DNA of 48,521 nt, from NCBI GenBank assembly GCA_016871855.1, contig VHBQ01000012.1:1-48521 (forward strand), given 5' to 3'. Position 1 is the first letter of the stretch. The number at the start of each line of letters is the position of its first letter. Below the pieces are notes generated by a model. The model made no database searches. It saw only the letters and a program-made list of their open reading frames with translations, and was not told the origin of the DNA. The position numbers were made by a program, and so were the translations under genes. This document shows positions 1-48,521 of the stretch, in pieces. Source of the stretch: Gemmatimonadota bacterium. GTDB lineage: Bacteria > Gemmatimonadota > Gemmatimonadetes > Gemmatimonadales > Gemmatimonadaceae.

Positions 1-125
1 CGTTCGGGCTCGTGGCGAGTGCAGCAGCGCCGCTCCGGCTTCGTGGCGGGCTCATTCGGCCCCAGGCACAATCGAGCTGACGCTGTGCAGAAGATGCACC
101 AATTCTCACGAAACGAGACATACAA

Positions 126-257
126 GGCACAGAGGACACGAAGGAACACGAAGGGAGCTCGGGGTAACTACGGCGCGCCACGCAGAATCATGCGTGGCGC
201 GCTGTCGTTCCCCCAAGCTTCCTTCGTGCTCCTTCGTGTTCTCCGTGCCTCTGTGGT
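126..257. repeat. Nested imperfect inverted repeat, intergenic
   Basis: The outer arms, about 126-159 and 215-257, are imperfect reverse complements built on the words CACGAAGG and CACAGAGG. Nested inside is a perfect 12-bp inverted repeat, GCGCGCCACGCA at 173-184 and its complement at 191-202, around a 6-nt loop. The block can fold into one long cruciform or RNA hairpin. It lies in 417 bases without a convincing gene, upstream of the membrane protein at 418. A 12-base direct repeat (CCCTCATCGGAG) also occurs at 322-333 and 400-411, the second copy overlapping the ribosome-binding site. From memory, similar CACGAAGG-rich palindromes recur as dispersed intergenic elements in soil bacteria, but I cannot check copy number here. 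Confidence 0.75.
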
Positions 258-417
258 ATCAGTTGCCGCAAAACCCCGCCACTACCCGAGCTCTGCGAAG
301 TGCACCGACGAATGGCGATGGCCCTCATCGGAGCGTAGCTTCTGCGGGTTAGCCGGCGGGCGGACGGCCGAAGAAGCCGCCGCCGGCGCGTGGTGCTCCC
401 CCTCATCGGAGGTTCCA

Positions 418-981
418 ATGACCGGTCTGACCGCGTTGTGGCTGCCGATCCTGCTTTCGGGCGTCTTCGTGTTCATTGCGAGTTCGCTCATTCACATGGT
501 GCTGCCTTGGCACAAGGGCGACTACCCGAGCCTGCCGAACGAGGACGCGTTCCGGGCGGCGGTGGGGGCCCTGAAGCTTCCGCCCGGCGAGTACATGGTG
601 CCGCGGGCGGGGAGCATGGCGGAGATGGGGTCGCCGGAGTTCAAGGCGAAGATGGAACAGGGGCCGGTGGTGATGGTAACGGTCCGCCCCAATGGAATGC
701 CGGGGATGGGACGCCAGCTCGGCCTGTGGTTCGTGTTTTCGCTGGTCGTGAGCGTCTTCGCGGCATATGTCACCGGCCGCGCGCTGGGGCAGAGCTCACC
801 GTACCTCAGCGTCTTCCGTTTTGCCGGCGTCACCGCCTTCATTGGATACTCGCTGGCGCTGTGGTCCGAGGCGATCTGGTACTTCCGCGGAACGCGCCGC
901 ACGGTGCTGGCGACGTTTGATGGGTTGATCTACGCGCTGATCACGGCGGGGACGTTTGGCTGGTTGTGGCCTCAGTGGTGA
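418..981 (+). CDS. Membrane protein of unknown function, 187 aa
   Basis: This is an unrecognised integral membrane protein. The ATG at 418 is chosen because CGGAGG lies at 407-412 at good spacing. The open frame extends further upstream, but only through repeat-like non-coding DNA. A first hydrophobic helix lies at about residues 4-27, followed by a soluble stretch of about 75 residues with a PNGMPGMG turn. Two or three more helices fill the C-terminal half (LWFVFSLVVSVFAAYVTG and onward). The arrangement suggests one anchored domain plus a small helical bundle. Nothing in it identifies a substrate or enzyme activity. The next gene follows after about 30 bases on the same strand and may be co-transcribed. 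Confidence 0.8.
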   Translation: MTGLTALWLPILLSGVFVFIASSLIHMVLPWHKGDYPSLPNEDAFRAAVGALKLPPGEYMVPRAGSMAEMGSPEFKAKMEQGPVVMVTVRPNGMPGMGRQLGLWFVFSLVVSVFAAYVTGRALGQSSPYLSVFRFAGVTAFIGYSLALWSEAIWYFRGTRRTVLATFDGLIYALITAGTFGWLWPQW

Positions 982-1014
982 CGCGGTGCCTTCATTAGAG
1001 AGCGAGGTGGTTTG

Positions 1015-2250
1015 GTGCAGACGCTGCGTGCGATGTTGGCGGCGATCGTGCTCGCGACGGTGGCTGGCGCGCAGGGTGGACCGCCCGCAGGGGTGCCACC
1101 CGGCGCCGCCCGCGGCCCCGGCGGCGGCGGGGGCGTGGCGATCAAGGACGGCGAGGAGTGTCCGCCCGGGATGACCGAGGTGCGGCCGCGCAATTGCCGC
1201 GCGCCGGAGATGCCGGCACCGAGCATTCTCGACTATCGGCCGCGCTCGACGCTGGTGACCGCCGAGCGTCTGGTGCCGAAGGCCAAGTACCCGGTGATCG
1301 ATTTCCACGGGCACCCCGCGGGCCAGCTTGGGAGCGCCGAAGCGCTCGACAAGTTGGGCGCCGACATGGACGCGCTCGGGCTCGGCTTGATGCTCGTGGC
1401 GAACAACGTGAGCGGCGAGGCGCTGAAGCGGCAGAGCGCGGTGGTGGCGGCGCATCCAAAGATGAAAGACCGGGTGCGCTTCCTCACCGGCATTGACTTC
1501 CGCAATGTCGGCCCCGGGTGGGCGGAGAAGGTGGTGGCCCAGCTCGAGGCCGACATCGCGGCGGGCGCGGTGGGTGTGGGCGAGGTGGGGAAGGGGTTCG
1601 GGTTGTCGATCAAGAAGGCCGATGGGACGCGGTTGCGGATTGACGATCCCGAACTGGATCCCGTGTTTCAGGCGGCGGCGCGGTTGAAGATCCCCGTCTT
1701 CATTCACACGGCCGATCCGCAGGAGTTCTGGGACGAGATCGACTACAAGAACGAGCGCTGGCTCGAACTCGCGCTGTTTCCCGGGCGGCGGTATCCCAAG
1801 GAGCAGTTCCCGAGCTTCGAGCAGTTAATGACGGAGCGGGACAACCTGTTCAAGCGGCACCCCAAGACGACGTTCGTGGCGGCGCATCTGGGGTGGCACG
1901 CAAACGACTTGGGGCGGCTGGGCCGGATGTTCGACGCGATGCCCAATCTGTACGCTGAGGTCGGGGCCGTGCTGTACGACATCGGGCGTCAACCGCGCGG
2001 CGCGCACGATTTCTTCGTGAAGTACCAGGATCGACTGCTGTTCGGGAAGGACAGCTATCAGCCCGAGGAGTATCCGTATTTCTGGCGCGTGTTCGAGACG
2101 CGGGACGAGTACTTCAGCTATTACCGCGACTATCACGCGTTTTGGAAGCTGTATGGCATTGACCTGCCGGACGGCGTGCTGAAGAAGGTGTATTACCAGA
2201 ACGCCCTGCGGATCACGCCTGGGCTGAACAAGGCGGGGTGGCCCAAGTAG
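1015..2250 (+). CDS. Secreted amidohydrolase (Amidohydro_2 type)
   Basis: This is a metal-dependent hydrolase of the amidohydrolase superfamily, exported to the periplasm by an N-terminal signal peptide (LRAMLAAIVLATVAGAQ). A Gly/Pro-rich linker and a short Cys-containing segment precede the TIM-barrel domain. The first metal motif is seen as IDFHGHP, and later ligand or catalytic positions as FIHTAD, AAHLGWH and FGKDSY, the order expected for the Amidohydro_2 (decarboxylase/lactonase-like) branch. The GTG at 1015 is preferred over the in-frame TTG at 1012 because GAGGTGG at 1004-1010 then sits at normal spacing. The protein is 411 residues, typical for the family. The substrate cannot be deduced; this branch includes decarboxylases, lactonases and other C-O or C-C bond hydrolases. 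Confidence 0.85.
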   Translation: MQTLRAMLAAIVLATVAGAQGGPPAGVPPGAARGPGGGGGVAIKDGEECPPGMTEVRPRNCRAPEMPAPSILDYRPRSTLVTAERLVPKAKYPVIDFHGHPAGQLGSAEALDKLGADMDALGLGLMLVANNVSGEALKRQSAVVAAHPKMKDRVRFLTGIDFRNVGPGWAEKVVAQLEADIAAGAVGVGEVGKGFGLSIKKADGTRLRIDDPELDPVFQAAARLKIPVFIHTADPQEFWDEIDYKNERWLELALFPGRRYPKEQFPSFEQLMTERDNLFKRHPKTTFVAAHLGWHANDLGRLGRMFDAMPNLYAEVGAVLYDIGRQPRGAHDFFVKYQDRLLFGKDSYQPEEYPYFWRVFETRDEYFSYYRDYHAFWKLYGIDLPDGVLKKVYYQNALRITPGLNKAGWPK

Positions 2251-2333
2251 AGGCGAGCGCAGTTGATGAGACTTGAGGCGCGCGTAGATTGGCTCTCAGG
2301 TGAAGGTGCGGCGTGTGCACGGGAATTTCTGAC

Positions 2334-2828
2334 GTGACTTTTCGACTACTGATCGTGCTGGCGTTGCTCGTGGGCAGTGGCTGCCGCCCCACGCCGCCGC
2401 GCGCGCAGCCGCAGCCCCTCTCGTTCGTGGTCGAGGGAGGCACGATCTACCGCCAGGACCGCAGCGAGCGCCGCGCCTTGCTGACGCTTGATTCCGCGGC
2501 GGCACCGTCAGGCGCGGCGATTGTTCCCCGGCAGTGGTCCCCGGCGCAAGGAAGCACCTTCAGCGTCGCCGCGACGCGCTATCGGCACGTGGTCCCGTCG
2601 CCGCTGGCTGACTGGGTGGCCTTTGAAACAGCTGGCACACATGAACTCGTAGGCGTGGTGCCGGCCGCCGGCGGCGCGCTCAAGGTGCTCGACTTCTACT
2701 TCGACTCCTCCGCCGACTCGCTGCAGTGGGCGCCGAGTGGCCGGTACCTGTCTGCGTTCTACACGCCGCCATCCGGCACTGCGGAAGTCCGCGTGTACGA
2801 CGCGACACTCGGGAAGCGCATCAAATGA
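2334..2828 (+). CDS. Lipoprotein, possible propeller fragment
   Basis: This is a probable lipoprotein of 164 residues. A hydrophobic segment (LLIVLALLVGSGC) ends in a lipobox-like cysteine. The mature part contains short stretches (SPLADWVAFE, LQWAPSGRYLSAFY, EVRVYDA) that resemble single blades of TolB/WD40-like propellers, but it is too short for a full propeller. The frame opens at GTG 2313; the GTG at 2334 is preferred because it places the signal peptide at the N terminus. The stop codon overlaps the start of the next gene as ATGA, so it is translationally coupled to the peptidoglycan hydrolase. Its role may be linked to cell-wall processing, but that is inference from position only. Confidence 0.75.
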   Translation: MTFRLLIVLALLVGSGCRPTPPRAQPQPLSFVVEGGTIYRQDRSERRALLTLDSAAAPSGAAIVPRQWSPAQGSTFSVAATRYRHVVPSPLADWVAFETAGTHELVGVVPAAGGALKVLDFYFDSSADSLQWAPSGRYLSAFYTPPSGTAEVRVYDATLGKRIK

Positions 2829-3907
2829 AGCGGCTGCGGGCGCACGCACTTCTTGGACTGCTCGCCGTCGTCGCCTGCGGCGGCGGCAAGGACGCCACGG
2901 CGCCGGTCGTGAAGTGTTCTGTGGCGGAGCTGTCGGTCACCCAGTCGGTCAGCGCGCCGGTGACCGACATCCCGACGCGGTACGACTCGCTGTTCGCGTC
3001 CGCGGCCCGCGAGTTCGGCGTATCGTCCGCCCTGCTCAAGTCGCTCGCGTACGTCGAGACGCGCTGGCACATGGTGATTGGCGAGGAGGAGTTCGAAGGG
3101 CGGCCGGCGGCCTTCGGCGTCATGGCGCTGCGCGGCCAGCGCCTGACGGAAGGCGCTCGGCGTGCGGGTGTGTCGGTTGATGCGGCCAAGTTTGATGCCG
3201 CGGCGAATATCCGGGCGGCCGCCGCCCTGCTTGCCGCGCGCGGGCTGGATGGCTTCACCGACATCGCGGTGCCGGAGGGACGCGTCGCGTTCGTGCGCGA
3301 GGTCAATGCGGCGCAGGGGGTGGCCGTGTCACCGCTGGCCTCGCTGGTGCAAACCGATCCGTGCGCACCCCCGCCGAGCAACGTCGACTTCGCAAGCGCA
3401 ATCTGGCGGCCGTCGCCGAACTACAACACACGCACGACCGGCATCTCGATGGTCATCATCCATACCTGTGAAGGCGCGTACACCGGCTGCTGGAGCTGGC
3501 TGGTGAACCCGGCGTCGCAGGTCAGCGCGCACTACGTGATCAATGAGAGCGGCAGCGAGGTGTCGCAGCTGGTCCGCGAGAAGGACCGCGCCTGGCAGAT
3601 CGCGGCGTCGTACAACTGCGCGTTGAACCAGAACTACAACTGCGGCATGAACGGCACGCAGATGAACCACATGACGATCGGAATCGAGCACGCCGGATAT
3701 GCGTCGCAGGATTCGTTCCCGACGTCGCAGCTGCAGAAGTCGGCGCAGTTGGTCTGCGACCTCACCAAACGGCAGGGCATTCCGCGCGACTCGCTGCACA
3801 TCGTCGGGCACGGGCAGATGCAGCCCGCCAATCGCACGGACCCGGGCCCGCGCTGGCCGTGGGCGCGGTACATCGGAATGATCAGGAGTTACTGCGGCGA
3901 GAGCTGA
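2825..3907 (+). CDS. Two-domain peptidoglycan hydrolase lipoprotein (transglycosylase-like plus amidase)
   Basis: This is a predicted lipoprotein (LLGLLAVVACGGG) of 360 residues with two cell-wall domains. Residues about 50-165 look like a lysozyme/SLT-type transglycosylase fold, with LLKSLAYVETRW carrying a candidate catalytic glutamate at about E78, then FGVMAL and an ANIRAAAALLA helix. Residues about 195-358 are an N-acetylmuramoyl-L-alanine amidase (Amidase_2) domain. Its zinc ligands are visible as H213 (IIHTCEG), H329 (GHGQ) and D339 (TDPGPRW), the H/H/D form. It would cut both glycan and peptide linkages in the periplasm. The start ATG overlaps the upstream stop. The amidase assignment is firm; the transglycosylase domain is inferred from short motifs. 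Confidence 0.87.
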   Translation: MKRLRAHALLGLLAVVACGGGKDATAPVVKCSVAELSVTQSVSAPVTDIPTRYDSLFASAAREFGVSSALLKSLAYVETRWHMVIGEEEFEGRPAAFGVMALRGQRLTEGARRAGVSVDAAKFDAAANIRAAAALLAARGLDGFTDIAVPEGRVAFVREVNAAQGVAVSPLASLVQTDPCAPPPSNVDFASAIWRPSPNYNTRTTGISMVIIHTCEGAYTGCWSWLVNPASQVSAHYVINESGSEVSQLVREKDRAWQIAASYNCALNQNYNCGMNGTQMNHMTIGIEHAGYASQDSFPTSQLQKSAQLVCDLTKRQGIPRDSLHIVGHGQMQPANRTDPGPRWPWARYIGMIRSYCGES

Positions 3908-3978
3908 GGTGACCGCCGCCGGCCCGCCGCAGCCGTCGTGGCGGTCGCAACCTCGAGGACGTCCGGGAGCCGCAGGTC
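3908..3978. terminator. Possible weak bidirectional terminator between convergent genes
   Basis: GACCGCC at 3911-3917 can pair with GGCGGTC at 3940-3946 around a long GC-rich loop. There is no T-tract on either strand. It lies between the convergent peptidoglycan hydrolase and mqnD genes, where a terminator is expected, but the hairpin itself is weak. Confidence 0.3.
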
Positions 3979-4770
3979 CTAGCTGGCGGGTTCCTGCGCA
4001 GTCAGGCGTGCCACCGCGCGCAGTCCGTCGTCGCCAATGTCCAGGCTGTACGTGTTCACGTACAGCTTGATGTGCGCGTCGCACACCGCGTCCGACATCT
4101 CCTGCGAATGCGCGCGCACATACGCGCGGCTGGCCTCGGGATGGTCAATCGCGTGCTGCACTGAGGCGCGCACCGCGCGCTCGGCGGCCGCCGTCGTCTC
4201 AGGGTCGAGATCCCAGCGCGCGCAGATGCCGGCGAGCGGCACCGGAAGCCCGGTCTCGCGCTCCCACCACTCGCCAAGGTCGGCCACCTTCACGAGGCCG
4301 TGGTCGGGGTAGGTGAATCGCGACTCGTGGATGATGAGCCCGGCATCCACCTCGCCGCGTGCGACGGCGCCAAGAATGCGGTCGTAGCGGAGCGCGACGA
4401 CGTTGGACACAGCCGGGACGGCCAGACGCAGCAGGCGATACGCGGTGGTCTCGCGCCCGGGGATGGCGAGCCGAACGCCGGCGACATCGGCCAGCGTCAT
4501 CGCGGAGCGCGCCACGACGAGCGGTCCCACGCCGTGGCCGAGCGCCGCGCCGCTGCGCAGCAAGTGGTACCGATCGCCGACCGACGCGAACGCGCCGACG
4601 CTGAGCTTGGTGAGATTGAACTCGCCGAGATGCGCGCGACGGTTGAGCTCCTCGATGTCGAGCAGCACGGGCTCAACGCGAAACGGCGCGTCCACCAGTC
4701 CGTGTGCGATCGCGTGAAACGCGAACGTGTCGTTAGGGCAGGGGGAGTAGCCGAACGTCAGCGTACGCAT
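3979..4770 (-). CDS. mqnD: 1,4-dihydroxy-6-naphthoate synthase (futalosine pathway)
   Basis: MqnD converts cyclic dehypoxanthinyl futalosine to 1,4-dihydroxy-6-naphthoate in the futalosine route to menaquinone. The protein is 263 residues and has the periplasmic-binding-protein-like fold of the family. It begins with the signature FGYSPCPNDTFAFHA and continues with LTKLSVGAF, GVGPLVVAR and a DAGLIIHESRF segment typical of MqnD. The start ATG at 4770 lies inside the end of mqnB, overlapping it by 13 bases, so the two are co-transcribed and probably coupled. The other pathway genes (mqnA, mqnC, mqnE) are not in this window. The assignment is confident. Confidence 0.93.
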   Translation of the reverse strand: MRTLTFGYSPCPNDTFAFHAIAHGLVDAPFRVEPVLLDIEELNRRAHLGEFNLTKLSVGAFASVGDRYHLLRSGAALGHGVGPLVVARSAMTLADVAGVRLAIPGRETTAYRLLRLAVPAVSNVVALRYDRILGAVARGEVDAGLIIHESRFTYPDHGLVKVADLGEWWERETGLPVPLAGICARWDLDPETTAAAERAVRASVQHAIDHPEASRAYVRAHSQEMSDAVCDAHIKLYVNTYSLDIGDDGLRAVARLTAQEPAS

Positions 4771-5330
4771 CGCGCGAACTCGGCGACCAAACGCGGCGTG
4801 GCGGCCGTGATGGCGGCGAAGGCCTCGTCGAAACGCCACTGCCCGCGGTCCTGTTCCTCGATGGCGTTGGCAATGGCGCGCACCTCGATGGCCGGCACGC
4901 CGGCGAGCGCCGCGGCGCGCAGCACCGCGAAACCCTCCATCGCCTCAACATCGCAGCCGCTGGACCCGCCGACCCGGGCGCTGGTTCCAATGACACTTCG
5001 CACGGCACCCGGGAGCGCGCGCCGCGCGGCGTCGAGCAGTCCCGGATCCGCCGCGAGCAGATGGGGGGCAAAGTGCTCCGGCACCTCGAGATCGCAGTAG
5101 CGCGCTGCCTCTCCAATCACCAGCGTTGCCGGCGCGATGCCTGCCGCGCGGCGCGCGCCGGCAATGCCAACGTGTAGAATGGCCGCTGGACGGTGCGCTG
5201 CGATGGCGGCGGTCGTCGTCGCCGCGGCATCCACGGGCCCGACGCCGCAGAGGCACGTGACCCAGCCGTCCACCGGCGCGAGTTCGCGCGCAGTGGCCGC
5301 GACGACCAGAATTCGTGCGGGCGTGTCCAT
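4758..5330 (-). CDS. mqnB: Futalosine hydrolase
   Basis: MqnB hydrolyses futalosine, releasing hypoxanthine and giving dehypoxanthinyl futalosine for menaquinone synthesis. The 190-residue protein is a small PNP/UDP-phosphorylase-fold nucleosidase. It shows CGVGPVDAAATT, ILHVGIAGA and the purine-binding-site region DVEAMEGFAVLRAA followed by EVRAIANAIEEQDRGQW, all typical of futalosine hydrolases. It is somewhat shorter than average (about 210-240). The ATG at 5330 is chosen over upstream in-frame codons because it starts directly at the first beta-strand, with AGGAAG-type purines... on the minus strand being weak (TTCCTCACC precedes it). It overlaps mqnD by 13 bases downstream and is divergent from the cyanophycinase-like gene, leaving 54 bases for both promoters. 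Confidence 0.9.
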   Translation of the reverse strand: MDTPARILVVAATARELAPVDGWVTCLCGVGPVDAAATTTAAIAAHRPAAILHVGIAGARRAAGIAPATLVIGEAARYCDLEVPEHFAPHLLAADPGLLDAARRALPGAVRSVIGTSARVGGSSGCDVEAMEGFAVLRAAALAGVPAIEVRAIANAIEEQDRGQWRFDEAFAAITAATPRLVAEFARCVR

Positions 5331-5384
5331 GGTGAGGAAGAATCTAGCGAGCGCGTGACCGGGACGACGTGTAGTTTCGAAGTC

Positions 5385-6284
5385 ATGCTCCGGCTCTCCC
5401 TGACCTCGCTGGCAGCGGCCCTCGCCGGCGCCGCGACATTGCTCTCCGCACAGGCACCCGCCGGACGCGGCACGCTGTACATCGTCGGTGGTGGCCCGCA
5501 ACCACCGGCACTCGTGCAGGAGTTCGTGGATCTCGCCGGCGGCCGCGAGCGCGCCAGGATCGTGGTCTTCGCAATGGCCAGCGCGTCGGGTGAGCGGAGC
5601 GGCGAGGCCAAAGCCGCGGATCTGCGCGCCCTCGGCGCCGAGGCACGCAACGTGTGGATCACCCGGGACCAGGCGATGACCGACTCGGCGGCTCACCTGC
5701 TCGACGGCGCCACGGGCATCTGGTTCGGCGGCGGGGATCAGAGTCGGCTGGCCGACATCCTGCGTGGCACGCCCACCGAGCGCGCCATTCGCGCGCGCTT
5801 CGCGGCGGGCGCCGTGGTTGGCGGCACGTCGGCAGGAGCGGCGGTGATGTCATCGGTGATGATCACCGGGCAGGAGCGCGCGCCGGGCGGCGCGCGCCCG
5901 GACACGACGCTTGACTGGGTAACCATCGCCCGCGACAACACTCTCACCGCCGACGGCTTCGGGCTCGTCGATGCGGTCGTCATCGACCAGCACTTCCTGC
6001 GACGGAAGCGGCACAATCGGCTCATCAGTCTGGTGCTTGAGCGACCGCCGCATCTGGGCGCGGGCATCGATGAGTCGACGGCCCTCGTCGTGCATCCCGA
6101 CGGCACCTGGAGCGTGCGCGGAGCGAGCGTGGTAGTAATCTACGACGCGCGGCAGGCGACCCAGACGCGCGCCGACCAACCGCTCGGTGCTGCCGATCTG
6201 CGCATGCACGTGCTGCCGGCGGGGGCGGCGTTTGATCCGCGGACGGGGCGTGCGACGCTCCACGCAGGAGCGACGCGGCCATGA
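5385..6284 (+). CDS. Secreted cyanophycinase-like peptidase (family S51)
   Basis: This is a serine peptidase-like enzyme of the cyanophycinase/dipeptidase E family, 299 residues, with a signal peptide (LTSLAAALAGAATLLSAQ). The family nucleophile sits in GGTSAGA, preceded by the GGGDQSRL loop. The downstream IDQHFLRRKRHNRL segment matches the conserved histidine region of cyanophycinases. Known members hydrolyse cyanophycin or other beta-linked aspartyl peptides. Because this one is exported, scavenging of external peptides or polymer is plausible, but the substrate is not shown. The stop overlaps the next gene start (ATGA at 6281-6284). Confidence 0.87.
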   Translation: MLRLSLTSLAAALAGAATLLSAQAPAGRGTLYIVGGGPQPPALVQEFVDLAGGRERARIVVFAMASASGERSGEAKAADLRALGAEARNVWITRDQAMTDSAAHLLDGATGIWFGGGDQSRLADILRGTPTERAIRARFAAGAVVGGTSAGAAVMSSVMITGQERAPGGARPDTTLDWVTIARDNTLTADGFGLVDAVVIDQHFLRRKRHNRLISLVLERPPHLGAGIDESTALVVHPDGTWSVRGASVVVIYDARQATQTRADQPLGAADLRMHVLPAGAAFDPRTGRATLHAGATRP

Positions 6285-7321
6285 TGCCCCGCCGCGCCGC
6301 GCCGCCGGCGACACCGTCGACCGTGTGCGCACGGGCGCTGCTCCTCGCGCTGCTCCTCGCGTCGTCACAAAGCGCCTGCTCCGGCGGCGGTTCACCATCG
6401 GCTCCAACGACGTCCACGGGACCCTCCACCCCGCCGCCGACGATTCCGGCGCAGGGGACGGCCGCCACGCTCGACGTTGCGAACTGGAACATCGAGTGGT
6501 TCGGCGACGCCGGAAACGGCCCCACGAACGAGGCGCTGCAGGCGCAAAACATCCGCACGGTGATGAGCGCGCTCGACATGGACGTGTGGGGGTTGGCCGA
6601 AGTGGTCAATGCTGCGCAGTTCCAGCAGCTGGTGGCCGGCCTGAGCGGCTACACGGGTGTGCTCGCCAATGAGGCCGCGGTGCAGGGCGGCGCGACGTAC
6701 TACAGCGACTTCAGCAACGGCGAACAGAAGGTCGCGCTGGTCTGGAAGTCCGCCCTGGCATCGCTCGTGAGTGCGAAGGTCATCCTCACCGACCGCAACA
6801 CCGAGTTTGCGGGTCGACCACCGGTCGAGTTCACGCTTCGCGTGACGCTGAACGGTAGCACGGATCTCGCCGTCTTCATCGTCCTGCATGCGAAGGCCGG
6901 CGCCACCACTGACGACTGGAACCGTCGCGACCCGGCGTCGACGGCGCTCAAGGCGTATCTCGACGCGACGTATCCGACGCAGAAGGTCTGGGTGATCGGC
7001 GACTGGAACGACGACGTGGACGCGTCCATCACGCCGGGACGGCCATCGCCCTACGCGAACTTCGTGGCCGACCAGGCGCGGTACACGTTCCCGACGCGGG
7101 CGCTTTCATTGACCAGTGTCTCGTCCACCACCGGTTTCGCCGACTTCATTGACCATCAACTGGCCACCAATGAAGCGCAGGCGCTGTACGCCGCCAACTC
7201 GGCGCAAGCCTTCCGGGCGGACACCTACCTCACGAACTACGCGACGACAACCAGCGACCACTACCCGGTGATCTCGCGCTGGCAGTGGGGCGGCGCGCTC
7301 CGATCGACCGCGGTGCGCTAG
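6281..7321 (+). CDS. Endonuclease/exonuclease/phosphatase-family lipoprotein
   Basis: This is a predicted lipoprotein of 346 residues: a signal region ends in SSQSACSGGG and is followed by a Ser/Thr/Pro linker. The catalytic domain (about 65-335) is of the EEP fold shared by DNase I-like nucleases and phosphoesterases. It shows DVANWNIEWFG (strand with the Asn/Glu metal site), VWGLAEVV, VIGDWNDD (metal-binding Asp/Asn) and TSDHYPV (terminal Asp-His), in the correct order. It probably cleaves extracellular phosphodiesters such as DNA. It overlaps the upstream peptidase gene by four bases and is likely co-transcribed with it, suggesting a joint nutrient-scavenging role. Confidence 0.88.
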   Translation: MMPRRAAPPATPSTVCARALLLALLLASSQSACSGGGSPSAPTTSTGPSTPPPTIPAQGTAATLDVANWNIEWFGDAGNGPTNEALQAQNIRTVMSALDMDVWGLAEVVNAAQFQQLVAGLSGYTGVLANEAAVQGGATYYSDFSNGEQKVALVWKSALASLVSAKVILTDRNTEFAGRPPVEFTLRVTLNGSTDLAVFIVLHAKAGATTDDWNRRDPASTALKAYLDATYPTQKVWVIGDWNDDVDASITPGRPSPYANFVADQARYTFPTRALSLTSVSSTTGFADFIDHQLATNEAQALYAANSAQAFRADTYLTNYATTTSDHYPVISRWQWGGALRSTAVR

Positions 7322-7331
7322 GAGCCGACGG

Positions 7332-7661
7332 ATGAAGCTCACGAACATCCCGTTTCAGACGACCGATTGGTCGCAGGTGCCCGCGGAGGAGCATCCCGGC
7401 GACGTGGGCATCGCGACGTGGCGCGTGAAGCAACACGGCGATGTCCGCGTGCGGATGGTGGAGTACTCGCCGGGCTACGTGGCCGACCACTGGTGCGAGA
7501 AGGGGCACATCCTGCTGTGCGTCGAGGGAGAGTTGCACACGCGGTTGAAGGACGGATGCGTCGTGGTCCTGCGGCCGGGCATGTCCTATGAAGTGAGCGA
7601 CGGGGACGCTGCACACCGCAGCGAGGCGCCACGCGGCGCGCGCTTGTTCATCGTGGACTGA
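7332..7661 (+). CDS. DHCW-motif cupin-fold protein
   Basis: This is a small single-domain cupin of 109 residues. The segment YVADHWCEKGHILLCVEGEL carries the D-H-W-C motif that names this cupin group, and RPGMSYEVSDGDAAHRS forms the second cupin motif with a histidine. Such proteins bind a metal through the histidines, but their reaction is unknown. The gene starts 10 bases after the EEP lipoprotein and has no signal peptide, so it acts in the cytoplasm. It may be the last gene of the 5385-7661 transcription unit. Confidence 0.88.
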   Translation: MKLTNIPFQTTDWSQVPAEEHPGDVGIATWRVKQHGDVRVRMVEYSPGYVADHWCEKGHILLCVEGELHTRLKDGCVVVLRPGMSYEVSDGDAAHRSEAPRGARLFIVD

Positions 7662-7797
7662 CGGCGCTTCGGGCGCGCCGACTTGCAGTACCGCCGCGGA
7701 AGGGAGAGATTCCGCGCCTTGGGTGGCGCCCGCCCTCCGCCGCCACATGACCCGATCCCCACGCGGACGCTCGCCGTTCCAGCCGCCCGATGTCCCC

Positions 7798-8724
7798 ATG
7801 GCCTCACAACCACTGACGCTCCGGCCGGCGACGGTCGTCACACTAGGGCGACTCGACGTCGAAGGAGCCGCCGACGAAGGCGCCACCGCGCTGCTCAGTC
7901 AGCCGAAGCGGTTGGCGGTGCTTCTCTACGTGCTCCTTTCCCCGCAGGGCGGGGCGCTGTCCCGCGACCAAGTGATCGGCGTGTTTTGGCCGGAGTCGGA
8001 CTCCGCGCGCGCCCGCAACTCCCTGCGGCAGCCCCTTTCGTTCATCAGAACGTGCCTCGGCCAAGACGCCATCCTCAGCGTCGGTGCCCAAGGCCTCGCG
8101 GTGGCTTCGCAGTTGACGTGCGACGCGTCGCAGTTCGAGGCGCTGCTCAACACCGGACGCCGGGAAGAGGCGCTGCAGCTCTACGGCGGCGAACTGCTCT
8201 CCGGTTTCCATGTCACCGGCGCGGGGGCGTTTGAGGAGTGGCTCGATCATCACCGGCTGCACCTGAGCCAGCGCGCAGTGCGCGCGGCGTGGGAACTGTC
8301 CGCCGAGTGCGAGACGAAGGGGGATCAGGCGGGGGCGGCATTCTGGGCGAAACGCGCTCTGGCGCTCTCGCCGTTCAGCGAGCTTGAGGTGCAGCGCCTG
8401 CTGCGCGTGCTCCTTCGCGTCGGAGACTACGCCGGCGTCCTGCGCGCCTTTGAGGGTCTCCAGCGCGCGCTCAAGCGGGAGTTCGAGGTCGGACCGACGG
8501 ACGAAACCGTGCAGTTGGCCAACAGCGCGCGCGAACGGATCAACTCCGCGGCTACGGCGCCAGTCGATCCGTCGCGTGTGCGTCGCGCGGGGGGAGAGCG
8601 CCGCGTGTCGCAGCGTCGCGTTTCGACCGAAGCCCGAAAGGGCGTCGAGCGGCGCAAGAAGGCGGATCGGCGCGCGGCGCAGCGGCGATCAGGATTCGAC
8701 CGGCGCGGGCTGCCACCGCAGTAG
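7798..8724 (+). CDS. BTAD-domain transcriptional regulator with Arg-rich tail
   Basis: This is a SARP-like regulator of 308 residues. Residues about 15-110 form an OmpR/SARP-type winged helix (VVTLGRLDVEG, KRLAVLLYVLL, LSRDQVIGVFWPE, ARNSLRQPLSFIR). Residues about 115-250 form the helical bacterial transcriptional activation domain (LYGGELLSGFHV, EEWLDHHR, AKRALALSP, GLQRALKREFEVGP). The last 50 residues are very basic, with repeated RR steps, and could add DNA or RNA contact. There is no ATPase or sensor domain. The ATG at 7798 is chosen because it directly precedes the conserved domain; the frame is open further upstream. A strong terminator follows. The targets are unknown. Confidence 0.85.
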   Translation: MASQPLTLRPATVVTLGRLDVEGAADEGATALLSQPKRLAVLLYVLLSPQGGALSRDQVIGVFWPESDSARARNSLRQPLSFIRTCLGQDAILSVGAQGLAVASQLTCDASQFEALLNTGRREEALQLYGGELLSGFHVTGAGAFEEWLDHHRLHLSQRAVRAAWELSAECETKGDQAGAAFWAKRALALSPFSELEVQRLLRVLLRVGDYAGVLRAFEGLQRALKREFEVGPTDETVQLANSARERINSAATAPVDPSRVRRAGGERRVSQRRVSTEARKGVERRKKADRRAAQRRSGFDRRGLPPQ

Positions 8725-8760
8725 ACCCGGCGGCGTCCGACAGCGGCGCGCCGCACCACG

Positions 8761-8799
8761 AAGAACCCCCGCCGCCCATCACGGGCGGCGGGGGTTCTT
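8761..8799. terminator. Strong bidirectional hairpin terminator
   Basis: A perfect 17-bp inverted repeat (AAGAACCCCCGCCGCCC at 8761-8777, complement at 8783-8799) surrounds a 5-nt loop. The stem ends in AAGAA/TTCTT, giving a short T-rich run on either strand. It sits between two convergent genes, the BTAD regulator and malic enzyme, and can serve both. Confidence 0.92.
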
Positions 8800-8813
8800 T
8801 GCGGGAATCGCGG

Positions 8814-10457
8814 TTACACGTAGTCCTTGTACTTCGGCTCCCACATATGCCGACGCACATGTGCGAGGAGGTCGCGCGGGCGCGGGATCCCGGCCAGGCC
8901 GGTCTCGATGGCGTTCTCGACGACCGCCGCGGCGATGTGGCTCGAGACCTCGCGGATGCGCTGCAGATCCGGATACAGGCATCCGGTCTTGAGGTCGTCC
9001 TCGGTGACGAGCGACGCGAGCGTCTTGGCGGCGACAAAGAACATCTCTTCCGTGACGTGCCGCGCGCTGCTGGCGATCACGCCGAGCCCGACGCCCGGGA
9101 AGACGTAGGAGTTGTTCCCCTGGCCGGACACGTGCGTCTTGCCGTTGAGCTCGAATGGCGGGAACGGGCTGCCGCTGGCGAAGATCGCGCGCCCGTCGGT
9201 CCAGGTGTAGGCCTGCTCGGCGGTGCACTCCGCCTTGGACGTCGGATTGGACAGCGCGAGGATGACCGGGCGCTCATTGATGCGCCCCATCGCCTTCACG
9301 ATGGGCTCAGTGAACGTCTGCGGCTGGCCGGAGACGCCGACGAGCGCCGTGGGCTTGAGGGCCTCGACGGCGGCGAGCAGGTCGGGGACCGGCGCGTGGT
9401 CGTGCGCGTACGGGATCTTGTGCTCGGCGAGATCGGTGCGGCTCTTGACGACGAGCCCCTGCGAGTCGACCAGCCAGCACTGCTGGCGTGCGACCGCCTC
9501 GCTCACCCCTTCCGCCATAAGCGCGCGCACGATGAGGTCGGCGATGCCCACGCCGGCCTCTCCGGCGCCGAGGAAGAGGAACTTCTTGTCGGCCAGCGTG
9601 CCGCCAGTCAGCCGCAGCGACGCGATGAGGCCCGCGAGCGTGACGCCGGCCGTGCCCTGAATGTCGTCGTTGAACGTGCAGACCTTGTCGCGGTACTTGT
9701 GCAGCAGCCGGAAGGCGTTGGTGTTGCCGAAGTCCTCAAACTGGATGCAGGCCTTCGGGAAGACCTCCTGCACCGCTTCCACGAATTCATGCACGAACTC
9801 GTCGTACGCCGGGCCGCGGAGACGCTCCTCGCCGACGCCGATGTAGAGCGGATCTTCGCGCAGGGCCTTGTTGTTGGTGCCCACATCGAGCATCACCGGG
9901 AGGCACTGCGACGGGGCGACGCCAGCGCACGCGGTGTAGAGCGAGAGCTTGCCCACCGGGATGCCCATGCCGCAGGCGCCCAGGTCGCCGAGGCCGAGAA
10001 TGCGCTCGCCGTCCGTGACGACGATCATGCGCACGTCATCGTTGGGCCAGTTGCGCAGCGCCTGCGCGATCCGGCCCTTGTCGCGGTAGGAGATGAAGAG
10101 CCCCTGCGGGCGCCGGAAGATGAGCGCGTACTTCTGGCAAGCCAGGCCGACCGTCGGCGTGTAGATGATCGGCATGAGCTCGAAGAGGTGGTCCACCACG
10201 ATGCGATAGAACAGCGTGGCGTTCCGCTCCTGGAGCGAGATGAGGTAGCTGTACTTGTCGAGGTCCGTCGGCTGGCGGCGGACGTTGTTGATCACACGGG
10301 CGCTCTGCTGCTCCATCGTGGTGACCTTGGGCGGGAGCAGGCCGCGCAGGCCGAGCATGTCGCGCTCGGCTTCGGTGAAGCTGGTGCCCTTGTTGAGCAG
10401 CGGATCGTGCAGCAAGGCGACGCCGTACTCACCCTTGAGTTCGGACGCAATGGTCAT
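8814..10457 (-). CDS. maeA: NAD-dependent malic enzyme
   Basis: This enzyme oxidatively decarboxylates L-malate to pyruvate with reduction of NAD(P). The 547-residue protein has the long form typical of the MaeA/SfcA and eukaryotic-like group. The N-terminal malic domain shows IYTPTVGLACQKY with the catalytic tyrosine at about Y99, and GLGDLGACGMGIPVGK with the catalytic lysine at about K170. FNDDIQGTAG supplies metal ligands. The NAD-binding domain starts with FLFLGAGEAGVGIADL and ends with ALSNPTSKAECTAEQAYTWT. The ATG at 10457 has GGAGA about 8 bases upstream. It is cytoplasmic. The cofactor preference for NAD over NADP is inferred from the subgroup. Confidence 0.95.
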   Translation of the reverse strand: MTIASELKGEYGVALLHDPLLNKGTSFTEAERDMLGLRGLLPPKVTTMEQQSARVINNVRRQPTDLDKYSYLISLQERNATLFYRIVVDHLFELMPIIYTPTVGLACQKYALIFRRPQGLFISYRDKGRIAQALRNWPNDDVRMIVVTDGERILGLGDLGACGMGIPVGKLSLYTACAGVAPSQCLPVMLDVGTNNKALREDPLYIGVGEERLRGPAYDEFVHEFVEAVQEVFPKACIQFEDFGNTNAFRLLHKYRDKVCTFNDDIQGTAGVTLAGLIASLRLTGGTLADKKFLFLGAGEAGVGIADLIVRALMAEGVSEAVARQQCWLVDSQGLVVKSRTDLAEHKIPYAHDHAPVPDLLAAVEALKPTALVGVSGQPQTFTEPIVKAMGRINERPVILALSNPTSKAECTAEQAYTWTDGRAIFASGSPFPPFELNGKTHVSGQGNNSYVFPGVGLGVIASSARHVTEEMFFVAAKTLASLVTEDDLKTGCLYPDLQRIREVSSHIAAAVVENAIETGLAGIPRPRDLLAHVRRHMWEPKYKDYV

Positions 10458-10660
10458 ATGAAGTCTCCGGAACGACGCGGAATCGGCACATCCTAGTCCA
10501 CTCAAATTAGGGCGCGACAAGCGTTTGCGTGTCGGGCAATTTCTCAGGAGTTCATCGGAAACGTCCGACAGACGGTACCGCTGTATTCCCCACACGAGTG
10601 GCGGCGCCGTGGTGTCGCGAGGGCGCTGTCACGGAGTGACTGGACGGCGGGCCGCCGTGG

Positions 10661-12169
10661 CTACGGCAGCCGGCTGCGGCCCCAGAACCCGTCGGGTGTC
10701 TCCATCAGGCGCTCGAGTCCTGTGCGCCGGATGGCGGCGTCGGCCTCGCGCTGGGCGCTGGCCACCACGCTGTCCTCGTTCACCGTCAGCAGGCGACGGT
10801 CGCGCATCAGCACGCGGCCATTCACGATGACCGTGCGCACGTCGTTGCCATTGGCGAAGTAGGCGATGCGATACAGCGGCATATGCGCCGGCATCATGTG
10901 CGGGCGGCTGGCGTCCACCAGAATCACGTCGGCCTTCTTTCCGGGCTCCAGCGAGCCGATCTCGCGCTCGAGTCCGAGGGCCTTTGCGGCATCCACCGTG
11001 ACCATCTCGAGCACCTTGCCCGCGGGCAGCACCTTGGGGTCACGGGCGTAGAAGCGATGGTAGCGCATCGCCTGGAACATGTGACGGAACATGTCGTAGC
11101 TGCGGTCGGGGGCCACGCCGTCTGAGCCGAGCATCACGGTGACGCCGGCGTCGAGCAACTCGGTGAGTGTGAAACGCTCGCGCATGGCAGCATTGGCGCT
11201 TGGATTGTGCACGATCTTGGTGCCAGTGCGCGCGACGATGGCGACCTCCGCGGGGGTCATGCCCGTGGCGTGCGAGAGGAGCACGTCGGGACCGAGGATG
11301 TCGAGCACCTCGTGGGCATACTGCACGCTGCCCTGTGCGTGGCCGTCCTGCGTGAAGAGCACACCACGCCGCGCGGCGAGCGCTCGAGCGGCGCGCGCCT
11401 GGGAGACAAGCTCGGCGAGCGCGTCGGGCGCTTGCGGCAGGGCGCGCGGGTGCTGCGTCGGGGAGGCGATGGCCACGTGGAGGCGGCCGTTCGCGGCGCC
11501 GTTCCACTTGGTGATCAGCGACTCGGAGACGGCCAGTTGCTGGGCGAACGTCACGTCCACGGAGCGCGGCGTGTTGCCAGTCCACTGCGTGTAGCGACGG
11601 GGGAAAGGCGGCCGCCGCGGGCCGACGGCGAGGAAGAACCGCAACCCTACTTTTTCCATCGCCTGCAAGTAGGCGTCCCCATACGCGGTGGCGTCCGTGC
11701 GCATGACCATGTCGCCGCCGCCGAGGTAGGCGAGCGCGGTCGTGACGCCGAAGCGCACGCGCTCGGCGCCCGTCAGGAAGGCCTCGGCGCGCCAGAAGTC
11801 CACGGTCGAGCCCTGCGCGTAGATGGCCTCGGTGGCCGGATACCACTGCTCCGTGTCCATGCCGAGCGACTTGACGAGTCCGTGGCCGGCGTGGCCATGG
11901 CCATCGATGAAACCGGGCATGACGATCGAGCGACGCGCGTCGATGCGCTGCCGCGGCGCGTACCGGCGCTCAAGGTCCCGCGTCGCTCCCACCGCCACGA
12001 TGCGGTCGCGCACGATAGCCACCGCGCCGTCGGTCAGCACACGGCGCTGGGGATCCATCGTGATGACGGCGCCTCCCGAGATCAGGAGGTCTACAGGCTG
12101 ACGGGCAGGTGGACTGGCCGCGAGGCAGGCGGCGAGGGCGGGGAGAAGCAGCGCGCGCGGAGCGGGCAT
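10661..12169 (-). CDS. Secreted amidohydrolase (ATZ/TRZ and cytosine-deaminase-like)
   Basis: This is a 502-residue metal-dependent hydrolase of the Amidohydro_1 type with a signal peptide (LLLPALAACLAASPPARQ), possibly a lipoprotein at the AAC site. It shows the N-terminal composite beta-domain (DLLISGGAVITMD), the HxH site (MPGFIDGHGHAGHG), a later histidine region (LLSHATGMTP), KIVHNPSANAAMR and the metal Asp in VMLGSDGVAPD. It closes with LGLEREIGSLEPGKKADVILVD, standard for deaminases and chlorohydrolases of the ATZ/TRZ type. The substrate is likely a substituted ring or an acyl amide, but it cannot be named. Between its stop and the malic enzyme start lie about 200 bases holding the malic enzyme promoter and a short ACGGCGG/CCGCCGT palindrome. 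Confidence 0.87.
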   Translation of the reverse strand: MPAPRALLLPALAACLAASPPARQPVDLLISGGAVITMDPQRRVLTDGAVAIVRDRIVAVGATRDLERRYAPRQRIDARRSIVMPGFIDGHGHAGHGLVKSLGMDTEQWYPATEAIYAQGSTVDFWRAEAFLTGAERVRFGVTTALAYLGGGDMVMRTDATAYGDAYLQAMEKVGLRFFLAVGPRRPPFPRRYTQWTGNTPRSVDVTFAQQLAVSESLITKWNGAANGRLHVAIASPTQHPRALPQAPDALAELVSQARAARALAARRGVLFTQDGHAQGSVQYAHEVLDILGPDVLLSHATGMTPAEVAIVARTGTKIVHNPSANAAMRERFTLTELLDAGVTVMLGSDGVAPDRSYDMFRHMFQAMRYHRFYARDPKVLPAGKVLEMVTVDAAKALGLEREIGSLEPGKKADVILVDASRPHMMPAHMPLYRIAYFANGNDVRTVIVNGRVLMRDRRLLTVNEDSVVASAQREADAAIRRTGLERLMETPDGFWGRSRLP

Positions 12170-12254
12170 GGTCGACTCGCAGAAAGGAGAGGCAGGTGCG
12201 AAGTTGTCGTTCGGGCCGCCGGCCCGCCACTGTCCCCTATTCTCCGAGGAAGCC

Positions 12255-12674
12255 ATGCCCCCCATCGCGCGCAACATCCTCGCCGTTCTGTGCGGGTTAG
12301 TGCTCGGCAGTGTCGTCAACATGGGTCTTATCACGATCAGCGGCCGCGTCATCCCGCCGCCCGCAGGCGTGGACGTCACGACGATGGAGGGGCTGAAAGC
12401 GGCCCTGCCGCTGTTCGAGCCGCGCCACTTCCTGTTTCCATTCCTCGCGCACGCTCTGGGGACTCTCGTTGGCGCGTTGATCGCGGCGGCGCTGGCCGCG
12501 AGTCGTCACGCCACCTTCGCCTTCGTCGTCGGCGCGTGCTTCCTCGTGGGTGGCGTGGCGAACGTGATGATGCTCCCGTCGCCGGCGTGGTTCAACGCCG
12601 TGGATCTGGTGTTCGCGTATCTCCCAATGGCGTGGGTTGGCGCGCGGATTGCCGGGCGCGTGCGAGGGCGCTAG
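12255..12674 (+). CDS. Small four-helix membrane protein, unknown function
   Basis: This 139-residue integral membrane protein has about four hydrophobic helices (ARNILAVLCGLVLGSVVNMG, FPFLAHALGTLVGALIAAAL, TFAFVVGACFLVGGVANVM and VDLVFAYLPMAWVGARI). The ATG at 12255 follows CGAGGA at 12245-12250. The gene is divergent from the amidohydrolase, with 85 bases between the two starts. I recognise the general type, small bacterial 4-TM proteins without assigned role, but no specific function. Confidence 0.8.
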   Translation: MPPIARNILAVLCGLVLGSVVNMGLITISGRVIPPPAGVDVTTMEGLKAALPLFEPRHFLFPFLAHALGTLVGALIAAALAASRHATFAFVVGACFLVGGVANVMMLPSPAWFNAVDLVFAYLPMAWVGARIAGRVRGR

Positions 12675-12779
12675 GCCGCGTCCGGTCGAGGGGAATCCGC
12701 CCGGGCGGAGGTGATGGCGGCCAGCCACGCGGCCGGTCGCCCATTGCGAGCAGTCTGCAGCCGCATTCCATTTGAGGTC

Positions 12780-13310
12780 ATGCCTGTCTGCAGCAAGTGT
12801 GGCAAGGAAAGCCACAATCAGCGGATGTGCCCGCATTGCTTTGCGGAGTACTCGCCGCAAGACCGTGCCAGCGGTCGCGCCGGTGGCGCGCCCGCGTCTG
12901 CCAAGCAACTGGTCGCGAAGCTTCCGTTTACGCCACGGATGCGCTGGGGGCTGCTCGGCGTGCTCTTGGCGTCGGGGATCTGGTTCGGATTCGCTGGCCG
13001 GGAGCGCGAGATTCCCGCCGGCGAGGTGATAGAGAACCTGGTCGCGGCACCGATGTCCGCGGGTGAGGCCGAGGCGCTGGTGCGCCGGGTGCGGCAGGAG
13101 GCGAAGGTGGAGACGCGCGGCGAGGAGTTGGCCGTGACGTTCCCGGCCGCACTTTGGCCACAGCAGCGCGCTGGTCAGCTCGCCGCCGCGCAGCAGTTCG
13201 CGCGCGCGATCGAAATCGTCGAAGGGCGGAAACGCACCATCTCCTTCTACGATCCGAGCGGGTCGCTCTACGCGAAAGCCGACGCCGCGGGCGTCGTGAT
13301 GGTGCGCTAG
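12780..13310 (+). CDS. Zinc-ribbon membrane-anchored protein
   Basis: This 176-residue protein begins with a CxxC...CxxC zinc ribbon (MPVCSKCGKESHNQRMCPHC). A basic linker follows, then one transmembrane helix (WGLLGVLLASGIWFGFA) and a C-terminal domain of about 100 residues. The latter, ending with QFARAIEIVEGRKRTISFYDPSG, is probably periplasmic. The topology suggests a cytoplasmic metal-binding head on a membrane anchor. The ATG at 12780 is chosen because it opens at the zinc ribbon; the frame extends to GTG 12711, just after a 14-base perfect palindrome at 12696-12709. No known family is recognised beyond the ribbon. Confidence 0.75.
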   Translation: MPVCSKCGKESHNQRMCPHCFAEYSPQDRASGRAGGAPASAKQLVAKLPFTPRMRWGLLGVLLASGIWFGFAGREREIPAGEVIENLVAAPMSAGEAEALVRRVRQEAKVETRGEELAVTFPAALWPQQRAGQLAAAQQFARAIEIVEGRKRTISFYDPSGSLYAKADAAGVVMVR

Positions 13311-13346
13311 CCGTGGTTCGCGCAGGCTTCGCATCGAGGAGGCATT

Positions 13347-14015
13347 GTGACACGAAGGCGTTCGATCGTCGCCGCCACCCTAATGGGTGCGGCCGTATTT
13401 TCGTCGCCCACCGGTTGGGCCCGTGAACTCGCGCCGGCCCCACGCGCCGAGACCAATCTCACCGCGTCCGTCTTGCTGGGGTTCAACTTCCAGAAGGACG
13501 GGCAGGAGATCGTGGGGCACATCAACTCGCTGAAGATCGGGGACAAGGAACTGGCCGCCGACTTCAACGTGACCAATCCAGAGGATGTCACGAAGTCCGT
13601 GAAGGTTGTTGGCGTGGCCAGCGGGATCCAGTGGAAGGGCGGCTACGCCGACCCGATCACTTTCGCGGCGCAGGTTTCGACGGTCAACAAGAACGTGATC
13701 GCGACGCTCTTGCATAAGACGATGTCGAACACCGAGGTAAAGTTCCGGTTCACCTTCTACGCCTACGATCCAAAGGCGAAGAAGTACTACCAGACCTTCC
13801 ACAGCGGCGGGATGACGCTCGACGGTCTGGTCCTGAAGCGCGGTGGTGAACTGGCGATGCAGCTCGACATGAACGCGAGCTCCGAGGTGTGGAGTCCCGC
13901 GAACTACACGTTCTCGATGGGCGTGATGCCGCAGGACAAACAGATGCAGGTGCAGCTGGCCTTCTCGACGAGCGACAAGTTCTCGAAGCCTTGGGGCGTC
14001 GAGGTCGCGAAATAG
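13347..14015 (+). CDS. Secreted protein of unknown function, 222 aa
   Basis: This protein has an N-terminal signal peptide (RRRSIVAATLMGAAVFSSPTGWA). The mature chain is beta-rich, with unusually many Lys, Asn and Thr for this GC-rich region (for example FNFQKDGQEIVGHINSLK and VKFRFTFYAYDPKAKKYY), and looks like an immunoglobulin-like or lipocalin-like secreted sandwich. The start is GTG at 13347, supported by GGAGG at 13338-13342. The next gene begins 2 bases after its stop, so the two are likely co-transcribed. Function is not recognised. Confidence 0.8.
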   Translation: MTRRRSIVAATLMGAAVFSSPTGWARELAPAPRAETNLTASVLLGFNFQKDGQEIVGHINSLKIGDKELAADFNVTNPEDVTKSVKVVGVASGIQWKGGYADPITFAAQVSTVNKNVIATLLHKTMSNTEVKFRFTFYAYDPKAKKYYQTFHSGGMTLDGLVLKRGGELAMQLDMNASSEVWSPANYTFSMGVMPQDKQMQVQLAFSTSDKFSKPWGVEVAK

Positions 14016-14017
14016 AG

Positions 14018-15811
14018 ATGCGTGCGACGCTCCGCCGGACGATCGCGCTGCAGCGGCGACTCGCCTGGTGCTTGACGCTGCTGCTCACGGCGTGCGCCAC
14101 GTCGGGCGCGCCGCGTGCCACGGAACACGGCGCGCCGGTGCCGCGCCCCGCGGAGCACATTCGTGTGCTCGATGTCTATCCCGGCGTGACGGCCAGCATC
14201 GTCACGCCGGCCGACCTCGATGCGACTAAACCCGTTGAGCTGATCCTGTACGCCCTGCCGAATGGCAACTCGACGCTCGAGACGATGGGACGGACGATGA
14301 GCGACGGGGTCGGGTGGCGGTTCGACATCCAGCATATCGCCGCGCAGACCCGCGCCCTGCGCGACCGCGGCGTGCCACAGGCCGTTGTCGCCTACATCGA
14401 GGCGGACGGCAAGAGTTGGCCGGCGTGGCGAGCGAAGCTCGGCTACCCCCGCGCGAACCGCCGCATTATCGAGATCGTGGACCAACTGCGCACGACCATC
14501 GGCGACCCACCGCGACTGTCCGTCACGCTGACCGGGCACAGCGGCGGCGGGTCGTTCATGTTCGGGTTCATCGAAGGGCAGGATGCCCTGCCGGGCTGGC
14601 TCACACGCATCGTCTTTCTCGACGCGAACTACAACTACTCGGCGGTGCACGGCGAGAAGCTGCGGGCGTGGCTTCGCGCGGACACGAGCCACCGGCTTGG
14701 CACGCTGGCGTACGATGACCGCGAGATCACCCTCGACGGCAAGAAGGTCGTCAGCGAAACGGGCGGCACCTGGCGCGCCACGCAGCGGCTGCTTGACGAT
14801 TTCTCGGCGGCCGGAGTTACGTGGCGGCGCGATACGCTCAACGCCTTCGTCAGGTACCGTGTGCCGCAGGTGGAGGTCCTGCTCCATCCGAACCCGGAGA
14901 ACAAGATCCTTCACACGGCGATGATCGGCGAGATGAACGGTTATTTGCACGCGTTGCTCCACGGACGCCGCGCGTACGATCGTGGACCGTCACTCCTGCG
15001 GACCGAGCGCGCGTACGCGGCGTATGTGGAGGGCGCGGTGGCACTGCCGCCGCCGGCGCCGCCCGCCATTCCGCCGCGCGCGGCGGACGCACTCAGCGGG
15101 TCGGCGTTCATCGCGACCATCGCGCACGCCAACAAGGAGCCGCGCGAGGCGGCGACCCTGCGGGAGATCCTCGCCGGGAACATCCCGTCGTTCCTTCGGT
15201 CGCTGCAGACCGTCGAGGCGCGCATCACCGGGGCGGATGGCGCGATACACACGGTGCAGTACGCGGTGATGCCGGACTACCTCGCGATCGGATCGGACAG
15301 CGACTTCGTCCGGATGCCGATGACGCCATACACCGCGCAGGCGTTCTGTGACTTCTACGGATTCGTTCTGCCGACGCGGAAGATGTCCGACGATATCTGG
15401 ACCGCGGCGCGCGTGCGAGGGGAACCGCGTCCGCTCACGCGGGACCGTGACTCGACGCTCACGTTCCTGGAGCACCACCGCATCATCGAAGCGCAGTTGG
15501 CCGGAACGCGACGCGGCGACGTGGTGGCCGGGATCAAGAAGGACGTTGTGGTGTCGAATGCGCTTCGCGTGCGCGCCGAGCGTGTGGCGATCTACGGCTG
15601 GCACTACCTGAACGGCCAGCCGATCCAGCCGGTGTACGCGGGGCACGTGGATTGGTACATCGACTACAGCCACGGCATCCGCCCGGTGCGCCGGCTGATG
15701 CGCGTGGACGGCGCGCCGATGACGTTCGAGGCAATCCTGGCCGATTCGACGAAGCGCGCGCTTCTCAGCGATGAGGGCACGCTGGGCGTGACGCGATACG
15801 AGCGGCCGTAA
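14018..15811 (+). CDS. Lipoprotein: alpha/beta-hydrolase fused to an uncharacterised C-terminal domain
   Basis: This is a 597-residue predicted lipoprotein (LAWCLTLLLTACATSG). Residues about 45-340 form an alpha/beta-hydrolase-like domain with the nucleophile elbow LTGHSGGGS (Ser at about 175) and FLDANYNY after it. A Pro/Ala linker (VALPPPAPPAIPPRA) leads to a second domain, about 390-590. That domain shows PDYLAIGSDSDFVRMPMTP, FVLPTRKMSDDIW and HVDWYIDYSHGIRPV. I have seen the MP-x-TP and DYSHG pattern in uncharacterised secreted proteins but know no function for it. The fusion suggests hydrolysis of an external ester or polymer with a binding or second catalytic unit. It lies 2 bases after the upstream secreted protein. 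Confidence 0.8.
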   Translation: MRATLRRTIALQRRLAWCLTLLLTACATSGAPRATEHGAPVPRPAEHIRVLDVYPGVTASIVTPADLDATKPVELILYALPNGNSTLETMGRTMSDGVGWRFDIQHIAAQTRALRDRGVPQAVVAYIEADGKSWPAWRAKLGYPRANRRIIEIVDQLRTTIGDPPRLSVTLTGHSGGGSFMFGFIEGQDALPGWLTRIVFLDANYNYSAVHGEKLRAWLRADTSHRLGTLAYDDREITLDGKKVVSETGGTWRATQRLLDDFSAAGVTWRRDTLNAFVRYRVPQVEVLLHPNPENKILHTAMIGEMNGYLHALLHGRRAYDRGPSLLRTERAYAAYVEGAVALPPPAPPAIPPRAADALSGSAFIATIAHANKEPREAATLREILAGNIPSFLRSLQTVEARITGADGAIHTVQYAVMPDYLAIGSDSDFVRMPMTPYTAQAFCDFYGFVLPTRKMSDDIWTAARVRGEPRPLTRDRDSTLTFLEHHRIIEAQLAGTRRGDVVAGIKKDVVVSNALRVRAERVAIYGWHYLNGQPIQPVYAGHVDWYIDYSHGIRPVRRLMRVDGAPMTFEAILADSTKRALLSDEGTLGVTRYERP

Positions 15812-15948
15812 CGGTCTCGGAACCCCGCGCGCAGTACGTGCGTGTAGCGAAAGGCGCCGCTTGCGGTGCGCCACAAAAGCACCGCGCCTTGCGCGCGCGG
15901 CCGGGCGAGCGTAACGTCGCCGATCCCTTCTCCCCCCGAGCCCTCCTG

Positions 15949-16371
15949 ATGACCCAAGCTCCGAAGTGGTACCTGCCGACCGCGATCGTCGCGCTGCTGT
16001 GGAACCTGATGGGCTGCGCCGCCTACCTGAGCGACGTGATGCTCACGCCCGAGGACATCGCCAAGATGACCGAGGCGCAGCAGGCGATGTACAATGCGCG
16101 CGCCGCCTGGGCGGTGGCGGCCACGGCGACGGCCGTCTGGGGCGGCGCGCTTGGGTCGTTGGCGCTCATCCTGCGTAAGCGATGGGCCACGCCCGTCCTG
16201 ATCGCGTCGCTGCTCGGGGTGATCGTGCAGGACATCGGACTCTTCGTGCTGACGCCCGCCAGTGTGTCAGCCGGCGCGGCGGCATATGGCCTGCAGGGCT
16301 TCGTGCTGGCGGTGGCCGTTGCGCTGGTGTTCCTGGCGCGCACGGCGTCGTCCAAGGGGTGGCTGACGTAG
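15949..16371 (+). CDS. Small four-helix membrane protein
   Basis: This 140-residue protein has four hydrophobic helices: [23 protein letters not shown], a long second helix with [33 protein letters not shown] and [14 protein letters not shown]. The motif [17 protein letters not shown] between the first and second helices, and the overall pattern, match small proteins often labelled sugar transporter in databases. I know of no experimental support for that label. The ATG at 15949 is chosen over an upstream in-frame start because the extra N-terminal 37 residues look non-coding. A strong hairpin follows the stop. Confidence 0.8.
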
Positions 16372-16405
16372 CGCGCGCCGCCGTACCGCAATTAGAACCG
16401 AACGA

Positions 16406-16438
16406 ATCGCGCGTGCGGCAAGTTCCCGCACGCGCGAT
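16406..16438 (+). terminator. Hairpin terminator, no T-tract
   Basis: A perfect 13-bp inverted repeat (ATCGCGCGTGCGG at 16406-16418, complement at 16426-16438) surrounds a 7-nt loop. It lies 35 bases after the stop of the membrane protein gene. No T-run follows, so it may act as an RNA 3-prime end stabiliser rather than a classic intrinsic terminator. Confidence 0.7.
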
Positions 16439-16553
16439 CGATCGTTGTGCCCCGCGTGTCGGGAACTCTGCGCACACCTCCCGCGTCTGTTGCGCACACA
16501 CTTGCATCGTGGATGCGATGCGCAGACCCCCCAGACACAAGGAGTGCAGGACG

Positions 16554-17069
16554 ATGACGTCAATGAAGCTTGCCTTGATTGCCGCTGCCACCGCGCTGAC
16601 CACGAACACAGCCGCCGCCCAGATGGCGAAAGGCGCCGACTACAAGGCGCCAGAGCAGACTATCGTGCAGGTCGCCACGAATGCGGGCTTCAATACGCTG
16701 GTAACGGCTGTGAAGGCCGCGGGGCTGGTGGACGCGCTGTCGGGCACGGGTCCGTTCACGGTGTTCGCCCCGACGGACGCCGCGTTCGCCAAGCTCCCCG
16801 CGGGGACGGTTGAGGCGCTGCTGAAGGATCCGCAGAAGCTCGCCGCGATCCTCAAGTACCACGTGGTCGCGGGCAAGGTGATGGCCGCTGACGTGATCAA
16901 GGCCAAGGAGGCCAAGCCGGCCACGCTGCAGGGCGCCGCGCTCGACATCAAGGTGATGGGGAACATGGTGCACGTGAACAACGCGATGGTCACGCAGGCT
17001 GACGTGGCCGCCTCGAACGGCGTGATCCACGTGATCGACACGGTCGTGCTCCCGCCGGCGGGCAAGTAA
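16554..17069 (+). CDS. Secreted fasciclin (FAS1) domain protein
   Basis: This 171-residue exported protein has a signal peptide ([18 protein letters not shown]) and one FAS1 domain at about 35-165. The domain shows the H1 motif [34 protein letters not shown] and the H2-like end [17 protein letters not shown]1 proteins mediate adhesion or bind small ligands on the cell surface. The ATG at 16554 has AAGGAGTG at 16539-16546. It is flanked by hairpins on both sides and appears to be a single-gene unit. Confidence 0.92.
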
Positions 17070-17085
17070 GCGCGAAGGAAGCGAA

Positions 17086-17118
17086 CGGGGCGGCCGGGCA
17101 TCGTGCCCGGCCGCCCCG
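17086..17118 (+). terminator. Hairpin terminator after the fasciclin gene
   Basis: A perfect 15-bp inverted repeat (CGGGGCGGCCGGGCA at 17086-17100, complement at 17104-17118) has only a 3-base centre. An outer GCGAACGG/CCGTTCGC pair at 17081-17088 and 17121-17128 gives an alternative register. It begins 17 bases after the stop codon. No T-tract follows. Confidence 0.8.
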
Positions 17119-17198
17119 TGCCGTTCGCCAATCTTGGCCGGCGCTCTGGAGTGCCGCCCCACGGCCGCTATCTTTGACGGACTCCCAGCCCAACCTCC

Positions 17199-20100
17199 AT
17201 GCTTCCCACTCTACGACTCGCCGCCGCCATGGCTGCGCTGGGCGGTGCCGCCCTCGCCGCCGCCCAGGAATCCGACGTCAAGGCGACCCCGACCATCCCC
17301 GCCAAGTGGGATGTGCTCGCCAAGCACGGTCCAGCCAAGGACATCACCTTCGAAACGTCCGAAGGCACCTGGATGTCGGTGGACGTCTCCCCCGATGGCA
17401 AGACGCTTGTCTTTGACCTGCTCGGCGACATCTACACGATGCCGATCACGGGCGGCAAGGCGACGTTGATCCTCGGGGGCCCCGCGTATGAAACCATGCC
17501 GCGCTGGTCCCCTGACGGCTCGCGCATCGCGTTCACATCGGACCGCGACGGACTCGAGAACCTCTGGACCGCCTCGGCGGACGGCAAGAACCTCCAGCAG
17601 GTGAGCAAGGAAAAGGAGCGGCAGGTCTCCAATCCGGCATGGACGCCGGACGGCAAGTACCTCATCGGCCGGAAGCACTTCCGCAACACGCGCTCGCTCG
17701 GCTCCGGCGAGATGTGGATCTACCACGTGGCGGGCGGGGCGGGGATCAAGCTCACCGACCGCCGCAACTGGGAGCAGAACGCCACCGAGCCGACCGTTTC
17801 GCCGGATGGGCGCTACGTGTTCTTCAGCGAGGACGTGTCGCCGGGCGGCGGGTTCCAGTACAACCGCAATCCGCACGGCGTGGTGTACGTGATTCAGCGT
17901 CTCGACCGCGAAACGGGTGAGCGCACCACGTGGATCGGCGGGAACGGCGGCTCGCTGCGTCCGCAGCTCTCGCCCGACGGCAAGTCCATCGCCTTCGTGC
18001 GCCGCGTGGGCACTGCGTCGGTGCTGTATGTCCAGGATCAGGAAAGCGGAGCGGAACGCGCGCTGTGGGACGGGCTCGACCACGACCAGCAGGAAGCGTG
18101 GGCGATCTTCGGCACGTACCCCGGCTTCGACTGGACGCCGGATGGCGCGGAGATCGTCATCTGGGCCCAGGGGAAGCTCTGGCGCGTGAACGTCGCCACC
18201 GGGAAGCCGACGAACATCCCGTTCACCGCGGCCGTGAAGCAGTCAGTCACCGAGGCGGTGCGGTTCATGCAGGATGTGGCGCCCGACACGTTCGACGTGA
18301 AAATGCTGCGCTGGGTGTCGGTCTCGCCCGACCAGAAGCGCGTGGCATACACGGCGCTCGGCAAGCTGTACGTGCGAGCGATGCCCGACGGCACGCCGCG
18401 GAGGGTGACGTCGTCGGGACGGGGACAGGAGCTTCATCCGGCGTGGTCTCCCGACGGCAAGTCGCTCGTGTACGCCAGCTACGACGAGGACTCGCTGGGG
18501 GCCATTCGCGTGGTCTCAGCCGAGGGTGGAGCGCCGCGCGCGCTGACGACCCGAAAGGGACACTACATGTCGCCGGAGTTCTCGCCCGATGGACGGTGGG
18601 TGGTCTACCGCCGCACCGGCGGCGACCAGCTGCGCAGCGTGGAGTACAGCCGGGAGCAGGGCATCTATATAGTAGCGGCGTCGGGCGGCGAACCGGCGCT
18701 GGTGACGCGCGAGGGGGGCGATCCGCGCTTCATGGCGAACGGCACGCGCATTTTCCTGTCGGCCAGCGAGGGTGACAAGGCAGCGCTCATTTCCGTGAAC
18801 CTGACCGGTGGCGAGCGCCGCGTACATCTCGTGGCCGAGAACGCCACGCAGTTCGCGCCGTCGCCGGACGAGAAGTACATCGCGTGGGTGGAGCGGTTCA
18901 ACGCCTACGTGGCGCCGTTCGCGGTGACGGGCAAGGCGGTGACCATCGGTCCGAGCACGACGGACATCCCCGTGAAGCGCATCTCGCGCGACGCCGGGAC
19001 CGACCTGCACTGGTCGGCTGACGCGCGGAAAGTCTTCTGGGCACTCGGCCCCGAGCTGTTCACCCGCGATCTGGGGCAGACGTTCGCGTTCGAGACCGCC
19101 GATTCGACCACGGTGAAGAAGGACCCAGAGCCGAATGGAATGCCCATCGGTTTCCGCGCGGCGCACGCGAAGCCGGCCGGCGCGATCGCGCTGACCGGTG
19201 CGACGGCCATCACGATGAACGGGCGCGAGGTTATCCGGAACGCGACGATTGTCGTCGAGGGCAACCGCATCAGCGCCATCGGGCCGTCCGGCTCTGTGAA
19301 GATCCCGGCGGGCGCGAAGCGCGTGGACGCGTCGGGCAAGTACGTGGTGCCCGGCTTCATTGACGCGCACGCCCACATCGGGACCGGCTCGTCTGGAATC
19401 ACCGCGGTGCGCAATCCTCAAATGCTCACCGCGCTGGCCTTCGGCGTGACGACGATGCACGACCCGTCGAACAGCACCGACATGGTTTTCAGCGCGTCGG
19501 AGATGATCAAGTCGGGCGCTATGCCAACGGGGCCGCGCCTCTTCTCCACCGGCACGATTCTGTACGGCGCGGAGGGGAGCATCAAGGCGGTCACGACAAC
19601 CTTCGACGAAGCACTCACGCACCTGCGCCGGATGAAGGCCGTCGGAGCGTTCAGCGTGAAGAGCTACAACCAGCCGCGCCGCGACGCCCGGCAGCAGATC
19701 GTCGAGGCGGCGCGCCAGCTCGAGATGATGGTCGTCCCTGAGGGCGGGAGCACCTTCTTCTTCAACATGACGCACATCCTCGACGGTCATACGACCGTCG
19801 AGCACAACCTCCCGGTGACGCCGCTGTACCAGGACGCGCTCAAGGTATTCGCGGCGAGCAAGACCGCGTACACACCGACGCTCATCGTGAACTACGCTGG
19901 TCTCAGCGGCGAGTACTACTGGTATGCGTACTCGGACGTGTGGAAAGACGAGCGGCTGCGCCGCTTCGCCTTCCCGGGTTCACTCGAGGCGCGCGCACGA
20001 CGCCGCGAGATCGCTGATGAGGACGACTACTCGTACGTCGCGACCTCGCGGTCGGCCAAGGCGCTCAATGATCTTGGCGTGAAGGTGAACTCCGGCGCGC

Positions 20101-20375
20101 ACGGCCAGCTGCAAGGGCTCGGCCTGCACTGGGAGATGTGGATGCTGGCGCAGGGCGGCATGACCCCGCACGAGGCGCTGCGCACGGTGACCATCAACGG
20201 CGCGGAGTCGCTGGGGCTCGACAAGGACCTCGGTACGCTGGCGAAGGGCAAGCTGGCCGACCTGCTGGTGCTCGACAAGAACCCGCTCGACAACATCCGG
20301 AACAGCTCCGCGATCCGTTGGGTGATGGCCAACGGCGCGCTGTACGACGCGATGACGATGGATCCGCGACGGTAG
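17199..20375 (+). CDS. Secreted TolB-like beta-propeller/amidohydrolase fusion
   Basis: This is a 1058-residue exported protein (signal MLPTLRLAAAMAALGGAALAAAQ). Residues about 45-640 hold many PD40/TolB-type propeller blades, seen as repeated SPDGK, WTPDGK and WSPDG turns with flanking strands. Residues about 660-1055 are an amidohydrolase domain with the HxH metal motif in PGFIDAHAHIG (H724 and H726), VEHN, HGQLQGLG and the terminal LGTLAKGKLADLLVLDKNPL. Family knowledge suggests a periplasmic metal-dependent hydrolase, with the propeller perhaps binding peptides or forming an oligomer. The substrate is unknown. Such fusions are typical of Gemmatimonadota and related soil phyla. The gene stands alone between two hairpins. 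Confidence 0.92.
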   Translation: MLPTLRLAAAMAALGGAALAAAQESDVKATPTIPAKWDVLAKHGPAKDITFETSEGTWMSVDVSPDGKTLVFDLLGDIYTMPITGGKATLILGGPAYETMPRWSPDGSRIAFTSDRDGLENLWTASADGKNLQQVSKEKERQVSNPAWTPDGKYLIGRKHFRNTRSLGSGEMWIYHVAGGAGIKLTDRRNWEQNATEPTVSPDGRYVFFSEDVSPGGGFQYNRNPHGVVYVIQRLDRETGERTTWIGGNGGSLRPQLSPDGKSIAFVRRVGTASVLYVQDQESGAERALWDGLDHDQQEAWAIFGTYPGFDWTPDGAEIVIWAQGKLWRVNVATGKPTNIPFTAAVKQSVTEAVRFMQDVAPDTFDVKMLRWVSVSPDQKRVAYTALGKLYVRAMPDGTPRRVTSSGRGQELHPAWSPDGKSLVYASYDEDSLGAIRVVSAEGGAPRALTTRKGHYMSPEFSPDGRWVVYRRTGGDQLRSVEYSREQGIYIVAASGGEPALVTREGGDPRFMANGTRIFLSASEGDKAALISVNLTGGERRVHLVAENATQFAPSPDEKYIAWVERFNAYVAPFAVTGKAVTIGPSTTDIPVKRISRDAGTDLHWSADARKVFWALGPELFTRDLGQTFAFETADSTTVKKDPEPNGMPIGFRAAHAKPAGAIALTGATAITMNGREVIRNATIVVEGNRISAIGPSGSVKIPAGAKRVDASGKYVVPGFIDAHAHIGTGSSGITAVRNPQMLTALAFGVTTMHDPSNSTDMVFSASEMIKSGAMPTGPRLFSTGTILYGAEGSIKAVTTTFDEALTHLRRMKAVGAFSVKSYNQPRRDARQQIVEAARQLEMMVVPEGGSTFFFNMTHILDGHTTVEHNLPVTPLYQDALKVFAASKTAYTPTLIVNYAGLSGEYYWYAYSDVWKDERLRRFAFPGSLEARARRREIADEDDYSYVATSRSAKALNDLGVKVNSGAHGQLQGLGLHWEMWMLAQGGMTPHEALRTVTINGAESLGLDKDLGTLAKGKLADLLVLDKNPLDNIRNSSAIRWVMANGALYDAMTMDPRR

Positions 20376-20436
20376 GGCGCTGTGCTGGAGGCCGCGCCAC
20401 GCCTCGCGGCTTCGAATGCCCGGTTCTAAGTTTCAG

Positions 20437-20471
20437 CGCGCCGCCCCGCGGGGTTCGCCGCGGGCGGCGCG
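20437..20471 (+). terminator. GC-rich hairpin, probable terminator
   Basis: CGCGCCGCCC at 20437-20446 pairs with GGGCGGCGCG at 20462-20471; the loop can pair further through CGCGG/CCGCG with a bulge. It lies about 60 bases after the propeller-amidohydrolase stop and 20 bases before the next start. It could instead affect translation of that gene. Confidence 0.55.
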
Positions 20472-20490
20472 TTGACGTTGGAGACCGCTG

Positions 20491-21408
20491 ATGGCCGAGA
20501 TGCCCCGAATCGCCGGCCGTGTGCTGCTGGCTGCGACCGCATTCCTCGTGCCGACGATCCTGATCTACCGGACCGTCGTCGACGTGTCGTCGCCCTATCC
20601 GGGGGCCGCCGCGGCCGAGCCGGCGCCGGCGCCCGCCGAGACGGTGTTCGTGGGCGTCATCTCGCGCTACCCCTCGAGTGTGATCTATCGCGGCTACCAG
20701 CCGGTGATGGACTACCTGTCACAGACCACCGGCCGGTACTTCGCGCTCCGCCTCAGTGGCACGTACGAGGAAACGGTCCAGCAACTCGTGCGCGGCCGCG
20801 TCGCCGCGGCCTTCTTGGGCGCCTACCTCTACGTGAAGGCGCACGACGAACACGGCGTGGTCAGTATCGTGCAGCCCGTCAATGACGACGGCAAACCGCG
20901 GTTTCGCTCGGTCCTCCTCGTGCGCGAAGGCTCTGACCTACACCGACCACGGGATCTGCGCGGCCGTCGCCTCGCGCTTCCGCCGGAACTGTCGTACTCA
21001 GCCAACTGGCTGCTGACGCGTGTGATGCCTGCCGTGGGAGTCGACAGCACCGCGCTGCGCTCCCTGCGTTTCCTCCCCAACCATCACGCGGCAGTGTACG
21101 AACTGCTCCGCGGCAATGCGGATGCCGCCGCCGTCAAGGACCGCGTGGCCCAGGAGTATCGCGGCCGCGGCGTTCGCGTGATCGCCACGTCGGATCCGAT
21201 CCCCGGCGCGCCCATTGTCGTCGCCGCGCGCCACGACACGGCGCTCGTGGGGGCGATCACTCGCGCGCTTCTCTCCCTCGACCGGCGCGCGCCGGGCTTC
21301 CGGGAGATCACCGCCAAGTGGGATCCTGAGTTCGCGAACGGATTCACGCGCGCCAGCGACGCGGACTACGACGTGCTGCGGCAGATGCTGGCGCCACGGC
21401 GGCGATGA
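20491..21408 (+). CDS. PhnD-like phosphate/phosphite/phosphonate-binding protein
   Basis: This 305-residue protein has one N-terminal hydrophobic helix (RVLLAATAFLVPTILIYRTVV) with no clear cleavage site, so it may stay anchored to the membrane. A PhnD-type binding domain follows (about 50-300): FVGVISRYPSSVIYRGYQPVMDYLSQ, a central VAAAFLGAYLYVKA, LRGRRLALPPELSYSANWL and GNADAAAVKD. These match the order in PhnD/PtxB-like proteins that bind phosphonate, phosphite or phosphate. No ABC permease or ATPase adjoins it. Instead it overlaps a sensor kinase by four bases (ATGA), so it more likely senses than transports. GGAGA lies at about 20480. The ligand is inferred from the family only. Confidence 0.85.
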   Translation: MAEMPRIAGRVLLAATAFLVPTILIYRTVVDVSSPYPGAAAAEPAPAPAETVFVGVISRYPSSVIYRGYQPVMDYLSQTTGRYFALRLSGTYEETVQQLVRGRVAAAFLGAYLYVKAHDEHGVVSIVQPVNDDGKPRFRSVLLVREGSDLHRPRDLRGRRLALPPELSYSANWLLTRVMPAVGVDSTALRSLRFLPNHHAAVYELLRGNADAAAVKDRVAQEYRGRGVRVIATSDPIPGAPIVVAARHDTALVGAITRALLSLDRRAPGFREITAKWDPEFANGFTRASDADYDVLRQMLAPRRR

Positions 21409-22880
21409 TGCCGGAACACCCGTCGGGGCGCGCATCGCTGCGCGTACAGGTCGTCACCACGGTTGGTGTCGTGGTTGTCGCCCTGTTTGGCGCGATTTCC
21501 CTGGCGGGGCTCTTGCAGGTGCGCAGCGGGATCATCCAGCAACAGCGACACGGCGCGATCGCTGTAGCCCGGACGTTTGCAATTGCCGCGGTTGACGCGC
21601 TGATCATGGACGATCAGGAGCAGTCATCGGCGGCCGACGTGCTCGACAACCACGTGCGCACGTTCATGGAGTCGACGGACGGCGCGCTGTCGGTGAGCAT
21701 CATCGGTGCGGATAGTCGGATCCTCGCGCACAGCGATCCGCGGCTCTACAACCGGCAAGTGACCGACTCGGCGACGCTGGCGGCCAGCCGAACGCCGGCG
21801 CCGGCCAGCGCGGTGCTCGAGGATGACGACGGTCGCTGGGTCATCGAGGCGGCCGTCCCGCTGCAAGTCGGAGGAAAGCGTTGGGGGGCGACGCTCATCC
21901 GATTCGACGCCGGTCCGATGCGTCAGCAGATCCGGCGGCTCTTCTTCCAGCTGCTGCTGATCACGACGATCATTACCACGGCAACGCTCGGCCTGCTGTA
22001 CTTGCTCGTCGGACGCATCACCGCCTCGCTTCAGTCGCTCGTCGCCGAGGTAGACCGCTTCGACCTCGACTCGGATCAGCGCGCGCCGCTCGAAGCGCCG
22101 AGCAACGAGATTGGCTACCTCATCCAGCACTTCGAGCAGCTGAAGGGGCGTCTGCGGCAGTCGCGGCGTCAACTGACGGCCGCGCAGCAGCAGGTGTTTC
22201 AGGCGGAGAAGCTGGCATCCGTGGGACGCCTGGCGTCGGGCGTGGCGCACGAGGTGAACAATCCGCTCAACGGCATTCGCTTCTGCCTGCATGGGATTCA
22301 GGCAGAACCGGCGAACGCCGAGCAGACTCAGCGATACCTGGGCCTGATCGACGAGGGCCTGCAGCAGATCGAGTCGGTGGTGCAGAAGCTGCTCGGCTTC
22401 GCCCGCAACCAGCCGGCGGACTTTCAACTGGTCAGCCTCAATGAGCAGTTGCGGGTGGTGCGCGACCTGCTGGAGTTTGAGTTCCGGCGCAAGGACATCA
22501 CCCTGCAAACCGCGCTGGACCCCGGATTGCCGAGCGTGCGCGCCGACGCCACCCTGCTCAAGGAGGTCTTCATGAACCTCTTGATGAACTCCATCGACGC
22601 CGTTGATGCTGGGGGCGGCATTCGTGTGCAGTCGGGCGTCGCGGAAGACGGCGGCGTGTTCGTCTCGGTGACGGACAATGGCATGGGGATCTCGGACGAA
22701 CATCGCTCGCAGATCTTCGAGCCATTCTTCACGACCAAGGAGACGGGCCGGGGCACCGGGCTTGGCCTGTCCGTCACCTTGGGGATCATTGAACTGCACG
22801 GCGGCACCATCCGCGTGCACAGCGAACCGAGGGTGCGCACGACGTTCACGGTCCTGCTGCCGGTGGGGGAAGCCACATGA
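21405..22880 (+). CDS. Membrane sensor histidine kinase
   Basis: This 491-residue kinase has a first transmembrane helix (VVTTVGVVVVALFGAISLAGLL) and a Cache-like extracytoplasmic domain at about 40-180. A second helix (FFQLLLITTIITTATLGLLYLLV), a HAMP-like region and a coiled coil follow. The HisKA box is VAHEVNNPLNGIRF (phospho-acceptor H282), as in NtrB-like kinases. The ATPase domain shows NLLMNSIDAVD (N box), VTDNGMGIS (G1), FEPFFTTK and GTGLGLSV (G2). It overlaps the binding-protein gene and the response-regulator gene by ATGA on both sides. It would phosphorylate the sigma-54 activator when the anchored binding protein or its own Cache domain detects a ligand. Confidence 0.95.
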   Translation: MMPEHPSGRASLRVQVVTTVGVVVVALFGAISLAGLLQVRSGIIQQQRHGAIAVARTFAIAAVDALIMDDQEQSSAADVLDNHVRTFMESTDGALSVSIIGADSRILAHSDPRLYNRQVTDSATLAASRTPAPASAVLEDDDGRWVIEAAVPLQVGGKRWGATLIRFDAGPMRQQIRRLFFQLLLITTIITTATLGLLYLLVGRITASLQSLVAEVDRFDLDSDQRAPLEAPSNEIGYLIQHFEQLKGRLRQSRRQLTAAQQQVFQAEKLASVGRLASGVAHEVNNPLNGIRFCLHGIQAEPANAEQTQRYLGLIDEGLQQIESVVQKLLGFARNQPADFQLVSLNEQLRVVRDLLEFEFRRKDITLQTALDPGLPSVRADATLLKEVFMNLLMNSIDAVDAGGGIRVQSGVAEDGGVFVSVTDNGMGISDEHRSQIFEPFFTTKETGRGTGLGLSVTLGIIELHGGTIRVHSEPRVRTTFTVLLPVGEAT

Positions 22881-24238
22881 GAGTGCTGCTGGTGGAGGAC
22901 GACCGGATCACCCGGGTGTCGCTGACGGATGCCTTGGTGCGCGAGGGCTTCGCCGCGGAGGCGGTCGAGGACGGCACGCAGGGGATGGAGCGGGCGCGCA
23001 CCGGCCAATACGACGTGATCGTCACGGACCTGCGGCTTCCCGGCCCGGGAGGGTTGGAGGTCTTGCAGGCCGCGCGGCAGGCGAATCCGCGTTGCGAGGT
23101 CGTGGTCATCACCGCGTTCGCCACGGTCGACACCGCCGTGCACGCGCTCAAGTTGGGCGCCTACGACTACATCACGAAGCCTCTGGCCCCCGAGAAGTTC
23201 CTGGGGATGATGCGCAATCTCCGGCAGTACCGGTCAGTGATAGACGAGAACGCGGATCTGCGCCGCCGCCTGGAGCTGTTCCAGAACCGCACGGTCGTCG
23301 CCGAGGCGCCCGCCATGGGCAAGCTGCTGGAGACCGTGCGGCAGGTCGCGCAGCACAACAGCACGGTGCTCATTCGCGGGGAGAGCGGGACGGGGAAGGA
23401 GATGATCGCGCGCACCGTGCACTTCCTCAGCCCACGGCGCGACGAACCGTTCGTGGCCATCAACTGCGCCGCCATCCCCGAATCGCTGCTGGAGAGCGAA
23501 CTCTTCGGGCACGAGAAGGGGGCGTTCTCAGGCGCGGTGCAGCGCCGCAAGGGATACTTCGAGCGGGCCAACGGCGGCACGATCTTCATCGACGACGTGG
23601 ACGACCTGCCACTCGGTCCGCAGGTGAAGCTGCTGCGCGTGCTGCAGGAGCGGACGGTGGCTCGGCTTGGAGGGACGGCGGAGATTCCGGTCGACGTGCG
23701 GGTCATCTGCGCCACCAAGGTGGATCTCAAGGCGCACGTGGAGCGTCGGCAGTTCCGGGAGGACCTGTTCTACCGGCTGAACATCGTGCCGCTGCGCATC
23801 CCGCCGCTTCGGGAGCGTCCCGAGGACCTCCCACCCCTGACGCGGCATTTCTTTGAGAAGCACGGCGGGCGTGAGTGGCTGGCCCGCCTGCAACCGACGT
23901 TTTTCGAGATGCTGGGTGCCTACGGTTGGCCAGGCAACGTACGCGAGCTCGAGAACTTCGTGCAGCGCGTCATCGCGACCGGCGAAACGGAACTCGCCCC
24001 GGCGCACGATGCGACGGTGCCGGACGTGACCGCACCGGAGATGCGCGACGAGGAGGCGGGCGCGTCGGAGTATCCGCCGTTTGACGAGTACATGCGCCAG
24101 CGCGAGGCCGAGATCATCACTTGGGCGCTGGAGAAGTCGGAGCGCAACGTGACGCAGGCGGCGCGACTGCTGGGGATGCCCCGCGGGACACTCCGGAGCC
24201 GATTGGAGAAGCTCAACCTCGACGTGCCCACCGACTGA
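22877..24238 (+). CDS. Sigma-54-dependent response regulator, NtrC family
   Basis: This 453-residue activator has three domains. The receiver (1-115) has the phospho-acceptor D51 in IVTDLRLPG and K104 in ITKPLAP. The AAA+ domain (about 140-375) has Walker A GESGTGKE at 168-175, the sigma-54 contact loop as GAFSGA at 215-220 and Walker B as IFIDDVDD at about 236-243. The Fis-type helix-turn-helix is near the C terminus (NVTQAARLLGMPRGTLRSRL). Two features deviate from the family: Ser replaces Thr in GAFTGA, and Asp replaces the usual Glu after the Walker B aspartate. It overlaps the kinase gene by ATGA and lies just upstream of its probable binding sites and target promoter. Confidence 0.95.
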   Translation: MRVLLVEDDRITRVSLTDALVREGFAAEAVEDGTQGMERARTGQYDVIVTDLRLPGPGGLEVLQAARQANPRCEVVVITAFATVDTAVHALKLGAYDYITKPLAPEKFLGMMRNLRQYRSVIDENADLRRRLELFQNRTVVAEAPAMGKLLETVRQVAQHNSTVLIRGESGTGKEMIARTVHFLSPRRDEPFVAINCAAIPESLLESELFGHEKGAFSGAVQRRKGYFERANGGTIFIDDVDDLPLGPQVKLLRVLQERTVARLGGTAEIPVDVRVICATKVDLKAHVERRQFREDLFYRLNIVPLRIPPLRERPEDLPPLTRHFFEKHGGREWLARLQPTFFEMLGAYGWPGNVRELENFVQRVIATGETELAPAHDATVPDVTAPEMRDEEAGASEYPPFDEYMRQREAEIITWALEKSERNVTQAARLLGMPRGTLRSRLEKLNLDVPTD

Positions 24239-24239
24239 A

Positions 24240-24278
24240 GGCGAAGTTTCGCCGGGGGTATCGGCGAGATTTCGCCGG
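24240..24278. promoter_or_regulatory. Two near-identical 16-bp palindromes, candidate activator-binding sites
   Basis: GGCGAAGTTTCGCCGG at 24240-24255 and GGCGAGATTTCGCCGG at 24263-24278 are identical at 14 of 16 positions. Each is (nearly) self-complementary: GGCGAA/TTCGCC around GT in the first copy and GGCGA/TCGCC in the second. They are 23 bases apart, about two DNA turns. They begin one base after the response-regulator stop and lie about 115-140 bases upstream of the -24 element, the usual place for NtrC-type enhancer sites. Assignment to this regulator is inference. Confidence 0.7.
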
Positions 24279-24386
24279 TTGGCCTCCGGCCGCCGGCGTG
24301 CGAGCCGGGCCGTGAGCATCCGCTCCTGACGGGTAACCCGTTGCCAGGAAATCACTTAGTGTCTGGCGCACGGCGGTGCCAGCCCA

Positions 24387-24402
24387 CGGCACGGCGTTTG
24401 CA
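24387..24402 (+). promoter_or_regulatory. Sigma-54 promoter (-24/-12)
   Basis: The sequence CGGCACGGCGTTTGCA matches the consensus TGGCACGN4TTGCA at every conserved base except the first. The invariant GG (24388-24389) and GC (24400-24401) are separated by exactly 10 bases. Transcription would start near 24413, about 130 bases before the porin start. The stretch 24239-24540 holds no convincing gene; apart from this promoter and the two palindromes I see only a ribosome-binding site (AAGGAAAG near 24528). Confidence 0.8.
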
Positions 24403-24540
24403 CTTGTTGTGCGTGTTCCGCCCCCCATACGCAACGCGATCGCCGTCGCATCGAAGGACCGGCCAGCCATCAGCGGTCCCCGGCGCACCGCAGAACCCGC
24501 GGCGCTCGCACGCCCTTTCACGCAGAAGGAAAGACCAACC

Positions 24541-26130
24541 ATGATGAGACGGATCCAGTTCGCCATCGCGGCAGCGGCGCTGCTGCTGGTGACCCCGCTC
24601 GCCGCCAGGGCCCAAGCGCGGGTCGTTACGGGGACGGTGACCTCCAACCTCGACGGCAAGCCCGTCGCCGGTGCCAGCGTTCGACTGAAGGGCGCAGTGC
24701 TGTCGACAGTCACCGACCTCACCGGACGCTACCGCCTGGACATCCCGGCAGGATCCGCGGACGTCCTGCTGTTCATGCATCCGGAGCACGACGCCGTGGA
24801 GAAGGAACTCGCCGGCGCGTCGCAGTTCGACGTGGTGCTGCTGTCGCGGATGCGCATCAACCAGTACGGCGTCAAGACCGAGCGCAAGCCGGTCAGCGGC
24901 GAGGAGCGCAGCGGCTTCCTCGTCTTCGAATCGCCCAACCAGGACTACAAGTTCTGGTTCGACGTGCGCGTGCAGACCGACGCGGCCGTGTTCTTCGGGA
25001 AGACGCCAGCGCCCATCGGCAACGGCATCGCCCTGCGTCGCCTGCGCTTCGCGACCAAGAGCCAGTTCACGCCGCGCTGGTACGGCGAACTCGATCTCAA
25101 CTTCGCCGACGCGGCCGTGGAGATTGAGGATGCGTACCTGATGTACACAAACAAGGACTTCTACGTAAAGATCGGCAATGCCAAGGAAGTGTTCTCGATG
25201 GAGACGAACACGACCAGCCGCTACCTGTCGTTCATCGAGCGGCCGCTCGGCACCAAGGCGCTCGTGCCGTCCCGCCGCCTCGGCGTCTCCGCAGCCAAGA
25301 GCCTGCCGATGGGCCTGCGCGCGTTCGGCGGTGTCTACTTCCAGGACATTGGGGAGTCGGATGCGGTGGTGGCCCGTCAGGACAACAACGAGGCGTTCGG
25401 GCGCGACGAAGGCTACTCGCTGACCGGCAAGCTGATCTTCCGCCCCTCGTTCAACCATGAGGACGGCGGATTGCATCTCGCCGCGGCGAGCTCCTACCGG
25501 ACGCCAAAGACCGACGATGTGCTGGGCACGATGCGCTTCAGCGCGCGCGGTGTGACCTACATCAATCGCAAGAAGTACGTGGACACCGACCGCATGAAGA
25601 ACGTGGACGACGCGGTGCTCAACGGACTCGAAGGTTCGGCGTTCTACAAGAACTGGCGCGTCTCGGCCGAATACAACAACGTGACGGTGAATCGCCTCGA
25701 CACGCTGAAGTCGGCGAAGTTCGATGGCGCCTATGTCATGGCGAGCGTGCTGCTGTTCGGTGGCCGCCAGCGCTACAACTCCGAGGAAGGCGAGTTCACG
25801 CAGCCGAAGCGCGGCAAGACGTGGGGTGATGTCGAACTCGCCGCGCGTTTCGAGTACCTCGACCTCAACGACTTCGACGCTGGCATCAAGGGCGGCGCGG
25901 GTCAGGCGACGGTGATCGGCGCGAACTGGTGGGTGAACAACAACGTGAAGTTCATGCTGAACTACGGTATTCTCGACTACGACCGCTACGCGACCGGCCG
26001 CGGCAAGTTCGCGATCGGCTACAAGGCGGACGGCACGCCGACCAACAACCCGCAGCTCATCACTGCCGCGAAGGGGAAGGGTGGCAACGACTTCCGCGTC
26101 CTCGCGCTGCGCTGCGAAGTGAACTTCTGA
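24541..26130 (+). CDS. Porin O/P-like outer-membrane channel with N-terminal carboxypeptidase-regulatory domain
   Basis: This 529-residue protein has a signal peptide (FAIAAAALLLVTPLAARA). A transthyretin-like carboxypeptidase-regulatory domain follows at about 24-95 (VVTGTVTSNLDGKPVAGASVRLKG, DLTGRYRLDIPAG). The rest resembles phosphate-selective porin O/P: alternating amphipathic strands, RFATKSQFTPRWYGELDLNFADAAVEIEDAYL, FYVKIGNAKEVFSMETNTTSRYLSFIERPL and a final aromatic-ended strand (ALRCEVNF). OprO/OprP channels pass phosphate or pyrophosphate; ligand specificity here is not proven. It is the first gene after the sigma-54 promoter. An alternative ATG is at 24544. Confidence 0.85.
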   Translation: MMRRIQFAIAAAALLLVTPLAARAQARVVTGTVTSNLDGKPVAGASVRLKGAVLSTVTDLTGRYRLDIPAGSADVLLFMHPEHDAVEKELAGASQFDVVLLSRMRINQYGVKTERKPVSGEERSGFLVFESPNQDYKFWFDVRVQTDAAVFFGKTPAPIGNGIALRRLRFATKSQFTPRWYGELDLNFADAAVEIEDAYLMYTNKDFYVKIGNAKEVFSMETNTTSRYLSFIERPLGTKALVPSRRLGVSAAKSLPMGLRAFGGVYFQDIGESDAVVARQDNNEAFGRDEGYSLTGKLIFRPSFNHEDGGLHLAAASSYRTPKTDDVLGTMRFSARGVTYINRKKYVDTDRMKNVDDAVLNGLEGSAFYKNWRVSAEYNNVTVNRLDTLKSAKFDGAYVMASVLLFGGRQRYNSEEGEFTQPKRGKTWGDVELAARFEYLDLNDFDAGIKGGAGQATVIGANWWVNNNVKFMLNYGILDYDRYATGRGKFAIGYKADGTPTNNPQLITAAKGKGGNDFRVLALRCEVNF

Positions 26131-26150
26131 CCACGACGAGACGACCCATC

Positions 26151-26795
26151 ATGTATACCATGACACAGAAGATCGGCACGCTCGCTCTCGCCGCAGCACT
26201 GGTGCTGCCGGCCGCGGGGTGCATCGAAGATCCGGTGGCGCCCCCGCCGCCGCCGACCAAGAGCGAGCTCATCCACTACTGGCACTTCAACAACCTGCCC
26301 GCCGGGACGCTGACCAGCGTCGCCGTCGACGTGACGAAGCGCGCCCCGGCCGAGATTACCTATCCGGGGACGGGACTCGGCTACATGGACAACGTGGATC
26401 CGGGCACCGACATCAATGCGCGCAACAACCTGGCGGCCGGCCTCGGCCTGCGGCCGCGCAACCCGGCCAACACGCGCGCGCTCATCATCGCGGCGCCCAC
26501 CACGGGGTACAAGAGCATCGTGGTGACCTGGGCCGCGCAGCGTTCGAGCAGCGGCGCGCAGCAGGAGGAGTTCTCCTATTCGGTGGACGGGGGCACGACC
26601 TGGGTGCCGGTCGGCGGTCCGATTGCGATCGCCGAGGCGTGGGAGCAGAAGTCGGTGAACCTCTCGGCGATCACGGCCGTGGAGAACAAGGCGAACATGC
26701 GGTTCCGCATCCTGTTCACCGGCACGGGGTCCGACGGCGCGTCAGGGAACAACCGTCTCGACAACATCACCATCGAAGGCATTCCGCTCAGCTAA
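26151..26795 (+). CDS. Lipoprotein of unknown function downstream of porin
   Basis: This 214-residue lipoprotein has the lipobox LVLPAAGC and a short poly-Pro linker. The mature part begins SELIHYWHFNNLPAG and contains GYKSIVVTWAAQRSSSGAQQ and FSYSVDGGTTWVPVG, ending with NRLDNITIEGIPLS. This looks like a beta-sandwich of the lectin/discoidin-like sort seen in secreted nucleases and surface proteins. It starts 20 bases after the porin stop and is likely in the same transcript. Start codons at 26151 or 26160 are possible. Its role is not recognised; an accessory or binding subunit of the porin is a guess. Confidence 0.8.
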   Translation: MYTMTQKIGTLALAAALVLPAAGCIEDPVAPPPPPTKSELIHYWHFNNLPAGTLTSVAVDVTKRAPAEITYPGTGLGYMDNVDPGTDINARNNLAAGLGLRPRNPANTRALIIAAPTTGYKSIVVTWAAQRSSSGAQQEEFSYSVDGGTTWVPVGGPIAIAEAWEQKSVNLSAITAVENKANMRFRILFTGTGSDGASGNNRLDNITIEGIPLS

Positions 26796-26826
26796 GCGGA
26801 CTGGTTCGTGGGGCATGAGGGGCGCT

Positions 26827-26846
26827 CGGCGGCAGCACTGCCGCCG
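26827..26846 (+). terminator. Short perfect hairpin between lipoprotein and CYTH genes
   Basis: CGGCGGCAG at 26827-26835 and CTGCCGCCG at 26838-26846 are perfect complements with a 2-base centre (about 4 nt when folded). The hairpin lies in the 108-base gap of the porin transcript. Without a T-tract it may reduce rather than stop read-through. Confidence 0.45.
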
Positions 26847-26903
26847 GGTCCCCATCGCCGGGTGTTGCCCGCGCCCTCCCACCGCTCCCTCAAGGAAACG
26901 CAC

Positions 26904-27380
26904 ATGGCACAAGAGATTGAAAGGAAGTTCCTGGTCAGCGGCTCCTTCCGTGAGCACGCCCAGAAGTCGACGCGCATTGTACAAGGCTACCTGTCGTCGG
27001 TGCCGGAGCGGACCGTGCGCGTCCGAATCAAGGGCGACAAGGGATTCATCACGGTAAAGGGCATCGGCAACGCGTCAGGAGCCAGCCGCTTCGAGTGGGA
27101 GCGCGAGATTCCCGCCGCCGAGGCCGACCAGATGCTCGCGATCTGCGAACCCGGTGTGATTGACAAGGTGCGGCACCTCGTGTCCGTCGGGGCGCACACG
27201 TATGAAGTGGATGAGTTCCACGGCGACAATGAGGGATTGGTGCTCGCCGAGATCGAGTTGTCGGCGGAGGGCGAGGCGTTCCAGAAGCCATCGTGGCTCG
27301 GCGCCGAGGTCACCGGAGACACGCGGTACTACAACTCCATGCTGATGAAACAGCCCTACACGAAGTGGGCGAAGGGGTGA
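26904..27380 (+). CDS. CYTH-domain phosphohydrolase
   Basis: This 158-residue protein starts with EIERKFLV, the ExExK metal signature of CYTH/triphosphate tunnel enzymes. It continues with the paired basic strands TVRVRIKGDKGFITVKG and RFEWEREI, and the later acidic strand YEVDEFHGDNEGLVLAEIEL. These residues line the tunnel that binds triphosphate. Small bacterial members usually hydrolyse inorganic triphosphate. The ATG at 26904 has AAGGAAA at 26892. It is cytoplasmic and lies 2 bases before the anion permease gene, suggesting coupling of transport with phosphate-polymer metabolism. Confidence 0.93.
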   Translation: MAQEIERKFLVSGSFREHAQKSTRIVQGYLSSVPERTVRVRIKGDKGFITVKGIGNASGASRFEWEREIPAAEADQMLAICEPGVIDKVRHLVSVGAHTYEVDEFHGDNEGLVLAEIELSAEGEAFQKPSWLGAEVTGDTRYYNSMLMKQPYTKWAKG

Positions 27381-27382
27381 GA

Positions 27383-29005
27383 ATGGCTTCCATCGCCCCG
27401 ACCGCCACGCCGGTGCACGCCGATCCGCTGGACATGCACCAGTACCGGATCGAACTGCTTCCGGTCCGCAAGAAGGGCGCGTTCGAACGGCGCCTCGCGC
27501 AGGCCGGGATCCCGCTGGCCCTCCTGCTGTTCGTGCTCTTCGCGTTCGTGGTCGAGCTTCCGTTCCTGCAGGGCATCGACCCGGCGACGCTCTCGTCCGA
27601 GGCCGCGAAGAAGGAGTTTGCCGCCATCGGCAGCGAGCTGTTCAGCCAGCGCAACGGCTACATGCTGGCCATCTTCGCCGCGTCCATGGTGCTGTGGGCG
27701 ACCACGGCGCTGCCGAACTACCTCACGAGCCTGATCCTGCTGATCTCGCTCGTCCTCACCGGGGTATTGCCGGAGCAGAAGGCCTACGCGCAGCTCGGCC
27801 ACCCGGTGATGTGGCTGAACATCATGTCGTTCGTGCTGGCCAGCATGCTGGTCGCCACCGGGCTCGCCAAGCGGATGGCACTCTGGCTGATCCTCAAGTT
27901 CGGGCACACGGCGCGCACCGTGTTCTTCGTGTTCATCCTGTTGAACCTGGTGCTTTCCGCGTTCGTGTCGGCGACGACCGCCAAAGCGGCCATCTTGCTG
28001 CCGCTCTTTATGGTTATCGCCGCGATCTATGGCGCGCGTCCCGGAGAGGGGCGTACCAATTTCGGCCGGAGCATCGTCCTGCAGAACCTGCTGCACAACA
28101 ATCTGGGTGCGAGCGCGTTCCTCACCGGATCGGGAGCGAACTTGCTGGCCGCGGCGCTGATCGCGGGCGCCATCGGCTCGTCGGTGTACTTCACGGACTG
28201 GATGATGGCGCAGTTCCCCATCGCCATCGGCCTGATGGTCGTGGGCTATTGGCTGGCGATGCATGTCTTCTTCCCGCTGGCGCCGGACGAGCGCGTGCCG
28301 CAGGTGGAAGGGGGCATGGCGCGCCTGAAGGACGCGTACGATGAGTTGGGACCGATCTCGAGCAAGGAAGTGCGCGCGATCATCCTGTTCGTGGTCATTC
28401 TCGGGCTCTGGGCGACCGACAAGGTGCACGGTGTCAGTCCGACGGCCGTGGCGTTCCTCAGCGCGATCACCGCGTTGCTGCCGCGCATCGGCATCGTCGA
28501 CTGGAACGACGTGGATGTGCCGTGGCACTTGATGCTGTTCTCGGCGGGTGCGTACGCGCTCGGTGCGGGACTGGATACGACCGACTTGCCGGCCATCACC
28601 GTGAACGCGGCGTTCGATCACCTGGGGATCGGGTCGCACACGCCGTTCTGGGCGCTGTACCTGCTGCTCACCGCGTTCATGACGTTCAGCGCGCTGGTGT
28701 TCGAGTCCAAGACGATGCGCGCCATGATCTTCGTCCCCATCGCCATTGGTGTCGCCAATCGCTTTGGGTTCGCGGTGGTGAGCCTCGCGCTGCCCGTGGC
28801 GTTCCTGATCGAGCATGTGTACGTGCTGCCGTTCAACAGCAAGCCGGCGGCGCTGCTCTACGAAACTGACAAGTACAGCTTGGGCGATGCGTTCAAGTAC
28901 GGGATCACGATGATGGTCATCGGGTGGGCGGTGATCGTCCTCGCCGGCGAGACCTGGTTCCGCGTGCTCGGCATCACCCCGCATGGAGTGTTCGGATGGT
29001 TCTGA
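27383..29005 (+). CDS. SLC13/DASS-family anion permease
   Basis: This 540-residue membrane protein has about 11-12 helices and the divalent-anion:sodium symporter pattern. The first substrate-hairpin region is visible as LSAFVSATTAKAAILLPLFMV and a second conserved region as DVPWHLMLFSAGAYALGAGLDTT. FLTGSGANLLAAAL and ALVFESKTMRAMIFVPIAIGVA form later conserved hairpins. Known relatives carry sulfate, phosphate or dicarboxylates. The neighbours (porin O/P, CYTH, DUF47-like) favour phosphate, by inference. The N-terminal 40 residues are a hydrophilic extension. It starts 2 bases after the CYTH stop. Confidence 0.9.
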   Translation: MASIAPTATPVHADPLDMHQYRIELLPVRKKGAFERRLAQAGIPLALLLFVLFAFVVELPFLQGIDPATLSSEAAKKEFAAIGSELFSQRNGYMLAIFAASMVLWATTALPNYLTSLILLISLVLTGVLPEQKAYAQLGHPVMWLNIMSFVLASMLVATGLAKRMALWLILKFGHTARTVFFVFILLNLVLSAFVSATTAKAAILLPLFMVIAAIYGARPGEGRTNFGRSIVLQNLLHNNLGASAFLTGSGANLLAAALIAGAIGSSVYFTDWMMAQFPIAIGLMVVGYWLAMHVFFPLAPDERVPQVEGGMARLKDAYDELGPISSKEVRAIILFVVILGLWATDKVHGVSPTAVAFLSAITALLPRIGIVDWNDVDVPWHLMLFSAGAYALGAGLDTTDLPAITVNAAFDHLGIGSHTPFWALYLLLTAFMTFSALVFESKTMRAMIFVPIAIGVANRFGFAVVSLALPVAFLIEHVYVLPFNSKPAALLYETDKYSLGDAFKYGITMMVIGWAVIVLAGETWFRVLGITPHGVFGWF

Positions 29006-29006
29006 T

Positions 29007-29029
29007 GCCGACGCGCCAAGCGCGTCGGC
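29007..29029 (+). other. Perfect 10-bp hairpin at the permease stop codon
   Basis: GCCGACGCGC at 29007-29016 and its complement at 29020-29029 are separated by CAA only. It begins directly after the permease TGA and ends just before the strong ribosome-binding site of the next gene (GGAGG at 29034-29038). It could set the ratio of the two products by protecting or terminating the upstream message. Confidence 0.6.
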
Positions 29030-29043
29030 AGGCGGAGGGAGGA

Positions 29044-29781
29044 ATGCTGTTTCGGAACGATGCGTTGACCGCGCAGTGTGAGGAGATGATCGCCGTCGTG
29101 GTGCACGGCGCGGTCTTGTTCAGGTCGGGGATAGGTCTGGCGCTGCAGGACCGGCCTGATGAATTCCAGAGTCGGCTGTTCGAGCTCAAGGCGCTCGAGC
29201 AGCAGGCGGGCGAGCTGCAGCGCGCGCTGCAGGCGTCGGTCGAACGCGGCGGACCGTTCGTCGGCCGGACGCGGCGCGTGCAGGTGGCGCGCTTGGCGCA
29301 GGCTGGGGACGTGGTGCGCCGCATGACGGCCACCCTGCGGCGGTATGCCGTCGAACAGCCGGAGCCGGTACTCGAGGGCAACACCCTGCTGATCGATCTC
29401 GCGGAGCACGCCAAGCGGACCGTGGATGCGATGGCGGCCGCGCTGCGCGCCCAGATGACCGAGTCCCCGACAGCGAGCGACCTGGCTGACGCGGTGCACA
29501 CCCGCGCGTTGGACACGCGCGAGGCGAGCGAAAAGTACCGGCGCCTCATCTTCCGTCTCGACTTGCGGCTGAGCCACAAGAGCCAGCTGAGCGAGTTCTC
29601 CGAGGCCATCGAGTCCGTGGCCGATGCGGCGGCGGCAGTCGCGGCGCACGCCATCGCCCCCCAGCGAGGCGCGGCGGTGAGTTTTGGCCGCTGGGCGTTC
29701 GGACGAAGTGCCTCCCGGTGGGTGGTGCTGTCGACGGTCATCGCCATCCTCGGCACCGTACTCACCCTGTCGTCTACGTAG
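29044..29781 (+). CDS. DUF47/PhoU-like helical protein with C-terminal membrane anchor
   Basis: This is an all-helical protein of 245 residues. The helix pattern follows the DUF47 (PhoU-divergent) family: a first helix with FELKALEQQAGELQRALQ, a second with VARLAQAGDVVRRMTATLRRY, a third with LLIDLAEHAKRTVDAMAAAL and a last pair ending QLSEFSEAIESVADAAAAVAAHAI. DUF47 proteins are usually encoded next to Pit phosphate permeases and regulate them; here the partner is an SLC13 permease. Unlike typical members it ends in a membrane helix (WVVLSTVIAILGTVLTL). The ATG at 29044 is chosen over 28996 and 29005 because of GGAGG at 29034-29038. Family similarity is judged by eye. Confidence 0.7.
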   Translation: MLFRNDALTAQCEEMIAVVVHGAVLFRSGIGLALQDRPDEFQSRLFELKALEQQAGELQRALQASVERGGPFVGRTRRVQVARLAQAGDVVRRMTATLRRYAVEQPEPVLEGNTLLIDLAEHAKRTVDAMAAALRAQMTESPTASDLADAVHTRALDTREASEKYRRLIFRLDLRLSHKSQLSEFSEAIESVADAAAAVAAHAIAPQRGAAVSFGRWAFGRSASRWVVLSTVIAILGTVLTLSST

Positions 29782-29879
29782 CGCGACGCGACGCGTCTCT
29801 TCTTTCCATCACGGCACCAGCGCCGGCCTGTCCGGTTGCCCGCGGTCGCCTTCTACCCACCCGAGTGAGGAGCATCCCG

Positions 29880-30518
29880 ATGAGCGATGTATTTGGCAAG
29901 AACCAGGCGACGTCCGCGGCTGACGCGGCCAAGATCGTTCCGCGCGCCGAGTTTCGCGTCTTCGGCAAGGACATCATCGAGGGCGTGAAGGCCAAGATGT
30001 GGAATGGCAAGACGGTGCTGTTCCAAGCGCGCAAGATGCCGGCCGAGACGTACTTCCTGTCCGCCAAGACCAACGAAGCGAACGTCAAGGTCCGCGACGG
30101 CCTCCTCGACATCAAGACGAAAGTCGGCGAGACGCCGGAGGGCTACGAGATCTTCCAGCCGCGCGGCAAGTTCCAGTTCCCCGTCAAGCGCGAGGATCTC
30201 GCCACCATCCTGTCGCACCTCAAGGTCGAGATGGCGCTCGACGCCGAGACGTACACCATTGACGCGTTCATCGCGATGGCGCGGCAGCATCCCGAGCTCG
30301 TGCCGGTGACCGTCGAGAAGATGCGCTACGGCTTCACGGTGGACGGGATCATCTGCGAGTACGCGCAGGTCTGGTTCAACGGCGCGATGGTCGAGTCGGC
30401 GTGCGCGGAGAGCGAGAACTACGCCGGAATGAAGGCCGTGGTGGAGGGGCTGGGCATCGCCGCTCTGCCCAACACCAACTACCTGAAGGCCGCCAAGCAG
30501 GTCGTGGGCCTGCTCTAG
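29880..30518 (+). CDS. CYTH-like protein, second in the locus
   Basis: This 212-residue soluble protein has no signal peptide. The order of basic and acidic strands suggests the CYTH/triphosphate-tunnel superfamily: RAEFRVFG, ETYFLSAKTNEANVKVRDGLLDIKTKV, GYEIFQPRGKFQFPV, then VEKMRYGFTV, ICEYAQVWFNG and MVESACAESE. It differs from the CYTH protein at 26904 in sequence and lacks a clean ExExK start, so it is either divergent or non-catalytic. I recall similar uncharacterised proteins ending with an NTxY-K motif, as here (NTNYLKAAKQ). AGGAG precedes the ATG at 29880. The call is tentative. Confidence 0.6.
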   Translation: MSDVFGKNQATSAADAAKIVPRAEFRVFGKDIIEGVKAKMWNGKTVLFQARKMPAETYFLSAKTNEANVKVRDGLLDIKTKVGETPEGYEIFQPRGKFQFPVKREDLATILSHLKVEMALDAETYTIDAFIAMARQHPELVPVTVEKMRYGFTVDGIICEYAQVWFNGAMVESACAESENYAGMKAVVEGLGIAALPNTNYLKAAKQVVGLL

Positions 30519-30545
30519 GCGCCGCGAATCTCCGAGGTTCTGAAG

Positions 30546-32762
30546 GTGCGCGCGCTGAGGCTCCTGGCCGCACGCGCGCCCTCTCCCGGTGACTTCTGGG
30601 GAGGGCTCGCGGCGATGCTGGTGGCGTTGCCTGCCTCGATCGCGTTCGGCGTCACCGTGTATGCCGCGCTCGGGCCGGCGCACGCGGCGTATGGCGCCGT
30701 GGCCGGGATCATCGGGGCGACCGTGCTCGGCCTGGTCGCGTCGTGGCTTGGCGGCACCGACCGGCTGATCAGCGCCCCGTGCGCGCCGGCGGCGGCCGTG
30801 CTCTCCGCCTTCGCCATCGAACTCACCCAGCACGGCGTGGCACCGGGCCACGTGGTGGCGCTGCTGCTCCTCGTTGGCATGCTGGGTGGACTGGCGCAGC
30901 TGGCGTTGGGCGTGCTGGGCGTGGGCGGGTTGATCAAGTACATCCCGTATCCCGTCGTGAGCGGGTACCTGACGGCCGTGGGGCTGATCATCATCAGCAG
31001 TCAGGTGCCGAAGTTCCTCGGCGTTGCCGGCGGTTCGGGCTGGCTGGAGGCGCTGCGCTCGCCGGACCGCTGGGACTGGCGCGCCATGCTCATCGCGCTG
31101 ATGACCACCGCGGTGGCGACCACCGCGCCGCGCGTGACGCAGCGGGTGCCGGGCATCATCCTCGGCATCCTGGCCGGCATCCTCACCTACGGCGCGCTGG
31201 TGTTCGCTGACCCTTCACTGCGCGCCGTGACGAACAACCCGCTGGTGGTTGGCCCGCTGCTCGTCAGCGGCGAGGGGTTCCTCGGCGCGGTGCTTGGGAG
31301 TTGGAGCGCGTACGGACAGATCAGCTTGGCCGACGGACTCGCCGCGCTCGGCACGGCGCTGACGCTGGGCGTGCTGCTGTCCATCGACACGCTCAAGACC
31401 TGTGTGGTGCTCGACAAGCTGACGCGGAGCCACCACGACTCCAACCGCGAGCTGATGGCCCAGGGCGTGGCCAATGTCGCGGCGAATGCGCTGGGCGGCA
31501 TCTCCGGTGCGGGACAGATGGGGGCGACGCTGGTGGGACTGAACAGCGGCGCGACGACCCGGGCCGCGGGCGTGATCGAAGGCACGTTGGCACTGGCCGC
31601 CGCCCTCCTGTTGAGCGAGTTCATCGCCTGGATTCCGGTGGCCACGCTGGCCGGCATTCTGGTGGTGATCGGCATCCGGATGATCGATCGCGAGCCGCTG
31701 CAGTTCCTCGACTCGCGCGAGACGATGCTCGACTTCGCGGTCGTGCTCGCCGTGGTGGTGGTGGCGCTGACGGTCAGCCTGATTGCCGCGTCAGCGGTGG
31801 GCGTGGGGCTCGCGATGATCCTCTTCGTCCGCGAGCAGATCGGCGCGCCGGTGGTGCGCCACAAGGCCGATCTCGAGCAGACGTCCTCGAGCTGGCACCG
31901 TCCGGAGCGCGAAGTGGAGATGCTTGAGCAGCACGGGCAGGAGGCCGTGGTGTTCGAGCTGCAGGGGAGCCTCTTCTTCGGCAACACCTACCAGCTCTAC
32001 GCCGACTTGGAGCACGAGATCGGCACCCGCAGTTATGTCATTATCGACCTGCGCCGCGTGCGCTCCATCGACATCACGGCGGCGCAGCTCTTCCGGCAGA
32101 TTCGCGACACGATCCGCGAACGCGGGGCCAAGCTGGTCTTCAGCGGCGTGAAGGACAATCACCGCAGCGGACGCAACCTGCGCGAGTTCCTCGGCCAGAG
32201 CGGCGTCTGGCATCCGCAAAGCAAGACCGTGCGCATCTTCGCCGACCTCGACGCGGCCATCGGCTGGGTCGAGGACCGGCTCGTCGGGGGCTTGGAGCTG
32301 CCGCCGGAGGAGCAGGAGCCGATGCCACTGGCTGAAATGGAGCTGTTCGCGAAGCACAAGGACGAGACGATCGTCGAACTGGAACGCCGGATGGAGATCC
32401 GCCGGTTTTTGGCGGGCGACACCATCTATGCGCAGGGCACGCCGGGCGATGAGCTGTACTGGGTGCGACGCGGGACGGTCCGCCTTGTGGCGCCGATCGA
32501 GCGCAGCAAGACCAAGCCGGTGGCCAGTTTTGGACGCGGCGATTTCTTTGGCGGGCTCGCCTTCATGGATGCCAAGCCCAGGCCGCACGACGCCGTCGCG
32601 CTCACCGACACCGAGGTGTACGTCCTCACGCGCGATCAGTTCGAGCAGATGGCGCTGGTGCATCGCAAGCTGGCCTTCAATCTCGCCAACTCGATGGCAC
32701 TCACCTTCGCGATGCGACTGCGGCGCGCCGAGCGAAAGATCGCGATGCTGCAGGAGTTCTAA
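30546..32762 (+). CDS. SulP-type anion transporter with STAS and cyclic-nucleotide-binding domains
   Basis: This 738-residue protein has three parts. Residues about 12-430 are a SulP/SLC26 membrane domain (FWGGLAAMLVALPASIAFGVTV, GGTDRLISAPCAPAAAVLSAF, YIPYPVVSGYLTAVGLIII). Residues about 465-585 are a STAS domain (VVFELQGSLFFGNTYQLYADLE, YVIIDLRRVRSIDITAAQLF). The C terminus, about 610-735, is a cNMP-binding domain (FLAGDTIYAQGTPGDELYWVRRGTVRL, GRGDFFGGLAFMD). The usual RS of the nucleotide pocket is changed to RPHD, so the ligand is uncertain. SulP proteins carry sulfate, bicarbonate or other anions. The start is GTG 30546 with GAGG at 30534. Its stop overlaps the next gene as TAATG. Confidence 0.92.
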   Translation: MRALRLLAARAPSPGDFWGGLAAMLVALPASIAFGVTVYAALGPAHAAYGAVAGIIGATVLGLVASWLGGTDRLISAPCAPAAAVLSAFAIELTQHGVAPGHVVALLLLVGMLGGLAQLALGVLGVGGLIKYIPYPVVSGYLTAVGLIIISSQVPKFLGVAGGSGWLEALRSPDRWDWRAMLIALMTTAVATTAPRVTQRVPGIILGILAGILTYGALVFADPSLRAVTNNPLVVGPLLVSGEGFLGAVLGSWSAYGQISLADGLAALGTALTLGVLLSIDTLKTCVVLDKLTRSHHDSNRELMAQGVANVAANALGGISGAGQMGATLVGLNSGATTRAAGVIEGTLALAAALLLSEFIAWIPVATLAGILVVIGIRMIDREPLQFLDSRETMLDFAVVLAVVVVALTVSLIAASAVGVGLAMILFVREQIGAPVVRHKADLEQTSSSWHRPEREVEMLEQHGQEAVVFELQGSLFFGNTYQLYADLEHEIGTRSYVIIDLRRVRSIDITAAQLFRQIRDTIRERGAKLVFSGVKDNHRSGRNLREFLGQSGVWHPQSKTVRIFADLDAAIGWVEDRLVGGLELPPEEQEPMPLAEMELFAKHKDETIVELERRMEIRRFLAGDTIYAQGTPGDELYWVRRGTVRLVAPIERSKTKPVASFGRGDFFGGLAFMDAKPRPHDAVALTDTEVYVLTRDQFEQMALVHRKLAFNLANSMALTFAMRLRRAERKIAMLQEF

Positions 32763-33805
32763 TGAGAGCCCCGCTGCTTGTCGCGCTGATCTTTGCCGTC
32801 GCCTGCCACGGCGTTCCCGACTCGGCGTCCGGCCCCCCGAAGGACGGCCTGCTCGCTGACTGGCCCGGTGTCGACGACGCGACGACGGTTGACGTGGCCG
32901 GCGCCTTGGGCGGCAACGTCAGCGGCCTCGTGTACGACGCGACCACGACCGCCCTGTGGGCGGTGCGCAACAATCCCTCCACGCTCCTACGGCTTGTGCC
33001 ATCGTCGGACGGATGGCGCATCGAGTCGAACGCGCCGTGGAGCACGGGGCGCCCCCTGCGCTACCCCGACGATGCCGGCGATCCCGACGCGGAAGGGGTG
33101 ACCGTGAGCGGGGGTGGCGCATCCGCCGGTGTGTATGTGGTCGCTGAGCGGAACAATGCGGTCCCGAGCGAGAGCCGCAACTCGATTCTCCGTTACGATG
33201 TCTCGCAAAGCGGCATCACGCTGCGGGCCACGCACGAATGGCTGTTGAACGCAGCGTTGCCTGGTCCCAGCCCGAACGCGGGCATCGAGGCGATCAGCTG
33301 GGTGCCCGACAGCATGCTGGTGGCCAACGGCTTTCTGGACGCAAACACCGGGCAGGCCTACCGGCCTTCCGACTATCCCTCTCATGGGACGGGGATCTTC
33401 TTTGTAGGGCTTGAGGCCACCGGCGGCGTGTACGCCTTCGCCCTCAATCACGCCACCAATGCAGCGGTGCGCATTGCCGTCATCGACACGGGGTTGCCCG
33501 CCGTCATGGGAATGGAGTACGACGCGGCGACCGGTCAGTTGTGGATCACCTGCGACGATGGGTGCGGTAACGGCGCGGCGGTGCTCGTGCTGCCGACCAG
33601 TGGGACGCGCGGCGCGTTTCAGGTGCTGCGCCGATATCGGCCGCCCAGCTCGCTTCCGAACGTCAACAACGAGGGCTTCGCACTGGCGCCGATGGCCAGC
33701 TGCACCGGCGGCCTGCGCTCGGCCTTCTGGGTGGATGACGCTAACACCGGCGGCCACGTGCTGCGCCGGGCGTCACGCGCCTGCGTCGTGTCGGCCGCCC
33801 GCTGA
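32762..33805 (+). CDS. Phytase-like beta-propeller lipoprotein
   Basis: This 347-residue predicted lipoprotein has the signal LLVALIFAVACHG. The domain resembles the esterase-like-activity-of-phytase family (SdiA-regulated/phytase propellers): VSGLVYDATTTALWAVRNN, DPDAEGVTVSG, GIEAISWVPD, ATGQLWITCDDGCGN and NNEGFALAPM, each near the start of a propeller blade with acidic metal-binding residues. Members of this group are secreted and some cleave phosphoesters such as phytate; activity here is not proven. It overlaps the SulP gene stop (TAATG), so expression is coupled. It is the last clear gene of the long sigma-54-led series. Confidence 0.75.
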   Translation: MRAPLLVALIFAVACHGVPDSASGPPKDGLLADWPGVDDATTVDVAGALGGNVSGLVYDATTTALWAVRNNPSTLLRLVPSSDGWRIESNAPWSTGRPLRYPDDAGDPDAEGVTVSGGGASAGVYVVAERNNAVPSESRNSILRYDVSQSGITLRATHEWLLNAALPGPSPNAGIEAISWVPDSMLVANGFLDANTGQAYRPSDYPSHGTGIFFVGLEATGGVYAFALNHATNAAVRIAVIDTGLPAVMGMEYDAATGQLWITCDDGCGNGAAVLVLPTSGTRGAFQVLRRYRPPSSLPNVNNEGFALAPMASCTGGLRSAFWVDDANTGGHVLRRASRACVVSAAR

Positions 33806-33815
33806 TTCGGTGCAG

Positions 33816-33935
33816 ATGCGCAGCGTGTCGCTCGATCTCAGGCGACAGCGCGGGGGGCGGTACCGGCTCGAAGTCGCCATGAAGACGCCGAGTGGCGAGG
33901 CGGTGCGGAGCGAGCGATTGTTGGTGTTACGGTAG
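33816..33935 (+). pseudogene. Orphan 39-codon fragment, possible remnant of a secreted GWxTD-like protein
   Basis: A 39-residue frame (MRSVSLDLRRQRGGRYRLEV and onward) ends with PSGEAVRSERLLVLR. It resembles the C-terminal beta strands of large secreted proteins in this kind of genome (a GRYRLEV...R-ERxLxxR ending). No upstream part in this frame exists, because the preceding DNA codes for the phytase-like protein in another frame. It has no clear ribosome-binding site. It could be a decayed gene end or a chance frame. The rest of 33806-34027 shows nothing else I can name. Confidence 0.3.
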
Positions 33936-34027
33936 GCGACGCGCGGCGGCTCATGGCGCTGCGACCGCACGCAGATCGTGCGCCGGTGCGCGGGTGATGT
34001 GCGCGGGGCCGACCGATGGAGGCGGAA

Positions 34028-34714
34028 ATGCCAGATCGCCTATCTCGCGGATCTCTCGCCCTGCGCGCCCTCGTGCGGGCACTGCTCGGCCTCGTCGTGC
34101 TGAGCGCAATGGTGTTCATCCCGGCCGGCACGTTCGACTACTGGCAAGGCGTGGCGTATCTCGCCGTGCTCTTCGGGGCGATGGTGCTGATCTTCGCCTA
34201 CCTGATCGTGACGGACCCGGCCCTGCTCGACCGACGCCTGCGCGCTCGCGAACCGACGCACGAGCAGCGCGTCATCCAGAGCGTGGGGGCGATCTGCTAT
34301 CTGGCCGCCTTCATAGTGACCGGGCTCGACCGCCGGTTCGGCTGGTCCAACATCCCGACCGCCGTCGTGCTGCTGGCCGACGCCGTCTTCGTGGCGGGCT
34401 ATGCGTTCTTCTTTCTCGTGCTGCGCGAGAACTCATACGCGTCCCGTGTGATCGAGGTCGCGGACGGGCAGCGCGTGATCGACACGGGCCCGTACGCGGT
34501 GGTGCGGCATCCGATGTACGCGGCGGTGCTCCTCATGTTCCTCGCCATGCCCGTGGCGCTCGGCTCGTGGTGGGGACTGCTGACGTCGGGTCCGCTCACG
34601 GCGGTGCTCGTCGCGCGCATCCGACACGAGGAGTCAGTGCTCCTCCGCGACCTTGCCGGCTACGACGCGTACACGCGGCGCACCCGATACCGGCTGATTC
34701 CTGGTCTCTGGTAG
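34028..34714 (+). CDS. Isoprenylcysteine carboxyl methyltransferase-family protein
   Basis: This 228-residue integral membrane protein has about five helices. The C-terminal third carries the ICMT/PEMT signature: GPYAVVRHPMYAAVLLMFLAMPVALGS and then RIRHEESVLLRDLAGYDAYTRRTRYRLIPGLW. The conserved RHP-Y and EE/Y residues bind S-adenosylmethionine. Bacterial members may methylate lipids or other membrane substrates; the target is unknown. ATG 34028 has GGAGGCGG just upstream (34018-34025), and an alternative ATG lies at 34016. Confidence 0.87.
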   Translation: MPDRLSRGSLALRALVRALLGLVVLSAMVFIPAGTFDYWQGVAYLAVLFGAMVLIFAYLIVTDPALLDRRLRAREPTHEQRVIQSVGAICYLAAFIVTGLDRRFGWSNIPTAVVLLADAVFVAGYAFFFLVLRENSYASRVIEVADGQRVIDTGPYAVVRHPMYAAVLLMFLAMPVALGSWWGLLTSGPLTAVLVARIRHEESVLLRDLAGYDAYTRRTRYRLIPGLW

Positions 34715-34784
34715 CCGCGGCCGCCCCCGCTCGCGGAGGCAAGCTGTCGTGGCGATATTGCCTCGCCCCCTGCAAGGACCTCGT

Positions 34785-36341
34785 GTGACGACCCGATTCC
34801 CAGCCGCCCTGGCGCTCGTTGCAGCGCTCGCGCCCGCCGCCGTCTCCGCGCAGGCGACCCGCGCCCCCCGCCCCAACATCATCTACATCATGACCGACGA
34901 CCACGCGGCGCACGCCATTGGCGCCTACGGATCGAAGGTCAACCAGACGCCGAACCTCGACCGCCTCGCGCGCGAGGGGGCGCTGCTCACGCGCGTCTTC
35001 GCCACCAACTCCATCTGCACGCCGAGTCGGGCCGTGATTCTCACGGGGCAGTACTCGCACCTGAACGGTGTGACGATGTTCAATCGATTCGACAGCTCGC
35101 GGGAGACGGTCGCCAAGATCCTCCAGCGCAGCGGCTATCACACCGGGATGATCGGCAAGTGGCACCTGGGTTCGGACCCGCAGGGCTTTGATTCGTGGAC
35201 CATCCTCCCGGGGCAGGGGGTCTACAACGATCCGGTCTTCTACACGGCGACCGCGGAAACGACGTACACCGGGCGCTACGTCACCAATGTCATCACTGAC
35301 TTGGCGCTCGACTTCATGAAGGTCCGACCGAAGGGAAAGCCCTTCTTCCTGATGATGCATCACAAGGCGCCACACCGGCCGTGGGATCCGGAGGACAGCC
35401 ATGCCGCGCACTTCTCGGGCGTGCGCATCCCCGAGCCCGTGACGCTGTGGGACAACTACGAGACGCGCACCGACGCGCTGCACGAGAACCAGCAGCGCGT
35501 GGCGAAGGATCTGAACAACCGCGATCTGAAGCTCCCCCCACCCGCAGGACTGACCGGCGAGGCGCTGCGGCGCTGGCGCCTGCTCAAGCCCGACACGGTC
35601 ACCATCGAGCGCGACGGCAAGCCAGTCACGCTCACCGGCGAAGCGCTCACCCGATGGAAGTACCAGCGCTACATGCAGGACTACCTGGCCACGGTGCAGT
35701 CGGTGGATGAAAGCGTCGGTTCCGTGCTCGCCTACCTCGACAAGGCAGGGCTCGCCCGAAACACGATCGTCATCTACTCCAGCGACCAGGGCTTCTTCCT
35801 CGGCGACCACGGGCTCTTCGACAAGCGTTTCATGTATGAGGAGTCCATTCGCATGCCGTTCCTCGTGCGCTGGCCCGCGGCCATCAAGCCCGGGACGCGC
35901 AGCGAGGCGATGGGACTGAACGTGGACTTCGCGCCGACATTCCTCGACGCGGCGCGGCTCCCGGTGCCGGCGGAGATGCAGGGGCATTCGCTGCTGCCGG
36001 TGCTGCGCGGCCGCACGCCGGCAAACTGGCGCACGTCGATGTACTACCGCTACTACCACGACCCGGGCGACCACAACACACGCGCGCACTACGGCGTGCG
36101 CACGGCGACGCACAAGCTGATCTACTTCTGGAAGAAGGATCAGTGGGAGCTATTCGATCTCGTCAACGACCCCTACGAGTTGCACAACCTCTACGGCGAG
36201 CGCGGTCAGGAGGCGCTGACGGCGTCGCTCAAGGCAGAACTCGCTCGTCTCAAGCGCGAGTTGCGCGACGACGACCAGCTGGCGGACGTTCAGCTGCCCA
36301 ATGGCGTGGACGGACCGGTGGCGCGGCTACGGGGGAAGTAG
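34785..36341 (+). CDS. Secreted sulfatase-family hydrolase (formylglycine type)
   Basis: This 518-residue exported enzyme (signal TTRFPAALALVAALAPAAVSAQ) belongs to the type I sulfatase family. It shows the N-terminal metal site NIIYIMTDDHAAHAIGAYG and the maturation motif SICTPSRAVILTGQ, in which C78 would become formylglycine. IGKWHLG, HHKAPHRPW and SSDQGFFLGDHG complete the metal and sulfate site. It cleaves sulfate esters; close relatives also cut phosphonate monoesters, which should be kept open given the neighbouring phosphorus genes. A maturase is not in the window. The GTG at 34785 with AAGGA at 34774 is preferred; GTG 34749 is an alternative. It converges with the deaminase gene, 7 bases apart. 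Confidence 0.92.
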   Translation: MTTRFPAALALVAALAPAAVSAQATRAPRPNIIYIMTDDHAAHAIGAYGSKVNQTPNLDRLAREGALLTRVFATNSICTPSRAVILTGQYSHLNGVTMFNRFDSSRETVAKILQRSGYHTGMIGKWHLGSDPQGFDSWTILPGQGVYNDPVFYTATAETTYTGRYVTNVITDLALDFMKVRPKGKPFFLMMHHKAPHRPWDPEDSHAAHFSGVRIPEPVTLWDNYETRTDALHENQQRVAKDLNNRDLKLPPPAGLTGEALRRWRLLKPDTVTIERDGKPVTLTGEALTRWKYQRYMQDYLATVQSVDESVGSVLAYLDKAGLARNTIVIYSSDQGFFLGDHGLFDKRFMYEESIRMPFLVRWPAAIKPGTRSEAMGLNVDFAPTFLDAARLPVPAEMQGHSLLPVLRGRTPANWRTSMYYRYYHDPGDHNTRAHYGVRTATHKLIYFWKKDQWELFDLVNDPYELHNLYGERGQEALTASLKAELARLKRELRDDDQLADVQLPNGVDGPVARLRGK

Positions 36342-36348
36342 CCGCCGG

Positions 36349-36939
36349 CTACGGGTTGTAGATCGGCCCCGACCGGCTCCGGTACATCTCCAGCACCGCG
36401 CGCGCCTCGTCTCGGCAGACCTCGCGCACGACCTCGATGCCGGCCTGCTGGAGGTAGTCGTACGACGCGGCGAAGACGGGGCCCTCGTCGAACCCCAATC
36501 GCATGGCGTCGTCGCGCGTGGCGCCGCAGACAAGCCGCTTCACGCCGCTCCACAGCGTGGCGCCGAGGCACATGGCGCAGGGTTCGCACGAGGTGACCAG
36601 CTCGTGCCGCGGCAATCCTGGCGCCGACAGCGTGAACGAGTGCCGTTCCTGCTCGGCGAGCATCAGCGCCATCACCTCGGCGTGCAACGCCGAGCAGTTG
36701 AGGCGCACGACGCTGTTGACGCCAATGCCCACGAGCCGCCCTGACTCGAGTTCGAAGACCGCGGCGCCGAACGGACCGCCCGTCTCGCGCTCGACGTTCA
36801 GGCGCGAGAGCGCGACGGTGAGGCGCATCTTCGCCTCGTCGGACGGGTACGGTTGCGTCCAATCCACCGCATCGGCGGCCCACGCGGGGAGCGTGATGAC
36901 CACCTCTCCCGGTCGTTGCGTTGCAGACGGCTCGTCCAT
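36349..36939 (-). CDS. Guanine-deaminase-like nucleobase deaminase
   Basis: This 196-residue cytoplasmic protein of the cytidine/guanine deaminase superfamily carries the zinc motif in two parts: ALHAEVMALM (H86 as ligand, E88 as proton shuttle) and TSCEPCAMCLGA (C121 and C124). The sequence after it (KRLVCGATRDDAMRLGFDEGP) resembles GuaD-type guanine deaminases, and ETGGPFGAAVFE fits the nucleobase-binding region. It would release ammonia from a purine base, most likely guanine, though other bases or tRNA adenosine are possible. It is divergent from the 37084 gene, with 144 bases between the two starts that hold no other visible element. Confidence 0.87.
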   Translation of the reverse strand: MDEPSATQRPGEVVITLPAWAADAVDWTQPYPSDEAKMRLTVALSRLNVERETGGPFGAAVFELESGRLVGIGVNSVVRLNCSALHAEVMALMLAEQERHSFTLSAPGLPRHELVTSCEPCAMCLGATLWSGVKRLVCGATRDDAMRLGFDEGPVFAASYDYLQQAGIEVVREVCRDEARAVLEMYRSRSGPIYNP

Positions 36940-37083
36940 GACTCAAGTATGGCATCGCGGTGGCACCCCGCCAACCGCGGTCGCCACGACGCCGGTGCAC
37001 GCGGCGCAGGCGTTCCACCGGCCACGGGCGCCGTGTATGTTCGCACGCGGGCCGTCGCTTCTCGATCTCCGTCACCCTCTGCG

Positions 37084-39111
37084 ATGCAGGCGTCTATGCG
37101 CTCATTCAATCTTGCCGCGTCATTCGCGTTGCTCGCTGGCATGGCCGCAGCCGGTGACGCACAGGCCACCTTTGTTGGCGGCGCGCTCCGATTCACGGTC
37201 GACGCGCGCGGCGACGTGGGCGAACTCAGAAGCACAGTGACCGGCCGGGACTACCGGCATCCCGGGGCGCCCGCGCCGCTCGTGACGCTGGTCAGCGGCG
37301 GCGAGCGCCTGGCGCCGGCGCGGATGACGCGCGTCTCGCGCGGAACGCGCCAGGTGCTCCGGCTGTCGTATCCCACCGTCGGCGCGCACATCGACGTGGA
37401 AGCACGGATCCGTCGCGGCTACCTGACGTTCCGCATTGTCGAGGCGACTCCGGCGGCCAAGATCGACGCGATCATCTGGGGGCCATACCCCACGACCATC
37501 GGCCACACGGTGGGAGAGATCATCGGCGTGGTTCGTGATACGCAGGTGGCGCTGGGCCTGCAGGTGCTCAACCTGAAGACCCTTGGCGGCGCCCTGCCCA
37601 ACAGCGAAGGGAGTACGTGGGAGCGAGGCATCGCGGCGAAGCCGATGCCGTGGGGGAGCCAGTTGAACGCGTATGCCATCAACCGGGATCGCGAGCGCCG
37701 CGTCGATGCCTGGGGCGGAAACTACCCGAACATGCCCGTGCCCCAGCTGCCGGGTGAGACCGTCGTAGGCAGTGCCATCGCGTTCTTCTCGTGCCCCGAA
37801 CCGGCCACACTGGACCTGCTGGAGCGCATCGCGCTCGCGGAGGGCCTGCCGCACCAGAAGCTGCGCGGCGTCTGGTTCCAGAAGTCGCCGCTCTACGGCC
37901 GCTCGTACCTGATCTCGTCATTCGGCGAGACCGAGGTGGACGAGATGATCGGATATACGAAGCGCGCCGGGCTATTCTCGCTGTACCACGAGGGACCGTT
38001 CCTCACCTGGGGGCACTTCGCTCTCGACCCCGCGCAGTGGCCGGGTGAGCGGCGCGCGATGCAGGGCGCGGTCGCCAAGGCGCGCGTCGCGGGACTGCAC
38101 TTCGGTGTCCACACGCTGACGAACTTCCTCACGACCAATGATCCGTACGTCACCCCCGTGCCCGACGACCGGCTGAGTCTCACCGGATCCTCGACGCTCG
38201 TACGAGCGGCGGATGCGCGACAGACGGAGATCGAGGTGGCGTCCCCGGAGTACTTCGCCAACGACAAGCACGACAACCTGCGCACGGTCAAGATCGGGAA
38301 GGAACTCGTTCGCTGTACCGCGGTGACCACGGCGCCGCCTTACGTCTTGCAGGGCTGCGAGCGCGGCGCGTTCGGCACGGTGGCCTCGCCACACGCCGCG
38401 GGGACGTCGGTGGGCAAGCTGTTCGACCACCCGTACAAGGTGTTCTTCCCAAACTTCGAGCTGCAGCGCGAAGTCGCGCGCCAACTTGCCGATTTCCTGA
38501 ACGAGACCGGTGTCGACCACATCGACTTCGACGGCTACGAAGGGGCGCTGGCGTCCGGCCAAGGCGACTACGCGCTGGGCGTCTTTGCCAACGACGTCGT
38601 GTCGCGTGTGAAGCATGACCTGATCAACGGCACCAGCATCAGCAAGACCTTCTATTGGCACATCGGGTCGTACTACAACTGGGGCGAGCCGTGGTACGGC
38701 GGCTTCGCGGAGTCGATGCAGCAGTACCGCATCGACAATCAGGCGCTGTTCGACCGCAACTACATGCCGCACATGCTTGGGTGGTACCTGCTGACGGACA
38801 GCACGACGATGGACGAGATGGAGTGGATGCTGGCGCGCGCCGCAGGATACGACGCCGGGTTCGCGATGGTCGCCCGCCCCAAGGCGTTGCGCGCGAATCC
38901 GCGCGCGGGGGCGCTCCTGGACGCCATCCGGGAGTGGGAGACGGCCCGCGTGGCGCGCGCGTTCAACCCGGCGCAGGCCCAGCGGCTCAAGGACCCCAAG
39001 CGTGCCTTCCATCTGGAGCGGCTGGAAACGGGCGTATGGCGACTGCACGAGGCGGCCTCCACGGTCCAGGCGTCGCCTGTGGTGGAGACCATTCGCGCGC
39101 GCCGCCAGTAG
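37084..39111 (+). CDS. Secreted TIM-barrel-like protein, probable glycoside hydrolase
   Basis: This is a 675-residue exported protein (signal RSFNLAASFALLAGMAAAGDAQA). The N-terminal 200 residues are beta-rich (SGGERLAPARMTRVSRGTRQ). The middle and C-terminal parts look like a TIM barrel: TKRAGLFSLYHEGPFLTWGH, GLHFGVHTLTNFLTTNDPYV, HIDFDGYEG (a candidate catalytic Asp/Glu strand end) and FYWHIGSYYNWGEPWYGG. A small beta insert with CTAVTTAPPYVLQGCERGAFGTVASPH interrupts the barrel. The fold and acidic strand ends suggest a glycoside hydrolase, but I recognise no numbered family. The start could also be ATG 37096. Confidence 0.75.
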   Translation: MQASMRSFNLAASFALLAGMAAAGDAQATFVGGALRFTVDARGDVGELRSTVTGRDYRHPGAPAPLVTLVSGGERLAPARMTRVSRGTRQVLRLSYPTVGAHIDVEARIRRGYLTFRIVEATPAAKIDAIIWGPYPTTIGHTVGEIIGVVRDTQVALGLQVLNLKTLGGALPNSEGSTWERGIAAKPMPWGSQLNAYAINRDRERRVDAWGGNYPNMPVPQLPGETVVGSAIAFFSCPEPATLDLLERIALAEGLPHQKLRGVWFQKSPLYGRSYLISSFGETEVDEMIGYTKRAGLFSLYHEGPFLTWGHFALDPAQWPGERRAMQGAVAKARVAGLHFGVHTLTNFLTTNDPYVTPVPDDRLSLTGSSTLVRAADARQTEIEVASPEYFANDKHDNLRTVKIGKELVRCTAVTTAPPYVLQGCERGAFGTVASPHAAGTSVGKLFDHPYKVFFPNFELQREVARQLADFLNETGVDHIDFDGYEGALASGQGDYALGVFANDVVSRVKHDLINGTSISKTFYWHIGSYYNWGEPWYGGFAESMQQYRIDNQALFDRNYMPHMLGWYLLTDSTTMDEMEWMLARAAGYDAGFAMVARPKALRANPRAGALLDAIREWETARVARAFNPAQAQRLKDPKRAFHLERLETGVWRLHEAASTVQASPVVETIRARRQ

Positions 39112-39201
39112 AGACCAACGCCCCTCGAATTCGCGAATCGGCGGGTCTGTAAGTCGGGACAGGAACCCGATAGCTTGTTCCTTTCCCCTCGCCGAGCCCC
39201 C

Positions 39202-39804
39202 ATGCATCGCCTGTTCGCCGTCGCCCTCATCGCGCTCGCCGCCTGCAGTGGCGGCGACAGCTCCACGTCGCCCGCCCCGGCCACCGTTGCCTCGGTGTCC
39301 CTCAACGTCACCAACGCCCAACTCGGCGTGGGACAGACGCTGCAGCTCACGGCCACGCCGCTGACGAGCACCGGGACCGTGACCACCGGCACCGCGACGT
39401 GGAGCAGCAGCGCGGCTGGCGTGGCGTCCGTCTCACCTAGCGGTCTTGTCAGCGGAGTCTCCGCGGGCGTGGCGACCATCTCGGCCGCCATCGGTGGCCG
39501 CACGGGCTCGGCGACGATTACGGTGAGCGCCGCAGGCGGCGGTTTCCCGCTTGCCGCGGAAGTCACGATGCCGGGGAACACCTTCTCGCCGTTCCTCACC
39601 ACCATTGGGGTGGGCGGCACGGTGACGTTTCGCTTTGGCTCGGTGGATCACAACGTGATCTTCGACCCGAGCAAGCAGGGGCGTCCCGCGGACATCCAGA
39701 TCACGCGCAACGTGAACATCGCGCGCACCTTCAACACGCGCGGACTCTTCCCCTACGACTGCACCGTCCACCCGGGCATGAGCGGCCAGGTGGAGGTGAA
39801 GTAG
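39202..39804 (+). CDS. Big2-cupredoxin lipoprotein (plastocyanin-like)
   Basis: This 200-residue lipoprotein has the lipobox LIALAACSGG. Residues about 28-110 form a bacterial Ig-like (Big2) domain (VASVSLNVTNAQLGVGQTLQL ending with VATISAAIGGRTGSATITV). Residues about 115-200 form a cupredoxin domain with the type 1 copper ligands H150 (SVDHNVIF), C187, H190 and M193 (YDCTVHPGMSG). It could carry electrons at the cell surface or bind copper. Start ATG 39202 directly precedes the signal peptide. It is convergent with the DUF1501 gene, 4 bases apart. Confidence 0.92.
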   Translation: MHRLFAVALIALAACSGGDSSTSPAPATVASVSLNVTNAQLGVGQTLQLTATPLTSTGTVTTGTATWSSSAAGVASVSPSGLVSGVSAGVATISAAIGGRTGSATITVSAAGGGFPLAAEVTMPGNTFSPFLTTIGVGGTVTFRFGSVDHNVIFDPSKQGRPADIQITRNVNIARTFNTRGLFPYDCTVHPGMSGQVEVK

Positions 39805-39808
39805 GGCG

Positions 39809-41107
39809 CTACCGAGTCACGCCCTGGAAGGTGGACGTGTACCCAGGGAAGATGAGGTCGAGGTTGTTGTTGCCCAGCCGATTCTTCACGATCTCGGCCA
39901 GGATGTCGCGGTGGTCGACGTTGACCTTCACGTCCTGGCCGTCTTGCAGGTTCTCGCGCGCGAGCGGCTGCCAGTTCTTGGTGTAGACGCGCCCGCCGGC
40001 GATCTGCTTCCCCATCACGAACATCGTGCTGCCGCGGCCGTGATCGGTTCCCTGCGAACCGTTCTCGCGCACGTTGCGTCCGAACTCCGACATCGCGACA
40101 AGCGTGACGTTGTAGTTGCCGTTCCCCTGCAGGACGTCCGCCCAGAAGGCGCTGATCGCGCCGGAGAAGCTGGTCATCAGCGTGGCCATCGCGCCGTTGA
40201 GCGGGTTCTGCGTCTGGTGCGTGTCCCAGCCGCCGATGTCCACCTGGATCGCCTCGACACCGACGTCCGCCTTGATGAGCGCCGCCGCCGAGCGCATGGC
40301 ACGGCCAAAGCTGTTGTTCGGGTAGGAGGCGCCGTTGGCCGGCGCATAACCGCCAATGTTCAGCGACGCGAGCAGTGAGAGCGTGGCGTTGGCGTCGAGC
40401 GCGGCGCTGCGCACCGGCTCCTCGGTGAGCGAGTAGTCGGTGTTGATCCATGCCTGCCGCGCCGCGCGTGTCGTCGAACTGCCGCCCAGCACGTAGTTGG
40501 CGGGGTCGGGAATGGGGAGCGCCTTGGGCGCGCCCTCGAGGGCGTTCGGCAGGCCCTGCGAGATGGAAAGCGCGCGCAGTGTCGCGGCGGCATTCAACGG
40601 CGGCACGGTGGCGAGGTGGCGTCCCAGCCATCCCGTGGAGATGGAGGGATCGGCCGCCTTGCCGACCTCGATGAACCGCATCGCGTCAAAGTGCGAGCGC
40701 GAGCTGAACGTCAGCCCGGCGCCCTGGATGATGAGCAGCTGGTTCGCCTGATACGACGGGAGCAGGGAGACCATGGACGGCGGCAGGCCCCACATCGTGG
40801 CATCGAGCGCCGTCGCCTTGACCGTTCCCGACGCGTCGGGGCGGGGAATCGCGATCGTCGAACGCGAGGTGTAGTAGTTGGCGTCGCCCCACGGCACGCA
40901 CAGCGACAACCCGTCGGCGCCGCCGCGCATGAAGACATAGACGATGATGTCGCGGCTGCTCGCCGTCTGGGCGAGCACCACGCGCGGCAGCCAGTCGGGC
41001 ATCACGGCGCCGAAGACGGCCGCGCCCGCGGCGTTCATCACGAAGTGCCGGCGCGAGAGCGTGTTGTACTCGGTGCAGCCGCAGGGATCGTTCGTGGGGT
41101 CGGTCAT
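39809..41107 (-). CDS. DUF1501-domain Tat-exported protein
   Basis: This 432-residue protein begins with a Tat-type signal (LSRRHFVMNAAGAAVFGAV). The body is a DUF1501 domain, distantly related to sulfatases and alkaline phosphatases: FMRGGADGLSLCVPWGD, IQGAGLTFSSRSHFDAMRFIE, IGGWDTHQTQ, MSEFGRNVRENGSQGTDHGRG and DHRDILAEI. The family function is unknown; it nearly always occurs next to a DUF1800 gene, as here (16 bases apart). The pair is thought to act together outside the cytoplasm. Confidence 0.93.
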   Translation of the reverse strand: MTDPTNDPCGCTEYNTLSRRHFVMNAAGAAVFGAVMPDWLPRVVLAQTASSRDIIVYVFMRGGADGLSLCVPWGDANYYTSRSTIAIPRPDASGTVKATALDATMWGLPPSMVSLLPSYQANQLLIIQGAGLTFSSRSHFDAMRFIEVGKAADPSISTGWLGRHLATVPPLNAAATLRALSISQGLPNALEGAPKALPIPDPANYVLGGSSTTRAARQAWINTDYSLTEEPVRSAALDANATLSLLASLNIGGYAPANGASYPNNSFGRAMRSAAALIKADVGVEAIQVDIGGWDTHQTQNPLNGAMATLMTSFSGAISAFWADVLQGNGNYNVTLVAMSEFGRNVRENGSQGTDHGRGSTMFVMGKQIAGGRVYTKNWQPLARENLQDGQDVKVNVDHRDILAEIVKNRLGNNNLDLIFPGYTSTFQGVTR

Positions 41108-41123
41108 CGGCGCTCCGGGGGAC

Positions 41124-42686
41124 TCAATACCAATTGAAGGCGCTGGACGACAGGGCGAGCGCCAGCGTCTCGCGAATGCGCGTTGCGTTGATGGTGCCGG
41201 CCGACAGATAGGACATGAGCGCGTCGCGCGTGCGCGTGTTCATCTCACCGCCGAACGCCAACAGATCGATGGAGTCCGCGACTGCGGCGGCCGTGGAACC
41301 GAAGCGCGTGAAGTTGGCGTCCGAGACGGCGAACTGCCCCGTCGTGGCGCTGGAGATGGCCGTCATCACGTTCCACCGCGGAAGCACATTGCCCGACCAG
41401 TACTCCACGCGGTCGGAGTACCCCTCGGGCGTCTCGTAGTCGAAAGGAACCTGCCCCATCTGCGTCAGGTAGCCGCGCAGGGTGCTGAGCGTGGTGGCGG
41501 TGGGCGCGATGACCGCGCCGCTGGCGCGCAGGGCGGAGATCATCAGGTGATGCGGCCGCTTGAACTTCGCCGGGGCCGCGGTCATCCACGACTCGGTGAA
41601 GACGACGCGCAGCATCGCCTTGATGTCGCCGCCCGTCCGGGTGTACGCGTTGGCCACTGCCGCCACCTGCGCGGCGCTCGGGTCGGGGCGCAGGAAGAAC
41701 TTGAGCAGCTTGGTCGCGATGAAGGTCGCCGTGTTCGGATGGGCGATGAGCACGTCGAGCATCTGCTCCATGTCCTGCTGGCCCAACCCGCTGTTGGTCG
41801 CTCGCGCGGGGATGCTGACGCCCAGCACCGTCTTGGCCGCGAAGTCGTGCAGCGAGGCGTTGAAGACAAAGGCGCCCTGCGCGTTCAGCGTCCATCCGGT
41901 GAGGCACCGCGCGAGCTCGGCGACGTCCGTCTGCGTGTACCCGCCATCCACGCCAAGGGAATGAAGCTCCATGATCTCGCGCGCGTAGTTCTCGTTGGCA
42001 CGCCCGGCGCGGTTCACGTTGTTGTCGAGGTACGCGAGCATCGCCGGACTGTGCGCGCTCGCCTTGAGCAGCGTGCCGAAGTTGCCAAGCGCGTTCTGGC
42101 GGATCACGTCGCGGTTATCGGCGATCTGCAGGTAGCCGACCTTCTGGAAGTAGATCGTGAAATGATCGTTCCAGAACTCGACCATCCGCTCAAAGAGCTG
42201 GCGCGGGGAGGTCGCCTGCCGATACAGCGTCGCGTCGGTGAGATGCTGGTACAGGAGGTTCTGGTCCACCTGCACCAGTTGTGCCGCCGGCTGCAGCACG
42301 CGTGGCCAGTTGGCCGAGACGACCGACTCCACCGCGCTGTTGTCGAGGGCGGCGTGGTTGAGATGGTACTCGAGATAGCCTTTGTAGCCGAGTCGCTGGG
42401 CGCGCTGCGTCTCGGCGGGATTGAGTCCGAAGGTGACGCGGCGGGCCAGGCGCAGGGCCGAGCTCGTCCAGTTGTCTGTGCCCAAGACGGTGTCGGCGGC
42501 GGCAAGCTGAGGGCCGGCGGCCGGGGTCTTGGTGAACAAGCGCTCGAGTTCCGCGGCACTGCGCGATGACTTTCGTTGCGGCCGTGGCGGCGCGCCTTGG
42601 GCGCTCGCGGCACGGGGCGCGACAAGGGCGGCAACGGCGGCAGCACCGGCGACCAGCGCGGAACGACGATTGGGAGTGTCGCTCAT
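41124..42686 (-). CDS. DUF1800-domain exported protein
   Basis: This 520-residue protein has an N-terminal signal (RRSALVAGAAAVAALVAPRAASA). The DUF1800 domain spans about 90-510: RLARRVTFGLNPAETQRAQRLG, MVEFWNDHFTIYF, NYAREIMELHSLGVDGGYTQ, VAELARCLTGWT and FKRPHHLMISALRASG. Function is unknown. ATG 42686 is preferred over an upstream in-frame start; GGAGA lies upstream. It would be transcribed together with the DUF1501 gene. A pair of direct repeats lies about 75-107 bases upstream of its start. Confidence 0.93.
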   Translation of the reverse strand: MSDTPNRRSALVAGAAAVAALVAPRAASAQGAPPRPQRKSSRSAAELERLFTKTPAAGPQLAAADTVLGTDNWTSSALRLARRVTFGLNPAETQRAQRLGYKGYLEYHLNHAALDNSAVESVVSANWPRVLQPAAQLVQVDQNLLYQHLTDATLYRQATSPRQLFERMVEFWNDHFTIYFQKVGYLQIADNRDVIRQNALGNFGTLLKASAHSPAMLAYLDNNVNRAGRANENYAREIMELHSLGVDGGYTQTDVAELARCLTGWTLNAQGAFVFNASLHDFAAKTVLGVSIPARATNSGLGQQDMEQMLDVLIAHPNTATFIATKLLKFFLRPDPSAAQVAAVANAYTRTGGDIKAMLRVVFTESWMTAAPAKFKRPHHLMISALRASGAVIAPTATTLSTLRGYLTQMGQVPFDYETPEGYSDRVEYWSGNVLPRWNVMTAISSATTGQFAVSDANFTRFGSTAAAVADSIDLLAFGGEMNTRTRDALMSYLSAGTINATRIRETLALALSSSAFNWY

Positions 42687-42761
42687 GCAGGGGGGTCTCC
42701 AAAGGTCCAAGCTACGTGCGCACGCATCAGACAGACGACCAAGCACAGGCGATGTTAGCCA

Positions 42762-42793
42762 AAAACCGTCACAATCCAGCGAAAACCGTCACA
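42762..42793. promoter_or_regulatory. Direct 12-bp repeat, candidate operator for the DUF1800/DUF1501 pair
   Basis: AAAACCGTCACA occurs at 42762-42773 and again at 42782-42793, exactly 20 bases apart. On the minus strand this reads TGTGACGGTTTT twice, upstream of the DUF1800 start. A spacing of two DNA turns and the local A/T richness fit a dimeric regulator site. The gap 42687-42802 holds no gene. Confidence 0.5.
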
Positions 42794-42802
42794 TTGCGCC
42801 CC

Positions 42803-44218
42803 TCAGGAAACTACGCGCAGGATCTCCTCCCGCGAGGTGATGCCGGCTGCGACCAGGCGCTCACCCTCCTCGCGGAGGGTTCGCATGCCCTCGGTGGCGG
42901 CGATGCGACGCAACTCGCTGGTGTCGGCCCCCTGACGCACGGCCTGCCGCAGGGCGTCGCTCATCACGAGCAGCTCGTGGATGCCCACACGTCCTCGATA
43001 GCCCGTGCGCCGGCAGGCGTCGCATCCGGCGCCCTGGCATTCGGGGCACCTGACACGCACCAGCCGCTGGGCGAGCACCGCCTCGACCGTGCTCGCCACC
43101 AGGTACGCCTCGACGCCTAGTTCGCGAAGTCGCGTGAGCGCGCCCGCCGCGTCGTTCGTGTGGAGCGTGGAGAGCACAAGGTGCCCGGTAAGCGCCGCCT
43201 GCGTGGCGATGGCCGCGGTCTCACCGTCGCGAATCTCGCCCACCAGCATGATGTCGGGATCCTGACGGAGCATGGCCCGCAGCGCGGTGGCGAACGTGAC
43301 GCCGCCCTTCTCGTGCACCGGGATCTGTGGCACGCCCGGCAGTTCGTACTCCACGGGGTCCTCGACGGCGAGGATCTTCTCCCGCCCCGTGCGCACGGCC
43401 TCCACGGCCGCGTAGAGCGTCGTCGTCTTGCCGCTTCCCGTTGGGCCGGTGGCGAGCACGACGCCGTGCGTGCGGCCGATCGCCGCGCGGAAGCGGGCCA
43501 GCGTATCATCGGCCATGCCGAGGGCGTCGAGCGCGATGCGGCCGCGGGCGGCGTCGAGCAGGCGCAGCACCACGCTCTCACCGTGCAGGGCGGGGATGGT
43601 GGAGACGCGCACATCCACCCCGCGATCCTGCAGGCGCAGGCGAATGCGGCCATCCTGCGGCGCGCGGCGTTCAGCGATGTCGAGTTCAGCCATGATCTTG
43701 AGCCGGCTGACCACAGCCGCCGCGAGCTGCGACGGCGGCGACGGAGCGTCCTGCAGCACGCCGTCCACGCGGTAGCGCACGCGCAGCGTCCCCGCATACG
43801 TCTCGAGATGCACATCTGAGGCGCGCGCCTGCAGCGCCTCGAGGATGAGCAGGTTGACCAGCCGCACCACGGGCGCTTCGTTGGCCTGCGCGACCAAGTC
43901 GTCGAGCGCGCGCACCGGCACGGCCCCCGTGGGCGCGTTCGTCCCAAGCGCGTCGATCATCCCCTGCGCGGTCGACTCGGCGCCGTACACGCGCTGGATG
44001 GCCTGCCGAAGAGCGGATTCCTCGCCACGCTCCATCACGACCCGCGCCTTGCACAGGATCGCGAGGTCATCGAGCGCCTGCGGGTCCGGGGCCTCGAGCC
44101 ACGAGCCCACGCGCAACACGCCGTCGCGCACCTCCAGCGGGAGGATCCCGTGGCGCTCGAGGAACGCGGCGGTGAGCGCCGTCGAGACGGGGGTCAGCGC
44201 GGTGAGGTCCACGGTCAC
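42803..44218 (-). CDS. gspE: Type II secretion ATPase GspE
   Basis: This 471-residue hexameric ATPase drives pseudopilus assembly at the inner membrane. It shows a short N-terminal domain, the conserved SDVHLE segment, Walker A GPTGSGKTTT at 258-267, the Asp box AVEDPVEYEL, Walker B DIMLVGEIRDGE and the His box GHLVLSTLHTND. The four-cysteine zinc site is C391, C394, C399 and C402. The start is GTG at 44218, overlapping the gspD stop (GTGA). It is the last gene of the operon segment seen here. PilB is the alternative, but the neighbours favour type II secretion. Confidence 0.93.
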   Translation of the reverse strand: MTVDLTALTPVSTALTAAFLERHGILPLEVRDGVLRVGSWLEAPDPQALDDLAILCKARVVMERGEESALRQAIQRVYGAESTAQGMIDALGTNAPTGAVPVRALDDLVAQANEAPVVRLVNLLILEALQARASDVHLETYAGTLRVRYRVDGVLQDAPSPPSQLAAAVVSRLKIMAELDIAERRAPQDGRIRLRLQDRGVDVRVSTIPALHGESVVLRLLDAARGRIALDALGMADDTLARFRAAIGRTHGVVLATGPTGSGKTTTLYAAVEAVRTGREKILAVEDPVEYELPGVPQIPVHEKGGVTFATALRAMLRQDPDIMLVGEIRDGETAAIATQAALTGHLVLSTLHTNDAAGALTRLRELGVEAYLVASTVEAVLAQRLVRVRCPECQGAGCDACRRTGYRGRVGIHELLVMSDALRQAVRQGADTSELRRIAATEGMRTLREEGERLVAAGITSREEILRVVS

Positions 44219-45690
44219 GGCTTGCGCGGCACCAGCGGCGCATTGCCGGGGACGGAATCGGTCGGGACCTTCTTCTCCACGGCGCCGCGGATGCGCTCGA
44301 GATCCTCATCGCTCGCGATAATATGCGGCGTGAGGAAGACGAAGAGTTCGCTGTTCACGGTGGCCGTGCGGGTGCTGCCGAAGGCGCCGCCAATCCACGG
44401 CAAGGCGCTCAACCCGGGAATGCCGGTGCGCGTCTTCTCCTGCGTGCGGTCGACGAGCCCGCCGAGCACCGCGGTCTGCCCGTCCTTCACGAACAAGTGG
44501 GTCGTCGCCTCGCGGGTGCTGATCACCGGCGCGCCGAACTGGGTCTCGTTGGTCGCCGAGCTCACTTCCTGCGAGACCTGCAGGGAGACGTAGCCGTCGG
44601 GGTTGATGGTCGGCAGGATGGCGAGCGTCGTGCCGACATCGCGGTACTGCACCACCTGATCGCGCACGCCGTTGTCGGTGGGCAGCGACCGGAAGAGCTG
44701 CACGAACGGCCGCTGGCTGCCGACGAGCATACGCGCCTCGAGATTGTTCTGCGCCAGCAGCAGCGGGCGCGAGAGTACGCGCACGTCACCGCGCGTGGCG
44801 AGCGCCGAGAGCGCCACATCCGTGCTGATAGCGCCGCCGCGCGCGAGCCGCAGCAGGAACGCGGCTGTGGAGGGCTCTTCCGCGCCGAGCACGCCGGTGG
44901 TGCGCGTGGTGGCGTCGGGCACTTTGGCGCCGGCGGCGCTCACCGAGACGTCGAGGTCGCGCGACTGCCGCACTTCGGCGATCAGCACTTCAATCATGAC
45001 CTGCAGGGGGCGCAGGTCGAGCGCCGTGATGGCCTGCTGAACGATCGTCCAGTCGGCGACGCGGGCGCGCACGAGCAGCGAGTTGCTAGTCTCGTCGGGG
45101 ACCACCTGCACGGGGCCGGACAACTCGGCCTTGAGGCCGTCGTCGCTGACTGGTCGCGCGGCGGTGTCGCCGGCGAGCACGGCGAGCCGCTGCTCCTTGA
45201 GCCGCTCGCTGAGCGTCGCGGTGCTTAGTCCCGGCGCGCTCGCTGGACGCGCGCCCCCGAAGAGCGACTGCAGCGTCGCGGCGAGCGTGGCCGCGCGCAC
45301 GTGCTTCACTCGGTACACGTGCAGGCGCACATCGCCGGCCTCCGGGGCGGGAGCGGGCGCGTCAGCGGGAAGCACGCGCAGCATCCGTCCCTCGCTCTCG
45401 ACGCGCAGCCCGTTGCCGGCGGCAAGGCTGCGAATGAGCGCCGGCACCTCGGCGACCGGAATGGCGTCGCGCAGGCGCAGCGTCACGCGTTTCTCGGGCA
45501 AGTCGCCAAAGACGATGTTGACCTTGCCGGCCTCGGCGAGCGCGGAAAGCACGACACGCAGGTCGGCGTCCTGAAGGTCAACGACCACGCCCGCCTCAGT
45601 GGCGCGAACGCTTTGCTGCGCGCGCGCGACGCACGGGGCCAGCGCCATGAGCGCGAGCAGAATTGCGGTGCGATGCAGGAACGGTTTCAC
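44215..45690 (-). CDS. gspD: Type II secretion secretin GspD (short form)
   Basis: This 491-residue outer-membrane secretin has a signal peptide (AILLALMALAPCVARAQ). One N-terminal STN/N0-like domain is seen (VVVDLQDADLRVVLSALAEAGKVNIV) and one NolW-type N domain (LHVYRVKHVRAATLAATLQSLF and VVPDETSNSLLVRARVADW). The secretin core follows (VMIEVLIAEVR, DVRVLSRPLLLAQNNLEARM, TLAILPTINPDGYVSLQV, LGGLVDRTQEKTRTGIPGLSALPWIGGAFGS). It is shorter than the usual 600-700 residues because N domains are missing. The GTG at 45690 starts 1 base after the gspC stop. Confidence 0.93.
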   Translation of the reverse strand: MKPFLHRTAILLALMALAPCVARAQQSVRATEAGVVVDLQDADLRVVLSALAEAGKVNIVFGDLPEKRVTLRLRDAIPVAEVPALIRSLAAGNGLRVESEGRMLRVLPADAPAPAPEAGDVRLHVYRVKHVRAATLAATLQSLFGGARPASAPGLSTATLSERLKEQRLAVLAGDTAARPVSDDGLKAELSGPVQVVPDETSNSLLVRARVADWTIVQQAITALDLRPLQVMIEVLIAEVRQSRDLDVSVSAAGAKVPDATTRTTGVLGAEEPSTAAFLLRLARGGAISTDVALSALATRGDVRVLSRPLLLAQNNLEARMLVGSQRPFVQLFRSLPTDNGVRDQVVQYRDVGTTLAILPTINPDGYVSLQVSQEVSSATNETQFGAPVISTREATTHLFVKDGQTAVLGGLVDRTQEKTRTGIPGLSALPWIGGAFGSTRTATVNSELFVFLTPHIIASDEDLERIRGAVEKKVPTDSVPGNAPLVPRKP

Positions 45691-45691
45691 G

Positions 45692-46156
45692 TCAGTTCCC
45701 CGGGGGAGATAGGCGAAGCTCGTGCCGCACACCGGCGGCGTCAATGAACACGGCGCGCGCCGGGGCGACGTCCACCAGACGCCACCCACCCAGCGTGTCG
45801 CCGGCGTGCAGGATGCGCGGCGCGGCGGCGCCGAGGCGGCAGATGGCGGCGGGGCGCTCGCCGCCGAGCACCGTGCCGATGAGTGTGATGGCGGGAGGGG
45901 GCTCTGCCGGCGCGACGCCCGCGTCCTCGACCATACCGCGCATCAGGCTGAACGGTTCGAGATGCGCGAAGCGCGCCGACCGTGCGCGCGGCTCGGATGC
46001 GGAGTCGGGCAGGGAGGGGAGCGTGAGCGCCGAAGCGGCGGCGATGTGCCCCGGTCGAACGGCCGCTGCGACCGACGCGAACGCGCCGATCACCGCCGCC
46101 GCGGCCAGGGCGGCGGCGACGCGTACGGCGGTCTCGCGCCAGGGTGACCAGATCAT
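45692..46156 (-). CDS. gspC: GspC/GspN-like inner-membrane component
   Basis: This 154-residue protein has one N-terminal transmembrane helix (AVRVAAALAAAAVIGAFASVAAAV). The periplasmic part (PPAITLIGTVLGGERPAAICRLG, LHAGDTLGGWRLVDVAPARAVFID) matches the HR domain of GspC and related PulC-like proteins, which contact the secretin. It lacks the C-terminal PDZ domain of longer GspC. It overlaps gspM by ATGA. Confidence 0.8.
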   Translation of the reverse strand: MIWSPWRETAVRVAAALAAAAVIGAFASVAAAVRPGHIAAASALTLPSLPDSASEPRARSARFAHLEPFSLMRGMVEDAGVAPAEPPPAITLIGTVLGGERPAAICRLGAAAPRILHAGDTLGGWRLVDVAPARAVFIDAAGVRHELRLSPPGN

Positions 46157-46707
46157 GGAACCTCCCGGCGCACAAAGCCCCGCACACGCGCGCTCACCGA
46201 CAGTAGTTCATCCGAACCGGCTGTGACCTCGAGCCGAGTGACCGAGCGCGGTTGGTCGCCGCGTTCCACGCGGTCAAGCCAATCCGCGAGCGCGGCCACG
46301 GAGCCCCGGGCGCGGACGTCGGCGTCCACAATGAACAACACGCCAGACGGTCCTGGCGCCATGTTCGTCTCAATGCTGATCTCGGCGAGGCTCGCGGCGC
46401 GCGCGGCAGCGCGCAGCGTGGTTTGCGTAGAGGACATCGCGTCCACGGAATCGCCGGCGGCGACCAGCGCGCGGGCTTCGTCATCAAAGCGGGCGCGGCT
46501 CGCCCGGAGCGCCGCGCCGAGCTCCGCCGAGTCGCGCACGAGCGCCTGCTCGCGACTGAGGAGGCCGGCGGTCATCTCGACGCGCGCCTGCTGCTCGCCG
46601 TAGGACGTCGCCAGCGGAGCGAGCACCACGCGCCAGGCGAGGACCGGGAGCACCAGCGCGGCCCCAAGCCAGAGCGCGCGGCGATCACGCGAGGAAAGAG
46701 CGCTCAT
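46153..46707 (-). CDS. gspM: GspM-like inner-membrane component
   Basis: This 184-residue bitopic protein has an N-terminal basic stretch (SSRDRRALWLGA), one transmembrane helix (ALVLPVLAWRVVLAPLA), a long coiled coil (QQARVEMTAGLLSREQALVRDSAEL) and a ferredoxin-like periplasmic domain (VLFIVDADVRARGSVAALADWLDRVE). That is the layout of GspM/PilO. It overlaps its neighbours on both sides by ATGA. Confidence 0.82.
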   Translation of the reverse strand: MSALSSRDRRALWLGAALVLPVLAWRVVLAPLATSYGEQQARVEMTAGLLSREQALVRDSAELGAALRASRARFDDEARALVAAGDSVDAMSSTQTTLRAAARAASLAEISIETNMAPGPSGVLFIVDADVRARGSVAALADWLDRVERGDQPRSVTRLEVTAGSDELLSVSARVRGFVRREVP

Positions 46708-47852
46708 GGCGCGCCCCCCGGGTGGAAGCGCACGACGGCGGCGAACGGCTCTCGCGCTTCGTCGTCGGCCGGGCCCGCCGGCAGTTCGCGCAGGTCGCGC
46801 ACGCCAGCGACGCGACGCAGGCGGCTCAGGGTCTCGGACGCGCTGGACGCCGCGCCCTCGATGACAGCGGAGTCGCCAGCGGCGCGGAACGCGGTGAAGT
46901 TCGCGTCGTCTGGCAGGGCGCTGGCGAGCGCAGCAAGGCGGACGCTCCACGGCGTCGCGGTGCGCGCGGCGCGGATGGCGGATCGCAACTCATGCAACTC
47001 GGCGAGGGCGTCGTATGTGGCGCCGACCACTCGCGCTGTCGGTTGGATCGCAGCCCGAGCGGCCTCGAGGCTGGCCACGCGGCGTGACGCGCCCGAATAC
47101 GCGGCGAGCGCGGCGGCGACGAGCGCGGCCGCGGCGACGCCAAGCAGCCGTCTGGTCAGGCGTAGCGTGATCGACGCGCGGTTCGTCTGCGCCTCCCGGC
47201 CGACGAGTTCGAGCATTGAGCAATCCGCGGCGTGTCGCGCGGCGACGCCGAGGGCGTCGTCGGATATGGCGCCCGCAGGCGGCGCGTCAGCGGCGCGCAT
47301 TCTGCGCAGCGCGGTTACTCGACCGTCGCGCGCGCTCAGGAGGACGCACTCGTCGTCCACCACGAAGGCGCGGGTGGTCGCGGCGCCAGCGGCGGCGGCC
47401 CACGCGCCCGCCGCGGGGACGATGCGCACGGCGGAGTAGCCGGCGTCGAGCGCCGCGCGCGCCAGGGCGTCGAGGACCACGCTGTCGGCGTCCGCGGCGA
47501 GCCAGACGCCCGAGCGAAGTGGCCGCGCGGCGACCACGGGCTCAGCGCGGGCGAGCGCGAAGTGGCGCGCGTGGTCGCGCGTGAGCACGACGCGCGCCTC
47601 GGTGACGCGCATCGGCGGCAGGGACAGCTCGCGCGGTGCCGTCCACGGGGCGCACAGCGCCACGTGCAACTCGACGCGGCCGGCGGCCTCGCGCGCGGCG
47701 GCCAAGCGTGCGGCGCGCAGGGGAGCGGCGAGAACTCCCGCGTCACCGGCGGCGAGGGCGTCGGCATCGAAGCTGAACGGCTCGGTGCGCGCGGTGGTCG
47801 CGCACGCGCCGTGGCCCGCCGCCAGCGCCATCCCCACGCGCAAGACCGTCAC
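46704..47852 (-). CDS. gspL: GspL-like inner-membrane component
   Basis: This 382-residue protein has a cytoplasmic actin-like/PilM-type region, one transmembrane helix (LLGVAAAALVAAALAAYSG) and a periplasmic PilN-like region with coiled coil (VASLEAARAAIQPTARVVGATYDAL). GspL connects GspE to the pseudopilus machinery. GTG 47852 is preferred over GTG 47867 because it gives the same GTGA overlap with the upstream gspK stop as seen elsewhere in this operon. Ala content is extreme, so family identity rests mainly on topology and gene order. Confidence 0.75.
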   Translation of the reverse strand: MTVLRVGMALAAGHGACATTARTEPFSFDADALAAGDAGVLAAPLRAARLAAAREAAGRVELHVALCAPWTAPRELSLPPMRVTEARVVLTRDHARHFALARAEPVVAARPLRSGVWLAADADSVVLDALARAALDAGYSAVRIVPAAGAWAAAAGAATTRAFVVDDECVLLSARDGRVTALRRMRAADAPPAGAISDDALGVAARHAADCSMLELVGREAQTNRASITLRLTRRLLGVAAAALVAAALAAYSGASRRVASLEAARAAIQPTARVVGATYDALAELHELRSAIRAARTATPWSVRLAALASALPDDANFTAFRAAGDSAVIEGAASSASETLSRLRRVAGVRDLRELPAGPADDEAREPFAAVVRFHPGGAP

Positions 47853-48521
47853 CGGATGTCCCTCCACTCGACGAAGACCGTCGCGCCGGCGCGCCGCATC
47901 AGCGATTCGGCGACCGCGCGCGCCGGGCTGCCGTCCAGCATTGCCTCGCTAATGACGCGCACCGCGTTCGTCTCGAAGGTTAGCATACGCTGCAGGGAGA
48001 GGGCATTCCGATTGAGCGCGCCGCGGAGGTGCGGCGGCAGCACCGCGGCGAATTCACGGAAGTCGCGGATGCGGACGCCCGCTATGCGTGCCGCGACGAC
48101 GGCGGCCACGGCCTCCTCGCTGACGCCGGGCAGCGCCTGCAGCACCACGGCGGGCGCGGTGTTCGGGTTCACGACGCCGGTTCCGTTCACCGCGAGATGT
48201 TCGCGCGCGCAGCGCCACGGCGCCACGGGCAGGTCCAGCACGTCCTCCAGTTCGTCAATCGAACGCACGGCGCCGTCGGCGGGAAGCGCGCGCGCGCCAA
48301 CGGCGAGATAGTCCGCCCGTTCCGCGCCATCCGCGCGCCGCAGCTGGTCGGGGTCCTTCCAGTCGGCGATGCGCTCGGCGGCGCGCCGCGCCGCGGGAGC
48401 GTCCGCACCGCACGCCATGAGCAGGCGAGCGAGAGTCTCGTCACTGGCAAGATTCACATCCAGCGCGGCCGCGTCATCGCGCACGCGCACGACATAGCGC
48501 GCCGATCCCAGGTCCGTGGGA
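47849..48521 (-). CDS. gspK: Type II secretion minor pseudopilin GspK, 5-prime truncated by window edge
   Basis: The frame stays open to the right window edge, so the N-terminal pilin helix is missing. The visible 224 or so residues match GspK: YVVRVRDDAAALDVNLASDETLARLLMACGADAPAARRAAERIADWKDPD, then SIDELEDVLDLP and NGTGVVNPNTAPAVVLQALPGVSEE, the helix-hairpin-helix-like repeat of this family. GspK caps the pseudopilus tip. It overlaps gspL by GTGA. Confidence 0.88.
   Translation of the reverse strand, partial: PTDLGSARYVVRVRDDAAALDVNLASDETLARLLMACGADAPAARRAAERIADWKDPDQLRRADGAERADYLAVGARALPADGAVRSIDELEDVLDLPVAPWRCAREHLAVNGTGVVNPNTAPAVVLQALPGVSEEAVAAVVAARIAGVRIRDFREFAAVLPPHLRGALNRNALSLQRMLTFETNAVRVISEAMLDGSPARAVAESLMRRAGATVFVEWRDIR

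Follow-up and report, generated by a model that had tools for sequence, protein, structure and literature searches.

The two palindromes that directly follow the gene for a sigma-54 response regulator (R) in a Gemmatimonadaceae genome are very probably tandem UAS of that regulator, and the -24/-12 element beyond them is very probably the sigma-54 promoter of a porin-CYTH-DASS-SulP operon. The DNA analysed here, called the window, is a 48,521-nucleotide stretch of contig VHBQ01000012.1 (assembly GCA_016871855.1; genome 2.99 Mb, 86% complete). Judged from its sequence, the locus is a local NtrC-type enhancer and promoter of a three-component regulon, with a design like that of AioXSR, yet it is not AioXSR.

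The X, S and R genes are consecutive, with R third, and S overlaps both X and R by 4 bp (Table 1). The solved structures nearest to X are PtxB (phosphite; 1e-15), ArrX (4e-15) and AioX (1e-8). R has the NtrC-type domain set, with REC, AAA+ Sigma54_activat and Fis-type HTH domains all present by Pfam, and HTH comparison placed its recognition helix, MPRGTLRSRL, at 24176-24205. The R loop reads GAFSGA in the window and in G004, a genome of the same genus, versus GAFTGA in homologs from a second phylum. Sigma-54 is encoded in the same genome as the window (PF04552, E 7.6e-65). Elsewhere in the window, minus-strand genes at 42803-45789 seem to encode a type II secretion/pilus ATPase and a secretin.

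Table 1. Features of the X-S-R locus and its predicted target operon, in window coordinates
Feature	Coordinates	Strand	Basis
X, periplasmic phosphonate-binding-type protein, presumed sensor	20491..21408	+	PF12974, Pfam E 1.6e-50
S, histidine kinase (HAMP, HisKA, HATPase_c)	21405..22880	+	Pfam
R, NtrC-type sigma-54 response regulator (Response_reg, Sigma54_activat, HTH_8)	22877..24238	+	Pfam PF00072, PF00158, PF02954
UAS 1, GGCGAAGTTTCGCC, proposed R dimer site	24240..24253	.	Rank 2 in window by matrix (20.1); tandem-pair pattern
UAS 2, GGCGAGATTTCGCC, proposed R dimer site	24263..24276	.	Rank 1 by matrix (22.3); 13/14 kept in ortholog G004
TAACCCGTTG, YAANNNNTTR block between UAS and promoter, IHF-core-like, possible bend site	24334..24343	.	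Positional conservation
Predicted -24/-12 promoter CGGCACGGCGTTTGCA, predicted start ~24413	24387..24402	+	Best in window
Target gene 1, carboxypeptidase-regulatory-like domain + Porin_O_P outer-membrane porin	24541..26130	+	PF07396 E 5e-31; start and ribosome site kept in G004
Predicted lipoprotein, target operon	26151..26795	+	No Pfam family; syntenic in G004
CYTH domain protein, target operon	26904..27380	+	PF01928 E 2e-13; second-phylum homolog divergent from X-S-R
DASS/SLC13-type anion symporter, target operon	27383..29005	+	PF00939 E 1e-56; homolog in G455 locus
DUF47/PhoU-like protein (weak similarity), target operon	29044..29781	+	tblastn to second-phylum PhoU_div genes; no Pfam match above cut-off
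Conserved protein accompanying CYTH gene in cassettes, target operon	29880..30518	+	Cassette comparison
SulP anion permease with STAS and cNMP-binding domains, probable operon end	30546..32762	+	Pfam; syntenic in G004

One base separates the R stop codon, TGA (24236-24238), from the first repeat, which starts at 24240, as an earlier note on this DNA had said. The note had described two 16-bp palindromes. The 16-mers GGCGAAGTTTCGCCGG (24240) and GGCGAGATTTCGCCGG (24263) are indeed 14/16 identical and 23 bp apart, but the symmetric core of each palindrome is 14 bp, with six of seven pairs matched, and the trailing GG of the 16-mer is mirrored only partly, and at site 2 alone (24262-24277). The genome-wide search that the note had proposed, for GGCGAN2TTTCGCCGG, gave exactly two matches in 2.99 Mb, both at the locus, and the single exact match to GGCGANATYTCGCY in the same genome is UAS 2. 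A weight matrix trained without the window ranked its two sites first and second, with the next non-site at 10.2; the training sites, all from relatives, were picked with the motif as a guide, so that the genome-wide motif count is the fairer test. A tandem pair of palindromes as alike as these was found once in the window versus twice in 20 Markov-simulated windows (about 0.1 expected), so the pair by itself is moderately unlikely and no more than suggestive, and becomes decisive through the relatives. G004 and a further genome, G455, each have a single instance of the tandem pattern GGCGN6CGCC-N7-11-GGCGN6CGCC, in both cases at X-S-R; of its four occurrences in the window's own genome, the three besides the locus sit in long open frames.

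The entire locus is kept in G004, and its R is 82% identical to that of the window. Site 2 of G004, GGCGAGATCTCGCC, is identical to UAS 2 at 13 of 14 positions, and a promoter-like element (10/16 identical) begins at the identical 124-bp offset from it. In a gap-free alignment from site 2, the intervening 110 bp are identical at 41 of 110 positions, and both genomes share the block AACCCGTTG, unchanged in sequence and position. Conservation of the palindromes in an orthologous locus that keeps the regulator, which the note had named as support, was thus seen for site 2 but not for site 1, which has diverged to GGCGGGCGTTCGCC and lies 22 bp from site 2. Because an X ortholog was found in G004 alone among 288 genomes of the order and 395 of the phylum, footprinting within the phylum amounts to one pair. 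A search of 201 order genomes with R gave, apart from G004, paralogs at about 40-48%, and among the R loci inspected X or the porin adjoins R in G004 alone. A plasmid search for X gave no match.

The near-consensus -24/-12 element reported earlier was confirmed. In CGGCACGGCGTTTGCA, GG (24388-24389) and GC (24400-24401) have ten bases between them, TGGCACGN4TTGCW is matched with one mismatch (C for T), and the score of 17.5 of a possible 18.2, in a simple weight scheme devised for this analysis, is the highest -24/-12 score in the window, the next being 16.4. The consensus match alone was not accepted as proof, since at one mismatch or fewer it occurs 13 times in the genome, less often than the reversed-pattern control, and is not enriched in the genus either. 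Further, the G004 promoter reads TGGCACAGCAATTGAG, with the -24 part kept and a -12 part of TTGAG versus TTGCA in the window, so that either the -12 GC is lost in G004 or the promoter differs there; this is a real weakness. Both observations would suit a reading in which the palindromes are R sites but the -24/-12 match arose by chance and the porin operon is transcribed from another promoter. We consider that reading unlikely, given that the 124-bp offset is identical in G004, that the second-phylum promoters lie at fixed distances, that no sigma-70-like promoter was found and that the sigma-54 domain of R requires a promoter of the -24/-12 kind. The distance from the centre of UAS 2 to the -12 C is 131.5 bp in the window and in G004 alike, consistent with CGGCACGGCGTTTGCA being the sigma-54 promoter of the operon. 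Elsewhere in the genus, TGGTACGCCAGTTGCT (G000:C1:100228-100243 and equivalents) was found in most of the listed genomes and TGGCAAGGCAATTGC(A/T) in several; both seem to be conserved sigma-54 promoters that serve other genes.

The IHF core consensus is WATCAANNNNTTR, and the YAANNNNTTR block between the palindromes and the predicted promoter resembles it. The G004 counterpart, CAACCCGTTG, lies at the same 53-bp offset as in the window. The block is also found upstream of all seven divergent promoters of the second phylum, at 41 bp in six and at 40 bp in one, and it has no fixed place in the second-phylum promoters behind R. Genes of the HU/IHF family turned up in five of the six genomes tested, G004 included, and none was found in the window's own 86%-complete genome. 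Just before the porin start, a 25-nt segment, CGCACGCCCTTTCACGCAGAAGGAA (24507-24531), is identical in G004, the rest of the leader having diverged; it includes the ribosome site and is longer than such a site needs.

A scan of genome contigs gave L067, a locus of the second phylum, as the sole relative of X (38%) besides that of G004. In L067, X-S-R and a group of two CYTH-type genes and DASS diverge from a shared 210-bp gap, which contains GGCGGAATCCCGCC, GGCGAAAATTCGCC and GGCGGAATTTCGCC, plus GGGAACGTCCGTTGCA directed at the CYTH/DASS operon. Further X-S-R loci, with R proteins 46-49% identical to that of the window, were obtained by searching 80 genomes of this phylum. The motif GGCGANATNTCGCC lies near -24/-12 promoters at seven second-phylum X-S-R loci, before CYTH/PiT/DASS operons. 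In six loci (L115-L120) it is found between X and a CYTH gene, beyond which PhoU_div, PHO4 and Porin_O_P follow in the loci examined, and in L116, L117, L118 and L120 it is also found behind R. The genes next behind R in the two annotated loci (L116 and L117) encode a Na/Pi cotransporter with a PhoU domain and/or TctCB. The motif and promoter behind R in L116 (12261-17381) and L117 (13116-14639) precede TctCB/TctA, in L116 after the Na/Pi cotransporter with the PhoU domain. In seven of seven divergent promoters, 93.5-95.5 bp separate the UAS centre from the -12 C; behind R this distance ranges from 131.5 bp (window and G004) to 145.5 bp. Exact GGCGANATYTCGCY occurs at 13 places in nine genomes, 12 of them in X-S-R intergenic DNA, and the reversed control at none; the thirteenth match (G509:C155) sits in a long open frame. 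The helix PR(G/S)TLRS(R/K)L is common to the motif-bearing loci checked. The X-S-R of L121 has the helix IPATTLKSKL and no motif near its R, and no motif was found near R in the L119 region after R or in the L114 locus.

Porin/CYTH/DASS cassettes without X-S-R had neither such a palindrome nor a comparably good -24/-12 element upstream of the porin, the negative controls being the porin orthologs of G052, G147 and G423, all without X-S-R. The palindromes are conserved where the regulator is kept and absent where it is lacking, as would be expected of its UAS. The NtrC-type enhancer and promoter architecture that the earlier note had put forward, with a target and a motif for this regulator, thus gains support from G004, from the seven second-phylum loci and from the absence of the motif without the regulator and at L121, where the recognition helix differs. 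Several observations weigh against it: the TTGAG and the diverged site 1 of G004, the lack of a motif near R at L114 and after R at L119, the GAFSGA loop, and the negative search for an HU/IHF gene in the window's genome. The sequences, their conservation, their spacing and their linkage to the regulator were established in this analysis. A porin-lipoprotein-CYTH-DASS-DUF47 cassette without X-S-R is also present in other genomes of the class (L061, L062 and L063).

It is very unlikely that the palindromes are operators of some other regulator that travels with the locus by chance. Binding by R is a prediction here, and the genome has many related activators (37 first-look candidates), but the cassettes that lack X-S-R also lack the motif, the motif tracks X-S-R over two phyla though the targets vary (PiT, DASS, Na/Pi, TctCBA), and no other regulator gene was seen in common among the loci. 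A role in RNA, as a terminator or 3' stabilizing hairpin of the X-S-R transcript, is scarcely credible and was rejected: although the repeats lie directly behind the R stop codon and fold together as a single long hairpin (-39.3 kcal/mol, z -2.8), such a hairpin is expected of any tandem palindrome, there was no T tract, no terminator call and no Rfam family above threshold, and in the second phylum the motif, often in single copy, lies between divergent genes and upstream of both, where a 3' hairpin would make no sense.

The tandem UAS and sigma-54 promoter proposed here may be compared with known systems. AioXSR of Agrobacterium and Rhizobium NT-26, which controls arsenite oxidation, is an operon of a PhnD-type X, a kinase S and a sigma-54 activator R, with an RpoN site in the target promoter, and the AioR operator is a 16-bp palindrome, GTTN10AAC, footprinted as GTTCGGATTTCCGAAC (PMC5335332, PMC7533571). 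The window X-S-R likewise has a PhnD-type X, a sigma-54 R and a probable palindromic operator, but this operator would be GGCGANATNTCGCC. Cys106 of AioX is arsenic-specific (PMC5908839); by alignment, the window X has Gly in its place, in an FLGAY segment aligned to the ArrX Cys. The neighbours of the window X-S-R are porin, CYTH, DASS and SulP genes, with no adjacent arsenite oxidase (aioBA). Because of the Gly and the lack of a nearby arsenite oxidase, the system was not classed as AioXSR. The general NtrC-type model comprises UAS, IHF and looping (PMC7175178). The window has the same arrangement, with a pair of palindromic, probable UAS that precede GG-N10-GC by about 100-150 bp and a possible IHF-like bend site between, but it differs in its own palindrome sequence and target operon, and its IHF-like site is putative. 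Finally, PtxB is the solved structure nearest to X, but PtxB and HtxB are ABC-transporter receptors, whereas X is encoded in a kinase-activator operon.

In the mechanism that we propose, periplasmic X, a PtxB/PhnD-type protein, would sense an extracellular oxyanion or similar ligand and drive kinase S, which would phosphorylate R. R would then assemble on the two palindromes, two helical turns apart, and contact sigma-54 polymerase about 130 bp downstream via looping, in which a protein that bends the DNA at the YAANNNNTTR block would probably assist, and the promoter would be opened by ATP hydrolysis. We infer the binding by R, the activation and the looping protein. The regulon is probably transport-related and oxyanion-linked. 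Given the gene content in both phyla (PiT, Na/Pi, phosphate-type porin, DUF47, CYTH, DASS and SulP), our best guess for the ligand of X is a phosphate-type oxyanion; a carboxylate is possible, given the TctCBA genes.

More tentatively, and with somewhat more doubt than confidence, we suggest that these loci represent a hitherto undescribed regulon, three-component and sigma-54-dependent, that serves the uptake of phosphate-type oxyanions (Porin_O_P, PiT or DASS, Na/Pi, DUF47, CYTH). It would have an operator of its own and a fixed geometry of enhancer, bend site and promoter, be common to Gemmatimonadota and one or more further phyla, and act alongside PhoBR or replace it. No description of a regulon of this kind was found in the literature searched. 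In a check for PhoB, the best OmpR-type matches fell below the TIGR02154 cut-off in every genome. In sum, a sigma-54 activator from a lineage that has received little study gains a concrete predicted operator, promoter and target operon, backed by independent relatives. The X-S-R three-component design would thereby extend from arsenic to a porin and to transporters of the anion/phosphate type. The motif, with its fixed spacing, is now open to direct tests.
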